64,000 nt of DNA from Cyclobacterium plantarum (GTDB lineage: Bacteria; Bacteroidota; Bacteroidia; Cytophagales; Cyclobacteriaceae). Position 1 is the first letter of the stretch, and every line of letters starts with the position of its first letter. Positions 1-64,000 of this stretch are shown here, piece by piece. Made by a program: the position numbers and the translations under genes. The notes beneath the pieces are model-generated. The model made no database searches and had not been told where the DNA came from. It saw only the letters and a list, made by a program, of their open reading frames with translations. The DNA is taken from contig NZ_JAANYN010000003.1 of the NCBI RefSeq assembly GCF_011290685.1, positions 417,341 to 481,340 on the forward strand, read 5' to 3'.

Positions 1-31
1 AAGCTAATTTCTAAAAGAAAAAAATAAGACT

Positions 32-1702
32 ATGAAATTGATAAAATATATAATTATTCTATTTAGCGTCATTGCAACAAGTTGTTCTCTGGATGAAGTA
101 TGGTATGACAGGGTGGTGCCCCAAACCTTTTTCAAAACGGAGGGGGATGTTTTATCAGCGCTATACCGGCCTTTTACCCATGCAAGATGGTATCTTACCG
201 GAGATCGCTGGATAGCACAGGAATTTTCTGCAGACCAATTTGCACGATCAACAAAAGGAAGGCATTGGTATGACGGAGGTCGTTATGCCCGATACCAACA
301 CCATGAATGGACGCCGGACGAGTCCCAATTGTTTGGAACCTGGAGAGGAACCCTGCAAGGAGTGGCATTAGGGTTAGATGTTAAACAGGATTTGGGTCGC
401 CTGGATTACGCAAGCCTTGCGCTATCAGAAGAAGATAAAGCCGCACATCTAGGCCAATTGGATGCCTTGATTGCATTTTTCTATTTGAGAGGACTTGATT
501 TTTTTGGGGGGCTACCCATATTTACCAGCCTGGATCAGGAAGATGTGCCCAGAAGTACCGATAGGGAAACATTCAATCATATCGAAGCACTGTTACAACA
601 GGCCTTGATTGATTTGGCAGTAAAGGAACCAGACGCACCTCAGGAAGGAGCAATTACAAAAGGAGCTGCTGCTGTAATGTTGGCGAGATTGTATTTTAAT
701 GCGGAAGCCTACATCGGTGAACCCATGTATGATGAGGCAGCCAGGATCTCTGAGGGAATTATTGCCAATGAATATGGGACTTACAGCCTGGATCTGGACT
801 GGAAAGGACCCCACGACTTCGAAAATCACCTATCTCCGGAGATTATATGGTCGATACCTTCTGAATTCAATCGCCTGGAATACACACACTACGGGCACAT
901 GTACCATTATAATTCCCGGGTTTACTTTGATGTGGACTTAGGTTCTAATAATGGCACGCACTTACAGCCATCAAGAAAACCAGATGGAACTTTGTATACA
1001 GAGGAGTTTAAATTGGGATCGCCCTACGAAAAGTTTGAGGATACGGATCTTAGGAAGAAGCCTTTCAGGTATTTGGGTTCGGGTAATTATGAAGGCATGT
1101 TTTTGGTAGGTCCGCAGGTTTCTCCCATAGATGGTGAGCAGGTAATAGGCAATGAGGAGTATAATGGCCAACCCCTTGTATTTGTCGACCAGGTCGGAAG
1201 GTTTTCAGAACTGGGGTCAACCTTTGAAACTATTGATGAGTTGCCTTCTAATATCGGTGCAGGTGAGGAAAATACCGGTGTAAGAATTGTGAAAATCCCA
1301 GTGCCCTCTAGTCAAGACCTTAATTTGAGGTGGGCTGCTGATCATCCTGTTTTTAGATTGGCAGAAGTATATCTGATGTTAGCTGAGTGTCGTCTAAGAA
1401 TGGGGGAAGCCTCTGCCGCAGCAGAGTTGATAAATGAAGTGCGACAAAGAGCTTTTGAGGGCGGCGTTGACCCGAATCCGGCTACGGCCGAAAACCTGGA
1501 CCTTTACCGTATAGCCGATGAATGGGGAATTGAGTTTTTAGGGGAAGGTAGAAGAAGGACCGATCTGATAAGGTTGGGCTTTTTCACTACCGAAAGGTGG
1601 TGGGATCACACCCCCTCTAATTCGGATCATTTGAACCGGTTTCCCGTGCCTACAGAGGCATTATCGGCAAGTAATGTTTTGGAGCAAAATCCCGGGTATT
1701 AA
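32..1702 (+). CDS. RagB/SusD family nutrient-uptake outer membrane lipoprotein
   Basis: Surface glycan-binding lipoprotein of the SusD/RagB type, 556 residues. The N-terminus is a lipoprotein signal (hydrophobic IIILFSVIATSC, lipidated Cys at about 18). The helical TPR-like scaffold shows in the middle (ALIAFFYLRGLDFFGGLP, AVMLARLYFNAE). The C-terminal third has the usual SusD signatures: FRLAEVYLMLAECRLRMG, a stretch ending EFLGEGRRRTDLIRLG, and a final FPVPTEAL...QNPGY. The partner SusC would be expected immediately upstream, and only 31 bases precede this gene, so it probably lies outside the window. The gene ends at a bidirectional terminator shared with the convergent FG-GAP gene. Ligand unknown. 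Family assignment is firm; substrate cannot be inferred. Confidence 0.93.
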   Translation: MKLIKYIIILFSVIATSCSLDEVWYDRVVPQTFFKTEGDVLSALYRPFTHARWYLTGDRWIAQEFSADQFARSTKGRHWYDGGRYARYQHHEWTPDESQLFGTWRGTLQGVALGLDVKQDLGRLDYASLALSEEDKAAHLGQLDALIAFFYLRGLDFFGGLPIFTSLDQEDVPRSTDRETFNHIEALLQQALIDLAVKEPDAPQEGAITKGAAAVMLARLYFNAEAYIGEPMYDEAARISEGIIANEYGTYSLDLDWKGPHDFENHLSPEIIWSIPSEFNRLEYTHYGHMYHYNSRVYFDVDLGSNNGTHLQPSRKPDGTLYTEEFKLGSPYEKFEDTDLRKKPFRYLGSGNYEGMFLVGPQVSPIDGEQVIGNEEYNGQPLVFVDQVGRFSELGSTFETIDELPSNIGAGEENTGVRIVKIPVPSSQDLNLRWAADHPVFRLAEVYLMLAECRLRMGEASAAAELINEVRQRAFEGGVDPNPATAENLDLYRIADEWGIEFLGEGRRRTDLIRLGFFTTERWWDHTPSNSDHLNRFPVPTEALSASNVLEQNPGY

Positions 1703-1757
1703 TATTTTAATGCTTACTTAAGGAGCATCTGGTAAAGGTTTTCTTAGTGGAATTGTA

Positions 1758-1806
1758 TAAATCCGGCCCCGGGTTGTATTTCCGGGAGCCGGATTTATTT
1801 TTCTTT
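1758..1806. terminator. Bidirectional intrinsic terminator
   Basis: A stem pairs 1758-1767 (TAAATCCGGC) with 1788-1797 (GCCGGATTTA). The inner bases (CCGG/CCGG) extend it around a short loop. It is followed by ATTTTTCTTTT on the + strand, and an A-rich upstream arm gives a weak T tract on the - strand. It lies between two convergent genes, as expected for a shared terminator. Confidence 0.8.
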
Positions 1807-1847
1807 TCAAAAATGAAAAGGGTTTTTTGTGTATTATGGTGAAAGGG

Positions 1848-4800
1848 TTATTCCTTTCCAAATTTTAACTTATATAACTCCGGTTTTTCATTGTTATACG
1901 TGACTAACGCATAGTGTTCATTGTCAAAGTTGATGATAGCTAAGTCTCTAACTGCCTTTTGGGTGAAGTTTAAACCCAACTGGTCTCCGTCTAATATTTT
2001 TCCTCCAGCAGTAATGATATTTCCTGAAAGACTTCCATATCGTCCATGATAGGGGGTTACCCCAAAATAATTACCCCCAGCCAAAACTTCTTCCTTACCG
2101 TCACCATTAAAGTCATATTTTAAAAAGGAGGTCAGTGGTGCTACCTGTAATGATGTTTCAAAGGCTTCAAAAGTATAACCATCACCGGAATTGAGTAGGT
2201 AACCTGATGCCAGATTATGGACTGTCAAAAGAGAAGCATTTTCCAGCTGCGCTTCGTCAAATATTTCCTCCACAGGTTTGCCGGCAAAATCCGAGTAAGC
2301 AGTGAACTTTCTCCTAATAACGCTCATTTGGCTGCCCAGCTCATCCAGGCCTGCAACCGTATAATACTTTCCGTTTTTTTCGTAAGCCACTATGGTTTCG
2401 GTGCGCCCATTATCATCAAAATCCGAATAATACATTTTTAATGGACTATTTTGAGTTGCTTTAAATTTTGTGTTTAACCCCCAATTCCCCAGCAGGAAAT
2501 CCATATTACCGTCCCCATTAATGTCAAATGGAATGATCGTTTGCCAAAGACCATTTAGATTTTGATCTATTAGATCATTGGTAATATCCTTTAAAACACC
2601 ATTTTGATTGCGAAGAAACCGCGGACTCATCCATTCCCCCACCACGATTAGGTCCTCCCAACCATCCCCGTCAAAATCTGTCCAAAGGGCGTCTGTTACC
2701 ATTCCGATATGCTCCAGGTCTTTGTTTTCGATGATGTCAAAGCTGTCTTTTTTATTTATTAGAAGATAAGATCTGGGAAGTTTTCCAAAATCATTTGCAA
2801 CTGCTGCCCCTCCAATAAAAAGGTCTATGTTGCCATCTTTGTCATAATCCTGTGCTTTTACTACTGATCCATTTTCAAAATAGGAAGGCAGCGTACGCTT
2901 ACTAAATCCAGCCTTGCTATTGATGTATAGCCGATCCCTCAAAGTCTCATTTTTGTCCGTAAACTCTCCACCTGCAGAGACAATGAACAAATCATTTCTC
3001 CCGTCATTATTCAAGTCTTCTATGGTAGCCGATACATCTTCATAAATAGAATCATTGCCGATGGCTTCTACGTGGTTTTCGACAAAACGGTCAGGCGTTT
3101 GAAGGAAAATACGGGCTGGCTGGCCGGTAGCGCCTCCAAAGAATATATCTTCACGACCATCTCCATCCAGGTCTTTGACGACAACAGCAGGACCTTTGTC
3201 AGATATTTTGTAGGGGATGAGTCTCTGGCGGTTGAAATCTATAAACCTGTTTTCCTGGTGTTCATAATCTAATCCGGGTAACGGCGCTACTTTTCGAAAC
3301 CATGTCTCGGGCTTGGGGAAAAGTCGCGAATAATCCAGTTTTTTGCGATCTTCTTGAGGTTTTAATTTCACGGTTTGATTTACTGCGATCTCATACTTCA
3401 TCTCGAATGTATTATCCGGCCAGATCACAAGTAGAGAATCTATTTGCTGGAGACTTCCATACCCAAAATGAATCAATGGCTCAGAGGAGGATTGAAAGCC
3501 TCTTGTAGTATACAATTGCTTTAACTGCATTTTTCCTTGATGCCAGGATATTACCTTCGTGCCGATTCCAAACGTATTGGGAGCGGTGAAATTTACTTTA
3601 ATTTTTAAATAGGCAGAATTTTCTTTTAAATTGTTTAGATATAATGTGGCCGGCTCATTGAGGTTATTGGTTACCAAATCCAGGTCTCCGTCATTGTCCA
3701 AATCTGCCCATGCGGCACCGTTGGAGATATTTGGTGTATCTGAAATCCATTTACCGGATTTGTCTGAAAACCGAAGATCTTCCCTTCCTTCAAAAATATA
3801 GTTTTTCACTTTTCCAGGAGGCATTTTTTTCAGTGCCTCCTGATCGAAAACACTGGAAGAATTAAATTTTCGTTCTATTTCCTCACTGGAAATATAATTG
3901 ATGTAGTCATGATCATTGGGTCGTCGAGCTATACCGGTGGATATAAATAAATCCTGCTTACCATCCAAATCAAAATCAGCGATTAGCGGGCTCCAGCTCC
4001 AATCGGTTGCTGCTACATTACCAAATAAGGCAATTTCCTGAAAATATTCACCGGAACGGTTGATTTGCAACATGTTACGGGCGTATTGGGGATGATATTT
4101 TAGGCGTTCGATTTTCAGGTCATGTGTGTAAATCGGATCATCACTCATAGATGATTTAAGCACCTTTTCATCTTCAGGAAGCATGTCGAGGGTGAGAATA
4201 TCCACAAAGCCGTCATGGTTGATGTCTGAGGCATCATTACCCATTGAAAATCTGCTTACCTGGCTGAATTTTTCCTTAAGTTGTTCAGAAAAGGTGCCGT
4301 CTCCGTTGTTGATGTAATAATAGTCGTCTTCATGAAAATCGTTGCTAATATAGAGATCAGTATATCCGTCATTATTAAAATCGGAAGTTGCCAATCCTAA
4401 ACCATAGCCATTGGCACCACCATAAATTCCGGCTTCCTGGCTTACGTCTACGAATATTCCGCCCTCATTTTTCAGTAATTTATCTCCACTTTCATCGATT
4501 CGGTCATTCCTTATTTCCGAGGGACCATACGAATTAACAGTATGTACCGAATGGTTTAATAGGTACATATCCAAGTCTCCGTCGTTATCGTAGTCAAAAA
4601 AGGCAGCCATTGTGGAATAATTTTGGAAATCCAGGCCATATTTCTTTCCTTCCTGGGCAAATGTAAGGTCTCCATTGTTAATAAACAGTTCATTTTTGCC
4701 TTGCAAGCCGTGAATTCCTACTACGGCGCATACATAAATATCAAGATGGCCGTCTCCGTTCACATCTGCCATGCTAACACCGGTATTCCAGTCAGAAGTA

Positions 4801-5108
4801 CCGGCAACTCCAGCCTTTTCCGTGATGTCCTCAAATTCCATATCCCCTTTATTTAGAAACAGTTTATTTGGGACTTGATTTCCGGTGAAATAAATGTCTT
4901 GGAGGCCGTCATTGTTAATATCACCAATGGCTACACCTCCACCATTATAAAAATAGAGGTAATACAGAATGCTAATATTAGGAGTCTCCGATAATTTATT
5001 AGTGAAATCTAATTTTGAAACCTGAGGTGTGAATAGGTAGTCTGTATCCTTTTCCTCAGAGCATCCTAAAAATGTAAAAAATAATAGTGCAACCGCAAGG
5101 TGTCTCAT
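1848..5108 (-). CDS. FG-GAP/VCBS repeat lipoprotein with ASPIC/UnbV domain
   Basis: Large secreted lipoprotein, 1,086 residues. It starts with a signal ending LFFTFLGC (lipobox Cys about 16). It carries many calcium-binding FG-GAP/VCBS blades with DxNxDGxxD cores, for example DINNDGLQD (~63), DVNGDGHLD (~115), DYDNDGDLD (~172), DFNNDGYTD (~243), DLDNDGDLD (~469) and further copies in the second half. A ASPIC/UnbV domain sits at roughly 510-580 (NTFGIGTKV, then FGYGSLQQIDSLLVIWP). Such proteins form seven-bladed propellers on the surface of Bacteroidota and often lie near SusCD genes. Their biochemical role is not established; carbohydrate or protein binding is the usual guess. A promoter of Bacteroidota type lies upstream. 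Confidence 0.9.
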   Translation of the reverse strand: MRHLAVALLFFTFLGCSEEKDTDYLFTPQVSKLDFTNKLSETPNISILYYLYFYNGGGVAIGDINNDGLQDIYFTGNQVPNKLFLNKGDMEFEDITEKAGVAGTSDWNTGVSMADVNGDGHLDIYVCAVVGIHGLQGKNELFINNGDLTFAQEGKKYGLDFQNYSTMAAFFDYDNDGDLDMYLLNHSVHTVNSYGPSEIRNDRIDESGDKLLKNEGGIFVDVSQEAGIYGGANGYGLGLATSDFNNDGYTDLYISNDFHEDDYYYINNGDGTFSEQLKEKFSQVSRFSMGNDASDINHDGFVDILTLDMLPEDEKVLKSSMSDDPIYTHDLKIERLKYHPQYARNMLQINRSGEYFQEIALFGNVAATDWSWSPLIADFDLDGKQDLFISTGIARRPNDHDYINYISSEEIERKFNSSSVFDQEALKKMPPGKVKNYIFEGREDLRFSDKSGKWISDTPNISNGAAWADLDNDGDLDLVTNNLNEPATLYLNNLKENSAYLKIKVNFTAPNTFGIGTKVISWHQGKMQLKQLYTTRGFQSSSEPLIHFGYGSLQQIDSLLVIWPDNTFEMKYEIAVNQTVKLKPQEDRKKLDYSRLFPKPETWFRKVAPLPGLDYEHQENRFIDFNRQRLIPYKISDKGPAVVVKDLDGDGREDIFFGGATGQPARIFLQTPDRFVENHVEAIGNDSIYEDVSATIEDLNNDGRNDLFIVSAGGEFTDKNETLRDRLYINSKAGFSKRTLPSYFENGSVVKAQDYDKDGNIDLFIGGAAVANDFGKLPRSYLLINKKDSFDIIENKDLEHIGMVTDALWTDFDGDGWEDLIVVGEWMSPRFLRNQNGVLKDITNDLIDQNLNGLWQTIIPFDINGDGNMDFLLGNWGLNTKFKATQNSPLKMYYSDFDDNGRTETIVAYEKNGKYYTVAGLDELGSQMSVIRRKFTAYSDFAGKPVEEIFDEAQLENASLLTVHNLASGYLLNSGDGYTFEAFETSLQVAPLTSFLKYDFNGDGKEEVLAGGNYFGVTPYHGRYGSLSGNIITAGGKILDGDQLGLNFTQKAVRDLAIINFDNEHYALVTYNNEKPELYKLKFGKE

Positions 5109-5125
5109 TTTTCTTTGTTTTGATT

Positions 5126-5156
5126 CAAAATCACTAATTTAGTAATTTGAATCAAA
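5126..5156 (-). promoter_or_regulatory. Bacteroidota-type promoter of the FG-GAP gene
   Basis: Read on the - strand, TTTG (5156-5153) is followed by exactly 19 bases and then TGATTTTG (5133-5126). This matches the primary-sigma consensus TTTG-N19-TAnnTTTG except for one base in the -7 box. The leader would be roughly 10-20 nt before the ATG at 5108. Upstream bases 5157-5397 hold no gene I can see. Confidence 0.6.
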
Positions 5157-5397
5157 CTGAATAGATTTGTCACTCTATTTTTCTAACTAAAACAGATGAG
5201 TTTGCAGATCTCTTGTTGTCTGTGCTTTTTTCAGATTGTATTTTTATAGCATATCCTTGAACAGTTATAATGGCTGGGTTACCAAATCAACAGACCCTTT
5301 TTCATGCCAATCCAACTTTAATATGTCTTCCTGAAAACCAAAAATCAAGTGAAATTTTATGTAAATGTCACTACGATTAGAGAGTTAATTTTTCCGA

Positions 5398-6150
5398 TCA
5401 CCCTCCCCAATTTTGGCTAAAGCCGGGGTCCATGAAATCTCATTTTAGAGAATGGGCTAAAGCCACATTCCTATTGAGGGATGTTTGCCATTGATTTATA
5501 GGTTTTAATTTTAGGATCAATTCGCTTTTATCAATTGCCTCCTGCTTCAGCTGGAGGCAATTAATTGGGTTATCAGCATCATTGGCTTTAGCCAAAATTT
5601 TTCCCGGAAGGCCCTTGTGCCCCAAAACCTCCCCAATTTTGGCTAAAGCCGGGGTCCATGAAATCTCATTCTAGGGATGGGGCTAAAGCCGCCATCCTAT
5701 TGAGGAAAGAATGCCAATCAATTATTACTCAATTGCCCACTGCTTCAGCTGTGGGCAATAAAGAGGCACTGCACCTATTGGCTTTAGCCAAATCCTATAT
5801 CGGTAAGGTATTAGTTTCCGAATTTCCCAAATCCTTCCCCAGTTTTGGCTGAAGCCGGGATTTATTAACTCTCATTCTAAGGATGGGGCTAAAGCCGCGA
5901 TCCTATTGAAAGGAGACAGGTCATTGATAATGGGTTAAAAATAGAAAACCGGACTCCTATTACTCAATTGCCCACTGCTTCAGCTGTGGGTTATAAAGGG
6001 GTACTGCACCTATTGGCTTTAGCCAAATCCTATATCGATAAGGTATTAATTTCCAAATTTCCCCAAATCTCTCCCCAATTTTGTCTAAAGCCGGGAGGTT
6101 GGGAAAACGATCTATATGGTATGAGGCTATATCCTTTTGAGGTGAGATTG
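5398..6150. repeat. Tandem array (3.5 units) of a ~220 bp hairpin-rich repeat
   Basis: Units run at about 5398-5629, 5630-5833, 5834-6065 and a partial one at 6066-6150. Each full unit has the same ordered blocks: CAATTTTGGCTAAAGCCGGG; then GGGCTAAAGCC plus ATCCTATTGA; then a hairpin AATTGCCnnn-TGCTTCAGCT-nnnGGCAA; then TTGGCTTTAGCCAAA, which is the inverse of the first block. The hairpin arms co-vary: TCC/GGA in the first unit, CAC/GTG in the second. The third unit has lost part of its right arm. Short reading frames across the array differ between units and look incidental. A fifth copy lies at 7690-7945. Not a CRISPR: the units are long, there are no spacers, and the units are contiguous. 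Function unknown. Confidence 0.85.
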
Positions 6151-6158
6151 TTTTTTTT

Positions 6159-7370
6159 TTATTGTATGTATTTATCCTTTAGTTTCATCATTACAATAAC
6201 AGGGTTGTCCTCAGGCTCAATTTTTCCAACACCGGGGATTTCTATGGTTTTGCCTTCATTGCTGTGCCAGGGTAGGACAATATCTACCAGGTAATTTTCG
6301 TGCAAAACCTCATGGTTAACAGCATAATAATAAGAACTTAGGTAGACCTTTTCCGGATAATTGGTTAAATCATTTATGATATCCTTTGTATGGAAGGTCT
6401 GATTGGTTTTTTTGAAGTGAAAATGATGGTGCAATTGGTTTCTACCGGCCGTTTTGAAATAGTAAGTAAACGCCGAAATATTCGAATCGTAAATATTTAG
6501 GACCGGGAAAGATGCCAGACCCTTCGTTTGATCACCTGCATACAAATATTCCTGTTGTTCTTTGGTGCTTTTTAGTCCTATGGAATGGTCTATACCATAA
6601 TTACCGAAATCAACTGTCAAAATCGGAAGCGCTTCCATATTTAAAAGCTGGTAAAAAGTGTTGTTATACAATAGCGAAATAAAAATTTCTCCCTGCTTGT
6701 TGGTGGTAAAACTTTCGGAATTTGGGGAAAACGTCGATCCTTCGGTTATTATATGCTTATCAAAAAGCGAATGTTGAAGTTTTCCTCCCTTCACAACTAA
6801 TATGTCTGCATTGGTAATTTTGCTTCCTATGGTATTTTCCTGCTGCTGTGCGGAAAAATAGTAAATATCGTTATCCTTTTCTTTTCTCATCGTATTGGCA
6901 AATGGAAGGGATATCTCCTGTTCATTCAAATATTCAAAGGTTATGTTTTCGTATTGAATAATGCGTGATTTCTCCCCTCTGTAATCAAACACTTCAATGT
7001 ATTCCTCCTCCTCATCCACTAAAACCTGATACAATATGCCGTATTCATCGGGACCTGATCCGTGCTTACTGAGTTTGGAAAGAAATTTGCCTTTCTTATT
7101 AAATACAAAAACGGCCTTTAAATCTCTGTCAATTGCGTAAATATACTTATTCTTGATAATGATCTCCCGTGTACGCACCATCATGCTATTTTCATTGGTC
7201 TCAAGAGGAATATAAGTTACCGAATCCACCAATGCTGACAAGAGAATGGACTGATCTGCCTCAGGGGGATTTATGGTCAAAACATTATCTGCTAATGGCT
7301 CTTTCTCCCCGCATCCTGTCCAGAAAAAGAGAGGCATAACGATGAGTATTAAATGAAGGAAACTTTTCAT
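6159..7370 (-). CDS. 6-bladed beta-propeller lipoprotein
   Basis: Predicted outer-membrane or periplasmic lipoprotein, 403 residues, with signal LILIVMPLFFWTGC. After it comes the sequence typical of the Bacteroidota '6-bladed beta-propeller' family: SVTYIPLETNENSMM, then IIIKNKYIYAIDRDLKAVFVFNKKG and a blade motif G-x-GPDEY around residue 100. The family is common in gut and marine Bacteroidota, often near SusCD-like systems, but has no proven activity. The gene stands alone, with the repeat array 9 bases beyond its stop and a relic of another propeller gene plus a further repeat unit on its upstream side. This suggests a site of repeated insertion or loss. No strong promoter motif was found upstream (7371-7530). 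Confidence 0.85.
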   Translation of the reverse strand: MKSFLHLILIVMPLFFWTGCGEKEPLADNVLTINPPEADQSILLSALVDSVTYIPLETNENSMMVRTREIIIKNKYIYAIDRDLKAVFVFNKKGKFLSKLSKHGSGPDEYGILYQVLVDEEEEYIEVFDYRGEKSRIIQYENITFEYLNEQEISLPFANTMRKEKDNDIYYFSAQQQENTIGSKITNADILVVKGGKLQHSLFDKHIITEGSTFSPNSESFTTNKQGEIFISLLYNNTFYQLLNMEALPILTVDFGNYGIDHSIGLKSTKEQQEYLYAGDQTKGLASFPVLNIYDSNISAFTYYFKTAGRNQLHHHFHFKKTNQTFHTKDIINDLTNYPEKVYLSSYYYAVNHEVLHENYLVDIVLPWHSNEGKTIEIPGVGKIEPEDNPVIVMMKLKDKYIQ

Positions 7371-7530
7371 TGGAAAAATATTTGAGAAAAATCAGATCAT
7401 ATTTAGAGAGTCAATCTTATAGTATTGAGAAGTAATTTTAGTTAATTATTCTCCCCGAAGTCAAATATTAGATGAATGAATGCTTTTGGCTACCCTAAGT
7501 AATCTCCATAGGTTTCAATTTAATTCTGTT

Positions 7531-7692
7531 TTATCTTAAATCCAACTTTATCAGACTAAGTTCTTTGCCAATAAATGCCGCTGCTTGCAAAATTTGGTTT
7601 TCCTCCTCTATGGCAATGGACCTTACCAGATGATCCAAAGTGAGTTTTTTGACGGGATTACCCTTTCAGTCGAATACATATGCGATAGCCTA
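7531..7692 (-). pseudogene. Relic of the C-terminal blade of a second 6-bladed beta-propeller protein
   Basis: Reading the - strand from about 7692 to the stop at 7531 gives AIAYVFD, then a TGA stop, then KGNPVKKLTLDHLVRS, then IAIEEENQILQAAAF, then IGKELSLIKLDLR. This is the usual last-blade pattern of TolB-like 6-bladed propeller lipoproteins (VFDxxGNPxKxxxLD...IAIDEENxxIY). There is no start codon, one internal stop, and the similarity ends where the dispersed repeat begins at about 7690. It differs from the C-terminus of the intact propeller next door, so it is not a simple partial duplication of it. Assignment to the family is by eye. Confidence 0.55.
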
Positions 7693-7945
7693 TTTTTGGC
7701 TAAAGCCAGGAAAAATTGTATTTAATTCTATGGAATGGGCTAAAGCCGCATTCCTATTGAGGGATGTTAGCCATTGATTTTTTGGTTTTTATTTTAGGAT
7801 CAATTCTCTTTTATCAATTGCCTCCTGCTTCAGCTGGAGGCAATTAATTGGGTTATTAGCATCATTGGCTTTTGAAATCCGATTAATAGGATGGAGCTAT
7901 ATCCTATTGAGGGAAAAATCTTCCTAACGCTCAAACCTTATATTC
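7690..7945. repeat. Fifth, isolated copy of the ~220 bp hairpin repeat
   Basis: It carries TTTTGGCTAAAGCC, GGGCTAAAGCCGC-ATTCCTATTGAGGG, and the hairpin TTGCCTCC-TGCTTCAGCT-GGAGGCAA, which is the TCC/GGA form as in the first unit of the array at 5398. The last inverse block is degraded (TTGGCTTTTGAAATCC). It sits between the propeller relic and the 3' end of the TonB receptor gene. Confidence 0.8.
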
Positions 7946-7975
7946 GCAATGTGGGTAATTTTGCATTTTTTGTAT

Positions 7976-10420
7976 TCAATCCTCCCCCAATATCGTCGGC
8001 TTGCTTTGGGCTTTGGATTGCTTGATCCGGTAGTTTAGGGTCAGGTTGATTTGCCTTCTTCTGGGCAGGATATCCCCTTCAGTCAGGAAGCCCGGACCTT
8101 CAAATATATACCGGTTTCTGCGGGAATTGAACACATCCATTACATTTAGAATGAGCGTTCCGCGGCCCTTCATGATGTCCTTGCTGGCGGAAATGTCCAG
8201 GTAGGCAATGGCTTTTTGTACCCCCTGGGCCACCCTTCTGCGACCCTCATAATTTCCCCGGAGCTGCAGGTCCAGTCCGTTTTGCAGAGTGAAGCGGGAA
8301 GTAAGCCGGGTAAACCAGGAATAGGTGTCGGCCGTGTAAGTGTCCAGTATATTGCTGCCGTCGATTTTGGCATAGAAAAAGTTAAAATTGGCATCCAGCT
8401 TCCACCATTCTACCGGGTAGTAGTCCGTGGTGAATTCAAAGCCCATGGACTGCTCTCCCAATAAATTATAAGGAAGGGTGGTGGAATTGCCCTCTTCATC
8501 CACACTGCGGATGCGCTCGATTTTGTCTTCGGTATCCCGGTAATACAGGGTGGAGAAAACAGAGCCTTTGTCCATGTATTTGATGTGGCCCAGTTCGAAA
8601 GCGTCCGTGTATTCCGGATTCAGGTCCGGGTTGCCGCTAAAGAAATTCCGGGCATCGGAAAAGGTCATAAAGGGGCTGAGGTCATTGTAGACCGGTCTTC
8701 GGATCCTGCGACTGTAACTGACCTGCAGGGCATCGTCCGGGCTGATATTGTAGGTCAGATGGGCGGAAGGGAACAGGTTGGCATAATCCCGGGGATTGAC
8801 CTCATTGGTTTTTACCAGGGTGGTACTCACATCGGTGTATTCTGCTCGTAAACCTCCCTGATAAGAAAATTTATTGCTCTTATTGCCCAGGATGGCGTAG
8901 GCAGCATGGATGTTTTCGTCATAAAGGAAAATATCGTCCAAACCAGGAAGAGGAACCATATTTCCAGACTCAGCGCGTTCACTGACGATAAAATCATTCT
9001 CCATATTCCGGATACTGCTGCGTATCCCGGTTTCGAAATTGCCTTCGCTGCCGACAGGTTTGGTATAGTCCAGTTGGAGGAGCCATTGCCTGTCAAATTC
9101 ATCGTTAACGGAAGTTTGATACAGGGATCCACCTGGAATGGGCGTTCCATTTGGGAAATAGGCATCCTGGGTGTACACCTGATCGGAATTTTCCCAATAA
9201 TCCAGGTAAGTAATGGCTGTACTGAGTACATGGCCTTTCTGTTCAAAGCTTCGTTTATAGGTCAGGTTGAATTCTGAATTGGGTTCTTTCTCATCTTCAT
9301 CCTGAGTCCTCAGGGTGTAACTGTCCAGAATGGGAGCTTCTGCAGAGGGGTAATCGTTATACCGGATATTGGTCAGGCGTCTGGCATCACTCCTTCTCCA
9401 AAGATAGGAACCGGTAAGGATGCTGTTTTCGTTGAAAAAATAGTCCAGCCCTGCTCTGATATTGTTGTTGAGACCGTTCACCGTACCCGTGGTGGTCTGG
9501 TGAGAGTAAAAGCTGGTATCTGCATTGCTGACTTCCTGTCGGATGGTGCCTTCCCTGGGCACCCGGCGGTAAGCCACGCCATAATTGACGAACCAGTTGA
9601 TTTTCTTATGTCTGTAATTCAGGTTGGCTGCCAGCCCAAAATTGTGGGGGTTTCCCGCAATTCCCTCAAAGGAGGCATTGAACCCCTGATTGTTTTCTTT
9701 TTTGAGGATGATGTTGATCACACCGGCCATGCCTTCCGCCTCATAGCGCGCAGAAGGGTTGGTGATGACTTCAACCGTTTCGATCATACTGGCAGGTAGT
9801 TGTTGCAGACCACTGCTGCCTTTGAAGCTTACCAGGCCGGAAGGTTTGCCATCTACCAGGATCCGTACATTGCTGGATCCCCTCAGGCTTACCCCGCCTT
9901 CCGGATCAACGTTGATGGACGGCAGATTCATCAGGATATCGGAGGCAGTTCCTCCTGCATTGGCCAGGTCCTTGCCCACATTAAAGATCCGTTTGTCCAG
10001 GGAAAGTTCCATCAGCGTTTTTTCACCCTGCACCACCACTTCATCCAGGTTTTCGGTATCGGCTTCCAATTCCAAGCGGCCTAAATCCACCCTTCGGTTT
10101 TCCCTGTTGATAATCAGGTCATTGATTTCCAGGGGCAGGTAACCCATAAATTCTACAAGCACATCAAACTCCCCTTGCGGCAGATTCAGGTCAAAGGTGC
10201 CATCCTCTGCTGTAATCCCTCCGTTAACCAGTGTTTTTTCTGTGCTTTCGGATTCGAACACACTGATGGTGGCGAAGCCAAGCGGCGCATTGCCATCCTG
10301 GTCAATGACAATTCCCCGAATACCTCCAAAATTATCAGATTGGGCAAATAGGGAGCTGCTAATTAGAAAAAATAAAACTATTGCGGGCTGGTAAATTTTT
10401 TTCATGAGTATGCTTTTCAT
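7976..10420 (-). CDS. TonB-dependent receptor, outer membrane beta-barrel family
   Basis: Outer-membrane receptor, 814 residues, with a Sec signal (QPAIVLFFLISSSLFAQ). Domains in order: a CarboxypepD_reg-like beta-sandwich (~30-110, GIRGIVIDQDGNAPLGFATI); a plug (~125-240, LDEVVVQGEKTLMEL, SDILMNLPSINVDPEGGVSLRG, IETVEVITNPSARYEAEGMAG); and a long beta-barrel of the OMP_b-brl_3 type (~370-800, LQVSYSRRIRRPVYNDLSPF). It is shorter than SusC proteins and lacks an adjacent SusD, so it resembles the stand-alone receptors of unknown or peptide/siderophore ligands. Two in-frame starts are possible, 10420 and 10405; the second gives the more compact signal peptide. A perfect TATCTTTG box lies just upstream. 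Divergent from the HTCS gene across a 531 bp gap. Confidence 0.9.
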   Translation of the reverse strand: MKSILMKKIYQPAIVLFFLISSSLFAQSDNFGGIRGIVIDQDGNAPLGFATISVFESESTEKTLVNGGITAEDGTFDLNLPQGEFDVLVEFMGYLPLEINDLIINRENRRVDLGRLELEADTENLDEVVVQGEKTLMELSLDKRIFNVGKDLANAGGTASDILMNLPSINVDPEGGVSLRGSSNVRILVDGKPSGLVSFKGSSGLQQLPASMIETVEVITNPSARYEAEGMAGVINIILKKENNQGFNASFEGIAGNPHNFGLAANLNYRHKKINWFVNYGVAYRRVPREGTIRQEVSNADTSFYSHQTTTGTVNGLNNNIRAGLDYFFNENSILTGSYLWRRSDARRLTNIRYNDYPSAEAPILDSYTLRTQDEDEKEPNSEFNLTYKRSFEQKGHVLSTAITYLDYWENSDQVYTQDAYFPNGTPIPGGSLYQTSVNDEFDRQWLLQLDYTKPVGSEGNFETGIRSSIRNMENDFIVSERAESGNMVPLPGLDDIFLYDENIHAAYAILGNKSNKFSYQGGLRAEYTDVSTTLVKTNEVNPRDYANLFPSAHLTYNISPDDALQVSYSRRIRRPVYNDLSPFMTFSDARNFFSGNPDLNPEYTDAFELGHIKYMDKGSVFSTLYYRDTEDKIERIRSVDEEGNSTTLPYNLLGEQSMGFEFTTDYYPVEWWKLDANFNFFYAKIDGSNILDTYTADTYSWFTRLTSRFTLQNGLDLQLRGNYEGRRRVAQGVQKAIAYLDISASKDIMKGRGTLILNVMDVFNSRRNRYIFEGPGFLTEGDILPRRRQINLTLNYRIKQSKAQSKPTILGED

Positions 10421-10434
10421 TTTCTGGGTAACTG

Positions 10435-10442
10435 CAAAGATA
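10435..10442 (-). promoter_or_regulatory. -7 box of the TonB receptor promoter
   Basis: On the - strand 10442-10435 reads TATCTTTG, a perfect TAnnTTTG element followed by C. The matching -33 region is poor (no TTTG at 19 bases). The leader would be about 10 nt. Only the -7 element is supported. Confidence 0.5.
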
Positions 10443-10847
10443 GAAATACAATAGGTAGGAAAGTTGAATTTTTACAGGAAAGCCGAAAGAAGTGTATCAA
10501 AGGGGTTTATTTTTTGATTAAACAATTGGATCCGGACATGCGATTCGGTCTTCCAGAAGAAGGAGTTTATTATGGCGGTTTTTCACTAGCAGCCCGAGTT
10601 GCCTAAAATAACAGTTCTAAATGTAGACAAGACCCGGTCTATTTGTGTTCCTACTGGAACATGCAGACATTAGACGAATCCAGTAAACTGATTATTTAAC
10701 CGGGTACACCAGTAATTCATTAATCAATTGGCCGAGGAAACAAACTTAATTTCCAATCTATTTATGCGCTTTCAATTTTTTTTTTAAAACGTAGCTTATT
10801 CGGCGTATCGATGATTGATTTGTCCTGATAATTGACTGATATAGCCC

Positions 10848-10878
10848 ATTGGCCCCTGCGCCTTTGAACTTACCTTAG
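10848..10878 (+). promoter_or_regulatory. Promoter of the HTCS gene
   Basis: ATTG (10848-10851), 19 bases, then TACCTTAG (10871-10878), which differs from TTTG-N19-TAnnTTTG by one base in each box. The leader would be about 65-70 nt. The rest of the 10443-10847 gap shows no gene or clear repeat. Confidence 0.5.
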
Positions 10879-10951
10879 CGGTGACAGTTTAGGCAGGAGT
10901 GAGTTGAGATTTGATCGTAAATCATTTCCGGCCTGAATGCAGTTTTAAGTT

Positions 10952-13900
10952 ATGAATAAAGGCTTAAATTACCGGCAAATCCAAAATATCCTATCAATAC
11001 AGATGAGAGCTTTACTTCTGACATGCTGGCTGGCTGCCTACGTAAGTCCTTCTGCTTTTCCCTTTCAGGGAAATAATGCAGAGGAATTTACCATAGATGT
11101 ATTGAACGTACGCCGAGGTTTGCTTAGTAATTATGTAACGAAGGTGGTCAGCGACCAATACAATTTTAAATATTTTGCCACAGAAGGAGGAATCACGAAG
11201 TTTGACGGATATGATTTTTCAGAGTACAAGCCGGGTCTGGCTTTTCCGGGACTGGAAAATGAAAATATAGAAACCCTTTTTAAGGATAAGGAACATAAAA
11301 TCTGGATCGGAACGAAAGGAGGAGGACTTTCCAAACTTGATCCTCAAAAAAACAGTATTCAATCCTTTAGCCAGCAGTTTCTAGCCTATTCGGATAAGCC
11401 GCTACGTGTGATAGCAATAAATCAATCGAAGGATGGTAGCATTTGGATCGGAACCTGGAGCAATGGGGTTTTTGTCCTGGACCCCGAGTCAGAAAAAGTG
11501 GTGGAGCACTTTTCTTTCCTTCAGCCGGTCTACAATATTATAGCAGATCAATTTTGGAATGTATGGTTTGTTAGCGGCAATCAGCTGATGAAGTATGATC
11601 CTTCCGAGCAGCGACTGTTACGATTCCAGGCAGGCATGATACCTTATAACCTGGTAGAAGATCCTTTGAGGCAAAAGATCTGGCTCATTGGGAATTCACA
11701 GCGAAAAGTCAACCTGCATGCTTTTGACCTGGAACGGCAGCAAATAGAAAAATTTGATATCGGCATCAAGGCCAATTATGTGAAAAGCATGGCCTTAGAT
11801 CCTCTGGGCAGACTATGGATAGGTAGCTGGGGTGATGGATTGTTTATCAGCGATAGCAACGTGGCGAATTTCAAGAAAGTAAATACCAACCCCCACAGCA
11901 CCCTAGAGGAAAACATCAACTATTCGATCATTTTAAGTATAGATATTGATGAGAATGGAATCGCCTGGCTCGGAACTTCGCATGGGGGGGCTTTGATTCT
12001 TTACCCAAATAAAGGCTTTGATTTTTCTACCATTACTGCCCAAGAGGGGATTATTGACCGAAATGTGACGGCCTATCTGATTTCGAAGGCCGGTGTTACC
12101 TACAAAGGAACGCTTACTGAGGGCTTGTTTTCAAACCGCGGCAAATCTGGCTTTCAGCTAGTGGAGCGCGTCAATAAGTCAAAAGTTTATACCTTATACG
12201 AATGGGAGGATTATTTATTTGTCGGAACTGGACTGGGAATGTATATCGCCAAAGATGGAGATTTCACCAAAGCGGAGCGTTTTTTCCCCTCCCAAAAGAT
12301 CACGACAATCCTGGTGGATTCACAAGAACGACTATGGGTCGGAACGCAGCAGTCGGGCCTAAAAATGGTTGATTTTAACACCTATGCGGATTTTTCATCC
12401 TGGACTATTTTCGAGGAGAATAAGCAAGCCTATCCCTTGGAGAATAACCGAATCAGTCAAATCAAGGAAGATAAAAATAGTAGGATTTGGCTGGGTACTT
12501 ATTCGGGAATCAATCGCTATGATGAGACTAGTCAAAACTTCACCACTCATGCTGAGCTCCTGGGTGGGCAATTGGATCCGAGTATTATCAACGATTTATT
12601 CCTTAGCGATGAAAAAATGTACCTGGGTACTCCCAATGGTTTGGCCTCAATAAGGATTAAAAACGAAGAGCTGATCCTGGAAGATTTTTTTGAAAAGAGT
12701 AAAGGCCTGATGAATGATTTTATCTGCGCGGTAGAAGAGGATAAGTCTGGAAATCTCTGGCTGAGTACGACCACTACGGTAACCAAATTTGATCCACAAT
12801 CCAAAAATTTCATCAATTATGACCGGGAGGACGGTGTGTTGATAAACTCTTTCCACAGTGGGGCCTCCTTTCAGGAAAAATCCGGAAAGATTTATTTCGG
12901 AGGCTCAAATGGGTTGGTTGGTTTTCAGCCCGAAGCCATCAGTGAAGAATTTAATGTACCCGAGGTGGTTCTCACCAAATTGACGGTCAATAATCAGGTA
13001 TTACACGTCGGAGACGGGGTGGATGGGGAGACTATCCTGGAAAATTCCATTCAGAATACTAAAAAAGTCAATTTAAATTATTCCCAAAATCACCTTTCCC
13101 TTACGTTCGCTGTAAATGATTTTTTTGGTCCGGATAATGTTTCCTATGCCTATCAACTTAAGGGAATGAACGAGGAGTGGGTGTATCTGGGTACGTTGAA
13201 TCAAATCAGTTTTACGGGCCTTCCCTGGGGAGATTATGAGCTGCTGATACGTGCCAGTCGAAATAATCAGGACTGGAGTCCGGTGCGATCTCTTTTGATT
13301 TCTATCCAGGCGCCACCCTGGTTGACCTGGTACGCGTTTATACTTTACGCGCTATTGGCATCCGGAATTTTGCTGCTGATTCGTTACATATCCCTCCGGC
13401 AGGCCAAACTTCGCGCAGAGCTACAAATCATTCAGATTGAGAAGGACAAGGAGCACGAACTCAATGAAGCCAAAATCACTTTTTTTACCAATATTTCCCA
13501 TGAATTCAGAACGCCGCTGACGTTAATTCTCAGCCCGGTTACGGAACTCTTAGAGCATTTCGATTTTAAGGAATCTGCGAGAGAAAAGCTTCTCCTGGTG
13601 GAGTCCAATGCCCGGCGTATGCTGAGATTGATCAATCAGCTTCTTGATTTCCGAAAAGCAGAGCATGGGCTATTGAATTTGAAATTGGGTTATTCGGACT
13701 TCGTGGGGTTTGCCAGGGAAGTATACCTGAGTTTTCAGAGTTTGGCAGCTCAAAAGAAAATTGACTATCACTTTGAGTCCAATATGGACAAGGTTGCGCT
13801 GGAATTCGACAGGGACCAAATGGAAATTGTCCTCTGCAATATCCTTTCGAATGCTTTTAAATACACCGGCCAAAATGGACTAATTACATTTTCCGTTTTG

Positions 13901-15028
13901 GTAGAATCAGGGGTTATGCAGGTAAAGGTAAAGGACTCTGGAATCGGGATGAGCGAGGAGGATGCGGCTAACGTATTTGATCGATTTTATCAGGTACAAA
14001 ACGCAGATACTTCCAAACTAGTTGGCAGTGGAATCGGATTGGCTTTTTCTAAGGACATCATCGATCTGCACGAAGGAGAAATCCGAATCCGGAGCGAACA
14101 AGGAAAAGGCACTGAGGTGCTTTTTAGCCTTCCGCTGCATGTAGAAGAAGAAACGGCCATGGATCTATTTGAGGATGAAGGGTGGGACCTGGTCACTGAT
14201 TTCGAAATAAACAACCAAAGCGATCTAAAAATCGAAGAAAACCAAAAATCTGCAACCATCCTGATAGCGGACGATCATGAGGATATTCGAAAATACCTCC
14301 GGGGATTACTTGAAGATGAATACCACATTCTGGAAGCAGATGATGGATTGGCGGCGTGGGAACTGATCAATCAAGAAATCCCGGACGTGATCATTAGTGA
14401 TGTGATGATGCCTCGGATGGATGGTATCAAACTTTGCCAGGAGGTCAAAAAGCAAATTACTACCTCTCATATCCCTGTTATTTTATTAACAGCCAGAACC
14501 TCCGTTACCTACGAAATGGAAGGGTTGAAAACGGGAGCGGAAGATTATATCACCAAGCCCTTCAACCCAAAAATTGTCAAGACCAGAGTGACTAATATTC
14601 TGGAAAATCGCAACAAACTTAGGGAGTACTTCCTGAATAGGGTGCGCTTTGAACCCGATAACCGGGCTGCACTTGAGTCTGATTTGGATGCACAGTTTAT
14701 TGAAAAAGCCATTCAATTGGTTAATCAAAATCTTCAAAACACTGATTTCGGGATAGACATGATGGTTGATGAATTGTATATGAGTCAATCCACCCTATTT
14801 AGAAAGATTAAATCACTAACCGGACTTTCGATCACTGCTTTCATTCGCTCAGTTAGACTAAAAAAGGCAGCTCAGGTTATTTTGCACAGCCACATGAAAT
14901 TGAGCCAGGTGGCCTTTGAAGTAGGTTTTAATGATTACAAGTACTTCAAAAAATCCTTTCAGCAGCAATTCAATTGTCTGCCGTCCGCTTACAAACAAAA
15001 GATTGTGGAGAAAGCCAAAGAAGCTTGA
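10952..15028 (+). CDS. Hybrid two-component system regulator (HTCS)
   Basis: One-protein sensor and transcription activator, 1,358 residues. A signal anchor (~18-38) precedes a periplasmic double seven-bladed propeller of Reg_prop repeats (ATEGGITKFDG, IWIGTKGGGLSKLD, IWIGTWSNGVFVLD, LWIGSWGDGLFISD and more), then a Y_Y_Y domain (YAYQLKGMNEEWVYLG) and a transmembrane helix near 790-810. Cytoplasmic parts: HisKA with NISHEFRTPLTLI, phospho-acceptor His850; HATPase with GSGIGLAFSKDII; a receiver with DVMMPRMDG, phospho-acceptor Asp1150; and an AraC-type HTH at the C-terminus (AFEVGFNDYKYFKKSF). HTCSs sense oligosaccharides in the periplasm and switch on the adjacent polysaccharide locus. The SusC gene starts about 200 bases downstream on the same strand, so this is the expected local activator. 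Confidence 0.96.
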   Translation: MNKGLNYRQIQNILSIQMRALLLTCWLAAYVSPSAFPFQGNNAEEFTIDVLNVRRGLLSNYVTKVVSDQYNFKYFATEGGITKFDGYDFSEYKPGLAFPGLENENIETLFKDKEHKIWIGTKGGGLSKLDPQKNSIQSFSQQFLAYSDKPLRVIAINQSKDGSIWIGTWSNGVFVLDPESEKVVEHFSFLQPVYNIIADQFWNVWFVSGNQLMKYDPSEQRLLRFQAGMIPYNLVEDPLRQKIWLIGNSQRKVNLHAFDLERQQIEKFDIGIKANYVKSMALDPLGRLWIGSWGDGLFISDSNVANFKKVNTNPHSTLEENINYSIILSIDIDENGIAWLGTSHGGALILYPNKGFDFSTITAQEGIIDRNVTAYLISKAGVTYKGTLTEGLFSNRGKSGFQLVERVNKSKVYTLYEWEDYLFVGTGLGMYIAKDGDFTKAERFFPSQKITTILVDSQERLWVGTQQSGLKMVDFNTYADFSSWTIFEENKQAYPLENNRISQIKEDKNSRIWLGTYSGINRYDETSQNFTTHAELLGGQLDPSIINDLFLSDEKMYLGTPNGLASIRIKNEELILEDFFEKSKGLMNDFICAVEEDKSGNLWLSTTTTVTKFDPQSKNFINYDREDGVLINSFHSGASFQEKSGKIYFGGSNGLVGFQPEAISEEFNVPEVVLTKLTVNNQVLHVGDGVDGETILENSIQNTKKVNLNYSQNHLSLTFAVNDFFGPDNVSYAYQLKGMNEEWVYLGTLNQISFTGLPWGDYELLIRASRNNQDWSPVRSLLISIQAPPWLTWYAFILYALLASGILLLIRYISLRQAKLRAELQIIQIEKDKEHELNEAKITFFTNISHEFRTPLTLILSPVTELLEHFDFKESAREKLLLVESNARRMLRLINQLLDFRKAEHGLLNLKLGYSDFVGFAREVYLSFQSLAAQKKIDYHFESNMDKVALEFDRDQMEIVLCNILSNAFKYTGQNGLITFSVLVESGVMQVKVKDSGIGMSEEDAANVFDRFYQVQNADTSKLVGSGIGLAFSKDIIDLHEGEIRIRSEQGKGTEVLFSLPLHVEEETAMDLFEDEGWDLVTDFEINNQSDLKIEENQKSATILIADDHEDIRKYLRGLLEDEYHILEADDGLAAWELINQEIPDVIISDVMMPRMDGIKLCQEVKKQITTSHIPVILLTARTSVTYEMEGLKTGAEDYITKPFNPKIVKTRVTNILENRNKLREYFLNRVRFEPDNRAALESDLDAQFIEKAIQLVNQNLQNTDFGIDMMVDELYMSQSTLFRKIKSLTGLSITAFIRSVRLKKAAQVILHSHMKLSQVAFEVGFNDYKYFKKSFQQQFNCLPSAYKQKIVEKAKEA

Positions 15029-15158
15029 TTTTTTCGCTGTTGCCAGAAAAAACGTGATTTCCCTCATAAAATGGGCAAAAGCGCCAATGTAATCAATAGA
15101 ACCCCTCATTTTTAGTCAGATTGGCGTATTTGACCTCCCGTTTGCTCGATTCATACCC

Positions 15159-15187
15159 TTTGAATAGTGTAGGTTTACTCAAATTTG
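15159..15187 (+). promoter_or_regulatory. Possible promoter of the SusC operon
   Basis: TTTG (15159-15162), 17 bases, then CAAATTTG (15180-15187). The spacing is two shorter than the optimum and the first two bases of the -7 box differ. It lies inside the longest possible open frame but 39 bases before the ATG at 15226, which favours that ATG. HTCS-driven promoters need not match the housekeeping consensus. Confidence 0.3.
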
Positions 15188-15225
15188 TATCCGTGAAATT
15201 ATCAATAACTCAAAATCTTCCTTCT

Positions 15226-18200
15226 ATGGAAAATGAAAAAAGCAAAGGAAATCTATCCGCCAGGATGAACAGAGAATTCCTTTCATACAAAAAGGCCTTC
15301 GTACTGGGACTCCTGCTGTGCTGTACGCTATCTACGGCTTGGTCCTTTCAGGCTGTTGAAGTCCAGGGACAGGTGACAGCAGCAGATGGGGAAGCACTTC
15401 CTGGAGTAGTCGTGTTAGAGAAAGACACAAACAATGGAGTAGTTACAGATTTGGATGGGAACTATACGATACCGGTAGCTTCTCCCGAATCAGTTCTCGT
15501 TTTTAGCTTAATCGGCTTCAGCAAACAAGAGGTGGTCGTAGGTAATCAATCCACTATTGATATAATGCTTTCCGAATCCGAGGCCCTGCTCGATGAGGTA
15601 GTCGTAGTCGGTTATGGGGAGCAAAAGAAACTCAACCTCACCGGTGCGGTAGAGACCTTGAAGTTTGACGATGCTGTCAATACGCCTGTTACCAATAGCG
15701 CACAGCTGATGTACGGTAAATTCTCCGGAGTTCAATTGACCCAGTCAACCGGATTACCAGGAGCGGATGGTTCATCCATTGTCATTCGGGGCATCGGTAC
15801 CTTCGGAGGAGCCAACCCACTCGTTGTCATTGACAATATTCAATACGATGGATTAGCAGAGTTTAATAATTTGGCCCCATCCGATATCGAAAGCATTTCC
15901 GTATTGAAAGATGCCTCCGCCTCCGCAATATACGGTGCAAGAGGTGCCAACGGAGTCCTGGTCGTCACGACAAAAAAAGGAACCAAAGGTAAGTTTTCGG
16001 TTGATTACAATTCCTTTACCGGTTTTCAGCGCGTAACCGTAGTTCCTGAGTATCTGGATGGGGTTGATTACGCTACACTCTTAAATGAGCGTACCCTAAA
16101 CGTAAATGGACCCGATGCACCAGTACGCTATTCACAGGAAGATATTGCGGCGATTCGCTCTGGAAGCAATCCTGATCAGTTTTCCAATACCAATTGGGCA
16201 CAAGTTGCCCTTCGGGACGCACCGATCCAAAATCACTATTTGTCAGCATCAGGAGGTACGGATCGCATGACTTACAGGCTTTCTCTTGGGTATCTTAATC
16301 AGGAAGCCGTGGTGCAGGGGAAGTTCAAATCAGATCGAGTTAATTTAGGAATCAATCTCAACGTTAAACCAAACGATTGGTTGACCATTACCAACGTCAC
16401 CAACGCTTACTGGTCCAGATTTATGGGGCCTAGTGGAGGGGCTGGCGCAATTACGGGTGAGACCGGAATTATTAATCAGTTTCAGCGCTCTACTCCGACC
16501 GTCCCGGTCTATTATCAAAATGGTGAGTTTGGAATTGTAGACGGGGCCTATGAAAACGTCAATTTTTCATTTCCTATTAATAATGTTTTGCTAACCGGTA
16601 CTCAGGGTGATTATTCCCGGGACAACATCAATATCAGTGAGCGAATTGGTTTGACGGCTAAACTTGCTGAAGGGCTTTTCTTTGAGACGAGTGGAAGTGC
16701 GATCATCAATTTTACCAATATTTCCAATTTCAATCCCCGTTTAACGACACGAGACTGGGAAGGTAATGTGGTCAACCAAAATGATTTGAATTCACTTTCT
16801 AATAATTTGGATTTCAACTATCGATTATTGAATGAAAATATTTTGCGCTACAATACCAGTATCCTGGGTAAGCATAATTTAGGCTTCTTGTTGGGGCATT
16901 CCGTGATTTACGATAAAGTCGATGGCTTCAACGGATCATTGCAGGGTTTTCCATCGGACGCCATACAGGAATTTAACGGCGGCGGGGTATTGAATCCATC
17001 CGTCGGCGGTGGAGCATCTGAGGAGGCCTGGCAGTCATTTTTTGCCCGGGTAAATTACAATTACCTGGAAAAATACCTCTTCGAGGCCAATGTACGGAGA
17101 GATGGGTCCTCTAAGTTCGGAGCCAATAACCGATATGGTACCTTTCCTTCACTTTCAGCTGGATGGAATATCGCCCGGGAATCTTTCCTTGAAAATTCGG
17201 GCTTCCTTTCTGACTTGAAAATCCGCGCTAGCTGGGGCTTGAGTGGAAATGACCGAATCGGGAATTACATTTTCGAGCAGACCTACAATACAGGACTGGA
17301 TTATCATTTGGGACAGGATGTGATTGTTCCAGCAGTGGCATTGACTTCCCTGGCCAACCCCTTTATTACCTGGGAGACGATAGAGCAGTTTAATATTGGA
17401 ATGGATGTGGCGTTGCTTAGCAACCGACTGGATGTGACCGCAGATTATTTTAAGCGAATCAGCTCTGATATTCTGTATACCAATTTTCCAATTCCAAATT
17501 CTATAGGGGTAACCAATTTGGCTGCACAAAATGCAGCGGGAATGGAGAATAGCGGACTGGAGATGACTGTGAATTATCGTCAGAATATGGGTAAACTCAC
17601 TATGAACCTAAGTGCCAATGTAACCAGAATGGCAGATAATGAGGTGACTGATTTGGGGCCTGGTGGTGAAGAGACCATTTCAGGACAGACCATCATCCGA
17701 ATAGGAGTCCCGTTCAATGCGTATTATGGCTATGAGGTGATGGGAGTATTTCAAACTGAAGAAGAGGTAGATGCTGCTCCTCAGCAGTTTGGGAATAACC
17801 AAACTTCTCCAGGTGACCTTCGATATGCGGATTTGTCCGGACCTGAAGGGAAGGCGGATGGAGTGATTGATGCCTTTGATCGGACGGTGATCGGAAATCC
17901 TTTCCCTAAGTGGATTTATGGACTCAATGCCAACTTCCAAATGGCAGGTTTTGACTTGAGCTTCGTTTTCCAAGGGGTGGGGGGAATAGACCGTATCCTG
18001 GACGGTAATGGGCAACAGCCGATGCCAGGTGATCGTAATAATGCGCTTTCCTACTGGATCAATCGATGGACTCCGGAGAATCCTTCCGAGACACTCCCAA
18101 GATTGGGGGGTGTAAATAATACCGTGACCTCTACTTTTTATGTCCAAGACATGTCCTATCTGAGACTTAGAAATACCGAACTGGGATACACGCTCCCTGG

Positions 18201-18375
18201 CGATCTTTCTCGTCTTGCCTTGATGAATCAGGCTAGGATCTTTATCAGTGGACAAAACCTACTCACTTTCACTAAGGTCGAAAATTTTGATCCTGAAAGG
18301 CAGCGGGGCGGTAATACCGATCTCACCACGCCGCTCTATAAGGTTTTTTCTGCAGGTGTTAACATTAAATTCTAA
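15226..18375 (+). CDS. SusC/RagA family TonB-linked outer membrane transporter
   Basis: TonB-dependent oligosaccharide importer, 1,049 residues from the ATG at 15226. The open frame reaches back to a TTG at 15121, but the ATG start precedes the signal peptide (FVLGLLLCCTLSTAWSFQA) better. Domains: CarboxypepD_reg-like (~45-130, VQGQVTAADGEALPGVVVLE); the SusC-typical LLDEVVVVGYGEQKK stretch; a plug (~130-260, PLVVIDNIQYDG, ISVLKDASASAIYGARGANG); and a large beta-barrel ending in NFDPERQRG...LYKVFSAGVNIKF. No N-terminal STN domain, so TonB signalling to an anti-sigma factor is not expected; regulation is more likely through the upstream HTCS. The SusD gene follows after 5 bases. Confidence 0.96.
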   Translation: MENEKSKGNLSARMNREFLSYKKAFVLGLLLCCTLSTAWSFQAVEVQGQVTAADGEALPGVVVLEKDTNNGVVTDLDGNYTIPVASPESVLVFSLIGFSKQEVVVGNQSTIDIMLSESEALLDEVVVVGYGEQKKLNLTGAVETLKFDDAVNTPVTNSAQLMYGKFSGVQLTQSTGLPGADGSSIVIRGIGTFGGANPLVVIDNIQYDGLAEFNNLAPSDIESISVLKDASASAIYGARGANGVLVVTTKKGTKGKFSVDYNSFTGFQRVTVVPEYLDGVDYATLLNERTLNVNGPDAPVRYSQEDIAAIRSGSNPDQFSNTNWAQVALRDAPIQNHYLSASGGTDRMTYRLSLGYLNQEAVVQGKFKSDRVNLGINLNVKPNDWLTITNVTNAYWSRFMGPSGGAGAITGETGIINQFQRSTPTVPVYYQNGEFGIVDGAYENVNFSFPINNVLLTGTQGDYSRDNINISERIGLTAKLAEGLFFETSGSAIINFTNISNFNPRLTTRDWEGNVVNQNDLNSLSNNLDFNYRLLNENILRYNTSILGKHNLGFLLGHSVIYDKVDGFNGSLQGFPSDAIQEFNGGGVLNPSVGGGASEEAWQSFFARVNYNYLEKYLFEANVRRDGSSKFGANNRYGTFPSLSAGWNIARESFLENSGFLSDLKIRASWGLSGNDRIGNYIFEQTYNTGLDYHLGQDVIVPAVALTSLANPFITWETIEQFNIGMDVALLSNRLDVTADYFKRISSDILYTNFPIPNSIGVTNLAAQNAAGMENSGLEMTVNYRQNMGKLTMNLSANVTRMADNEVTDLGPGGEETISGQTIIRIGVPFNAYYGYEVMGVFQTEEEVDAAPQQFGNNQTSPGDLRYADLSGPEGKADGVIDAFDRTVIGNPFPKWIYGLNANFQMAGFDLSFVFQGVGGIDRILDGNGQQPMPGDRNNALSYWINRWTPENPSETLPRLGGVNNTVTSTFYVQDMSYLRLRNTELGYTLPGDLSRLALMNQARIFISGQNLLTFTKVENFDPERQRGGNTDLTTPLYKVFSAGVNIKF

Positions 18376-18380
18376 GACTC

Positions 18381-19922
18381 ATGAAAAAGTTAACCTATAT
18401 CTATACACTAATCGCGCTTTTTTCATTCTCCTGTTCGGAGGATTATTTAGAGCGGGGTTCTTTGACTCAATTGGCGGAAGGTAACTTCTGGCAAAATGAA
18501 CAGGATGCACTTTTGGGCATCAATGGGATCTATGAGGTACTGCAGGACAGAGTGCTGTACAGCGGTAACCTGAATGGAATTGCAGGACTGCCCCAGCACG
18601 ATAGCTTTGCTGACAATTCCTTTAATAATTACAAGTTTGAAGGTCCGGGAAACTTTGTGGAGGGCAGAGCGGATCCTTCTTATGGCTTTTTCAATTCCTT
18701 TTGGACCGCGCTTTATAGAGGGATCGGAAGGGCAAATAATGCCCTGGTAAACATCAGAAACATTCCAAATGAAAATATTAATCAAGCCAATAAAGAGGCT
18801 TTGATCGGGCAGGTGCGTTTTCTCAGAGCGTTGTTTTACTTTCATTTAGCAGTGTATTTTGAAGATGTTCCTTTGATTGAGGAGTTTCAGACGCTGGAAG
18901 AATCCTATGTACCCAAGAATAACTATTCAGAAATCCAGACTTTTATCAATCAAGAATTGAGAGACGCTGCTGAAGTGCTTCCGGAAAGTTATCCCGAAAC
19001 ACAGTTTGGTTATGCCACCAAAGGAGCTGCATTGAGTCTTTTAACTCGATTTGAGTTGTATAATAAAAACTATGAAGAAGTAGTGCGTTTGACTTCGGAG
19101 ATCATGGGTTTAGGTTATTCCCTTCATCCGGATTATGGGCAGTTGTTTACTGAAAATGCCGAGCAATCTCCTGAGATTGTTTTTTCGGTACGCTTCATCC
19201 AGGATCAATCCAATAATGGAGAGACGTTCTCGTCCACTTACCTGGGAATTCCTAAAGTAAATGTGCAACCCATGCCAAATATGGTGGATGCCTATTTGGC
19301 AACTGATGGATTGCCGATTTCAGAATCACCCTTGTATGATCCAACGGATCGAAGGGCTAATCGGGATCCCCGCCTAGGTCATTCAGTCTATTTCGAGGGA
19401 GATATTTTCTTACTTTATCTCAATCGCCCGTTTAGAGGAAATACGGCTACTCGTTTTGGATTGAAAAAGTACGTTCGCAACGATGTATCGGCTGAAGGAA
19501 TCAATCCGGGGGCGCCGGGTGGACAGGATTTCTATGTGATCCGATATGCAGATGTTTTGCTGATGAGAGCCGAGGCTTTGGCAGAAACGGGCCAGTTAGC
19601 TGAAGTGTATGATTTGCTCGATCAGATCAGAATACGGGCAGGAATGCCAACTGTCACTGAAGTAAATGGGACTGGTTTAACTCCTGGCGAATTACTGGAT
19701 TTGGTGAAACTGGAAAGAAGAGTGGAGCTGGCCTTCGAAGGGCTTCGATTCTTCGATGTGAAGCGCTGGGCTGAGGTAGAGGAAGCCTACGCCCGGGCTG
19801 CGGCAGATCCGGTCGGTCCTTACAATCCTGAATACAGAGGCAGGAGATCAGAGGTGTTTGCTTTGCCACTTTCTGAATTAGATGCCAATCCAAATTTGGT
19901 CCAAAATCCCCTTTGGAATTAA
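18381..19922 (+). CDS. RagB/SusD family glycan-binding lipoprotein (partner of the SusC)
   Basis: Lid and binding subunit of the SusCD pair, 513 residues. Signal ends LFSFSC (Cys about 18). SusD features: NFWQNEQDALLGINGIYEVL near the N-terminus, LIGQVRFLRALFYFHLAVYFEDVPL in the TPR region, DFYVIRYADVLLMRAEALAE, ELAFEGLRFFDVKRW, and a terminal LDANPNLVQNPLWN. The start is 5 bases after the SusC stop, so the two are co-transcribed. A perfect intercistronic hairpin follows before the sulfatase gene. The glycan ligand cannot be read from sequence; the surrounding sulfatases point to a sulfated one. Confidence 0.95.
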   Translation: MKKLTYIYTLIALFSFSCSEDYLERGSLTQLAEGNFWQNEQDALLGINGIYEVLQDRVLYSGNLNGIAGLPQHDSFADNSFNNYKFEGPGNFVEGRADPSYGFFNSFWTALYRGIGRANNALVNIRNIPNENINQANKEALIGQVRFLRALFYFHLAVYFEDVPLIEEFQTLEESYVPKNNYSEIQTFINQELRDAAEVLPESYPETQFGYATKGAALSLLTRFELYNKNYEEVVRLTSEIMGLGYSLHPDYGQLFTENAEQSPEIVFSVRFIQDQSNNGETFSSTYLGIPKVNVQPMPNMVDAYLATDGLPISESPLYDPTDRRANRDPRLGHSVYFEGDIFLLYLNRPFRGNTATRFGLKKYVRNDVSAEGINPGAPGGQDFYVIRYADVLLMRAEALAETGQLAEVYDLLDQIRIRAGMPTVTEVNGTGLTPGELLDLVKLERRVELAFEGLRFFDVKRWAEVEEAYARAAADPVGPYNPEYRGRRSEVFALPLSELDANPNLVQNPLWN

Positions 19923-19952
19923 AAATATAGGGTTTATCATCATAGATGGATT

Positions 19953-19982
19953 CACCGCTCCTGTCTTTTGACAGGAGTGGTG
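19953..19982 (+). promoter_or_regulatory. Intercistronic hairpin between susD and the first sulfatase
   Basis: Thirteen-base arms, CACCGCTCCTGTC (19953-19965) and GACAGGAGTGGTG (19970-19982), pair fully with one G-U in RNA around a TTTT loop. No long T tract follows. It probably acts as a partial terminator or RNA-stabilising element that keeps susCD transcripts more abundant than the enzyme genes. That role is an inference; the stem itself is plain. Confidence 0.65.
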
Positions 19983-19996
19983 TATTAATTCTCACA

Positions 19997-21379
19997 ATGA
20001 AGAAAATTAGCTTTATTATTCTCCTTTCGGTTTTTTTCCTCGGTTCCGGTAAAGGACAGACTTCTCGGCCTAATATTGTCGTCATTCTGACCGATGATCA
20101 AGGCTATGCGGATGTGGGTTTCAATGGGAGTACCGAAATACCTACGCCCCATATTGACCGTATCGCAAAAAACGGGACGGTCTTCACCAATGGTTATGTA
20201 TCCTTTGCCGTCTGTGGCCCCAGTAGGGCAGGATTGATTACAGGTCGGTATCAGGATCGCTTTGGGTTCTCCCGAAATCCGCTGATGGCGCCCAGTGATT
20301 CCACGATGGGGATTCCCCAGTCTGAAGAAACCTTGGCAGAATTATTAAAAAAAGCCGGATATAAGTCTGGAGTTATAGGCAAGTGGCATCTGGGTGCACA
20401 TACAAGCCAACGACCCAATCAGCGGGGCTTCGACGAATTTTATGGCTTTCTATCGGGTGGCCATCGTTATTTTCCTGAGGAATATACACTCCAGGATTTA
20501 AGCCAGGTCAACTCTCAATACGATGCCTATCGAACCAAATTGCTCAAAAATTCAGCGCGGGTGGAGGAAACCGAGTATTTAACAGACGCTCTTTCCCGCG
20601 AAGCGGTGAATTTTGTAATAAAAAACCAACAGTCTCCTTTCTTTCTGTATTTGGCTTACAATGCCCCGCATGCCCCCATGCAGGCTACCCAAAAGTACCT
20701 GGACCGATTTCCGAATATTCAGAATAAAAAACGCCGGACTTATGCAGCCATGGTTTCCGCTGTGGACGATGGTGTGGGAAATTTATTGGATAAAATCGAG
20801 GAGCTGCGATTGAATGAAAACACCCTCATCTTTTTCCTTTCCGATAATGGAGGTCCGACCAAAGACAATGCATCGAGTAATGCACCGCTTCGAGGCTTTA
20901 AGGGAGATTTCTTTGAAGGAGGTATTCGAGTGCCTTTTGCCGTGCAATGGAAGGGCAAAATTCCTGCGGGTGTGACGTATGACCACCCGGTAATCTCACT
21001 GGATATCGTTGCCACTGCAGCCGAATTGGCAGGGGTCAACCCACAAAACGAGCTGGATGGAGTCAATTTGATTCCTTTCCTTACTGAAGTGCGAAGCGAT
21101 AGACCACACCAGGCACTATACTGGAGAAATTACGATGCCCAGCGATTTGCAGTAAGAGTATCCGATGAGAAACTGATTACAATGCCCGATCGGATTTTCC
21201 AGTTTAACCTTAAGAAGGACCTGAGTGAGAAAATGAACTTGCATCAGGAAAAGTCACCTGCTACCCAACGACTAAAGGCTTTGATAGAGGGCTGGAATAG
21301 TCAATTGGAAATCCCGCGTTTTTTGGGCTTGAGGCAGGAAGCGGAATATTCGCGCCTAAATCCAGATCGATTTAAATAA
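19997..21379 (+). CDS. Sulfatase (family S1), Cys-type
   Basis: Secreted arylsulfatase-like enzyme, 460 residues from the ATG at 19997 (an earlier in-frame ATG at 19946 would overlap the hairpin). Signal peptide KKISFIILLSVFFLGSGKG. Catalytic motif C73-G-P-S-R-A, where Cys73 is converted to formylglycine. Metal-binding and substrate parts: NIVVILTDDQGYADVG, GKWHLG, and LSDNGG. The C-terminal subdomain is short. It removes sulfate esters from sugars, probably in the periplasm. Maturation requires an anSME or FGE enzyme, which is not in this window. Third gene of the SusCD operon, 27 bases before the beta-helix gene. S1 subfamily, and therefore position specificity, not assigned. Confidence 0.94.
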   Translation: MKKISFIILLSVFFLGSGKGQTSRPNIVVILTDDQGYADVGFNGSTEIPTPHIDRIAKNGTVFTNGYVSFAVCGPSRAGLITGRYQDRFGFSRNPLMAPSDSTMGIPQSEETLAELLKKAGYKSGVIGKWHLGAHTSQRPNQRGFDEFYGFLSGGHRYFPEEYTLQDLSQVNSQYDAYRTKLLKNSARVEETEYLTDALSREAVNFVIKNQQSPFFLYLAYNAPHAPMQATQKYLDRFPNIQNKKRRTYAAMVSAVDDGVGNLLDKIEELRLNENTLIFFLSDNGGPTKDNASSNAPLRGFKGDFFEGGIRVPFAVQWKGKIPAGVTYDHPVISLDIVATAAELAGVNPQNELDGVNLIPFLTEVRSDRPHQALYWRNYDAQRFAVRVSDEKLITMPDRIFQFNLKKDLSEKMNLHQEKSPATQRLKALIEGWNSQLEIPRFLGLRQEAEYSRLNPDRFK

Positions 21380-21406
21380 ATAAAATAGAACTCTTAATTA
21401 ATTACA

Positions 21407-23050
21407 GTGTCAAAAATTAATTGTAACAAGCTACTCCTTTTTGGTTTTTTCCTGACAGTAAGTTTGTCTTTCAAGCTTTTAGGGGCGGATTACTATTTCC
21501 ACCCACGTACCGGCTTGGATGCTAATAATGGTTTGTCGCCGTCCCAGGCATTTCAGAGCCTTGCCAAAATCGATGATTTAAATCTCAATCCAGGTGACCG
21601 GATTTTTTTGGCTGCGGGAGAAGTGTTTTCTGGAAGTCTTATTATTCAGAACTTTCGCGGGACCCCGGATCAACCATTAATTATTGAACCCTTTGGGACC
21701 GGGAAGATGGCTAAAATCGATGCAGCAGGGCAGGAAGCCGGTGTATTGATAGAGAATGCAAGCTTTGTGAAAGTCAAAAAGTTGCACATTCAAGCAAATG
21801 GGCCTGGCGATACATCCGGAGACATACCCATGCGGGTGGGGGTCTTGATTCGTAGTACCAGGCCCGGCGTTATTACGTCGAATATCCAATTGGAAGGGCT
21901 GGAAATAGAGGAGGTGTTTTATGAATCTGCGGGCTATCAGCGCGGGGCGGCAGAGGTAAAAACGGCAAATGGAACCCAAAAATACGGCTGGGGCATCCGA
22001 TTAATCGCAAACGGAGAAAATCAACAGATAGAGCAGGTGGATATCAAAGACTGTAAAATCCGGAACCTGGCCCATACGGGCATCAAGCTCACCGGAAACA
22101 ATCAACAATCCATTCGGAATGTTTCCATCACGGGAAACCTGGTCGAAAAAGTGGGTGGACCGGGTATTCAGATGTCCGGCGTTAAATTTGTATATGTGGC
22201 TGAGAATCTCGTGAGTCACTCGGGAAGTGCCGATGATAGCCGAAAATGGGGCAGAGGCAGTGGGCTTTGGACTTGGGGAAGCTCTATGGTGATGATTGAA
22301 AAAAACCAATTTCTATACGCCAATGGACCGGGCGATTCTGCGGGTGCCCATATTGATTTCAACTGTGATAATATAATTCTGCAGTACAATCTAAGCGCAT
22401 ACAATGCAGGGGGTTTTTGTGAGATTCTGGGGAATAATTACAACTGCGCCTATCGATACAATGTCAGCATCAATGACGGTCATCGGATAAAAGGTGAAAA
22501 TGGGGCTTTCCAGGAGGGTAAAACCCTTTGGCTCAGTGGCTATCAAGGCAGCAAGAAGCCCAGAAAAGGTCCGGTCAATTCTTATATCTACAATAACACC
22601 ATTTATTTGAAAAAGGATATCGTATCCAAAATCGCCATTGACAACCGCTCCAAAGGGGTTTTGATTGCTAATAATATTTTTCATATCGAGGGAGAAAGCC
22701 GACTCGTGGCCGGAGATCAGTATAAATCCGATGATGAAATGGCTGGGGGCCTGGAGGAGGTGTTATTTAAAAATAATCTGTTTCTCCATCCAGATAATTG
22801 GCCCAAACAAGCCCTGATACAACCGGAAAATTCCCGATACGGGAATATGGAATTTACCAATCCGGGAGGCATGTCGCTGGAAGATTACATCCCTCAAAAA
22901 GTAGATTTACTTAGAGGAATTCCAATTCCTTTTTTGCCCTCAGACCAATTTGGATTGATCAATGGATTGAACTTAGAATACGATATTTTAGGGAATCTCC
23001 TTGGCGCAAATCCGGGTATAGGAGCCATTAAACCGATTGAAAAGCCATGA
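21407..23050 (+). CDS. Secreted right-handed parallel beta-helix protein
   Basis: 547 residues, starting at GTG 21407. Signal peptide LLLFGFFLTVSLSFKLLGA, then the usual opening of this class, YYFHPRTGLDANNGLSPSQAFQSL, followed by PGDRIFLAAGEVFSGSL. Repeating helix coils (PbH1) run from about 90 to 430: IENASFVKVKKLHIQA, IKDCKIRNLAHTGIKLTG, NVSITGNLVEKVGGPGIQMSG, FVYVAENLVSHSG, YIYNNTIYL, and VLIANNIFHI. This fold is shared by pectate, alginate and chondroitinase-B-type lyases, epimerases and several glycoside hydrolases. No clear catalytic set could be picked out, so the reaction is open. It is the only candidate depolymerase in the locus. Confidence 0.82.
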   Translation: MSKINCNKLLLFGFFLTVSLSFKLLGADYYFHPRTGLDANNGLSPSQAFQSLAKIDDLNLNPGDRIFLAAGEVFSGSLIIQNFRGTPDQPLIIEPFGTGKMAKIDAAGQEAGVLIENASFVKVKKLHIQANGPGDTSGDIPMRVGVLIRSTRPGVITSNIQLEGLEIEEVFYESAGYQRGAAEVKTANGTQKYGWGIRLIANGENQQIEQVDIKDCKIRNLAHTGIKLTGNNQQSIRNVSITGNLVEKVGGPGIQMSGVKFVYVAENLVSHSGSADDSRKWGRGSGLWTWGSSMVMIEKNQFLYANGPGDSAGAHIDFNCDNIILQYNLSAYNAGGFCEILGNNYNCAYRYNVSINDGHRIKGENGAFQEGKTLWLSGYQGSKKPRKGPVNSYIYNNTIYLKKDIVSKIAIDNRSKGVLIANNIFHIEGESRLVAGDQYKSDDEMAGGLEEVLFKNNLFLHPDNWPKQALIQPENSRYGNMEFTNPGGMSLEDYIPQKVDLLRGIPIPFLPSDQFGLINGLNLEYDILGNLLGANPGIGAIKPIEKP

Positions 23051-23336
23051 TGAAGATGCGAATGATCATTCAGGTCCGCTGCATTTTAGAGATGGGATTA
23101 GGGCGCTTCGGTATTCAAAATGATTACCACTTCTTTTTTCGAGAAAAGAGGATACAGCTATTCCCTACAGGAATCGATAGACTTCGGAGAATCCCGTTGA
23201 TGGAAAATACGTTTTCCTCCCAGCGGAATTTGACGAGACCTACCCCATCATCCCGCGGCAGCCTCTCCTTGATACATCCATCTATCTTTTAACAGATTCT
23301 GAAAAAAATATTTTAAAATCAAAACCTGAAAAATCC
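23049..23336 (+). pseudogene. Frameshifted coding relic between beta-helix and sulfatase genes
   Basis: No single frame is coding, but three consecutive segments are protein-like: DEDANDHSGPLHFRDGIRAL then RYSK (from 23049); MITTSFFEKRGYSYSLQESI then DFGES (about 23120-23193, frame shifted); and DGKYVFLPAEFDETYPIIPR then QPLLDTSIYLLTD (from 23199, first frame again). Adding one A in the AAAA run near 23117-23120 and removing one C in the CCC run near 23192-23194 joins them into one frame, which is also in frame with the sulfatase start at 23337. I do not recognise the protein. Either a decayed gene or base-calling errors in homopolymers. Confidence 0.45.
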
Positions 23337-24869
23337 ATGAAAATAACCCATATTTCCTCACTTGCATGTTTACTTTTGGGGGTACTTTTTTTAAGCTGTG
23401 GGCAGGCAAAACCCAATATTGTCTTCATCTACCTCGATGATCTGGGTTACGGGGATGTGAGTGCTTACGAAGCAGGCAGTTTAGAAACGCCCAATATGGA
23501 TCGCCTGGTCAATGGCGGCGTGAAGTTTACCAATGGTTATGCTTCCTCCGCCACTTGTTCCCCAAGCCGCTATGCGATTTTGACCGGAACCTATCCCTGG
23601 CGAAATGAGAATGCCAAAATTCTTCCCGGAACAGCTCCCTTGTTAATAGATGCAGCTCAGTATACGTTGCCAAGAATGCTTCAGGATCATGGCTATACGA
23701 CAGGAATTGTAGGCAAATGGCACCTGGGCCTGGGCTCAGGTGATGTCAACTGGAATGAGGAAATCAGCCCTGGACCTAATCAGGTAGGTTTTGATTATTC
23801 GTATATTTTGGCCGCTACACAGGACCGCGTGCCGACCGTATATATCGAAGATGGACAGGTAGTCAACCTGGATCCCAATGATCCCATTGAAGTAAGTTAT
23901 GAGGAAAATTTTCCAGGGGAGCCCACAGCCATCGACAATCCAGAACTAGTGGAAATGAAATGGCATCATGGCCATAATAACAGCATCATTAATGGTGTAC
24001 CGCGGATTGGATTTATGAAAGGAGGAGATGCAGCCAAGTGGAGCGATGTGGATATGGCGGATCACTTTTTGGAAAAAGCACAGCGCTTTGTCAGGGAAAA
24101 TGCGACCCTTGACCAGCCTTTCTTTTTGTATTACGCCCTTCAACAGCCCCATGTACCAAGAACACCCCATCCGAGATTTGAAGGAAAATCCGGTATGGGG
24201 CCTCGTGGGGATGTGATTTTAGAAGCTGATTGGGTCATTGGGGAATTTATGAAGACCCTGGAAGAATCTGAGATTTTGGAGCATTCGCTGATCGTATTTT
24301 CCAGCGATAATGGTCCCGTTTTGAATGATGGTTATTATGATAAGGCAGTAGAGAAGTTGGGGGATCATACTCCCACAGGTCCGCTGCGCGGCGGAAAATA
24401 CAGCTTGTTTGAAGCCGGCACCCGAGTTCCTTTTGCGACTTATTGGAAAGGGAGCATCGATCCGGGAGTGTCAGACGCCCTGGTAACTCAGATTGATTTG
24501 ATGGCCTCGATAGGAGCGCTGATCGGAGCGGAGGCAAAGGCTCCGGACAGTCAGAATTTATGGGAGACCTTTATGGGGAAAAGCCAAAAAGAACGCTCGG
24601 AATTTATTTTGGAAGCCACCACAAAAACTGCCCTTCGGGAAGGAGATTGGGTGATGATTCCGCCTTATCCCGGACCGGCTGTTCAGCATCAGGTGAATAT
24701 CGAATTGGGCAATGCGGAGGAATACCAGTTATATCATTTGGAGGAAGATATAGGCCAGCAGCATAATTTAGCCAAGCGTAATCCTGAAAAGTTGCGGGAG
24801 ATGATTAAAAAATTTGAAGAAATACGTGGCACATCCGGTAGTCGGATTCAACCACTAGAGTTGAAATGA
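23337..24869 (+). CDS. Sulfatase (family S1), Cys-type, lipoprotein
   Basis: 510 residues. Signal ends LLLGVLFLSC, a lipobox with Cys about 22, so the enzyme is probably membrane-anchored, unlike the first sulfatase. Formylglycine motif C74-S-P-S-R-Y-A-I-L-T-G. Other family blocks: NIVFIYLDDLGYGDVS, GIVGKWHLGLG, SDNGPVLNDGYYDK, and PLRGGKYSLFEAGTRVPF. Compared with the first sulfatase it has a long insertion around 140-220, typical of another S1 subfamily, so the two may attack different sulfate positions. It lies 3' of a frameshifted relic in the same operon. No maturase is present in the window. Confidence 0.94.
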   Translation: MKITHISSLACLLLGVLFLSCGQAKPNIVFIYLDDLGYGDVSAYEAGSLETPNMDRLVNGGVKFTNGYASSATCSPSRYAILTGTYPWRNENAKILPGTAPLLIDAAQYTLPRMLQDHGYTTGIVGKWHLGLGSGDVNWNEEISPGPNQVGFDYSYILAATQDRVPTVYIEDGQVVNLDPNDPIEVSYEENFPGEPTAIDNPELVEMKWHHGHNNSIINGVPRIGFMKGGDAAKWSDVDMADHFLEKAQRFVRENATLDQPFFLYYALQQPHVPRTPHPRFEGKSGMGPRGDVILEADWVIGEFMKTLEESEILEHSLIVFSSDNGPVLNDGYYDKAVEKLGDHTPTGPLRGGKYSLFEAGTRVPFATYWKGSIDPGVSDALVTQIDLMASIGALIGAEAKAPDSQNLWETFMGKSQKERSEFILEATTKTALREGDWVMIPPYPGPAVQHQVNIELGNAEEYQLYHLEEDIGQQHNLAKRNPEKLREMIKKFEEIRGTSGSRIQPLELK

Positions 24870-25117
24870 AAAGTTTTTCAGCTGTAAATGGTACCGTAAC
24901 AGTATCTACCTTGGGTTAACTGTTTTAAGAATGCAGGTATTTGGTTTAATCTGTCTCATAAAATTGATGGATGATACCAATAAGAACCGGTCCATTCCAA
25001 TGGATGATGGCATGTGCTATTTCTTTAGGCTCTAAGTGCCATTTTTTTATTTAGGAAGAAAAAAGTAGATTAGTCGGGTTAATTGTCTTTTATTCTATTC
25101 CTGTGAATTTACCCTTT

Positions 25118-26815
25118 ATGAACTTTCGGTATTACCATTACCTTTTTCTATGCGCTATTTCCTGGTCTTGTTCTTCCGGGGAGCCGAAATTGGAAGAACA
25201 AATTCCCATGGACCAGGTGGCACTGGGAAGTGGAGAAAATTTATTTGATACCCACTGCAGCAGCTGCCATGGATTTGAGCAGGACGGGATTGGTCCCCAC
25301 CTGGGTGGTATCACCCGGGAACAGCCACTAGATTGGCTCCGCAGCTTTATCAAAAACCCCACTGATGTAATCGAAAGCGGGGATGAGCGGGCCAAAGCTG
25401 TTTTTGAGCGATACAATACCTACATGCCTGCATTCGGACACCTGGAGGAGCAGGAAATCGACGCAATTATTGCCTACATGCACCAGTATCCGGCCCCGGC
25501 GGAGGTGGAAGGTTCTCGAGCTGATTCCATTTCAAACCCCATTTCTGAAGCCATTCCCCTCTCTGATCTCGTGGTAGAACTGGAATGGATCAGCACCATC
25601 CCTGCCTCTGCCGAAAACAAATCCAGGACCCGAATTGCCAAAATGGACTATCATCCGGTAACAGGCGACTTGTTCATCATGGATCTGCGTGGCAAAATGT
25701 ACCGTATGGAAGGCAAAGACACGGAAGTTTATCTGGACATGGAGCTGGAAATGCCCGAATTTATCAACGAACCCGGCCTGGCTACCGGTTTTGGTAGTTT
25801 TGCCTTTCATCCGGATTTTGGCAATAATGGCCTGCTGTATACCAGTCATACTGAAAAGCCGGGGACCGCTCCCGCAGAATTTTCTTACGGGGACAGCATC
25901 AAATCTACGCTGCAATGGGTGGTGACAGAATGGAAAACGGCACAGCCCCTGGAGGTGCCCTTTGAGGCAGAAAGTCGGGAGCTCTTCCGGATCGACATGG
26001 TGACGGGCATTCACGGCATGCAGGAGTTGACCTTCAATCCCCTTGCTCAAAAGGGAGAATCCGATTACGGCCTGCTGTATATTGGCATTGGGGACGGCGG
26101 AAGTGTAGGCGCAGGCCATGCCTGGGTTCCTCACGGGGCAGGCCAGGCATGGGGGTCTATCTTCCGTATCGATCCTTCCGGAACCAACAGCAGCAACGGG
26201 AACTATGGTATTCCCCCAGGCAATCCCTTTGTTAACGGGGAGGGAGCAGTCCCTGAAATTTATGCCCATGGTTTTCGCAATGCTCACCGGATTACCTGGA
26301 CCGCTGATGGGAAAATGCTGGCCACCAATATCGGCCAGGGACAGATTGAATCCCTGTACATTGTACAGCCCGGAGATGATTACGGTTGGCCTGTCCGGGA
26401 GGGACCTTTCGTGATCGAACCTGAAATGGATCTGAACCAGGTTTTTCCCTTGCCCGAAAATGATGCTGAGCTGGGCTATACTTACCCGGTAGCTATGTAT
26501 GACCATGATGAAGGCAATGCCATCTCCGGAGGCTATGAATACCAGGGGTCTGAAATTCCCGAATTGCAGGGCAAATACCTGTTTGGCGACATAGTTCATG
26601 GAAGACTGTTTTATGTGGAAACAGCGGATTTAGAGCGCGGTAGCCTGGCGCCGGTTTATGAATGGAAAGTGAGCTTTGAGGGAAACTCCATACCCCTTTC
26701 TGAACTCTCAGGAAGTAATCGGGTGGATTTGCGGCTGGCAAGGGACAAGGAAGGAGAAATGTACCTTTTTACCAAAGCTGATGGAAAGGTGTACCGCATG
26801 ACAGGAACCAGATAA
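25118..26815 (+). CDS. Cytochrome c / PQQ-type sugar dehydrogenase fusion protein
   Basis: 565 residues from ATG 25118; a GTG at 25103 is also in frame. The N-terminus looks like a lipoprotein or Sec signal (YLFLCAISWSC). Residues ~35-130 form a class I cytochrome c: haem site C47-S-S-C50-H51, likely axial Met103 in YMPAFG. Residues ~155-560 match the glucose/sorbosone dehydrogenase (GSDH) six-bladed propeller: GFGSFAFHPDFGNNGLLYTSH, LLYIGIGDGG, EIYAHGFRNAHRITW, and DDYGWPVREGP. Such fusions oxidise aldoses in the periplasm and pass electrons to the haem. Whether PQQ is the cofactor, and which sugar is used, is inferred from the family. Upstream gap 24870-25117 holds nothing obvious. The isomerase gene follows after 8 bases. 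Confidence 0.87.
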   Translation: MNFRYYHYLFLCAISWSCSSGEPKLEEQIPMDQVALGSGENLFDTHCSSCHGFEQDGIGPHLGGITREQPLDWLRSFIKNPTDVIESGDERAKAVFERYNTYMPAFGHLEEQEIDAIIAYMHQYPAPAEVEGSRADSISNPISEAIPLSDLVVELEWISTIPASAENKSRTRIAKMDYHPVTGDLFIMDLRGKMYRMEGKDTEVYLDMELEMPEFINEPGLATGFGSFAFHPDFGNNGLLYTSHTEKPGTAPAEFSYGDSIKSTLQWVVTEWKTAQPLEVPFEAESRELFRIDMVTGIHGMQELTFNPLAQKGESDYGLLYIGIGDGGSVGAGHAWVPHGAGQAWGSIFRIDPSGTNSSNGNYGIPPGNPFVNGEGAVPEIYAHGFRNAHRITWTADGKMLATNIGQGQIESLYIVQPGDDYGWPVREGPFVIEPEMDLNQVFPLPENDAELGYTYPVAMYDHDEGNAISGGYEYQGSEIPELQGKYLFGDIVHGRLFYVETADLERGSLAPVYEWKVSFEGNSIPLSELSGSNRVDLRLARDKEGEMYLFTKADGKVYRMTGTR

Positions 26816-26823
26816 GCAAAGTA

Positions 26824-27693
26824 ATGCAACAAATGGATCGGAGAAAATTAATAAAAAAAATGGGATTATTGGGAGCCCTGGCAGCTTTGAATCCGGTATT
26901 TGGGTATTCCAACAAAAGGCTTCCCACCCTCTCCATTGGTGCATGTGACTGGTCCATCGGAAAGACCTCCGATCCGGAAGCCTTTGCCCTGGCCAGGGAA
27001 ATCGGATTGGATGGGGTACAGGTAAGCCTGGGGACTGCACAAAACGACATGCATTTGCGGCAAGCTTCCGTGCAGGAAGCCTATATGAAAGCCTCCCGGA
27101 ATTCAGGAGTAGCCATTGCCAGCCTCGCCATTGGCGAATTGAACCGGGTGCCCTATAAATCGGCTCCGGAAACAGCCGCTTGGGTTTCAGACGCCATTGA
27201 TGTGGCCGGCGTTTTGGGATGCCAGGTGATTTTGTTGGCCTTTTTTGGAGAGGGGGATTTGAGGGGAGATGAAAAGGGCAAAGCAGAAGTAATCCGAAGA
27301 TTGAAAAAAGTAGCTCCGAAAGCAGAAAAAATGAATGTTTTCCTGGCCATTGAATCCTGGCTTTCTGCCGAAGAGCATCTGGAAATCATTCAGGCTGTAG
27401 GTTCCAGCCATGTGAAGGTGTATTATGATGTGGCCAATGCCACGGAAATGGGCTACGATATCTTCCGGGAAATGGAGTTGCTGGGGACTGATCACATATG
27501 TGAAATCCATTTTAAGGAAAATGGTAACCTGTTGGGGCAGGGCAAGGTCGACTTTAACCGGGTGAAATCTACCCTGGAAAAAATCGGCTATGGCAAATGG
27601 ATCATCATGGAAGGAGCTCTTCCCAAGGATGCTGCCATATTACCTGCCTACCAACAAAATCTGCAATTTGTCAGGCAACTTATTCAAAACTAG
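26824..27693 (+). CDS. Sugar phosphate isomerase/epimerase-like TIM barrel, exported
   Basis: 289 residues (a second start at 26833 gives MDRRKL). The N-terminus has a twin-arginine-like signal (RRKLIKKMGLLGALAALNPVFG), so export by Tat or Sec is likely. The rest is an AP endonuclease family 2/xylose isomerase-like TIM barrel with the usual metal-ligand positions: Glu in AIESW, Asp in YYDVANATEMG, His in EIHFKEN, and Glu in IIMEGALP. Members act on ketoses, keto-sugars or sugar acids. A periplasmic member directly after a sugar dehydrogenase suggests work on oxidised sugars, which is an inference. Eight bases separate it from the upstream gene. Confidence 0.87.
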   Translation: MQQMDRRKLIKKMGLLGALAALNPVFGYSNKRLPTLSIGACDWSIGKTSDPEAFALAREIGLDGVQVSLGTAQNDMHLRQASVQEAYMKASRNSGVAIASLAIGELNRVPYKSAPETAAWVSDAIDVAGVLGCQVILLAFFGEGDLRGDEKGKAEVIRRLKKVAPKAEKMNVFLAIESWLSAEEHLEIIQAVGSSHVKVYYDVANATEMGYDIFREMELLGTDHICEIHFKENGNLLGQGKVDFNRVKSTLEKIGYGKWIIMEGALPKDAAILPAYQQNLQFVRQLIQN

Positions 27694-27810
27694 CTTATGA
27701 AACCGAGCAGGAAGAGAACGCCACACAGTGGGATGCCCAGAGGGTCCAGATCACTATCGGGGGGAACATGCGAGATTCCAACTGACCATTAAAAATCAAA
27801 TTATAAACAG

Positions 27811-30642
27811 ATGAAAACATCCCGGATCTTGGCCTTTTCCATTTTACTCGCCACACTTTCTTGTGGAGAAAAGTCCGGAAATGATGCGCCATTATTGTTT
27901 GTGCCGGACGACCTGGAGGTTAGTTTGTGGGCCAGCAGCCCCATCTTTTACAATCCCACCAACATGGATGTTGACGCCAAAGGCAGGGTATGGCTTACCG
28001 AAGCGGTCAATTACAGGGACTTCCGCAATGCGGATGGGCACCTGGTACGGGAAGCAGGAGACCGGATCATGATCCTGGAGGACCGGGACAGGGATGGAAA
28101 GGCTGACACTTCCCAGGTGTTTGTACAGGACGAGGACCTGCGCAGCCCCCTGGGCATAGCCGTGATCGGTAACCAGGTAGTGGTATCCTGCTCTCCCAAT
28201 GTCATCATCTATACCGATACCGATGGAGATGACCTGCCTGACAAAAAAGAAGTTTTTTTAACCGGGTTCGGTGGTAGGGACCACGATCATGGCCTGCATG
28301 CAGGCCAACTGGGACCCGATGGCAAGTGGTATTTCATCACCGGAAATGCCGGGCCTCATCAGGTAAGGGACAAAGGTGGCTGGACCCTGCGTTCCGGCAG
28401 CGTGTACAACGAATACACACCCTACAGTAAGGAAAATCTACCTTCCCAGGTAAGCGATGATGGTCAGGTATATACCGGCGGGCTGATCGTCCGGGTAAAT
28501 CCCGATGGCAGCGGCATGGAAGTGATGGCCCATAATTTCCGCAATGCCTACGAGGTATTTGTGGATTCCTTTGGCAATATGTGGCAAAGCGACAACGACG
28601 ACCAGACCGCTTCCTGTCGCACTACCTGGCTGATGGAAGGCAGCAATGCCGGTTTTTTCAGCGAAGAGGGAGACCGCACCTGGCAAGCGGACCGCAGGCC
28701 GGGTCAGACCATAGCAGAAGCGCACTGGCACCAGGATGACCCTGGCGTTTTACCTGTGGGTGATATCTACGGTGCCGGTTCTCCCACAGGAATGCTGCGT
28801 ATTGAAGGAGATGAGTTGGGAGAAGCCTATCGGGGCCTGTTACTCAGTGCTGATGCGGGTAGAAACATCATTTTTGGCTATCATCCCAGGCCTAAGGGGG
28901 CCGGATACTCCCTGGCCGACAGACAAAATTTTATCGCTTCTGTAGATGTGGATAATGAAGGTTACATCTGGCATCAGGTAGAAGCGGATACCAGCAAATG
29001 GTTTCGCCCCAGTGATGTGACCCTCGGAACGGATGGTTCCCTTTTTGTGGCCGATTGGTACGATCCCATCGTGGGCGGGCACCAGATGCGGGACAAGGAG
29101 GGCCAGGGCAAAATCTACCGGATCACCAAAAAAGGGAAGGACTATACCCAACCTGCAATCGATTTCGCCACCGTATCAGGTCAGGTAGAGGCATTGCGCA
29201 ACCCTGCTGTCCACATACGCGCCCGGGCAGCGCAACTCCTGCAAGCGCAGGGCTCCCCGGTCATTCCCGAACTGGAATCCCTTTTGGATGACAACAACCC
29301 TTTTTACAGGGCAAGAGCCATTTGGCTGCTGGCAGGAATGGCTGAGCCGGGATTGGAAAAGGTACTGCCCTTGCTGCAGGATGATGATCCGGAATTGGTC
29401 CTTACCACCATCCGGGCCCTGGCTGCCTTCGCCCCGGAAAGCTTGCTTCAGGAGGCGGAGGCACTGATTGGCCAGGCAGCTCCTCTGGTGAACCGGGAAC
29501 TTGCGATTCTCTTGCGGAAAACTGATTTTGAAGAGACAGCACATCTTTATACTGCCCTGATCGAAGCTTATGATGGAACGGATCCCTGGTACCGGAATGC
29601 CCTTGGAATCGCACTCAGGGAAAGGGCCAATGAGGTGTTTCAAAGTCAATGGGGAAAGTTGGATCCTCTGGATTGGAGTCCCGGGCAGGCTTCGCTGATC
29701 TGGGAGCTCCATCCCGAAGCAGCTATTCCGGCACTGAAGGTTCGGTTGGAAAGCGAGGCCCTGAACGAGGAAAAAAGGAGACAGGCACTGGAAACACTGG
29801 CTTTTATCCCCCATCAGGAGGCGGTGGAAGCATTCCTGGGGCTGACAGAGGGAAAAGGCATATTAGCCGAACAAGCCAGCTGGTGGTTGCAATTTAGAAA
29901 ATACAACGATTGGCAGGCTTTTCTAACAGATTGGGAGCCGCCAGTGGACAATATGCCGGTTGGTCAACCGGAACTCCGGGCAGCGCTGGAAATGCTGAGC
30001 GATAGTCTGGCAAACGCCGATCAGCAGCAGGAAGCCCTGAGCCGTCTTTCTGAAAGTTCCGAAGGGAGGTTACAGCTGGCTTTGTTGGCCGTAAAGGGGA
30101 ATTTCCCTGATTCCCTGCAAAGACAGCTCCCGGAAGAATGGGACATGGAAGGCAGGCCAGCCGTTAAGCGCTTGTTGGAACATTTTTTTGGTACCTCACA
30201 GGATTTCCTGGAGGGGGAAGTAAACGAACTTAAGGGGGATGCAGCAAAGGGAAAGGTACTGGCCACACAAAACTGTCTGACTTGCCACCGGATCGGTGAT
30301 TCAGGCAATGAAATTGGTCCCAACCTTAGCGGAATCCGGCAAAAAATGGATGCCCCTACTCTGGTGAATGCCATTGTACAGCCCGATGCCGCCATTGGAT
30401 TTGGATCGGAAGCCTGGTTGGTTCGGTTGAAAAACGAGGCCGTTCTTTACGGCCTATTGCAGTCCAATGGTCCGGTGGTGACGGTGTTGAGTAGTCAGGG
30501 ACAACGCTATGTGATCCCGGCATCCGAGGTAGCCGAAAAACGCCAGATACCCATTAGCCTGATGCCCAAACCGGAAGAAATGGGACTTACCGCTCAGGAT
30601 ATTGCCCATATCCGGACCTACCTGATGCAGGGAGATTTGTAA
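27811..30642 (+). CDS. PVC-type dehydrogenase with HEAT-like repeats and C-terminal haem domain
   Basis: 943 residues, with lipoprotein signal ILAFSILLATLSC (Cys about 18). An N-terminal six-bladed propeller of the 'membrane-bound dehydrogenase' type follows (~30-430: FVPDDLEVSLWASSP, GRVWLTEAVNYRD, ILEDRDRDGKAD, VMAHNFRNAYEVFVDSFGN, LFVADWYDP). Next is a helical HEAT-like section (~450-720: IRARAAQLLQAQG, YRARAIWLLAGMAEPG) and a terminal cytochrome domain with C822-L-T-C825-H826 and EIGPNLSGI. The architecture is abundant in Planctomycetes and Verrucomicrobia and also found in marine Bacteroidota. Presumed role: periplasmic oxidation of a sugar or alcohol with electron transfer to the haem. 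Last gene of the locus; only 4 bases separate its stop from the next promoter. Confidence 0.88.
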   Translation: MKTSRILAFSILLATLSCGEKSGNDAPLLFVPDDLEVSLWASSPIFYNPTNMDVDAKGRVWLTEAVNYRDFRNADGHLVREAGDRIMILEDRDRDGKADTSQVFVQDEDLRSPLGIAVIGNQVVVSCSPNVIIYTDTDGDDLPDKKEVFLTGFGGRDHDHGLHAGQLGPDGKWYFITGNAGPHQVRDKGGWTLRSGSVYNEYTPYSKENLPSQVSDDGQVYTGGLIVRVNPDGSGMEVMAHNFRNAYEVFVDSFGNMWQSDNDDQTASCRTTWLMEGSNAGFFSEEGDRTWQADRRPGQTIAEAHWHQDDPGVLPVGDIYGAGSPTGMLRIEGDELGEAYRGLLLSADAGRNIIFGYHPRPKGAGYSLADRQNFIASVDVDNEGYIWHQVEADTSKWFRPSDVTLGTDGSLFVADWYDPIVGGHQMRDKEGQGKIYRITKKGKDYTQPAIDFATVSGQVEALRNPAVHIRARAAQLLQAQGSPVIPELESLLDDNNPFYRARAIWLLAGMAEPGLEKVLPLLQDDDPELVLTTIRALAAFAPESLLQEAEALIGQAAPLVNRELAILLRKTDFEETAHLYTALIEAYDGTDPWYRNALGIALRERANEVFQSQWGKLDPLDWSPGQASLIWELHPEAAIPALKVRLESEALNEEKRRQALETLAFIPHQEAVEAFLGLTEGKGILAEQASWWLQFRKYNDWQAFLTDWEPPVDNMPVGQPELRAALEMLSDSLANADQQQEALSRLSESSEGRLQLALLAVKGNFPDSLQRQLPEEWDMEGRPAVKRLLEHFFGTSQDFLEGEVNELKGDAAKGKVLATQNCLTCHRIGDSGNEIGPNLSGIRQKMDAPTLVNAIVQPDAAIGFGSEAWLVRLKNEAVLYGLLQSNGPVVTVLSSQGQRYVIPASEVAEKRQIPISLMPKPEEMGLTAQDIAHIRTYLMQGDL

Positions 30643-30646
30643 AAAT

Positions 30647-30677
30647 CTTGTACGCTATGGGTTTTTGCTTAATTTTG
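30647..30677 (+). promoter_or_regulatory. glyQS promoter, near-leaderless
   Basis: CTTG (30647-30650), exactly 19 bases, then TAATTTTG (30670-30677), a perfect -7 box. The ATG of GlyRS at 30683 is only 5 bases beyond, so transcription would start at or near the start codon. No ribosome-binding site would be present, as is common in this phylum. Confidence 0.7.
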
Positions 30678-30682
30678 CGCCC

Positions 30683-32149
30683 ATGGCAAAATCAGCACAA
30701 CCTCAGGAAAGCAATCTGCTTAAAGATATTATCGCCCATGCCAAGGAGTATGGGTTTGTGTACCCCTCATCGGAAATTTACGACGGCTTGCAGGCAGTCT
30801 ACGATTACGGTCCATATGGGGTAGAACTGAAAAATAACCTCAAGCGCTTGTGGTGGGAATCCATGACTCGTCTAAATGACAATATTGTAGGCCTGGATTC
30901 GGCCATTTTCATGCATCCCACCACCTGGAAAGCTTCGGGGCACGTGGATAGCTTTAATGATCCCATGGTGGACAACAAAGACAGTAAAAAACGCTATCGT
31001 GCCGATGTGCTGATTGAGGAAAAAGCTGCCCAATACGAGCAGGCAGGAGAAGTGGAGCGGGCAAAGGAACTACTGGCAGCAATGGGCAAGTTGCTGGATG
31101 CTGAGGACTTTGCTGCCCTGAGAGACCTGATGATCAATGAGGGCATAACCTGTCCGCTGAGCGGCACGGCCAACTGGACCGAAATCCGTCAGTTTAACCT
31201 GATGTTTTCCACCCAGGTAGGATCAGTGTCAGAGGACTCCTCTACCATCTACCTGCGACCTGAGACGGCACAGGGTATATTTGTTAATTTTTTGAATGTT
31301 CAAAAGACTGCTCGTATGAAAGTTCCTTTCGGCATCGCCCAGATTGGAAAGGCTTTTCGGAATGAAATCGTGGCAAGGCAGTTTATTTTCCGCATGCGGG
31401 AGTTTGAGCAAATGGAAATGCAATATTTTGTCCGTCCCGGTACAGAGATGGAATGGTACAGGCACTGGGCAGATACCAGGGTGAAATGGCACAAGGCGCT
31501 GGGGATTCCGGAGGAGAAAATTCGCCGACACGATCACGATAAATTGGCTCATTATGCCAATGCCGCACTGGATATAGAGTACCAGTTTCCTTTTGGTTTT
31601 AAGGAAGTGGAGGGCATTCATTCCCGTACCGATTTTGACCTGAAGGCCCATCAGGATTACAGCAAAAAGAAGCAGCAGTACTTCGATCCCGAAGTGAATC
31701 AGAATTACATACCTTATGTGATCGAAACCTCTATCGGTGCGGACCGATTGTTTCTGATGGCATTGTGTAATGCTTACGTGGAAGAGAATTCAGGGGATAA
31801 GATTCGGACGTACCTGAAGTTCCACCCGGCACTTGCGCCGGTCAAGGCGGCAATCCTGCCGTTGACTAAAAAAGACGGATTACCTGAAAAAGGAAAGGCC
31901 ATATTTGAACAGTTGAAGTATGATTTCAACATTATATACGAAGAGGCTGCTTCTATCGGTAAGCGTTACGCCCGGCAGGATTTGATTGGTACTCCATTCT
32001 GCATTGCGGTAGATCATCAGACACTGGAAGACGATACCGTCACCATCCGTCATCGGGACAGTACGGAGCAGGAGCGGGTCGCGATTGCTGATCTGCATGG
32101 TAGGTTGGCCGCTGCCTGTAGTTTTCGTACGGTGTTTGAGAAGATATGA
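30683..32149 (+). CDS. glyQS: Glycyl-tRNA synthetase (single-chain, class II)
   Basis: Charges tRNA-Gly with glycine in the cytoplasm. 488 residues from ATG 30683 (a TTG at 30665 is in frame but would lie inside the promoter). Homodimeric archaeal/eukaryotic-like type used by Bacteroidota, not the alpha2beta2 GlyQ+GlyS form. Visible blocks: AKEYGFVYPSSEIYDGLQAV with YDYGPYGVELKNNLK at the start; motif 2 region FRNEIVARQFIFRMREFEQMEM (arginines for ATP); IYLRPETAQGIF; motif 3 near VIETSIGADRLFLM; and the anticodon-binding domain from about 395 (FDLIG-like RYARQDLIGTPFCIAVD). Housekeeping gene that marks the end of the glycan locus. Confidence 0.96.
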   Translation: MAKSAQPQESNLLKDIIAHAKEYGFVYPSSEIYDGLQAVYDYGPYGVELKNNLKRLWWESMTRLNDNIVGLDSAIFMHPTTWKASGHVDSFNDPMVDNKDSKKRYRADVLIEEKAAQYEQAGEVERAKELLAAMGKLLDAEDFAALRDLMINEGITCPLSGTANWTEIRQFNLMFSTQVGSVSEDSSTIYLRPETAQGIFVNFLNVQKTARMKVPFGIAQIGKAFRNEIVARQFIFRMREFEQMEMQYFVRPGTEMEWYRHWADTRVKWHKALGIPEEKIRRHDHDKLAHYANAALDIEYQFPFGFKEVEGIHSRTDFDLKAHQDYSKKKQQYFDPEVNQNYIPYVIETSIGADRLFLMALCNAYVEENSGDKIRTYLKFHPALAPVKAAILPLTKKDGLPEKGKAIFEQLKYDFNIIYEEAASIGKRYARQDLIGTPFCIAVDHQTLEDDTVTIRHRDSTEQERVAIADLHGRLAAACSFRTVFEKI

Positions 32150-32249
32150 TGTTTACCTCCCCGCCCACTCGCTGTAACGAAAGGGGGTTGCGTTTACTTT
32201 AGCGGCGTCATCGGTAGCAAAGCAGAAGATCAAATCACGGCTTTACGGA

Positions 32250-33212
32250 TTACAGGTATTGCTGTAAAAAACGATCGATATAATACTGACAATATTCGTT
32301 TACCTCCTGCGCCATATCCATAGTGTGGGGCCAGCCTTTTAGTCGGTGGTATTCATTTGGAACGCCTGCCTGCTGCAACCAACGCTGGAGGGAATCTGAC
32401 TGACTGACCGGTACCAGGGAGTCGATGGTTCCCTGAAAAATGAGCGTTGGAGGATCGTCGGGCGAAATGAAGGTACTTGGCGAAGCCAATCGGTACATTT
32501 CGGAATCCTGCTCGTAGCTAGTGCCCATAAAGCTTTGCACCTGTTCGGTGGAAATAGCATATGTGGTGGTCAGATCGACGGGACCGTAAAAATCCACTAT
32601 CACCTTCACAGCGCTGTCCACACCCTGAATGCAATCCTGATTAAATAAAGGTTCTTCGCCGCCGTAGCCAAGCAATAGGGAAAGATGGCCTCCTGCGGAG
32701 CCTCCGATCAAAGCCAAACGATCCGGATCTATGACGTACTCCGCCGCATGTTGTTTGATCCATTTTATGCCACAATTGACGTCCTGCGCTGCTGCCGGGA
32801 ACTTTGCAACGCCAGAAAGTCTGTAGGAAAGGGTAGCGGTAACGTAGCCTTTTTCTGCGTAATCGATCAGGTAGGGTAGGTAATCCTGACGCTTGCCCTT
32901 TTTCCAGGCACCGCCGTGCACAAAAATCAGGGTGGGGGCTGGCTCCTTCAAGCCTTTTTTCCGGAAGATATCGAGCTGCAATTCCAGCCCATCGATGGTT
33001 TTGTAGGTAATATCCCTAAAGGCGTCTATATGTTCGGGAACCGTAGGTTCGGATTCAATCAAATCCAACATGCCCAATCCATAGGCGATATTCATCAAGG
33101 TTTCATTCAGATATCCCTTTGGTGCCTTTAATGGACGGTTCGGGTCGGTGGATGCGGTTTGGCAGGCACCTGCAAAGCAGCAGGCAAGGAGGACAAGCAT
33201 GATATTTCTCAT
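32250..33212 (-). CDS. Alpha/beta hydrolase, esterase/lipase-like lipoprotein
   Basis: 320 residues, signal LVLLACCFAGAC (Cys about 17). Typical hormone-sensitive-lipase/BD-FAE-like esterase fold: oxyanion motif HGGAW (99-103), nucleophile elbow G-G-S172-A-G-G, Asp in PVSQSD or the preceding DSLVPV, and His in GWPHTMDM. It probably removes acetyl or other acyl groups from sugars outside the cytoplasm. Third and last gene of the - strand operon after a sulfatase and a CBM9-like protein, 9 bases after the latter's stop. Acyl specificity is unknown. Confidence 0.88.
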   Translation of the reverse strand: MRNIMLVLLACCFAGACQTASTDPNRPLKAPKGYLNETLMNIAYGLGMLDLIESEPTVPEHIDAFRDITYKTIDGLELQLDIFRKKGLKEPAPTLIFVHGGAWKKGKRQDYLPYLIDYAEKGYVTATLSYRLSGVAKFPAAAQDVNCGIKWIKQHAAEYVIDPDRLALIGGSAGGHLSLLLGYGGEEPLFNQDCIQGVDSAVKVIVDFYGPVDLTTTYAISTEQVQSFMGTSYEQDSEMYRLASPSTFISPDDPPTLIFQGTIDSLVPVSQSDSLQRWLQQAGVPNEYHRLKGWPHTMDMAQEVNEYCQYYIDRFLQQYL

Positions 33213-33221
33213 GCAGGTAAT

Positions 33222-33914
33222 TTACTCTATTCGGACTATTTCTCCAAAAGCCGAGGGGATGTGAAAATCGGGTGTCTTACTTTTTGGTCGTTGCCAGGAA
33301 AACCAGGTAACCGCATTTTCCCCTTCAGGTTTAAAGTCGGCCCGGAAGATCCCAATATAAAAAGGGAATGAGATCCCCAGTTCGCCGAGTTCGGTTAGGG
33401 AGATTTTACCTTCAGCAAGGTAGCCGTTGTCGGTGATTCTGGTAGCCAGTTCTTTGCTGGAAAAATCCCAGGTTTTGTCGAAATTGCGGTAGAAAGAGGC
33501 GGAATAATCAAGCGTATTTCCATTTGGGTCGATCTCAATGCAGTAATATTTTGTCAAGGTAGTATCGTTGGAGAAAAACAGCTCCACCCGATCCTCCTGT
33601 TCTACGGATGTCTCGTCTTGAAAGGCTACCGTTGTCAGGGAATTGTCCCTTTCCTCAAAGGAAAAATTGAAATGGTTTGGGGAAACAAAAGCCCTGAAAA
33701 GTGTTTTGTCGTGGTCCTCTTCTCCTGGCCAGGGGGAAATCAGGCTTTCCAGCACCTGGGAATGCGCCCATACCCCTTCGTCTATTCGAGCATCCACTTG
33801 TATTTCCTGAACCAGGGATGGCAGGCTGAGTCGGGCGGGATCCGATTCTCCACATGCAAAAGAAAGCGAAGCAAATGTGTAAACCAACAGGTATCGCTCA
33901 AAACGCGTGAACAT
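33222..33914 (-). CDS. Carbohydrate-binding family 9-like lipoprotein
   Basis: 230 residues from ATG 33914. The open frame extends to 34073, but that would overlap the sulfatase gene, and the ATG at 33914 begins a proper signal (RYLLVYTFASLSFAC). A CBM9-like (DOMON-related) beta-sandwich follows: IQVDARIDEGVWAHSQ, SFEERDNSLTTVAFQDE, EQEDRVELFFSNDT, YYCIEIDPNGNTLDY, and a final EIVRIE after FSWQRPKSKTPDFHIPS. The domain binds sugars in xylanases and is also found alone in Bacteroidota, where its ligand is unknown. Located between a sulfatase (110 bases upstream) and an esterase (9 bases downstream) in one operon, so binding of a sulfated and acylated glycan is plausible. Confidence 0.82.
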   Translation of the reverse strand: MFTRFERYLLVYTFASLSFACGESDPARLSLPSLVQEIQVDARIDEGVWAHSQVLESLISPWPGEEDHDKTLFRAFVSPNHFNFSFEERDNSLTTVAFQDETSVEQEDRVELFFSNDTTLTKYYCIEIDPNGNTLDYSASFYRNFDKTWDFSSKELATRITDNGYLAEGKISLTELGELGISFPFYIGIFRADFKPEGENAVTWFSWQRPKSKTPDFHIPSAFGEIVRIE

Positions 33915-34024
33915 TTCAAGATGCCGTTTTTGTTTATGGAGTGCTTCTCTCATCTTATTTTTCGTTTGTGAATGGTCCTTCCTACTGCCGGATTTAAGTG
34001 GTTTCGGATCTGTTTCTGTCTGGG

Positions 34025-35482
34025 TTATTGCTTTTTCCACACCTGACTTTGTTCCGTTATCGGCACATCCCAAGTTTGGGCAGGGTTTGGGGTGTATTTT
34101 GGGTCGCTGTCCTTTTCCGGAAAGGTAGGAATGATTTCTCGGAGCTGGTGGAAATGCCGCATTCTTTCTTCGGTATGCAGGCTGTCGAGTAGATTGGTCG
34201 TTTCCATCGGGTCGGCAAGTAAATCGATAAATTTTTCAGGTTCCTGTTTCGAATTGATGTACAACTTGTACTGTTTGTTTCGTACGACACGATCGCGAAA
34301 CATGTATTGATTTTCCACGCCGTTTTCCGTAAGCGCGGCATTGTTTCCGCCTCCCATGGCTAAAATCCAGTTTCGCTGGGAAGATTGGTCCCCGTGGATC
34401 AAGACATCACGAAAGGAGAAGCCATCGATCTCAAATCGCTCATTTTCCGAATCCCTTTGTTTTTTTTCCGGAATTCCTGCCAGTTCCAGGCAGGTAGGAA
34501 AAATATCCGTAAAGTCAATCAGCGCATCTGAAACCCTATTGGCCGAAATTTTTTCGGGCCAGCTCACCAGGAAAGGTACATTGATGCCGGATTCGATGGT
34601 TTTTGCTTTTCCCCCTGGTACGGAAAACCCATTTCGATGTCCAGTAATTGCTCCAGTGGTGCCATTGTCCGTTGTCCAGATAATGAGGGTGTTGTCTTGC
34701 ACTCCCGCATCTTCCAGCGCCTTAACAAGGTCACCTGTAATCCGATCGCTATAGGCTACCATGGCTTTGTGTCTACCCAGGTCGTCCACTTCCTTGCTAT
34801 CGGGTGGATTGACGAAGGGAGTATGGGTCAGGACCATGGGGTAGTAAATAAACATGGGTTTTTCTTTGTTTTCCTGGATAAAATCAATGATGAATCGCTT
34901 GAATACATCGGGGCCAAATTCGCCGTTATGGGTGCTGCTGCCTTCTTTTGTGTACAGGTAGGGGTTCTGGTACCTATTGGCACTTGCTGCTACTCCTGAT
35001 TCGTAGCCCGTCCATATGCAATAGGCGTCAAACCCGTTTTTGGTGAGGGCGTCGGGTTCCACGCGGAAATCATCGATTTGCCACTTGCCGGCGATACAGG
35101 TCGTGTAGCCCGCATTTTTCATTTCCCTTCCAAGAGAGGGATAACGCTTTTCGTCGAAATGGGCTCCTCCGCCCCAGCGCGGAACGTCCCAGTGATTTAC
35201 CCATCCGTGCCTATAGGGATACTGACCCGTCAACAAGCTGACCCTTGTGGGCGTGCACTGGGGCATGGCATAGGCGTTGGTAAAGGTGATGCCACTTCTG
35301 GCCAGGGCATCGATGGCCGGCGTGGAAATATCCGCCGCACCATAATGGCTGACCCATTCCTTGCCCAGATCATCGACCAGGATTATCAGTAGATTTGGCC
35401 GGGAGGGGAGCGATATTACCGGCTTTGCTTGCCAGCAACCGGACAATACGATCAGTAATGCAATACAAATAGTTTTTATCAT
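34025..35482 (-). CDS. Sulfatase (family S1), Cys-type, lipoprotein
   Basis: 485 residues. Signal ICIALLIVLSGC (Cys about 16). Formylglycine motif C76-T-P-T-R-V-S-L-L-T-G, the variant with Thr in the fourth place. Further blocks: NLLIILVDDLGKEWVSHYG, CIAGKWQIDDF, IIWTTDNGTTG, and KAKTIESGINVPFLVSW. First gene of a three-gene - strand operon with CBM9-like and esterase genes, separate from the SusCD locus but only 2 kb from its end across glyQS. It may serve the same substrate. The upstream gap 35483-35769 shows no clear promoter. Specificity is not assigned. Confidence 0.93.
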   Translation of the reverse strand: MIKTICIALLIVLSGCWQAKPVISLPSRPNLLIILVDDLGKEWVSHYGAADISTPAIDALARSGITFTNAYAMPQCTPTRVSLLTGQYPYRHGWVNHWDVPRWGGGAHFDEKRYPSLGREMKNAGYTTCIAGKWQIDDFRVEPDALTKNGFDAYCIWTGYESGVAASANRYQNPYLYTKEGSSTHNGEFGPDVFKRFIIDFIQENKEKPMFIYYPMVLTHTPFVNPPDSKEVDDLGRHKAMVAYSDRITGDLVKALEDAGVQDNTLIIWTTDNGTTGAITGHRNGFSVPGGKAKTIESGINVPFLVSWPEKISANRVSDALIDFTDIFPTCLELAGIPEKKQRDSENERFEIDGFSFRDVLIHGDQSSQRNWILAMGGGNNAALTENGVENQYMFRDRVVRNKQYKLYINSKQEPEKFIDLLADPMETTNLLDSLHTEERMRHFHQLREIIPTFPEKDSDPKYTPNPAQTWDVPITEQSQVWKKQ

Positions 35483-35769
35483 GTTTGATATAGCAGGTCT
35501 TTATTTAGGCTATTGCGGTTATTTCACCCGGTATTATTCGTTAATGATACATTTGAATATTTCACATATATAGGATATTTAATTGGTAGATAAGGAGTTT
35601 TTCTGAAGTTTAAATGTAGGGTTGATCTGGTAGTTGATGGTATGATTTATTTTAACCAATAGCAATCGAATGCTGCGCTAAATCTGTTATCTCGGAATTT
35701 CAGATTACATGGCCTAAGTTGTTCCATTTTAGATTTGCCACGCTCTCGGAAAAGCAACTTCAAGTGTTC

Positions 35770-36729
35770 TTAGTTAAGAACGAAAAAAGATGATAAAGAA
35801 AACAAATAGAATCGGGAATTATTGAAAGCGAACCGTGATGGTTTCATCGATGCCCAACCTACTAAAATTTTATCACCCGGATTAACAGAACGCTGGAAGG
35901 CATCCTCTCTCAGCGGTAAGCTTCCCTTTAGGTTCAAGATGCGTCGGTTGGCTTCAATTACCACGGTGGTATCGATCTTCCGTGCATGTTCGTATTTTTC
36001 AATTGCCGCGATAACTGCCAGGCGTTCCTGCCAGCTCTCGCCACAAGTTCTGCTCATTCTTAAGTAAATATCCCCCAAGAGTAGGCAGGTTTTGCCAAAG
36101 TTGCCTGCCAATTCAGCAGCCTGCCGGGCATTGTTGTGAGCCTGCTCGAAAAGTCCCAATTCCTTGTATTGGATGGAAGCGATCTGAAAAGAATGCATTC
36201 CTTTTCTAAAGCCATCCGTTTCCCCATCCATAGCGACTTTCAAGAGACGAATAGCTTCATGATAGTTGCCGTCGTTCATTGCGCTATCCACCTCGCTGCT
36301 TGATAGGGGCTCTCGTTCAGCCTCTTGTTCGATGGCTGCTTGTAGCACATCGTATTGCGCCTGAATCATCTTTATCGTCAGGTCAGATTCCAAACAGCCC
36401 AGTGTCCTAAGATGCTCCAGAATGTAGCCAACGATCTCGATGGTATTGGTAGTATACAGTTGCTTGAGTTCGTCTGTAAAATATTCGCTGGCAGAAAAAG
36501 AAATTCTTACCTTATAGACAGGCGTTTTGGGCCTGTGTCTCGAGTGTTGGCCTGGCTCATCGCTTTGGCTGGCTTTATACTTCGTAAGTGGATTTAATGA
36601 AACTTCTGTTGACGAGGGAACAGAAGATATCGTCAAAACTGGGTACTGTGGAAATGTTGCCGATCCAAGAAATACAAATAGAAACAATGCAAGGTATTTT
36701 ATGGCAAGGAAAAACAGGCTGTATTCCAC
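35770..36729 (-). CDS. TPR-type protein of unknown function with a 3' frameshift
   Basis: 319 residues as read. An N-terminal hydrophobic segment (FLAIKYLALFLFVFLGSATF) suggests export. The middle (~170-290) has TPR-like helices: GNYHEAIRLLKVAM, YKELGLFEQAHNNARQAAELAG, and IEKYEHARKID. The last 34 residues look wrong. If the frame shifts near 35845, right after ILVGW, it reads IDETITVRFQ and stops at 35819-35821. That matches the W-I-[ND]-E-T-x-T-[VI]-R tail I know from related Bacteroidota TPR proteins, so one base was probably lost (or two gained) and the native gene ended at 35819. Function unknown. Confidence 0.7.
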   Translation of the reverse strand: MEYSLFFLAIKYLALFLFVFLGSATFPQYPVLTISSVPSSTEVSLNPLTKYKASQSDEPGQHSRHRPKTPVYKVRISFSASEYFTDELKQLYTTNTIEIVGYILEHLRTLGCLESDLTIKMIQAQYDVLQAAIEQEAEREPLSSSEVDSAMNDGNYHEAIRLLKVAMDGETDGFRKGMHSFQIASIQYKELGLFEQAHNNARQAAELAGNFGKTCLLLGDIYLRMSRTCGESWQERLAVIAAIEKYEHARKIDTTVVIEANRRILNLKGSLPLREDAFQRSVNPGDKILVGWASMKPSRFAFNNSRFYLFSLSSFFVLN

Positions 36730-36989
36730 TTAACTAACGGATGCTAATAAATGTCGTTATTTCTGGTAAATAAAGCAATCTCTTTTGCAAAAGAAAATAT
36801 AGGATTTACTAGGCAAATCCCCCTTTCTCTTGTGGTTTAAGCAAGTGAATGGATGTGATTTTTTCGCACATGTCCGGGAATTGCAAATCTCCTTTATCTG
36901 TCCACGGGATTGCAAACCCCAAGGAGCTGCGCTGTTTGCCATATAGATAAGCAGGATTAGGCATCCTGATTACGCACATACTAAACCAC

Positions 36990-37155
36990 CACAACCCCCA
37001 GTGCCGTAGGCACGACCGATATGGGTTTAAACCATAAGCTGCTGATAGACCGAAAGGAGAGATCCGTACCTACGGCACTTAAGCTTCAGGGACCGGCCTG
37101 TACCCATGGGCTGAACCCCATGGTTACCAGATTGCCCGCTCCTAACGGAGCTTTT
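36990..37155. repeat. Palindromic intergenic element (GTGCCGTAGGCAC type)
   Basis: Inverted arms AGTGCCGTAGGCACG (37000-37014) and CGTACCTACGGCACT (37065-37079) pair with one mismatch. Between and after them lie smaller palindromes: GGGTTTAAACC, CCATGGGCTGAACCCCATGG, and GCTCC-TAAC-GGAGC (37138-37151) followed by TTTT. This is the pattern of a degenerate REP/MITE-like element. Only one copy is in the window. Bases 36730-36989 and 37156-37368 hold no gene I can support; a CCCCTT/AAGGGG mini-hairpin sits near 37305. Confidence 0.55.
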
Positions 37156-37368
37156 CACCAATGGGCAAAAGGATTCACCAGGGATTCACATAGATTTTTT
37201 TTGGCAGATGAAAATGGAATTTGTCGTTGGTGGCAAAGTACAAATTCGGTTGTAAAAACTGTAAATCAAAAAAGTAAACAAAAAACCCAGATTGAACGAA
37301 ATCCCCCTTTTTAAGGGGTTAAGGGGTATTTTTTCGGCAAGGTCTTAAAATATCAATTCCTTCTCGTA

Positions 37369-40300
37369 CTACGTTTTTCGATCGAGTATTAGCTGAATGG
37401 TGTCCGCTAAGTGTTTCCTGTTCTCCGGAGAAAATAGCTCCGTATGGGTGCCTTCTACCTCATGAATGGTCAACTTTTTGACGAGAGGCTTCCATCCCAG
37501 GTACCTGAGGTCATGAAAATAATTGGTAGGAATTTTTGCCCGCAGCAAATGCACCTCTCCATCATAATAGGTCGGTTGATAGCGGTACATGGCTTCACGG
37601 TGCCTGCGTTTCAGGTCCTGCAAGGTCTGCTCAAGTGGACTCAGACCGGTATTTTCTGATTTTTTGAAAATGGACAGTAAAACGCTCTTTTTTCGCTCCC
37701 AGGAAGCTTTCTTTTTATTCAATAGAAGCTTTGGATGATGTGCCAAAAGTGAACAATCAAACCAAATCTTCTGGAATTTAAATTCCAACCTATCAAAAAA
37801 GGAATCTGGGTTTGAAGGGAAAACATAGGTATCAAGGAGGATTAGGGCCACTATCTTTTTTCCAGATCGCCGCCATTGTTTTGCCATTTCAAAGGCGATA
37901 ATGCCACCCAGGGAATAGCCTGCCAATATATATGGACCCTGATGGGCTTTACCTTCAATTTCCGCAATGTAATGTGCCGCCATGGCTTCAATACTCTCCA
38001 AGGGTTGCTCCTTACCGTCCAGACCATTTGCCTGTAGCCCAAAGACCGGTTGGTTGGGATCCAGTTTTTTAGTGAGTTCATAAAATGGCATTACATGCAA
38101 TCCGGCGCCATGCACCATAAAAAGGGGTGTTTTACTGCCTTCAGGCTTTATGGGTACCAAACTTTCCCAATGTTGCTTTTCCGTCACCTGAGACTGCATG
38201 GCCATGGAAAGATCCTTCAAAACAGGGTGCTTGAAAAATAGTGCCAGCGGAAGTTTGATACCGAACCGGCTTTCAAGTGCTGCCATTACCTGAACTGCTG
38301 CCAGAGAATGTCCACCGATTTCAAAGAAATTGTCTGTGGGGTTTACCCGAGGCAGGTGCAGTACTTTTTGCCAGGTATTCGCAATGGCCGAATCTATGGG
38401 ATTGCCTGGGCTTTCCGGATCAATATGTGGATTTGTTTCCAATCCTATTTCTGCAATTGCGGCCAGTTGCCGCCTATCCAGTTTACCGCTGGAGGTCAAA
38501 GGGAACTTCTGCAGGTACCAATACCTATCGGGTACCATATAAGCCGGCAAATGTGCTCCCAGCTTCTTTTTCCAGGAAGAGCTAACCGTTTCAGAAACTT
38601 CCATTACGTTCAATCCCAATACCTGTTGCCATTTGTTATGAGCAAAGGTCTCTGCTGTTCCGTTAATAAAACCGAAGAGCATTCCATTTCCAGCTTCAGG
38701 TTGAAGGTAAATGACGGTTACCTCCTTTAGTTTTGCTTCATTTTTCAATACCCGTTCTATTTCTTCCAATTCAACCCGGTGACCGCGGATTTTTACCTGC
38801 TGGTCGATTCTACCCAGGACGGCATATTCGCCTTCTGCCAGAGATTTTCCCAGGTCCCCGGTTTTATACATGGTATGCTCTCCGGAGGAGTCAAATGGAT
38901 CTTTCAAAAACCTTTTTTTACTTAACTCCGGCTGGTGGAGGTACCCTTTGGCTACCCCTGCCCCGGAGATGTAAACTTCTCCTTCCTGGCCCTCCGGAAC
39001 CGGGAGTCCATGTTCGTTGAGGATATAGATTTTCGTATTGGCAATTGGCTTCCCTACCGAAATCTCTTTGTCACTAGCATTTATTTCCTTAATCGTGGAA
39101 AAAACCGTAGTCTCTGTAGGACCGTAAATATTCCAAAGGGTCTTGCAGCGAAGCAATAATTTTTGGGCAAGTTCCAGGGAGAGCGCTTCTCCCCCACTGA
39201 TAATCCGCAGGTTTTCGAAACGCTTTTCCCATCCGATTTCCAGCAGCATTTTCCAATGGGTTGGCGTTGCGAAAACAGTAGTAATTTCAAATTTTTCGAA
39301 GGCCAACAGTACTTCCCTGGGATCTTTCCGCTGCCTTTCGTCCAGTACGTAACATTGGGCACCATAAACGTAAGGAAGCAGAGTTTCCAGTATGGCAATA
39401 TCGAAAGATACAGAGCTGACAGCCAGAAATCGGTCATCACGGTGAATGCCCGGTGAATCGGATACGGCGGTCAGGAAATGGTGCAGGTTGGCATGGGAAA
39501 TAACCACACCCTTTGGTTTTCCGGTAGAGCCTGAAGTGTATATAATATAAGCCGAATCCTCTGCACGGGTTTGAAGCCCGGGCTCAGAGAGGGGAAGGTG
39601 TTCTTTAGCAGCAGTAAACGTATCCCATTCAAGCAGTTTCCCTTTCAGAGCCACACCCTTGCGAAATGGCTTTCCGGAAATGGTCAGTTGGCAGCTATCC
39701 TGCAGCATGTAAAGGATTCTTTTTTCTGGAAGTCCTGTGTCTACAGGAAGGTAGGCTGCGCCGGTTTTTAGGGTTCCCAAAATGGCGATGATCATCTCAA
39801 TCGAGCGGTCCATCAGGATACCTACCACCTTTCCGGGTCCCATGCCTTTTTCGATGAGAAAATGGGCCAGTTGATTGGCAGATTGATTTAAATCATGGTA
39901 GGATAAAGCCTGCTCGTTGCAAACTACCGCAATTTTTTCAGGATCCCTTTCGGCGGCTTGGCTGATCTGCTTGTGTACAGGGATAAAATCCGATGACAAA
40001 AAGGGAGGAAGGGCTGCCGATTCGGACAACTGAGGATTAGCCTCAGGAAGGATCAGGGAGCCAATGTTCTGCTCAGGGTCCCCTGATATCCTTTCGAGTA
40101 TTTGCCGGTATTCGGTAACAAATTGACCCGGTTGATCTTCGCCAAACTTATTGGTTTTGCAGGTGATTTTGCCTTTCAGAGCTTGTCCGGTAGTAGTGAA
40201 AATCAGACTGAGGTCATACTTGGCTTTGATCTGCAGGCTGTCAAGTGCAGTGAGTTCCAGCTGTTCTCCCCAATGATATGCTTCATGCGCTACCGGACTG

Positions 40301-43300
40301 TCTTCCTGCAAGGAGCACATCACCTGAAACAGTGGATTTTGCCCGATAATTCTTTCTGTGTTGGTAGCTGCTACGATTTTCTCAAAAGGCAGGTCCTGGT
40401 TTTCAAAGGCTTCCATGCAATTGGTTTTTACCTGATCCAGGAAATCGGTGAATTTCATCCCTTTTCTGATAAAAGACCTGATGGGTAAGGGGTTGATAAA
40501 ATAGCCCAGGGCCTTTTCCAAATCCGGGTGCTGTCTCCCGGAGGTAGGTGTGCCTACACAAAGCGTTTCCCGCTCAAAAAAGCGGTGCAGCCAGACCTTA
40601 AAAGCTGCCAATAAAGTCATGTATAGGGTGACTCCCTGCTGATTGCTCATTTGTTGCAATCGATTTTTCAGATTTTCCGGAAGGACGAAGGAAAGCTCAG
40701 TACCAGCATTATCCGTATTTTGGCCGCTGTATTCTCCTTCTCTATTCATGAGAGGTGTTATTCCCCTTAGTTTTGATGTCCAATACTCAAGCTGCGGTTG
40801 CAGCGTCTTTTCGGTAAGGTATTTCCGCTGCCAAAGGGCAAAATCCCGGTATTGAACCGGTGGGCTCAGGACACATTTTTCTCCTTTACACGCTGCTTTG
40901 TAAAAATCTGCCAGTTCTTCCAGGAATAAAGGAAGCGACCAGCCGTCAAAAGCAATATGGTGAAAGGTGATTACCAGAACAGCTTCCATAGGACCAGCCG
41001 TTAACAGCCCGGCGCGTAACATATAATCCCTGCTCAAATCAAATGGCGCAGTGTTCATCGATTGGATCTGCGCATGTAAATCTTCATCAGAGATGGGTGA
41101 GCTTTTCGCCAATTTCCAATTTCCAGGGTCCATCACCTGCTGATAAGGTTTGCCATCCTTCTGTCGTATGACGGTACGCAGCACCTCGTGCCGGAGAAGC
41201 ATTTGTTTCAGCGCCTTTTCCAAAGCCACCGGATCAATAGCTCCTTTCAACCTGAGAACAAGGGGAATATGGTACTGGTCCGAACCTTCAAGCAGGTCAA
41301 TGACCCATAAACTTTCCTGGCTGTAGGAGAGAGGGACTTCTCCGATTTGCTTTGCCTCAGTTGTTTTGATGGGAGGTAAAGCCTTTTTCTGGCCATTTGA
41401 CCTGATGATTTCTGCCATCCCGGAGATGGTAGGCGCTGAAAACAAATCACCAAGACCAATGGCCGCATTCATTTCCCTGCGCACTGCAGCGAGCAATTTT
41501 ATGCCCAAAATGGAATGTCCTCCTGCTACGAAAAAATCGGTTGTCGTACTGACTTCATCCATGTTTAAAATCCTTTTCCAAATTCCACATAGGGCCAGTT
41601 CTACCGGATCAGCAGGTGGCCTGGATTCCTTAATTTCCGGAGGTAAACCCATTTCAGACAGTTTATTTCTGTCTATTTTTTTATTTGCGGTCAATGGGAG
41701 GGCAGAGAGAAACCGCCAATTTCCTGGAACCATGTACCGGGGAACCACCTTTTCCAGGCTACCGGATACGTGTTCCTTTTTCACCGGATCAGACAGCAAT
41801 GACAGGCTTTTCTCAGCCACCACATGGGCTAGCAACCGGGCTGTTCCATTTTGAGTTTTGCTCAAGGTGACTGCGGCGACTTTTACTTCCGCAAGACCAT
41901 TTAGCGCAGCTTCAATTTCTTCCAATTCAATGCGGAATCCGTTAATTTTTACTTGTTGGTCGCGTCTTCCTGAAAAAGAAATCTTTCCATCAGGAAGCCA
42001 TTTGGCCAGGTCACCTGATCGGTACATCCGTGCGCCTGGTTTTTTTGAAAAGGGATCTGGTAAAAATCTGGTGCAGGTCAATTTTGGCTGATTAAAGTAG
42101 CCTTGGGCAACGCCTTCTCCACCAATAAAAACCTCCCCTTGCAGACCAATGGGAACCGGAGCACCACTGTTATCTAAAATGTAAATGCTGGAGTGGGCAT
42201 TTGGCCGGCCGATGGTCACCTTCTGATCTTCCCGGTCCAATTTTTCCACTGTCGCCCAGACTGTGGCTTCTGTTGGGCCATACTCATTGTATAGATCCAC
42301 ATGGGGCAGGAGATTATAATGAAGGGCAACCAGAGATTCGTTCAGGCTTTCTCCCGCAACGGTCACCCTCTTTACAGGTGCATTTGCCAATAGGTTTTCT
42401 TCCAGTAAAAACCGGTAAAATGAAGGTACACAGAGGAGGGTTTCAGTTTTGTTGAGATGTAGACTGAGCTCCTCCGTGCGGTACAAATCTGCCGATGGGC
42501 AAAGCAGCAAGGTTCCACCAGCTGCCAAAGTTCCGAAAATGACCGCTACTGAGGAATCAAAAGCAAAGGAAGGAACCAGTAATGAATTTCCGATCTCCGG
42601 ATAACAGGTAATTCTACTTAAGGTAGATGTTGCCAATGCCTGGTGACTGACAGATACTCCTTTGGGCGAACCTGTGGAACCGGAGGTAAAAATGACATAA
42701 GCAGGCAATTTCGGATCTATTTGAAGCGATAAAGCCCCTGCAGATTCCAGATAAATTTGATCCATTTCACGGTCCGTCAACACCAGAGAGGTTGCTTGCT
42801 CAAAAAAGTGTAGGTGGACTGATTGACAGATCACCAGACTGGGGTGGACTGCTTCTGCCAGCAATTTGATGCGTTCTTCCGGGTACGCTGGATCAATAGG
42901 TACATAGGCCGCACCGGCTTTTAGTATACCCAGGAGGCTAATGACCATTTCTTCGGAACGGGGCAGACATACCGGTACCTTATCCCCGGTTTTCACACCC
43001 TTTCGCCGTAGGTATCGTGCCATTTGTTCACTCTTTGCCTCCAGGGCCTGATAACTGATCTTTTCTTCGCCAAATTCCAGTGCTGTAGCCGCAGGCTTGG
43101 CGAATCTTTGGTTTGCTATCATGGTCAACACGCTGTGGACGGGTATTTGTCGGTTTTTTTCCGTGTTTGGTGACTTGCTAAACTGTAGTATGATCTGCTC
43201 CTTTTCGGCTTTGTCCATCAGCGGTAGCTGATCAATAGGTAATTCTGGCGCATGGGTAATTTCATGTACCAGTTGCTGGTAGTGTCTAATAAATCGCGAG

Positions 43301-46300
43301 ATGGTATGTTGTGTGTAAAGTTGTGACTTAAATTCCACTTTTCCCTCTAGTCCTGAGCGGCACTCCCGCAATTCAAAAGTCAGGTCAAAGGTGGAAGTCC
43401 CATGGTCGGGATGCTGTTGGTTGACTTCGCAACCTTCAAGTTCCAGGGATTGTGTTAAGGCATCCTGATAGACGAACATTTGCTGAAACAAGGGATGCAT
43501 GCCTTTTATTCGGGCTATTTCCAGGGACTCAACCAGCTTTTCAAAAGGAGTTTCCTGATGTTCAAATAACTCCAGGGCATTGTTTTTCACTTCCTCAAGC
43601 ACTTTTGTAAAGGAATGATTACCATGGATTGTAGAGCGGAGCGGAAGGGTGCGTACAAAATACCCGACTAAGGGCTGGAGGTTTTCCTGCTCCCTGCCTG
43701 ATATAGCAGTACCAATACAAATGTCATTTTGCCCGGAGTACCGGTACAAAAGCACCTTAAATATAGCCAGCAGCGTCATGAACATTGTAGCGTTTCGCTC
43801 CCGGGCTATTCTTTTTACCGAATTATAAAGATCCTTGTCCAGGCTAAATCGGAGCGTTTTGCCCTCCTGCTTTTCCATCCTGGACCTTGAAAAATCCAAT
43901 GGAAGATGCAAGGGAGAAACACCTGCCAACTTTTTGTTCCAGTATTCCAGACCTGGCTTTATTGCATTTTGCCTTGCAAGGCTACGCTGCCATTGGGTAT
44001 AGTCGGCATATTGGACTTGCAATGCAGGTAATTTTATGGCATCTTTTTTCAGAGACTGCTTGTAGCCTTCGCTAAGCTCTTTTTTGATGATAGCCATGGA
44101 CCAGGCGTCCGAGACCATATGGTGCATGGCAAGGACCAGCAGGTGATGGCCTTCACTTACAGTGATTAAGGATGCCCTGAACATTCCTTCGGAACTGAAA
44201 TCAAAAGGCTTGCGAATAATGCGGATTATCTTTTCTGTTACTTTAGGATCTGAAGACCCACTATAACGAGCCTCTCCGTTTTCCCTTGTCATCCGCCATT
44301 TGGACAGTTTTCCGGGAACCTGTACCGCAGTTCCATCTTCGTTTATGGCAATGCGGCTTATCAGAATCTGGTGCCTCATTACCAGGCTTTTTAGGGCGTT
44401 TTCCAGTATATTTGGCTGCAAATCTCCTTTGATCTGGAATACCTGAGACAGGTGGTATGCCTCACTTCCTTCCAGCTGATGCAGCAACCACAAACCTTCC
44501 TGTCCATAAGAAAGCGGAAAATTATGCTGTAGATTTTGAAATCTTTCCAGTTTAATGGTCTCGTTTTCCTGGCGTTTATCTACAAGTCTGGCGAGGTATT
44601 TTATTGTGGGATGATAAAACACCTCTTTTACTGAGATTTCCTTTTTCCACTCCTGCCTGATGGCAGCTGTCAAGCGCATAGCCAACAGGGAGTTTCCCCC
44701 CATTTCAAAAATGTTATCCCCAATGCTGATTCCCTTGATACCGCTTAGATTTTCCCAGATCCGGAGTAACTTTTTTTCTAATGGATATAGGGCTACCAGC
44801 TGCTCTTTGGAGGGCTTAAACTGTGTTACCGGATCAGGAAGGGATTTTTTATCCAGTTTTCCATTGATGGTGAGGGGAAATTTATCCAGGCTATGCCAAA
44901 GTGTGGGCACCAAATGCTGCGGCAAGGAACTTTTCAGAAACTCAGTCAATTTGGACGGAGAAAGTGCTCCATTCGGAATAACATAAGCAACAATATGCTC
45001 CTGACCGTTTTCGGTGGAATATGCAGTCACCTGCGCCTGCCGGACCGATTCGTGCTTTTCCAGTTCCGTTTCTATTTCCCCAGGTTCAATGCGGAATCCC
45101 CTTACTTTAATTTGGTTATCCGTCCGGCCCAGGTATTCAAGTTGAGCATCTTTAGACCAACGGACCAGATCGCCCGTGCGGTAACATTTTTTTTCCGTTT
45201 CACTAAATGGATTTGAAATGAACCTTTCACTGGTCAATTGAGGCATATTCAGGTAGCCTCGCGCCAGGCCGTCCCCGGCGATTAACAATTCACCTGTTTC
45301 TCCTTCACCCATCAAATTCAGGTTTTCTCCCACAATGTAAACTTGTGTATTTGAGAAAGGCCTGCCTATTGGGATTTTTTCATATTTCTCAGCCAAATCT
45401 ACCTTGAAAATACACTTTCCTATGGTTGCTTCTGTGGGGCCGTAATGATTGTAAACGCTGCCTTGGTATTTTGCCTGGTGTAAGGCTTTATGTATGGCCA
45501 GCGGGAAGGGTTCTCCACCAAACAACATCACTGTTCTAGCCAGCGGAAGGTAATGATCCCGGAGGTAGCTAAGCCATAGAGAGGGAACCACCTTTACACA
45601 ATCGATTTCATGATCATTAAAATAGTTCGCAAGGACGTTTCCATTTTTGACTGCCTTATCAGCGATAATATGTAGGGCAGCACCAAGGATAAATGCGCTG
45701 TGCAACAGGGAATGCCCGGCATCGAATACCAGCGGAGACATTAGGGCAAAGGACCGGCAATTCGAAAATCCGGCAGCCTCAATGATGCCAAAACAGTGAT
45801 CCAGTAAAGCCCGGTGTTCTATCATGACGCCCTTGGGTTTGCCCGAAGATCCGGAAGTATAAATCACATAAGCCAATTGCTCCGGAACTGGCCTGGTCTC
45901 TCTATTCCATTCAGGCAAGTTGGTTGTGGGCAATCCATCGATTTCAATTGCATGCAGTCCGGGCTTTTGAGGTAATTTTCCTGTACTATCCCTGCTGAAC
46001 AACAATATCCTGGCTTCGGTATCCTCAAGGATATATTGGATTCTCGATTCCGGATAGGAGGGATCAATAGGTACATACGCCCCACCAGCCTTTAGGATGG
46101 AGACTATTCCAATTACCGATTCCAGTGACCGGTTTATTAGCACCGGTACCAGGGATTCACTTTTCACGCCCCTTTCCTGCAGCAGGTAGGCCAGCTTATT
46201 GGCCCTTGCATTAAGGGCCCCGAAAGTAATTTGCCTTTCCCCATCCACTACAGCAAGGGCCTCCGGATTTTTTTCGGCCTGCTGCTCAAATAGGTCAACT

Positions 46301-46464
46301 ATGGTTTGGCGGTCCGGATACAAGACCACTGATTCGTGCACATGGGCCTTCTTCGTTTGAACTTTATTTTTTCCTTTCCCCTTGTTTTGGCTTTCCCGGG
46401 CAATGGTACTTTGTCGCGGCAGAGGATGCCACCCGGTCAGGTTGTAATTGTTGGATGTACTCAT
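37369..46464 (-). CDS. Three-module non-ribosomal peptide synthetase (A-T-C-A-T-C-A-T-TE)
   Basis: 3,031 residues from ATG 46464; the frame is open to 46572 but that extension is not NRPS-like. Order: A1 (~55-530, YTSGSSGKPKG near 200, NHYGPTEAT near 339); carrier with GGNS592; condensation C1 (HHMVSDA, 781-787); A2 (FTSGSTGSPKG near 1260, NEYGPTEAT); carrier GGHS1651; C2 (HHIAFDG, 1835-1841); A3 (YTSGSTGKPKG near 2310); carrier GGHS2720; and thioesterase with GYS2851LGG and late EGTHTEL. Starting with A and ending with TE, it should build and release a tripeptide. Hand-read A-domain pocket residues (A1 D-A-S-K-L-G-H-I-G; A2 D-S-A-C-T-A-E-V-W; A3 D-I-L-F-I-G-I-V-F) begin with Asp, as for alpha-amino acids, but match no code I recognise. 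No E, MT or MbtH is visible here. Confidence 0.95.
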   Translation of the reverse strand: MSTSNNYNLTGWHPLPRQSTIARESQNKGKGKNKVQTKKAHVHESVVLYPDRQTIVDLFEQQAEKNPEALAVVDGERQITFGALNARANKLAYLLQERGVKSESLVPVLINRSLESVIGIVSILKAGGAYVPIDPSYPESRIQYILEDTEARILLFSRDSTGKLPQKPGLHAIEIDGLPTTNLPEWNRETRPVPEQLAYVIYTSGSSGKPKGVMIEHRALLDHCFGIIEAAGFSNCRSFALMSPLVFDAGHSLLHSAFILGAALHIIADKAVKNGNVLANYFNDHEIDCVKVVPSLWLSYLRDHYLPLARTVMLFGGEPFPLAIHKALHQAKYQGSVYNHYGPTEATIGKCIFKVDLAEKYEKIPIGRPFSNTQVYIVGENLNLMGEGETGELLIAGDGLARGYLNMPQLTSERFISNPFSETEKKCYRTGDLVRWSKDAQLEYLGRTDNQIKVRGFRIEPGEIETELEKHESVRQAQVTAYSTENGQEHIVAYVIPNGALSPSKLTEFLKSSLPQHLVPTLWHSLDKFPLTINGKLDKKSLPDPVTQFKPSKEQLVALYPLEKKLLRIWENLSGIKGISIGDNIFEMGGNSLLAMRLTAAIRQEWKKEISVKEVFYHPTIKYLARLVDKRQENETIKLERFQNLQHNFPLSYGQEGLWLLHQLEGSEAYHLSQVFQIKGDLQPNILENALKSLVMRHQILISRIAINEDGTAVQVPGKLSKWRMTRENGEARYSGSSDPKVTEKIIRIIRKPFDFSSEGMFRASLITVSEGHHLLVLAMHHMVSDAWSMAIIKKELSEGYKQSLKKDAIKLPALQVQYADYTQWQRSLARQNAIKPGLEYWNKKLAGVSPLHLPLDFSRSRMEKQEGKTLRFSLDKDLYNSVKRIARERNATMFMTLLAIFKVLLYRYSGQNDICIGTAISGREQENLQPLVGYFVRTLPLRSTIHGNHSFTKVLEEVKNNALELFEHQETPFEKLVESLEIARIKGMHPLFQQMFVYQDALTQSLELEGCEVNQQHPDHGTSTFDLTFELRECRSGLEGKVEFKSQLYTQHTISRFIRHYQQLVHEITHAPELPIDQLPLMDKAEKEQIILQFSKSPNTEKNRQIPVHSVLTMIANQRFAKPAATALEFGEEKISYQALEAKSEQMARYLRRKGVKTGDKVPVCLPRSEEMVISLLGILKAGAAYVPIDPAYPEERIKLLAEAVHPSLVICQSVHLHFFEQATSLVLTDREMDQIYLESAGALSLQIDPKLPAYVIFTSGSTGSPKGVSVSHQALATSTLSRITCYPEIGNSLLVPSFAFDSSVAVIFGTLAAGGTLLLCPSADLYRTEELSLHLNKTETLLCVPSFYRFLLEENLLANAPVKRVTVAGESLNESLVALHYNLLPHVDLYNEYGPTEATVWATVEKLDREDQKVTIGRPNAHSSIYILDNSGAPVPIGLQGEVFIGGEGVAQGYFNQPKLTCTRFLPDPFSKKPGARMYRSGDLAKWLPDGKISFSGRRDQQVKINGFRIELEEIEAALNGLAEVKVAAVTLSKTQNGTARLLAHVVAEKSLSLLSDPVKKEHVSGSLEKVVPRYMVPGNWRFLSALPLTANKKIDRNKLSEMGLPPEIKESRPPADPVELALCGIWKRILNMDEVSTTTDFFVAGGHSILGIKLLAAVRREMNAAIGLGDLFSAPTISGMAEIIRSNGQKKALPPIKTTEAKQIGEVPLSYSQESLWVIDLLEGSDQYHIPLVLRLKGAIDPVALEKALKQMLLRHEVLRTVIRQKDGKPYQQVMDPGNWKLAKSSPISDEDLHAQIQSMNTAPFDLSRDYMLRAGLLTAGPMEAVLVITFHHIAFDGWSLPLFLEELADFYKAACKGEKCVLSPPVQYRDFALWQRKYLTEKTLQPQLEYWTSKLRGITPLMNREGEYSGQNTDNAGTELSFVLPENLKNRLQQMSNQQGVTLYMTLLAAFKVWLHRFFERETLCVGTPTSGRQHPDLEKALGYFINPLPIRSFIRKGMKFTDFLDQVKTNCMEAFENQDLPFEKIVAATNTERIIGQNPLFQVMCSLQEDSPVAHEAYHWGEQLELTALDSLQIKAKYDLSLIFTTTGQALKGKITCKTNKFGEDQPGQFVTEYRQILERISGDPEQNIGSLILPEANPQLSESAALPPFLSSDFIPVHKQISQAAERDPEKIAVVCNEQALSYHDLNQSANQLAHFLIEKGMGPGKVVGILMDRSIEMIIAILGTLKTGAAYLPVDTGLPEKRILYMLQDSCQLTISGKPFRKGVALKGKLLEWDTFTAAKEHLPLSEPGLQTRAEDSAYIIYTSGSTGKPKGVVISHANLHHFLTAVSDSPGIHRDDRFLAVSSVSFDIAILETLLPYVYGAQCYVLDERQRKDPREVLLAFEKFEITTVFATPTHWKMLLEIGWEKRFENLRIISGGEALSLELAQKLLLRCKTLWNIYGPTETTVFSTIKEINASDKEISVGKPIANTKIYILNEHGLPVPEGQEGEVYISGAGVAKGYLHQPELSKKRFLKDPFDSSGEHTMYKTGDLGKSLAEGEYAVLGRIDQQVKIRGHRVELEEIERVLKNEAKLKEVTVIYLQPEAGNGMLFGFINGTAETFAHNKWQQVLGLNVMEVSETVSSSWKKKLGAHLPAYMVPDRYWYLQKFPLTSSGKLDRRQLAAIAEIGLETNPHIDPESPGNPIDSAIANTWQKVLHLPRVNPTDNFFEIGGHSLAAVQVMAALESRFGIKLPLALFFKHPVLKDLSMAMQSQVTEKQHWESLVPIKPEGSKTPLFMVHGAGLHVMPFYELTKKLDPNQPVFGLQANGLDGKEQPLESIEAMAAHYIAEIEGKAHQGPYILAGYSLGGIIAFEMAKQWRRSGKKIVALILLDTYVFPSNPDSFFDRLEFKFQKIWFDCSLLAHHPKLLLNKKKASWERKKSVLLSIFKKSENTGLSPLEQTLQDLKRRHREAMYRYQPTYYDGEVHLLRAKIPTNYFHDLRYLGWKPLVKKLTIHEVEGTHTELFSPENRKHLADTIQLILDRKT

Positions 46465-47086
46465 ATTAAAAATTGAATGGTGTTGTTGGGTAAATATTTT
46501 TGCAGGCGTTCCAATGACTTTATTTCCTCCTATCGTTACCGGCAGATCGCCAAACAGGGCTGGATTCCTCAAACCGCATCACTGTTTAATACAGGTATTG
46601 AAGCACAAGGAATTACCTTCGAAAATACCGAAAGCTGCATGACTTTAGGCATATACGAGCTATTCTGTGCAATTGGATCATTTACAGATTGAAGGCCCAG
46701 GAATCGATAAAAGATTAGTTACAGAAAAAATTTGCGATTATTTTAAACCGGAGGTTGTAACGAGTGCCCTTTTATGTCAGGGTAAAAATCCAAAAGTGCT
46801 GGTTTTGAAAATAGTGAGATTGCAATTTTTTGGATAGAAAAACTATTCTCTAAAGACAATTTACTATATCGGCAAGTTTCTGAGAGGTAATTGGTTTAAA
46901 AATGAAATCAGAACTTCTTTGGTGGCTTTTGCTCTGAACACATCGTCCGGAGAATTGGTAGAGGAGCAGGTTTTTGATATTTTTACGGTATTGTTTCTAC
47001 ATTCACAAAAAAAATTAGTTTTTTTAGCTTTAGAAATAAATAAAACTAATAAGTATACACCTGTTGTTCGCTCAAAACTAAAAAAC
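46465..47086. other. Intergenic region with a possible coding relic
   Basis: Divergent gap between the NRPS and chitinase genes. Two + strand stretches look protein-like without a full gene: about 46540-46690 (QGWIPQTASLFN, then TGIEAQGITFE) and, in another frame, 46652-46836 (QLDHLQIEGPGIDKRL, then VTEKICDYFKPEVVTSALL). I recognise neither. A weak TAGCTTTA box at 47025-47032 might serve the chitinase gene; no promoter match was found for the NRPS. Confidence 0.3.
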
Positions 47087-48313
47087 ATGCCATTGAAATT
47101 AAAAAATACAATTCTCCCCAAGTTTTGGTTGTTACTGTTTTTGTATGCTTGTTCATCTCAGTCAAACAAGGAGGTTGAGATTTCTCCATCAATTACTGGT
47201 GAATCGGGAAAACCTGTGATCATGGCCTATTATGTGCCCGAGCGGGATTATAAGCCAGAGGAGATACCCGTCGAAAAGCTTACCCATATTATTTACTCCT
47301 TTACCCATGTGATTGAGGGGGAGATGAAATTCAGAAACCCTGAGGAAGCAGGTCCAAAGCTCCAGGCTTTGGTGAAGCAAAAGGAGCGCAATCCCGAGCT
47401 CAAGGTAATGATTGCCTGTGGAGGCTGGGGTGCGGATGGATTTTCAGATATGGCGCTAACTGAGGAGAGCCGTGCCAAATTTATCCAAAGTGCTTCGGAA
47501 TTCATCGAATCTTATGAGCTCGACGGTATGGATATGGATTGGGAATATCCGGGAATATCTGGTGCCGGCACCAAGGCCCGTGAAGCAGATACCCAAAATT
47601 TCACCGCACTGATGAAGGGTTTGAGGGAGATGCTGGACAGCTTCGATACGCCTAAACTGCTGACCTTCGCTTCGGCGGGTTGGAAGCGATACTACGAGCA
47701 CATAGAGCTGAACCAGGTAATGAAATATGCCGATTGTACCAATGTAATGACTTATGATCAGGTATCCGGAGTTTCCGAATATACCGGGCACCATACCCCT
47801 CTTGGAGATGTGAGCAGTAGGGATATTGAAGGTACGCCATTTCATGCATATTTGGATAGCCTGTACCAGAAGGGATCCAATTTAGATCCCCATCCAAGAT
47901 CTGCAGAAAAAATCGTGGACTTCCTGATTGAAGAAGGTGTTGATCCTGGTCAAATAGTCATTGGAAGTGCGTTCTACGGCAGGGTTTGGAAGGGCGTTCC
48001 TCCTGAAAACAACGGCCTTTACCAGCTCAGTGGCGGTATCCATATTGGCTGGATGGCTTATCAGCAAATCCGTGAAAAGTATGAACCGGACAGTAGCTTT
48101 CAGCGCTATTGGGACGAGATGGCCAAAGCACCCTATATGTACAATGCCACAGACAGCCTGATGGTTTCCTATGACGATACCGTTTCTGTGAGTGCAAAAA
48201 CGAAATATGCCCGGGAGAAAGGGCTGGGTGGCATCATGTTTTGGGAACTGGGCAATGATACCAAGGAAGAAGGAAGTTTGCTGGATGCGATTTTTAAAGC
48301 GGCACAGGAGTAG
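47087..48313 (+). CDS. Glycoside hydrolase family 18 (chitinase-like) lipoprotein
   Basis: 408 residues from ATG 47087 (the frame is open to 46919 but the lipoprotein signal starts here: FWLLLFLYACSS). GH18 barrel: VIMAYYVPERDYKPEEIP, LTHIIYSFTHV, VMIACGGWGADGF (the SxGG-like strand), and the catalytic D146-G-M-D149-M-D151-W-E153-Y-P, where Glu153 is the acid and Asp151 the helper. Late blocks NVMTYDQ, VIGSAFYGRVWKGV and LGGIMFWELGNDT complete the family. It hydrolyses beta-1,4-GlcNAc polymers by substrate-assisted catalysis, or related glycans. Cell-surface or periplasmic. No CBM is present. It stands alone, followed by repeat-rich DNA. Confidence 0.93.
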   Translation: MPLKLKNTILPKFWLLLFLYACSSQSNKEVEISPSITGESGKPVIMAYYVPERDYKPEEIPVEKLTHIIYSFTHVIEGEMKFRNPEEAGPKLQALVKQKERNPELKVMIACGGWGADGFSDMALTEESRAKFIQSASEFIESYELDGMDMDWEYPGISGAGTKAREADTQNFTALMKGLREMLDSFDTPKLLTFASAGWKRYYEHIELNQVMKYADCTNVMTYDQVSGVSEYTGHHTPLGDVSSRDIEGTPFHAYLDSLYQKGSNLDPHPRSAEKIVDFLIEEGVDPGQIVIGSAFYGRVWKGVPPENNGLYQLSGGIHIGWMAYQQIREKYEPDSSFQRYWDEMAKAPYMYNATDSLMVSYDDTVSVSAKTKYAREKGLGGIMFWELGNDTKEEGSLLDAIFKAAQE

Positions 48314-48344
48314 TGTGGATGCTATAAAAAAGTGACGACAAGTC

Positions 48345-48395
48345 CCGTCATTGCGAGAATTAACTTTTTAAAAAACGCAGAAATCGGGATGACGA
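48345..48395. repeat. ~50 bp inverted-end repeat, copy 1
   Basis: Begins CCGTCATTGCGAG and ends ATCGGGATGACGAT, with CGTCAT/ATGACG inverted ends around an AATTAACTTTTTAAA core. Further copies lie at 48733-48775 (start degraded), 53588-53638 (inverted), 60738-60786 and 61419-61467 (inverted). The size and hairpin form are those of REP-like non-autonomous elements. No partner transposase is in the window. Confidence 0.75.
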
Positions 48396-48491
48396 TATGT
48401 TTTTCGCATTATATGGGAATATAAACTTCTCATTCTTTAATAGATAATGGCGAGTTAAAGGCTATTTATGGTAATTTAGCTTGTTTCTATT

Positions 48492-48646
48492 GTACTTTTT
48501 CTCCCGATTCGCTGTGCTGCTCGGGACAGGCTTTGATGAAAAAGTACCAAACCCGCCTCCCGGAGGGCAGGAAATCAAGACAAAAAAATCCTTCCTCCCA
48601 CAAACCTGCCGCACCCCCGGTTTTTTGTCGGGCCTGCGCTCTTTGC
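48492..48646. repeat. Hairpin-headed ~155 bp dispersed repeat, copy 1
   Basis: Head hairpin GTACTTTTTC (48492-48501) / GAAAAAGTAC (48538-48547), whose 36-base loop contains a second hairpin TCCCGA/TCGGGA (48502-48507, 48521-48526). Then a block from ACCAAACCCGCC to GCGCTCTTTGC that is nearly identical to 60892-61001. Together with copy 1 of the 50 bp element 97 bases upstream it forms a composite unit seen again at 60738-61001. Confidence 0.8.
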
Positions 48647-48732
48647 ATATTTAATATATAGGTCTTCTTTACTATAAAATTTCTTCAGGGGTAAAATTTT
48701 AAGACAACAGTTTTAAATACATCATCGGTAGA

Positions 48733-48775
48733 ACTAACATTTTAAAAAAAAAACGCTGAAATCGGGATGACATTA
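48733..48775. repeat. ~50 bp inverted-end repeat, copy 2 (5' degraded)
   Basis: AACTAACATTTT, an A run, then CGCTGAAATCGGGATGACATT. The right half matches copy 1 with single-base changes; the left inverted end (CGTCAT) has been lost. Confidence 0.65.
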
Positions 48776-48781
48776 TACAGC

Positions 48782-48844
48782 ACCCCGATGGGGTTCAATT
48801 TTTGTAACCCCGGGTAAGCCGACGCAGGAGGTGCAGCCCGGGGT
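48782..48844. repeat. GC-rich palindromic element
   Basis: ACCCC-GAT-GGGGT (48782-48794) followed by ACCCCGGG (48807-48814) paired with CCCGGGGT (48837-48844). This is a fourth kind of structured intergenic repeat candidate. Bases 48845-49134 hold no gene I can support; an AAACTTTG box at 49104-49111 is a weak -7 candidate for dabB. Confidence 0.45.
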
Positions 48845-49134
48845 GTAGATGAGTTGGCATTTGTAGGGCATTAGCCGCCAGTAAGCTCAACAGTGAAACA
48901 AGCTTTTCGCTAATGCCAGCGGCCCCTCTCCCGTGATTTTTAAAATCTGTCATCCGTAGCCCCTGGCATACCTGGAGGGACAATTTTTTCCTAAGGACCC
49001 TTTCCATCAGTACCGTTCATTTAAGGCAAAGTTGTTATTTATCATAAAATTTATTTATGGGTTTCATACGAAATCTAAATAAAAACTTATGGATTTTTTT
49101 TCAAAACTTTGCAGCGGAAAAAAAATAGATACAC

Positions 49135-50742
49135 ATGTCAGAAAATTTACTTTCACTAATCGTCCTGCTCTCTCCGCTGGTATTTGTTGCTACAGCCGTA
49201 GCCTCCTGGTTTCAGCCTGGATGCAGACCAAAAAAAATCATCACGCTTAGCAAAGTCGCAACCCTGATAAGTCTGTTAATTGTGGGCTTTGGCAGTTTTT
49301 TAGTTGGCAGGAGGGGGTTAATAGAATCTACTTTGTGGGGAATGGAAGGTATTGGATTTAGCATTCGACTGGATTCGCTTAGCCTGATCATGTTGGGGAT
49401 GATTGCCTTGCTGGGCTTTGTTATCGTAAAATTCAGTTGTAACTACCTGGATGGTGACCCCAAACAAGGGGCCTTTATGGGAAAGCTGGCGGCGACCATC
49501 GCTTCGGTGCAATTGCTTGTGCTATCAGGAAACATTGGCCTGCTCTTTTTTTCCTGGGTTTTGACCAGTATATCCCTGCACCGGTTGTTGGTATTCTATC
49601 CCGAAAGACCGGGAGCTCAAATTGCCGCCAAAAAGAAGTTCATCCTGGCCAGACTTGGAGATGCGGCTGTGTTGCTGGCCATAGGTTTACTTTACAACAC
49701 ATTTGGCACAGGTAACCTGGAAATCATGTTTACTGCCATCAAAAATGATTTTTCTTCCGGTAACGGTTCAATGGCCCTGGAGCTTTCCGCTTTGTTTCTG
49801 GCCCTGGCTGCTGTTTTAAAATCAGCTCAATTTCCTACCCATGGCTGGTTGATCGAAGTGATGGAAACGCCTACTCCGGTATCGGCCCTATTGCATGCGG
49901 GACTGTTAAATGCAGGGCCGTTCCTGATTATTCGGATGGCCTGGGTGATGGATGCTTCTACAGTAGCACCTATTCTTTTGTTGGTACTTGGAGGGCTTAC
50001 CGCCCTGTTTGCTTCCGTGGCTTATCTCACCCAAACTTCTATAAAAACAGCATTGGGCTACTCCAGTGTTGGGCATATGGGTTTTAGTTTGATGGTTTGT
50101 GGGCTGGGAGTATATCCGGCGGCCATGTTGCACCTGGTCGCACACTCCTTTTACAAAGCCCATGCATTTCTATCATCAGGAAGCACGATCGATGTGATAA
50201 GGGCCATGAAGGTGCTGGATGAAACCCGGACAATAAGTCCCCTGAAGGTAGTTTTGGGCATATTACTTTCCTTGCTGTTGTTCACTGGCTTTGCCTGGCT
50301 TTGGGGGATTGATCCCCTAAATGAACTGCCCTTGATGTTCGTAGGAGCCGTCATCGTTATGGGCCTGTCACGTTTATTTGCAGCAGCTTTTGCCCGAAAA
50401 TGGAATGCAAGATTGATGAGCCGTGCGGGCCTGTTGGCCATATTGGTCATCCTGTCCTTCTTTACCCTAGAAGCTGGAACGGACTTCCTGCTGGGTATGC
50501 AGGTACCGGATATCCGCATCCCGGCTTTGGTGAACATACTGCTCTCCGGTTTGTTATTGCTTGGTTTTTTCTTGGTCGTTTTGGTGCAAATCTTAGCTCC
50601 GCAATTGTCCCATAAGCCACATTACCAATCACTCGCCATTCATGTTCGGAATGGCTTTTATGCCAACGCCTGGTTTGACAGGCTGATCGGTGCTACACAG
50701 CTTTTATCTCCCCATGACAGGCAGCTTTCAGGTCTTCGATAG
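49135..50742 (+). CDS. dabB: DabB: NuoL/MrpA-like membrane subunit of inorganic carbon transporter
   Basis: 535 residues, almost all in transmembrane helices, of the proton-conducting NuoL/M/N family. Recognised by QFPTHGWLIEVMETPTPVSALLHAG, the conserved helix with Lys, His and Glu used for proton transfer, and by LLFFSWVLTSISLHRLL and SVGHMGFSLMVCGLG. No other complex I or Mrp gene is nearby. Instead dabA follows after 89 bases, which defines a DAB (DABs accumulate bicarbonate) pair. The family model is that DabB uses the proton motive force to drive CO2 hydration by DabA, trapping bicarbonate in the cytoplasm. In heterotrophs this feeds carboxylases at air-level CO2. Confidence 0.9.
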   Translation: MSENLLSLIVLLSPLVFVATAVASWFQPGCRPKKIITLSKVATLISLLIVGFGSFLVGRRGLIESTLWGMEGIGFSIRLDSLSLIMLGMIALLGFVIVKFSCNYLDGDPKQGAFMGKLAATIASVQLLVLSGNIGLLFFSWVLTSISLHRLLVFYPERPGAQIAAKKKFILARLGDAAVLLAIGLLYNTFGTGNLEIMFTAIKNDFSSGNGSMALELSALFLALAAVLKSAQFPTHGWLIEVMETPTPVSALLHAGLLNAGPFLIIRMAWVMDASTVAPILLLVLGGLTALFASVAYLTQTSIKTALGYSSVGHMGFSLMVCGLGVYPAAMLHLVAHSFYKAHAFLSSGSTIDVIRAMKVLDETRTISPLKVVLGILLSLLLFTGFAWLWGIDPLNELPLMFVGAVIVMGLSRLFAAAFARKWNARLMSRAGLLAILVILSFFTLEAGTDFLLGMQVPDIRIPALVNILLSGLLLLGFFLVVLVQILAPQLSHKPHYQSLAIHVRNGFYANAWFDRLIGATQLLSPHDRQLSGLR

Positions 50743-50831
50743 TGCAATGATCGCCACCGGTGCCATAAATCCAGTCCATTAACAATTTGCCCAGACCAAT
50801 TAAGGATTCAAAACAAACTGAATGAAAGAAA

Positions 50832-53309
50832 ATGGAAGAACAAGTTTTAACACGATCCAAGAAAGATAAAAAAATCTCCCTTTCAAAACACATGCAGCAG
50901 GCTTGCAAAAAAATTGCGCCAGTTTGGCCGCTGGAGAGTTTTGTAACTGTTAACCCCTACCTGGGGCTTACCGACAGGCATTTTGACTCCGTGGCAGAGC
51001 AATTGGCTGCAGTGGGAGGTATTCAAATGACCTTGCCGGTTTCTTTTTACCTCAAAAAAATCCATGAAGGCAAAATTACCCATAAGGACCTGCGTGCCGC
51101 TATTGATAAAAAATCTTCTTTTAAAGTTGATGTAGCTACCTTTATCAGTCAATTGGAAAAAGGGGCCGATGTAAAACCAGGAGGTCCTGCCATTGCCACA
51201 CTTACAGATGTTGCCACCGGGTTTACGAACCAAGACTGGAACCGGTTTTTTACGGCCAGAATTTCCACTTGGGCTGCTTCTTATTTTGATACCGGCCAGG
51301 CCCTTTGGAAAACAGCCAATCAGCATTCCGGCGTTTTCGAAGCCTGGAAGGCCGAAGCAACCGTTGATCTTACCTTCGAGATATCCGGCCTTAAAAACTT
51401 TCGAAAATACGTAAGGTCCTTTTCCGAAGAGCCTTTGAAAGCGGCTGGGCAAGCTATGGATATTTTGGCTTTATCAGAGGAAGATCTACCCAATTACCTG
51501 CACCGCCTGCTGCTCCGGGTGGGCGGCTGGTCGGCTTATGCGGCCCGACTGGATTGGGACAATGAATTATATGGTAAGAAAGGGGGCGCATTAACAGCCT
51601 TTCTTGCAGTGCTCATTTGCGCTGAAGCCAGCTTGTACCAATGCCTGAGCCATCCGGACCTTGATTTGATGTGGATAAATGCAAAAAAGGGCCTTTCCGA
51701 AGCAGGTGAAAATAAAGAAATCAACAAAGACTTGTCAGAAAAGCTTGTCTTACAGGAAGCATTTGAGATGTCCGTTCAGCGGGAACTCATAGCTAAATTT
51801 CAGGTCGCAAAAACGAGCCAGGCCAGGAAACCAGCAAGACCGCTTGCTCAGGCTATATTTTGCATTGATGTACGGTCAGAAGTTTTTCGTCGAAACCTGG
51901 AACAGGTCAATACCAACATAGAGACCCTTGGTTTTGCCGGATTTTTTGCTTTTCCCATTCGCTTTATACCCCTTGCCCACGAAAAGGGAGAGGCACAATG
52001 TCCGGTATTAATTCCTACCGGGCCTACTATTCTGGAAGAATTTGCTGCCAAAAGCCGGAACCAGAGGGCTTACAAAAACCGCATCTTCCATCATCAGGTC
52101 TCTCAGGTTTGGAAATCTTTCAAATCAGGGGCGGTAAGCTGCTTTAGTTTTGTGAGTCCGGTGGGATTGTCTTACCTGCCAAAATTGTTTACCGATTCCT
52201 TTGGATTGACCCGGCCAGTTCCAAACCCTGATCAGATAGGGTTGAGCGGAAAAATGTTAACGCAAAAGGGTGTCAGCCTGGATGAGAGCACCCACCAGGG
52301 CGAAAAGGTAGGGATTCCTTTGGAAGAACAGGTTAAAATGGCAAAAAATGCCCTGAATGCCATGTCGATCACTGAAAATTTCGCCCGATTTGTGTTGATT
52401 GTGGGACACGGTGCTACCAGCGTAAATAACCCCCATGCCACCGGCCTTGATTGCGGTGCCTGTGGCGGAAGATCCGGGGAGCCCAATGCCAAAGTAGCTG
52501 CAGCAGTGCTTAATAACATTGCCGTCCGGAAACATTTAAAGAAAGAAAATATCTTTATCCCTGAGGACACGGTGTTTTTGGCTTGTCTTCACGATACGAC
52601 CACAGATGAAATCAGCATATTCAACGGGCAGGAGGTCTCACCTGCTTATGCCGAAGAGTTTAAGGAATTGAAAAGTTCACTGGCAAAAGCCGGAACCGCC
52701 GCACGTGCGGAGAGAGCCTTGCGAATGGCCATAGTGACAAAACAGGATAAAGAGATCCTAGCCCGGAGTAAGGATTGGTCACAGGTTCGTCCCGAGTGGG
52801 GTTTAGCGGGCTGCAACACCTTTGTGGTGGCTCCCCGTGAGCGAACCAAAAACCTGAACTTTGGGGGGCTATCCTTCCTGCATTCCTACGACTGGCGGAA
52901 GGACCAGGATTTTGCTATCCTTGAACTGATCATGACCGCGCCAATGGTTGTGACGAGTTGGATCAATCTGCAGTATTACGGATCAACCGTTGACAACAAA
53001 AATTTTGGTTCGGGCAACAAAACATTACATAACGTTACCTCCGGACTGGGGGTATTGGAAGGATACTCAGGTGACCTAAGGGTGGGCTTGCCCATGCAGT
53101 CGTTGCATGATGGGGAGAACTACCAGCATGAACCGGTACGGTTGAATGTGATCATTGAAGCACCAATCGATGCCATGAATGCCATTTTGGAAAAACATCC
53201 CTCCGTAAAAGATCTGTGTGACAATGGATGGATACACTTATTGGCCCTAAATGAGGATGGCAAGGTGGCTTACCGGTATGGGGGAGGTCTGAATTGGGAT
53301 CTGGTTTGA
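50832..53309 (+). CDS. dabA: DabA (DUF2309/YbcC): carbonic anhydrase-like subunit
   Basis: 825 residues, the usual size. Peripheral cytoplasmic partner of DabB. The zinc site is complete: C344-I-D346-V-R-S in FCIDVRSEVFRRNLE, His526 in VGHGATS, and Cys541 in GLDCGACGGRSGEPNA. The 15-residue spacing between His526 and Cys541 equals that known for the Halothiobacillus enzyme (524 and 539). N-terminal WPLESFVTVNPYLGL is also family-typical. It converts CO2 to bicarbonate in one direction when coupled to DabB. Bacteroidota usually keep this pair when carbonic anhydrase alone cannot meet demand; that role here is an inference. Second gene of a two-gene operon. Confidence 0.95.
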   Translation: MEEQVLTRSKKDKKISLSKHMQQACKKIAPVWPLESFVTVNPYLGLTDRHFDSVAEQLAAVGGIQMTLPVSFYLKKIHEGKITHKDLRAAIDKKSSFKVDVATFISQLEKGADVKPGGPAIATLTDVATGFTNQDWNRFFTARISTWAASYFDTGQALWKTANQHSGVFEAWKAEATVDLTFEISGLKNFRKYVRSFSEEPLKAAGQAMDILALSEEDLPNYLHRLLLRVGGWSAYAARLDWDNELYGKKGGALTAFLAVLICAEASLYQCLSHPDLDLMWINAKKGLSEAGENKEINKDLSEKLVLQEAFEMSVQRELIAKFQVAKTSQARKPARPLAQAIFCIDVRSEVFRRNLEQVNTNIETLGFAGFFAFPIRFIPLAHEKGEAQCPVLIPTGPTILEEFAAKSRNQRAYKNRIFHHQVSQVWKSFKSGAVSCFSFVSPVGLSYLPKLFTDSFGLTRPVPNPDQIGLSGKMLTQKGVSLDESTHQGEKVGIPLEEQVKMAKNALNAMSITENFARFVLIVGHGATSVNNPHATGLDCGACGGRSGEPNAKVAAAVLNNIAVRKHLKKENIFIPEDTVFLACLHDTTTDEISIFNGQEVSPAYAEEFKELKSSLAKAGTAARAERALRMAIVTKQDKEILARSKDWSQVRPEWGLAGCNTFVVAPRERTKNLNFGGLSFLHSYDWRKDQDFAILELIMTAPMVVTSWINLQYYGSTVDNKNFGSGNKTLHNVTSGLGVLEGYSGDLRVGLPMQSLHDGENYQHEPVRLNVIIEAPIDAMNAILEKHPSVKDLCDNGWIHLLALNEDGKVAYRYGGGLNWDLV

Positions 53310-53587
53310 TGCGCACCTGTTTGCATTAGGTGTATCAGATGGATTCCTTTTCCCAAAAAACCCTGCTCACACCTGTTGTAAAGCAAGTAATCCGGCAATT
53401 GTAACATAGGAGTTCGGGTTAAAAACATACGTAGAAACAGGCTATATGGTCACTTCAAACCGTAATATGAGTGCAATTTGGTGTGAAAGTTTCGTTTTAC
53501 CGTGGGGTCCCACGTACATACCTGCCCTAAGATTCAACCGATGTAGGGTTTGTTAACTAGCCGAAAATCAACATGATAAAAAACCAC

Positions 53588-53638
53588 ATCGTCTTCCCGA
53601 TTTCTGCGTTTAAAAAAAGTTAATTCTCGCAGTGACGG
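53588..53638. repeat. ~50 bp inverted-end repeat, copy 3 (inverted)
   Basis: Reads ATCGTCTTCCCGATTTCTGC then GTTT, an A run, AGTTAATTCTCGCAGTGACGG, the reverse complement of copy 1. It lies in the 53310-53751 gap between dabA and the DUF354 gene. That gap also has a 14-base near-perfect palindrome CGTGGG-GT-CCCACG at 53501-53514 and no gene. Confidence 0.75.
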
Positions 53639-53751
53639 TACTGACCCTCATCGATAGCGCCACTGGTCCCTGACCAGACTTTTGGCCCTCTCTCTCCGGA
53701 AGGTCAAATTAAAACAGCAAATCTATATCATTTGACGAAAGGCCTACTCCA

Positions 53752-54762
53752 TCATTTTAAATCGAAAATCAAATCCTTAATTTTATGAAATGACTTTTTT
53801 CCTTCGTCAAGAATGGCTGTGTTTATTTCTGAGTCTTTACGATCATCCAATTCCTTATTGATTTCCGCATAGCTGATAGTCGGATTAATTTTCATCCGAC
53901 CTTTATCCACCAAATACCTGTCAACGCAAAGTGTTTCTGCCTGATAGATAGATATGGCCGGAATACCCAAAACTGCCAATTCTCTGGTCATGGATCCACC
54001 TGCCCCTATAAAAAGTAAGCAGTTAGAAAGGATGTCTTTTAACTTTAATGGTTTTACAGCTACGGAGACCTGATTGAATTTTTCCTGTTTATAGTGGGCC
54101 CTTTGATTGGGGTCTCTTGGAAGAATGATTACCTTATGTTTTGTTGCGATTTTTAGTATTGTTTGATCGAAAAAATTTAATGGCCCACTATAATATTGGG
54201 CAGACCAGGGTTCTGGTCTGAAATAAATGGTCGTTTTCTTCCCTGGAATTAGTTGAATTAAATCCGGATCCTGCGACAAGTAAATGGCTTCCTTTACACT
54301 TGGGTAAAAGGAGACCTTTGATTTCAAAGGCCATTTTTTTACAAAACCCTCATTGCTAAGGGGAAGGGGTAGGATAACCTTTGAAGCAAAGTAGAAGCCG
54401 AATAAATTTCCCCGGGCGTGTTCATTGTCATTGGTGTATAAGCAGGGAATACCCAAAATTCGGGCCACTATGGGCTGATAAAAACTACTTTGGCTTGCTG
54501 CTACATCCGGTTTGTGCTTGATGATAAAGGAATACAGTAGATAAATCCTTTTTGGGAAAAAAAGCAATTTTTGAAAAAAGCCCTTTCCTACCTTTTTCCC
54601 AATCAGCTGGTATTCCAATCCGTTTAATTTTAAGAGTTCAAGGGTGTTTCCCGAATCCCTGCAGGTCAACAGCAATTCGTGATTATCCATTTGAAACGCT
54701 CTAATAAAGGGTACCCAAAAAGAAACCTGGGGGGTATTTATGAAGTCAATCCAAATTTTCAT
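53752..54762 (-). CDS. DUF354 family GT-B-like protein
   Basis: 336 residues. Starts MKIWIDFINTPQVSFWVPFI, the hallmark of DUF354, a family with the double-Rossmann GT-B fold related to UDP-GlcNAc 2-epimerase and MurG. Nucleotide-sugar-binding region: LFIGAGGSMTRELAVLGIPAIS, where the GAGGSMTREA-like loop is conserved. No signal peptide; cytoplasmic. Family members sit in surface-polysaccharide clusters, and this one lies 64 bases downstream of asparagine synthetase on the same strand, with glycosyltransferases 4 kb away. Enzyme activity is unproven for the family, so only a sugar-nucleotide role is suggested. Confidence 0.85.
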   Translation of the reverse strand: MKIWIDFINTPQVSFWVPFIRAFQMDNHELLLTCRDSGNTLELLKLNGLEYQLIGKKVGKGFFQKLLFFPKRIYLLYSFIIKHKPDVAASQSSFYQPIVARILGIPCLYTNDNEHARGNLFGFYFASKVILPLPLSNEGFVKKWPLKSKVSFYPSVKEAIYLSQDPDLIQLIPGKKTTIYFRPEPWSAQYYSGPLNFFDQTILKIATKHKVIILPRDPNQRAHYKQEKFNQVSVAVKPLKLKDILSNCLLFIGAGGSMTRELAVLGIPAISIYQAETLCVDRYLVDKGRMKINPTISYAEINKELDDRKDSEINTAILDEGKKSFHKIKDLIFDLK

Positions 54763-54826
54763 TAGAAAATAATTAAATTTCTACAATGTTTTTGAAAAAT
54801 TTCCTCTTGAGACATACCTGAGGATT

Positions 54827-56659
54827 TTAGCTTTTTTCAAGCCAATAATAGATGCTTAACAACAAAAACAGTTGTTTTTCCATATTGTATCCCTTTTTGT
54901 GAAGTTCGAGGGTTCTATTGATTTCTAAACGATCAAAAAATGAGGCGAATTTGGTATTTGACTGTGTCAGTAAATCTCCAATTGTTCCGATATCATTTCT
55001 AAACCATTCGTTGGTTGGGGATTTAAAATCTTTTTTGGGTCGATTGATTATATTCCCGGGCAGTATTTTTTCTGCATTTTTTTTATGAGCTATTTTCCCT
55101 TTGAAGAGATTGACTTTATAGGATAAAGGTAACGATTCAATAAAGGATACCAATTCGGTATCCAAAATAGGCACTCTTGTTTCCAGGGCAAAATGCATGG
55201 AAATTTTATCAGTATAATTTAAGAGGTCGTCTGCTAAATTCATCCTTGCATCAATTTTCATCATTCTAAATGCAGAATGGGGTAAATTCTTCGCTTTATA
55301 AAGGTCATAATTGTATTGGATGGCTTCTAGGGATCGGTTGTCGCTTTTCCCGATTAATTTTTCTATCTGTGTATAGGGGAAAATTGAATAGGCTTCATCA
55401 AAGCGTTCAATATCATTCCTTATTGGCAAAGCTTGAGTTGCTCTTCGTATTTTTTCACTTTTGATAGGTAAATTATTTACCAATGAACAAAATGGATCCA
55501 ATACAAAGTTTGGTAATTTTTGTCTCAGCAATTCTTCCTTATACCTGAAATACCCGCCCAGTGGTTCATCTGCCCCTTGACCTGTTAAAACCACCTTAAC
55601 ATGCTCTGATGCCAGTTTTGATAAACAATAAAATGGAATTGTGGATGTCGTAGCCGTGGGCTCTTCTGTAATTTCCACACATTGAGCAAATAAATCGTGA
55701 TAATCATTATTGCTAATTTTTACAATATGGTGTTCGAGATTTAATAGCCTGGCAGTTTCTTGCGCATCCGAAATTTCATCCGATGCATATTTTCCATCAT
55801 AACCTACTGTAAATGCCTTGGTTTGCCGCGAGCCATTTTTGGCTGCAATGGACGCAACCATTGCCGAATCCACACCCCCACTCAGCATGATGCCTATTTC
55901 TACATCGGACATCAATTGCCTTTTCACTGAAGCTGAAAATAGTTCGTTATATTGATCAACAGCATCATCAAAACTGCCTGAAAATAATTTGGAATCATTA
56001 ATGGTTAGTGCCTGCTCATTGGGATTTATTCGTTCCTTTGATAAATCCACTTCGATAAAATGGCCAGGTCTTACCTTGTATATGTTTTTATATAATGTAT
56101 AGGGAGATGGCACATAGCGTAATCTCAATAGTGTGGATAAACTATTACTGTCTATGGAAATATTTTTTATTATTGATTTGATCGGTCTTAGTTCTGAAGA
56201 GAACAGAAACCCATCAGAGGTTGAACTGTAATACAAAGGTTTTACTCCGAAAAAGTCTCTTGCAATAAGTAGTTTTTGTTGTAAAAGATCTACAAATGCA
56301 AAAGCAAAGATTCCGTTAAACTTTTCGGCAGCCTTAATCCCATTTTCTTTAAGTGCATAAAGAATTGTCTCCGTGTCAGAATGTCCTCTAAACTGTTGTT
56401 GATTCAGTGTTTTTCGGATCTCTTCATGATTGTAGATCTCCCCATTGAAAATTAAGGTATAATTTCCACAATCCGAGCTCATTGGCTGATGGCCAGCAGG
56501 TGAAAGGTCCACGATTGATAATCGCCTATGACCCAACCATAGGCGGTGCATCTGTCCAGGAATTGAAATAAGTCCTGAATCATCCGGCCCCCGGTGTTTT
56601 ATTAAGTCAAGTTGTTCCTCTGACAATTTTATGTCTATCGATCCTAGTATTCCACACAT
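54827..56659 (-). CDS. asnB: Asparagine synthetase, glutamine-hydrolysing
   Basis: 610 residues. N-terminal nucleophile glutaminase: Cys2 in MCGILGSID, RGPDDSG, and NGEIYNHEE. C-terminal synthetase: ATP-pyrophosphatase loop SGGVDSAM near 255, and LTGQGADEPLGGY around 360. Makes asparagine, or an amide on a related carboxylate, from glutamine and ATP. Copies inside exopolysaccharide clusters, as here, may amidate sugar acids or amino sugars rather than serve general Asn supply. That is an inference from context. A good promoter box lies upstream. Confidence 0.93.
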   Translation of the reverse strand: MCGILGSIDIKLSEEQLDLIKHRGPDDSGLISIPGQMHRLWLGHRRLSIVDLSPAGHQPMSSDCGNYTLIFNGEIYNHEEIRKTLNQQQFRGHSDTETILYALKENGIKAAEKFNGIFAFAFVDLLQQKLLIARDFFGVKPLYYSSTSDGFLFSSELRPIKSIIKNISIDSNSLSTLLRLRYVPSPYTLYKNIYKVRPGHFIEVDLSKERINPNEQALTINDSKLFSGSFDDAVDQYNELFSASVKRQLMSDVEIGIMLSGGVDSAMVASIAAKNGSRQTKAFTVGYDGKYASDEISDAQETARLLNLEHHIVKISNNDYHDLFAQCVEITEEPTATTSTIPFYCLSKLASEHVKVVLTGQGADEPLGGYFRYKEELLRQKLPNFVLDPFCSLVNNLPIKSEKIRRATQALPIRNDIERFDEAYSIFPYTQIEKLIGKSDNRSLEAIQYNYDLYKAKNLPHSAFRMMKIDARMNLADDLLNYTDKISMHFALETRVPILDTELVSFIESLPLSYKVNLFKGKIAHKKNAEKILPGNIINRPKKDFKSPTNEWFRNDIGTIGDLLTQSNTKFASFFDRLEINRTLELHKKGYNMEKQLFLLLSIYYWLEKS

Positions 56660-56737
56660 GCTATTTTTTTTATTTTTTTCAGCTTCGCCTGTTCAATCCT
56701 ACCAATTCAACAGGAATCGTAAAAAACATTAGTTAAC

Positions 56738-56745
56738 CAAAGATA
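56738..56745 (-). promoter_or_regulatory. -7 box of the asnB promoter
   Basis: On the - strand 56745-56738 reads TATCTTTG, a perfect TAnnTTTG element. Nineteen bases further upstream is CGTT, a poor -33 box. The leader would be about 70 nt. The remainder of 56660-57090 is AT-rich and shows no gene. Confidence 0.5.
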
Positions 56746-57090
56746 ATAATTTAGTCATTTTTTTAACGCGATACGGAATTTTTCCTCCAAGAGGGGAATA
56801 AGTTGGTAATTACAGGTTCTTTTTGAATTTACTCAAGAGACAAAATTTTGACGTTTAACAAATAACTCTATTTGAAAAGCATAAAAATAGTTATTAAAGT
56901 GCTAATGTATGAAATTTAACGATAAATATAAAAACAAAAGAAATATAAAGATGGAAATTTAAATAGTAATTAAAATCGGCAAACCGCACAGCCTGAGTTG
57001 GACCTGTTTTCGAGATAAGTGGGTCATTATTAGTATTGACAAAAGTTCGACCTAATTTGATAATAAATAGGTCATCGTTAGGATGATTGA

Positions 57091-58005
57091 CTAAGGAGCT
57101 ATGACAGGTATAGGTACTTCCGGAGATCCTGGTAAATTTATGGATAAATCATCAACATATATAATGCTGGTGCTTGGAAAGGTTTTGTCGGCGTAGGCAT
57201 TGATACTGTACATATTTACATCCGCTTCAGGTCTTAAGGTATTTCTAAATCCGGTATCCATGATCAACAAGTCATCCTGCCAAACCAAAATCCTACCCTT
57301 CTCGCCCCGGTCTTGAATAATCCGTATCTGGACCTTGACCCATTTATTTAGGGGTAGATCAATTCCCGGGGCTGCCTCCCAAAATACATCAGACTGTCCC
57401 CCCCAAAACTTTTGTAATTCTGACAAGCTCAAATAATTGGCACCAGCAGTTCCCGGATCACCTCTCACCTTCAAACCCAACACAAAATGGGGTGAATTTA
57501 TTTGATCTGGCCCTGAATCGGGGCCTCCGGGGGCATATTTCACAGCTTTTGTTTGCACCAGATTGAACCAATCATTATTCGGGTCCAAATCGATCCTATG
57601 CGGGAAAAAAAAATATTGCGTAAAAATCAGATCGGTGTGGTTTTCTAATTCCTTCCAGCGGTAATTCCTTGTACCATGCCCCCCGTCATTTTTGGTATTA
57701 ATGGACATTTTCAGGGAGTATTTTCCGGTTCTAGCCTGCTCCCTACTCACATGGCTATTACCGGTGCCCGAATTGAATTCTCCGCCTCCTTCATCTGCAT
57801 GCCATTCGGCCAGGCTTCCTCCTTCATGCCCGGCAGTCCACAGCTCCTTTCCTAGCGTGATTTTTGGAAACTCTTCCTGAATATCAAAGGCACATGCTTT
57901 GATTGCTGTTCCTAAAATAAAATAGGAAAACAGCGAAATTACGAACAAAATGTTCGTTTTATCGGGTACGAAAAACTTTAAACAAAAGCTTTTATTTGGT
58001 GCCAT
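57091..58005 (-). CDS. Secreted polysaccharide lyase-like jelly-roll protein
   Basis: 304 residues. An N-terminal hydrophobic signal (ILFVISLFSYFILGTAIKACA) is followed by a concanavalin-like beta-sandwich resembling the Polysacc_lyase family (PL13/PL20-like): GKELWTAGHEGGSLAEWHAD, REQARTGKYSLKMSI, FTQYFFFPHRIDLDPNNDW, LNKWVKVQIRII, ILVWQDDLLIMDT, and a terminal IIYVDDLSINLP. It would cleave an acidic polysaccharide in the periplasm or outside. Its neighbours are glycosyltransferases, so it may trim or release the polymer made by this cluster, as lyases in alginate and similar operons do. Family call is by eye and substrate is unknown. Confidence 0.65.
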   Translation of the reverse strand: MAPNKSFCLKFFVPDKTNILFVISLFSYFILGTAIKACAFDIQEEFPKITLGKELWTAGHEGGSLAEWHADEGGGEFNSGTGNSHVSREQARTGKYSLKMSINTKNDGGHGTRNYRWKELENHTDLIFTQYFFFPHRIDLDPNNDWFNLVQTKAVKYAPGGPDSGPDQINSPHFVLGLKVRGDPGTAGANYLSLSELQKFWGGQSDVFWEAAPGIDLPLNKWVKVQIRIIQDRGEKGRILVWQDDLLIMDTGFRNTLRPEADVNMYSINAYADKTFPSTSIIYVDDLSINLPGSPEVPIPVIAP

Positions 58006-58041
58006 AGGTCTTGCCGGTTTATTTTAAGTACGGCTTGATGC

Positions 58042-58062
58042 GACCCGGAAGCTCCCCGGGTC
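58042..58062 (-). promoter_or_regulatory. Perfect hairpin in the leader of the lyase-like gene
   Basis: GACCCGG (58042-58048), a 7-base loop, then CCGGGTC (58056-58062). It lies 37 bases before the lyase start, with no T run. It could control translation or be an old terminator. The rest of 58063-58516, between the divergent lyase and GT genes, is AT-rich and shows no gene or clear promoter. Confidence 0.45.
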
Positions 58063-58516
58063 AGAACGAATAAATACAAGGGCAATACAGGAAAGCTTGT
58101 GAAATTTTGCCCGCAACAGGCTGGAGGCAGGCCCCGGGAAATAGGCTACCGCAAGCGTCTGACTAAAATTAAATAATTTTAACTGAATTTGTTGAAAAAC
58201 CTGTTTAATTATTTTAAATTTGTAAAAATGTATTTCAAATAAATAAAAATGATTTACATTTATTTGACGCGTTGTGACCATTGTGACTTTTTGTCAAATC
58301 AAAAAATAATTCAATTGGATTTCATTTTAGCTTCCTTTCTATAAAAAGAGGGCAACACGTAAATGAAATCCTGGAAATAACAGTAGCTAATAAGGAATGA
58401 TTATATGATCTTCTTATAATGGGAAAGCGGTTATCAGTATATGCTTTAAATGGCTTTTATGCTGTCTCGTCAGAGGGGAAAATTTTTAAGTGGTATTAGC
58501 TGATTTTTAACAGCCT

Positions 58517-59647
58517 ATGGAACGTTCATCTAAATTAAAACTTTTAATAGTAAATAAAGATCAATTTGGGTACCATGTTGATCCTTACAAATACAGTGTT
58601 TATTTAAAAGAAGATTTCGAGATCACCCACTTATCCTGGGATTATGGTCTGCATAAAATCCATCAGAATGGGATTGAAGTAAAGTATATTTCCAGAAGGG
58701 GATTTAAGCTATTAAGGTACTTTCGGTTTTTAAGGGCTATCCACAATGAAATCAGAAACCATGCCTATGAACTGGTTTTTATGATTTATTTCCCGGGTTG
58801 TTCCCTTATTCGAAGGCTCCATCCAACCAGGACATTTAATGTAGATATCCGGTCCCGCACCGTTACCAATAGCCCGCTTAGAAATCGAATGCGGGATCTA
58901 TTGCTGGTAAATGAGTGCAAAACTTTCAGGCATATCAGTATCATTAGCCAAAGCCTTTCCCATAATTTGGGATTTAAGAATACGCACTACCTGCCTTTGG
59001 GAGGGGAGTGCTTTTCTGGTGAAAACACCCAAAAGGATGGCCTTTATTTGTTGTATGTTGGCTCATTGGACAACAGGGATATCATGATTTTTGTAAAGGG
59101 CTTTCATCGGTTTTATTTGGACTTGATGAGCGACCCGGACGCCAAACCCATCCATTTTACCATTGTGGGAAGCGGCTCCGGAGGTGAACAGGAGGAAATA
59201 TGGGCCTATATTCAAAAGAACCAACTTCAGGATGTCATTTCCATGGAGGGCTTCGTTCATAATGACCTGTTGCACCATTATTTTAAAAAAAGTAATATAG
59301 GTGTTTCATTTATTCCAATTACTGACTACTACCAGGACCAACCTCCGACAAAAACCTATGAATACCTGCTTTCGGGACTGGCAGTTATCGCTACTGCTAC
59401 CAACGAAAATATCAAAACCATCAATGAAAAAAACGGGGTCTTGATTCAAGACAAACCAGAAGCTGTTTTATCCGGGCTTCAGGTTCTCGCAAATAGAATG
59501 GAGAGCTATCAACCTGAAGCAATCAGAAAGGAAATGGAAAACCACCTATGGATACGAATTGCTCAGGATAACCTTAAACCCTACCTGATGAAATTGGCAT
59601 TGTACAGGGTTAAAAAAAGTCAGGTTCTCCCAATCCCTTTAACCTAA
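58517..59647 (+). CDS. Glycosyltransferase family 4-like protein
   Basis: 376 residues, cytoplasmic, GT-B fold. The N-terminal half (KLLIVNKDQFGYHVDPYKYS) is the acceptor domain. The C-terminal half has the group 1 donor site: YLLYVGSLDNRDIM, FTIVGSGSGGEQEEI, and then SNIGVSFIPITDYYQDQPPTKTYEYLLSGLAVIAT, where the ExxxxG-like Glu of TKTYEYLLSG contacts the nucleotide sugar. It probably adds one sugar to a lipid-linked glycan. The next GT gene starts 10 bases later, so the pair is co-transcribed. Sugar specificity is unknown. Confidence 0.85.
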   Translation: MERSSKLKLLIVNKDQFGYHVDPYKYSVYLKEDFEITHLSWDYGLHKIHQNGIEVKYISRRGFKLLRYFRFLRAIHNEIRNHAYELVFMIYFPGCSLIRRLHPTRTFNVDIRSRTVTNSPLRNRMRDLLLVNECKTFRHISIISQSLSHNLGFKNTHYLPLGGECFSGENTQKDGLYLLYVGSLDNRDIMIFVKGFHRFYLDLMSDPDAKPIHFTIVGSGSGGEQEEIWAYIQKNQLQDVISMEGFVHNDLLHHYFKKSNIGVSFIPITDYYQDQPPTKTYEYLLSGLAVIATATNENIKTINEKNGVLIQDKPEAVLSGLQVLANRMESYQPEAIRKEMENHLWIRIAQDNLKPYLMKLALYRVKKSQVLPIPLT

Positions 59648-59657
59648 TCATCAAATC

Positions 59658-60662
59658 ATGAAAATCCTGGTTGTTACCAATATGTACCCTACTCCAAACT
59701 ATCCTACATTTGGGATTTTTATCAAGGAGCAAATTGAAGATGTTCAGAAGGAAATGGATCTGGATGCGGATATTTATTTAATTGATGGAACCCATCGTGG
59801 TAAGTTGGAATACCTGAAATCTATTTTCACCATTCCTTTTAAATTGGCCAGCAAAAATTACGATGCGGTGCATATCCATTATGGGATATCCGGGATATTT
59901 TTGTTGTTTTTCAAACCAAAAATTAAAAAATACATGACCTTACATGGATGTGATATCCAAAGTTGGGGCTCCAACTCCTGGCATGTTTGGATAACAAAAA
60001 AAATCCTCCGAAAAGTTGATTTGGTATATGTTCAAAACCAGAAAATGAAAAAGGTGGTTGAAAATTTCAATTCTAATGTTGAAATAGTGCCATGTGGCAT
60101 CAATCCATCATTTTTTGCTCCTCCCTTAAACTTTTCAAAAAGGCGAAAGGAAGAATTTTTAATCGTGTTTCCTGGCAGTCCAAAGATAGAGGTGAAAAAT
60201 TTCCCGCTTTTTTTGGAGGTAATGGATTCCCTAAAAAAACTAGGCGTCAAAAATATCAAATACCAATGTCTGGAGAAAATGAGCAGAGAACAGGTGAGAG
60301 ATACCATGTTAAATTCGGATTGCCTGTTGATGACTTCTATCTCTGAAGGCTCACCCCAGGTAATCAAAGAAGCCCTGTATTGCGATCTTCCTATCGTGTC
60401 AGTACCAGTGGGGGATGTGCATGAAATGCTTTCCGGAATTCCAAATTGTAAAGTGGCCTCCTCCCATAATGAAGATGAATTGGCCCTATTGGTAAAATCA
60501 ACTTTATTCGGGGATTATGCGCCTATCAGAGAAACTTTTTTGAAAAAAATTCAATATACCAGTCACCATGTAGCGAAAAGGTTGGCACACTGGTATTCTG
60601 AGCTAACGGCAAAGGACAGCACCCTCAATTTGAAAACAAAAGACAAGACGCTCGCCGGGTAA
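59658..60662 (+). CDS. Glycosyltransferase family 4
   Basis: 334 residues. Opening MKILVVTNMYPTPNYPTFG and IKEQIEDVQKE are classical for GT4 proteins. Acceptor side: DAVHIHYGISGIF and YMTLHGCDIQSWG. Donor side: IVPCGINPSFFAP, LIVFPGSPKIEVKNFPLFLEV, and LLMTSISEGSPQVIKEALYCDLPIVSVPVGDV with the nucleotide-sugar-binding EGSPQVIKEA. Cytoplasmic, retaining type. Second gene of a two-gene unit with the preceding glycosyltransferase; the two face the lyase/asnB/DUF354 genes. Together they suggest a small exopolysaccharide or glycolipid cluster without visible flippase or polymerase. Confidence 0.9.
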   Translation: MKILVVTNMYPTPNYPTFGIFIKEQIEDVQKEMDLDADIYLIDGTHRGKLEYLKSIFTIPFKLASKNYDAVHIHYGISGIFLLFFKPKIKKYMTLHGCDIQSWGSNSWHVWITKKILRKVDLVYVQNQKMKKVVENFNSNVEIVPCGINPSFFAPPLNFSKRRKEEFLIVFPGSPKIEVKNFPLFLEVMDSLKKLGVKNIKYQCLEKMSREQVRDTMLNSDCLLMTSISEGSPQVIKEALYCDLPIVSVPVGDVHEMLSGIPNCKVASSHNEDELALLVKSTLFGDYAPIRETFLKKIQYTSHHVAKRLAHWYSELTAKDSTLNLKTKDKTLAG

Positions 60663-60737
60663 ATGAACCCCGGAAGTGTACTTCGGAAGGTCTTAAACTG
60701 GATTCGAATTAAGATGGGCAATAAAAATCAATTGAAT

Positions 60738-60786
60738 CGTCACTGCGAGACTTAACTTTTTTTAAACGCAGAAATCGGGATGACGA
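60738..60786. repeat. ~50 bp inverted-end repeat, copy 4
   Basis: CGTCACTGCGAGACTTAACT, a T run, AAACGCAGAAATCGGGATGACGA. Same orientation as copy 1 and followed 89 bases later by the hairpin-headed block, the same order and nearly the same spacing as at 48345-48646. Confidence 0.75.
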
Positions 60787-60875
60787 TTGGTATTTTGCAA
60801 TAAACGGGATATAAGGTTATTGTTGGTTTTATCAGGATTAGATCTTAACATCATCTGGTAAACCTCTTATTCTCT

Positions 60876-61001
60876 GTACTTTTTCCTTGATGAAAAAGTA
60901 CCAAACCCGCCTCCCGGAGGGCAGGAAATCAAGACAAAAAAATCCTTCCTCCCACAAGCCTCCTGCGCACCCCGGTTTTTTGTCGGGCCAGCGCTCTTTG
61001 C
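60876..61001. repeat. Hairpin-headed dispersed repeat, copy 2
   Basis: GTACTTTTTC (60876-60885), loop CTTGAT, GAAAAAGTAC (60892-60901), then the block ending GCGCTCTTTGC at 61001. From the right arm on, the next ~65 bases are identical to copy 1 at 48538. The 36-base loop of copy 1 is only 6 bases here. Bases 61002-61418 contain no gene I can support. Confidence 0.8.
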
Positions 61002-61418
61002 GTAATTAAATTTATCTCTTCTTTATTTAACAGATTTTTTAGGGTTTCTTCTTTACCAAAAATAGCTGATTCAATTTCTTCACCGGTATGCTAAGCATTT
61101 AGAAAATACACCAAACAGGATGATAGTGTTGATTCTTTAATACATTGATTTACAGTTTTTTAATATACTCGTCATCGGTAGGGTGCAGAGGGGAATAAAA
61201 AGGAATCGAAAATAGCCATGCACCCGCGGCAGTCTGAGGGGGTATGTGGACGACCTTTCGATCCTATTCCCATTTCCCGATGGATTTATGCCGCCGCTCC
61301 GAATCAGATCGCTTTTTAGGCTGAGCCTGCCGAAGCCCGCTGTGCTCGCGATGACGGTATGTGTACCGATGATGTATTTTATAATATGTTGAATTTTAAA
61401 TAGATATAAATAAATACC

Positions 61419-61467
61419 CTCATCCCGATTTCTGTGTTTAAAGAATGTTAATTTTCGGAATGATGGT
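61419..61467. repeat. ~50 bp inverted-end repeat, copy 5 (inverted, diverged)
   Basis: CTCATCCCGATTTCTGTG, TTTAAAGAATGTTAATTTTC, then GGAATGATGG: reverse complement of copy 1 with several substitutions. It lies in the 60663-61568 gap before the katG terminator. Confidence 0.6.
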
Positions 61468-61568
61468 TTTTTAACGAAATTCAATAGAACTCAGGTTCTT
61501 AAATGCCTAAGAGGTATTGAAGAGAAATAAATCAGGCCGGGGGTATTACCAATAAAATCATTAAAAAA

Positions 61569-61598
61569 TAAAGGTGACCCGATATCAGGTCACCTTTA
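61569..61598 (-). terminator. katG intrinsic terminator
   Basis: Perfect 11-base stem TAAAGGTGACC (61569-61579) / GGTCACCTTTA (61588-61598) around CGATATCA. On the - strand the stem is followed by TTTTTTAATGATTTTAT. It lies 25 bases past the katG stop. Confidence 0.85.
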
Positions 61599-61623
61599 AA
61601 ACAATTAAATAAAGAAATTAAGG

Positions 61624-63894
<2,271 letters not shown>

Positions 63895-64000
63895 TTAGGT
63901 TCTACAATGTACCAATTTTTTTATGCATGTAAATTTTTTTTCGATAGAAAAAATCTATGGGACTTATCTGTTCTCTATGATTGGATTTAGTATGCTATTT

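Follow-up and report, generated by a model that had tools for sequence, protein, structure and literature searches.

The closest described counterparts of the repeats reported here are the REP and BIME elements that accompany class 2 TnpA-REP (RAYT) transposases. In the available sections of the sources that describe them (Nunvar 2010, PMC2817692; Quentin 2018, PMC6006769; PMC8266576), these are short intergenic hairpins whose stems change in pairs, which carry a conserved tetranucleotide-like foot on the 5′ side and occur in many copies, alone, as inverted pairs or in clusters where two types alternate, and the Y1 gene is flanked by inverted cognate elements, with one repeat type per transposase clade. 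The accessible part of Nunvar 2010 (PMC2817692) places qualifying RAYTs in gammaproteobacteria only and describes BIMEs next to rayt genes as well as palindromes that persist while their sequence changes; GTAG serves as a guide in the corresponding part of PMC8266576. An open question of REP biology is how a selfish IS200-type transposase becomes a gene of low copy number with numerous short hairpins in its keeping.

A second relevant group is TnpA-Y1 subclass 1.2, which the available text of Quentin 2018 (PMC6006769) characterizes by the signature Y---Q--HH and by low copy number in Bacteroidetes and Cyanobacteria, with the entry 'no' for REP in its Table 1. As the subclass is described there as IS200-related, without IS properties and without REPs, its role is left blank. 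The program rules given in the same sections were derived from REPs with GTAG or GTGG feet and run on genomes with TnpA-REP, so that elements with a TCAAT foot would escape them. Searches of a literature set that leaves out most subscription titles found nothing on Cyclobacterium together with repeats, transposases and palindromes, only Quentin 2018 for subclass 1.2 with HuH and transposase, and, among the matches listed, Quentin 2018 and PMC8266576 for TnpAREP, REP sequences or Y1 transposases from 2018 on. Among the matches listed for the GGCTTTAGCC string, the sole REP paper concerns gammaproteobacteria.

The repeats of Cyclobacterium plantarum share all of the REP/BIME features named above and differ in three respects. 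Their foot is TCAAT rather than the GT[AG]G of the REPs in the sources as available, each element has a second small palindrome, GGCTTTAGCC, 22-25 nt on, and the associated protein, unlike class 2 RAYTs, falls below the cut-off of the RAYT model and bears the Y---Q--HH signature of class 1. A sequence-only reading of this DNA had recognized no named family with this plan, which is correct for the foot and the transposase class and incorrect for the plan itself, which is that of REP/BIME. The hairpin of the Haemophilus influenzae GTAG REP, as listed in the accessible part of Nunvar 2010 (Table 1, PMC2817692), holds the same GGCTTTAGCC core and differs in its GTAG foot and its gammaproteobacterial RAYT; the common core may be convergent.

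Anatomy of the repeat units

The window, a stretch of 64,000 nucleotides (G000:C31:417341-481340) from the 6.17-Mb genome of C. plantarum (G000), contains a unit of ~220 bp that is an inverted pair of ~67-nt elements, the four blocks of the unit being two related elements back to back. From the foot onward, each element consists of TCAAT, a hairpin with GCTTTAGC or GGCTTTAGCC in its loop, a spacer of 22-25 nt and GGCTTTAGCCAAA. Two types are distinguished, with consensus TCAATTGCCnnnTGCTTYAGCTnnnGGCAAT for the C type and TCAATAGGAATGyGGCTTTAGCCCATTCC for the B type, and both also occur in short forms without the inner GCTTTAGC. In the window there are 11 matches to GGCTNNAGCC, all at 5415-7747 (shuffle mean 0.88), and four to TGCTTCAGCT (0.08 in shuffles). 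The features of the locus are listed below in window coordinates.

5412-5477, minus strand: B-type element of unit 1, with foot TCAATAGG at 5477 and the AAA end at 5412
5531-5596, plus strand: C-type element of unit 1, stem CCTCC/GGAGG, single-stranded DNA fold z -4.3
5638-5703, minus strand: B-type element of unit 2, stem GGATGG/CCATCC
5729-5792, plus strand: C-type element of unit 2, stem CCCAC/GTGGG, fold z -3.6
5844-5909, minus strand: B-type element of unit 3, stem GGATCG/CCATCC with one position unpaired
5964-6027, plus strand: C-type element of unit 3, stem CCCAC/GTGGG, outer stem with one mismatch (T-T) and one G-T, fold z -2.3
6080-6142, minus strand: truncated copy, a degenerate B-type element alone without the central hairpin
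6159-7370, minus strand: six-bladed beta-propeller gene (PF17170), between both repeat clusters
7695-7760, minus strand: B-type element of unit 5
7814-7877, plus strand: C-type element of unit 5, stem CCTCC/GGAGG, end block decayed, fold z -2.9
7886-7912, minus strand: degenerate B-type hairpin past unit 5

The sequence bears out the blocks, their arrangement and the paired change in the stem that the sequence-only reading described. Its five copies correspond to five places, of which only three hold complete units (5412-5596, 5638-5792 and 5844-6027), one being truncated without a hairpin and the fifth, at 7695-7877, having a decayed right block; the loop that it saw conserved throughout is kept in all four copies that have the hairpin. 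The paired stems are CCTCC/GGAGG at 5540 and 7820 and CCCAC/GTGGG at 5740, the latter pair recurring at 5975, a site that had been omitted. The ends of unit 1 form a perfect 16-bp terminal inverted repeat, AATTTTGGCTAAAGCC. The enclosed gene was rightly named a propeller, with a match to the six-bladed beta-propeller family PF17170 (E 2e-34), and together with its flanking repeat clusters it is bordered by genes for an FG-GAP repeat protein and a TonB receptor. It is taken as a neighbour of the repeats and not as their cargo. A search of the window against Rfam returned no family at its gathering score.

Stem covariation, foot and element edges

The repeat is real and under structural constraint, and its stem changes are mostly paired. 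In 25 unique long hairpins from C. plantarum, 143 of 150 cells are paired over the six inner pairs, the only ones counted in this set and the next because the search pattern itself specified foot and loop, and departures from the commonest pair are paired in 33 cases and unpaired in 7. With relatives included, 88 unique hairpins have 471 of 528 cells paired (mean 322 and maximum 354 in 1000 shuffles) and 130 double-sided changes (shuffle mean 41, maximum 62), with 154 paired and 57 unpaired departures. The selection on the fold proposed in the sequence-only reading is upheld by the excess of paired over unpaired departures in both sets. Shifting the partners by 1-3 positions leaves 35-43% of cells paired, and this slid-partner control failed at three of six offsets for the own-genome set and at all six for its C-type subset. 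Variation at a single pair, 9-24, extends over TA (36), CG (23), AT (9) and GC (1). The 42 unique B hairpins have 227 of 252 cells paired (shuffle maximum 212) and 19 double changes (shuffle mean 4.8, maximum 12), and their departures are 35 paired versus 25 unpaired. As the copies are related to one another, none of these counts is a number of independent events.

The foot is close to invariant, with T100 C97 A100 A99 T99 percent in 90 unique hairpins that were picked by loop and pairing only from the array regions of this genome and 14 regions of relatives. The GGCTTTAGCC block was found for 113 of 120 hairpins and starts 22-25 nt past the stem in 111 of these 113. In an alignment of 13 dispersed copies, conservation jumps at the A before TCAAT and stops past GGCTTTAGCCAAA, with most positions outside these edges at 19-41% pairwise identity and a few at 47-85%; four of the copies are from this genome and nine from G001, G002 and G012, some have a B-type element nearby, two (L248 and L250) seem to represent a single orthologous site, and all were chosen by hairpin and block, which makes the alignment informative at the edges only. 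Elements of both the C and the B type also occur singly, bounded by the foot and the AAA end. Folding of eight elements as single-stranded DNA gave -10.9 to -16.0 kcal/mol, with z scores of -2.3 to -4.3 for five C-type elements and of -1.3 to -1.9, weakly better than shuffles, for three of the B type. On the TCAAT strand, G-T mismatches outnumber C-A mismatches by 38 to 11 in the first stem type and by 16 to 5 in the B type, as would be expected if that strand folds. This favours a single-strand hairpin over a cruciform of double-stranded DNA.

A Y1 transposase gene within the same repeats

Six Y1_Tnp matches are found in the C. plantarum genome. The gene of an intact 146-aa Y1 (HUH) transposase is located at L061:11903-12343, minus strand, on contig C36, which is not the contig of the window, and sits in an array of the same repeats with a C-type element at L061:11799 (+) on one side and a B-type element at L061:12500 (-) on the other. 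The protein contains the motifs DHCHC, FEWQ and YIRNQEEHH, matches Y1_Tnp with 96 bits, passes the IS200/IS605 model NF033573 (63.2 bits, cut-off 55) and fails the NCBI model for REP-associated tyrosine transposases, NF047646 (29.4 bits, cut-off 80). The REP-associated (RAYT/IS200-like) transposase that the sequence-only reading had suggested looking for is thus present as an IS200-like gene inside an array of the repeat, and the NCBI model does not class its product as a RAYT.

The protein has the signature of TnpA-Y1 subclass 1.2 (Y---Q--HH, HUH, WQ), which is also the signature of 78 of the 81 proteins in the tree described below, the assignment being by signature and not by the clustering of Quentin 2018. 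As in that subclass (Quentin 2018, PMC6006769, sections available), Y---Q--HH, WQ and DH-x-H occur in a protein of about 148 aa encoded at low copy in Bacteroidetes; unlike the subclass as reported there (Table 1, REP 'no'), defined cognate repeats accompany one clade here, and the flanks of other clades are rich in hairpins. Likeness to the IS200/IS605 elements IS608 and ISDra2 extends to passage of NF033573, to the IS608 transposase as best solved relative (E 8e-5) and to the hairpins beside the gene. In contrast to such elements, the genome has one full-length gene of the clade plus remnants, many hairpins without a gene and no near-identical gene copies, the next relatives being 33-36% identical. 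The remnants are gene fragments that adjoin repeats at C32 and, via a match to the C32 site, at C36. A fragment of the C-terminus of the cognate transposase lies beside a C-type element (L069 near 1094-1168), with a similar stretch in the C36 array (G000:C36:47345-47688); fragments and repeats are paired as if gene and repeats had travelled together.

Association of the core palindrome with one transposase clade

Flanks of up to 1.5 kb were scanned for 74 Y1 matches. The core palindrome is present in the flanks of 16 rows (15 loci), all at least 53.8% identical to the C36 protein over the aligned part, and absent in 58 rows, only one of which, L033 at 57.6%, lies above that identity. At loci from named genomes the core is found in 15 of 15 with at least 55% identity, three of which repeat earlier loci and four of which have one core match, and in none of the eight with at most 48%, of which L221 has 107 bp of downstream flank. 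In a tree of 81 proteins, built by a quick method and with many weakly supported inner forks, the core flanks 23 of the 25 genes of one clade and none of the 56 others, which amounts to three changes on the tree compared with a mean of 20 in shuffles. The tree was drawn from 97 proteins, leaving out six duplicate loci and ten proteins outside 125-230 aa, four of the latter, L110, L111, L115 and L219, being flanked by the core. The two clade members without the core are L033 and L221, the latter covered for 107 bp of its downstream flank, and others have a single core match (e.g., L040, L046, L214, L217, L218 and L228). The clade is hosted by Cyclobacterium, Algoriphagus, Lunatibacter, Flavobacterium, Daejeonella and MAGs labelled Chitinophagaceae and Chlorobiota, and TCAAT or a near variant stands beside many, not all, of its cores, with none seen in L220, for example.

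The other Y1 clades have other hairpins in their flanks, with sequences often common within a clade. At 54 loci the median is three perfect stems of at least 7 bp within 700 bp on each side, versus none in 36 window controls, which are mostly coding, and none in 56 flanks shuffled with a simple routine. The clade of the TCAAT repeats has a median of only one perfect stem because its stems are imperfect. A second hairpin family, formed by GCTCCGTAGGAGC and GTGCCGTAGGCAC, surrounds another subclass 1.2 gene on C5 (L072:719-1520). Blast locates this family at 18 places in the genome, including three at the C5 gene and one in the window at 37064-37154.

Proposed function and alternative explanations

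Repeats that have this anatomy, that change their stems mostly in pairs, lie between genes in the array regions, are dispersed at unrelated sites and share their core with one transposase clade and no other are probably REP/BIME-like DNA hairpins, and the Y1 (HUH) transposase with the signature of TnpA-Y1 subclass 1.2 is probably cognate to them. The best reading is a REP/BIME-like system that has a non-GTAG foot and belongs with a class 1 transposase. The tests place it outside the strict REP/RAYT systems, given its foot and the failed protein model, and outside the ordinary IS200/IS605 elements. We infer that the transposase recognizes and cuts the elements and accounts for their mobility and spread. 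By analogy with GTAG in REPs and with the guide tetranucleotides of IS200/IS605, it would bind the single-stranded hairpin of the TCAAT strand with the foot as guide. It would cut near the hairpin and, when active, could spread or reshuffle elements on single-stranded DNA, and tandem arrays could grow through recombination between units.

The sequence-only reading had left the fold as either RNA or cruciform, and the single-strand hairpin described above fits better than the latter. A role in RNA, with the hairpins acting as terminators or mRNA stabilizers and the transposase merely tending to lie among them, is compatible with the intergenic position of the elements, with the frequency of G-T pairs on one strand, as in RNA, and with the repeats on both sides of the propeller gene. 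It fits poorly with the inverted arrangement of the units, where any one transcript would contain an element in sense orientation next to an antisense partner, although covariation is seen in both types; a terminator role also leaves the clade-specific link to a transposase across genera unexplained, and the window has no Rfam match, so that an RNA function is considered unlikely. Movement as MITE-like units by an unrelated DDE transposase, with the Y1 gene as a passenger, is judged more improbable still. The perfect 16-bp terminal inverted repeat of unit 1 (AATTTTGGCTAAAGCC) would suit such units, as would the 348-bp insert that holds one element and has inverted ends of 11 bp, with AATTCAAT repeated at its site. 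The single elements bounded by foot and AAA and the clade-specific association with Y1 genes speak against it, as does the result that no target duplication was seen by eye at the window units, and covarying hairpins with a conserved foot are not required of a MITE. The presence of a repeat cluster between most neighbouring genes in C37-type arrays recalls the attC-like recombination sites of a gene-cassette array. The attC core differs from the TCAAT and GCTTTAGC blocks that are the conserved parts here, neighbouring genes are separated by several elements rather than one, and several species share similar gene clusters, which makes this explanation barely plausible.

The evidence tilts slightly towards REP systems having arisen more than once, with a class 1 (IS200-like) lineage, TnpA-Y1 subclass 1.2, having undergone domestication in Bacteroidota together with superfamilies of cognate hairpins of its own; one would be that of the TCAAT foot and the GCTTTAGC loop, and sister clades in the same genomes have other hairpins. 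If this holds, subclass 1.2 would represent a living link from IS200 elements to REP/RAYT systems. With foot, loop and covarying stem all defined and a particular transposase clade beside them, recognition of TCAAT hairpins becomes directly testable, as for RAYTs on GTAG hairpins, and annotators gain a recognizable repeat family in Cyclobacterium and its relatives.

Distribution and insertion sites

The long form TCAATWN{7,8}GCTTYAGC occurs 58 times in C. plantarum, with none for the reversed control, and is present in all 13 genomes of the family searched, 12 from Cyclobacterium and one from a sister genus, where the reversed control gave one match in G009 and none elsewhere. Six genomes from other families of the order have at most one long-form match each. 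Within 19 regions chosen for their repeats, none of 335 GGCTWWAGCC cores lies inside an ORF of at least 200 aa, such ORFs covering 56% of the sequence. Cognate genes accompany 21 to 61 elements in five of the 12 Cyclobacterium genomes, and in the other seven, with 3 to 35 elements, no cognate gene was detected among the Y1 matches that were placed, which comprise all but a few weak ones. This persistence of elements argues against tight dependence of the repeats on the transposase, and a strict link of element number to transposase presence, considered as a candidate, is unsupported. Searches of phages with unit 1 and of plasmids with 1.9 kb around the transposase gave no match.

Empty sites were sought in relatives for four sites with C-type elements (C11:897.9k, C15:14.4k, C32:511.9k and C33:434.7k), the first two with detailed alignment. 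One clean empty site was obtained, for C11:897.9k in G001 (C. jeungdonense), where the insert is not the element alone and comprises 348 bp around it (L066:865-1212), with 11-bp inverted ends ATTGAATTAGG/CCTAATTCAAT and AATTCAAT repeated at the site; further partial copies of this insert are found in both genomes. About 390 bp at C15:14.4k are absent, with ends that are not clean, in G003, G004 (Cyclobacterium sp. SYSU L10401), G005 and G006; the genome handle G008 denotes C. lianum. At the units of the window, inspection by eye revealed no target duplication.

Similar arrays lie among tandem paralogous genes in six genomes (L062, L235, L237, L238, L240 and L245), and the repeats may favour tandem duplication there. 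One of the paralogues is a DUF4221 protein and the others have no Pfam match, and phmmer detected no kinship between these paralogues and the propeller of the window. Two related small genes, L061:6765-7229, which has no Pfam match, and L063:1952-2416, are also located within repeat clusters and appear PIN-like by eye.
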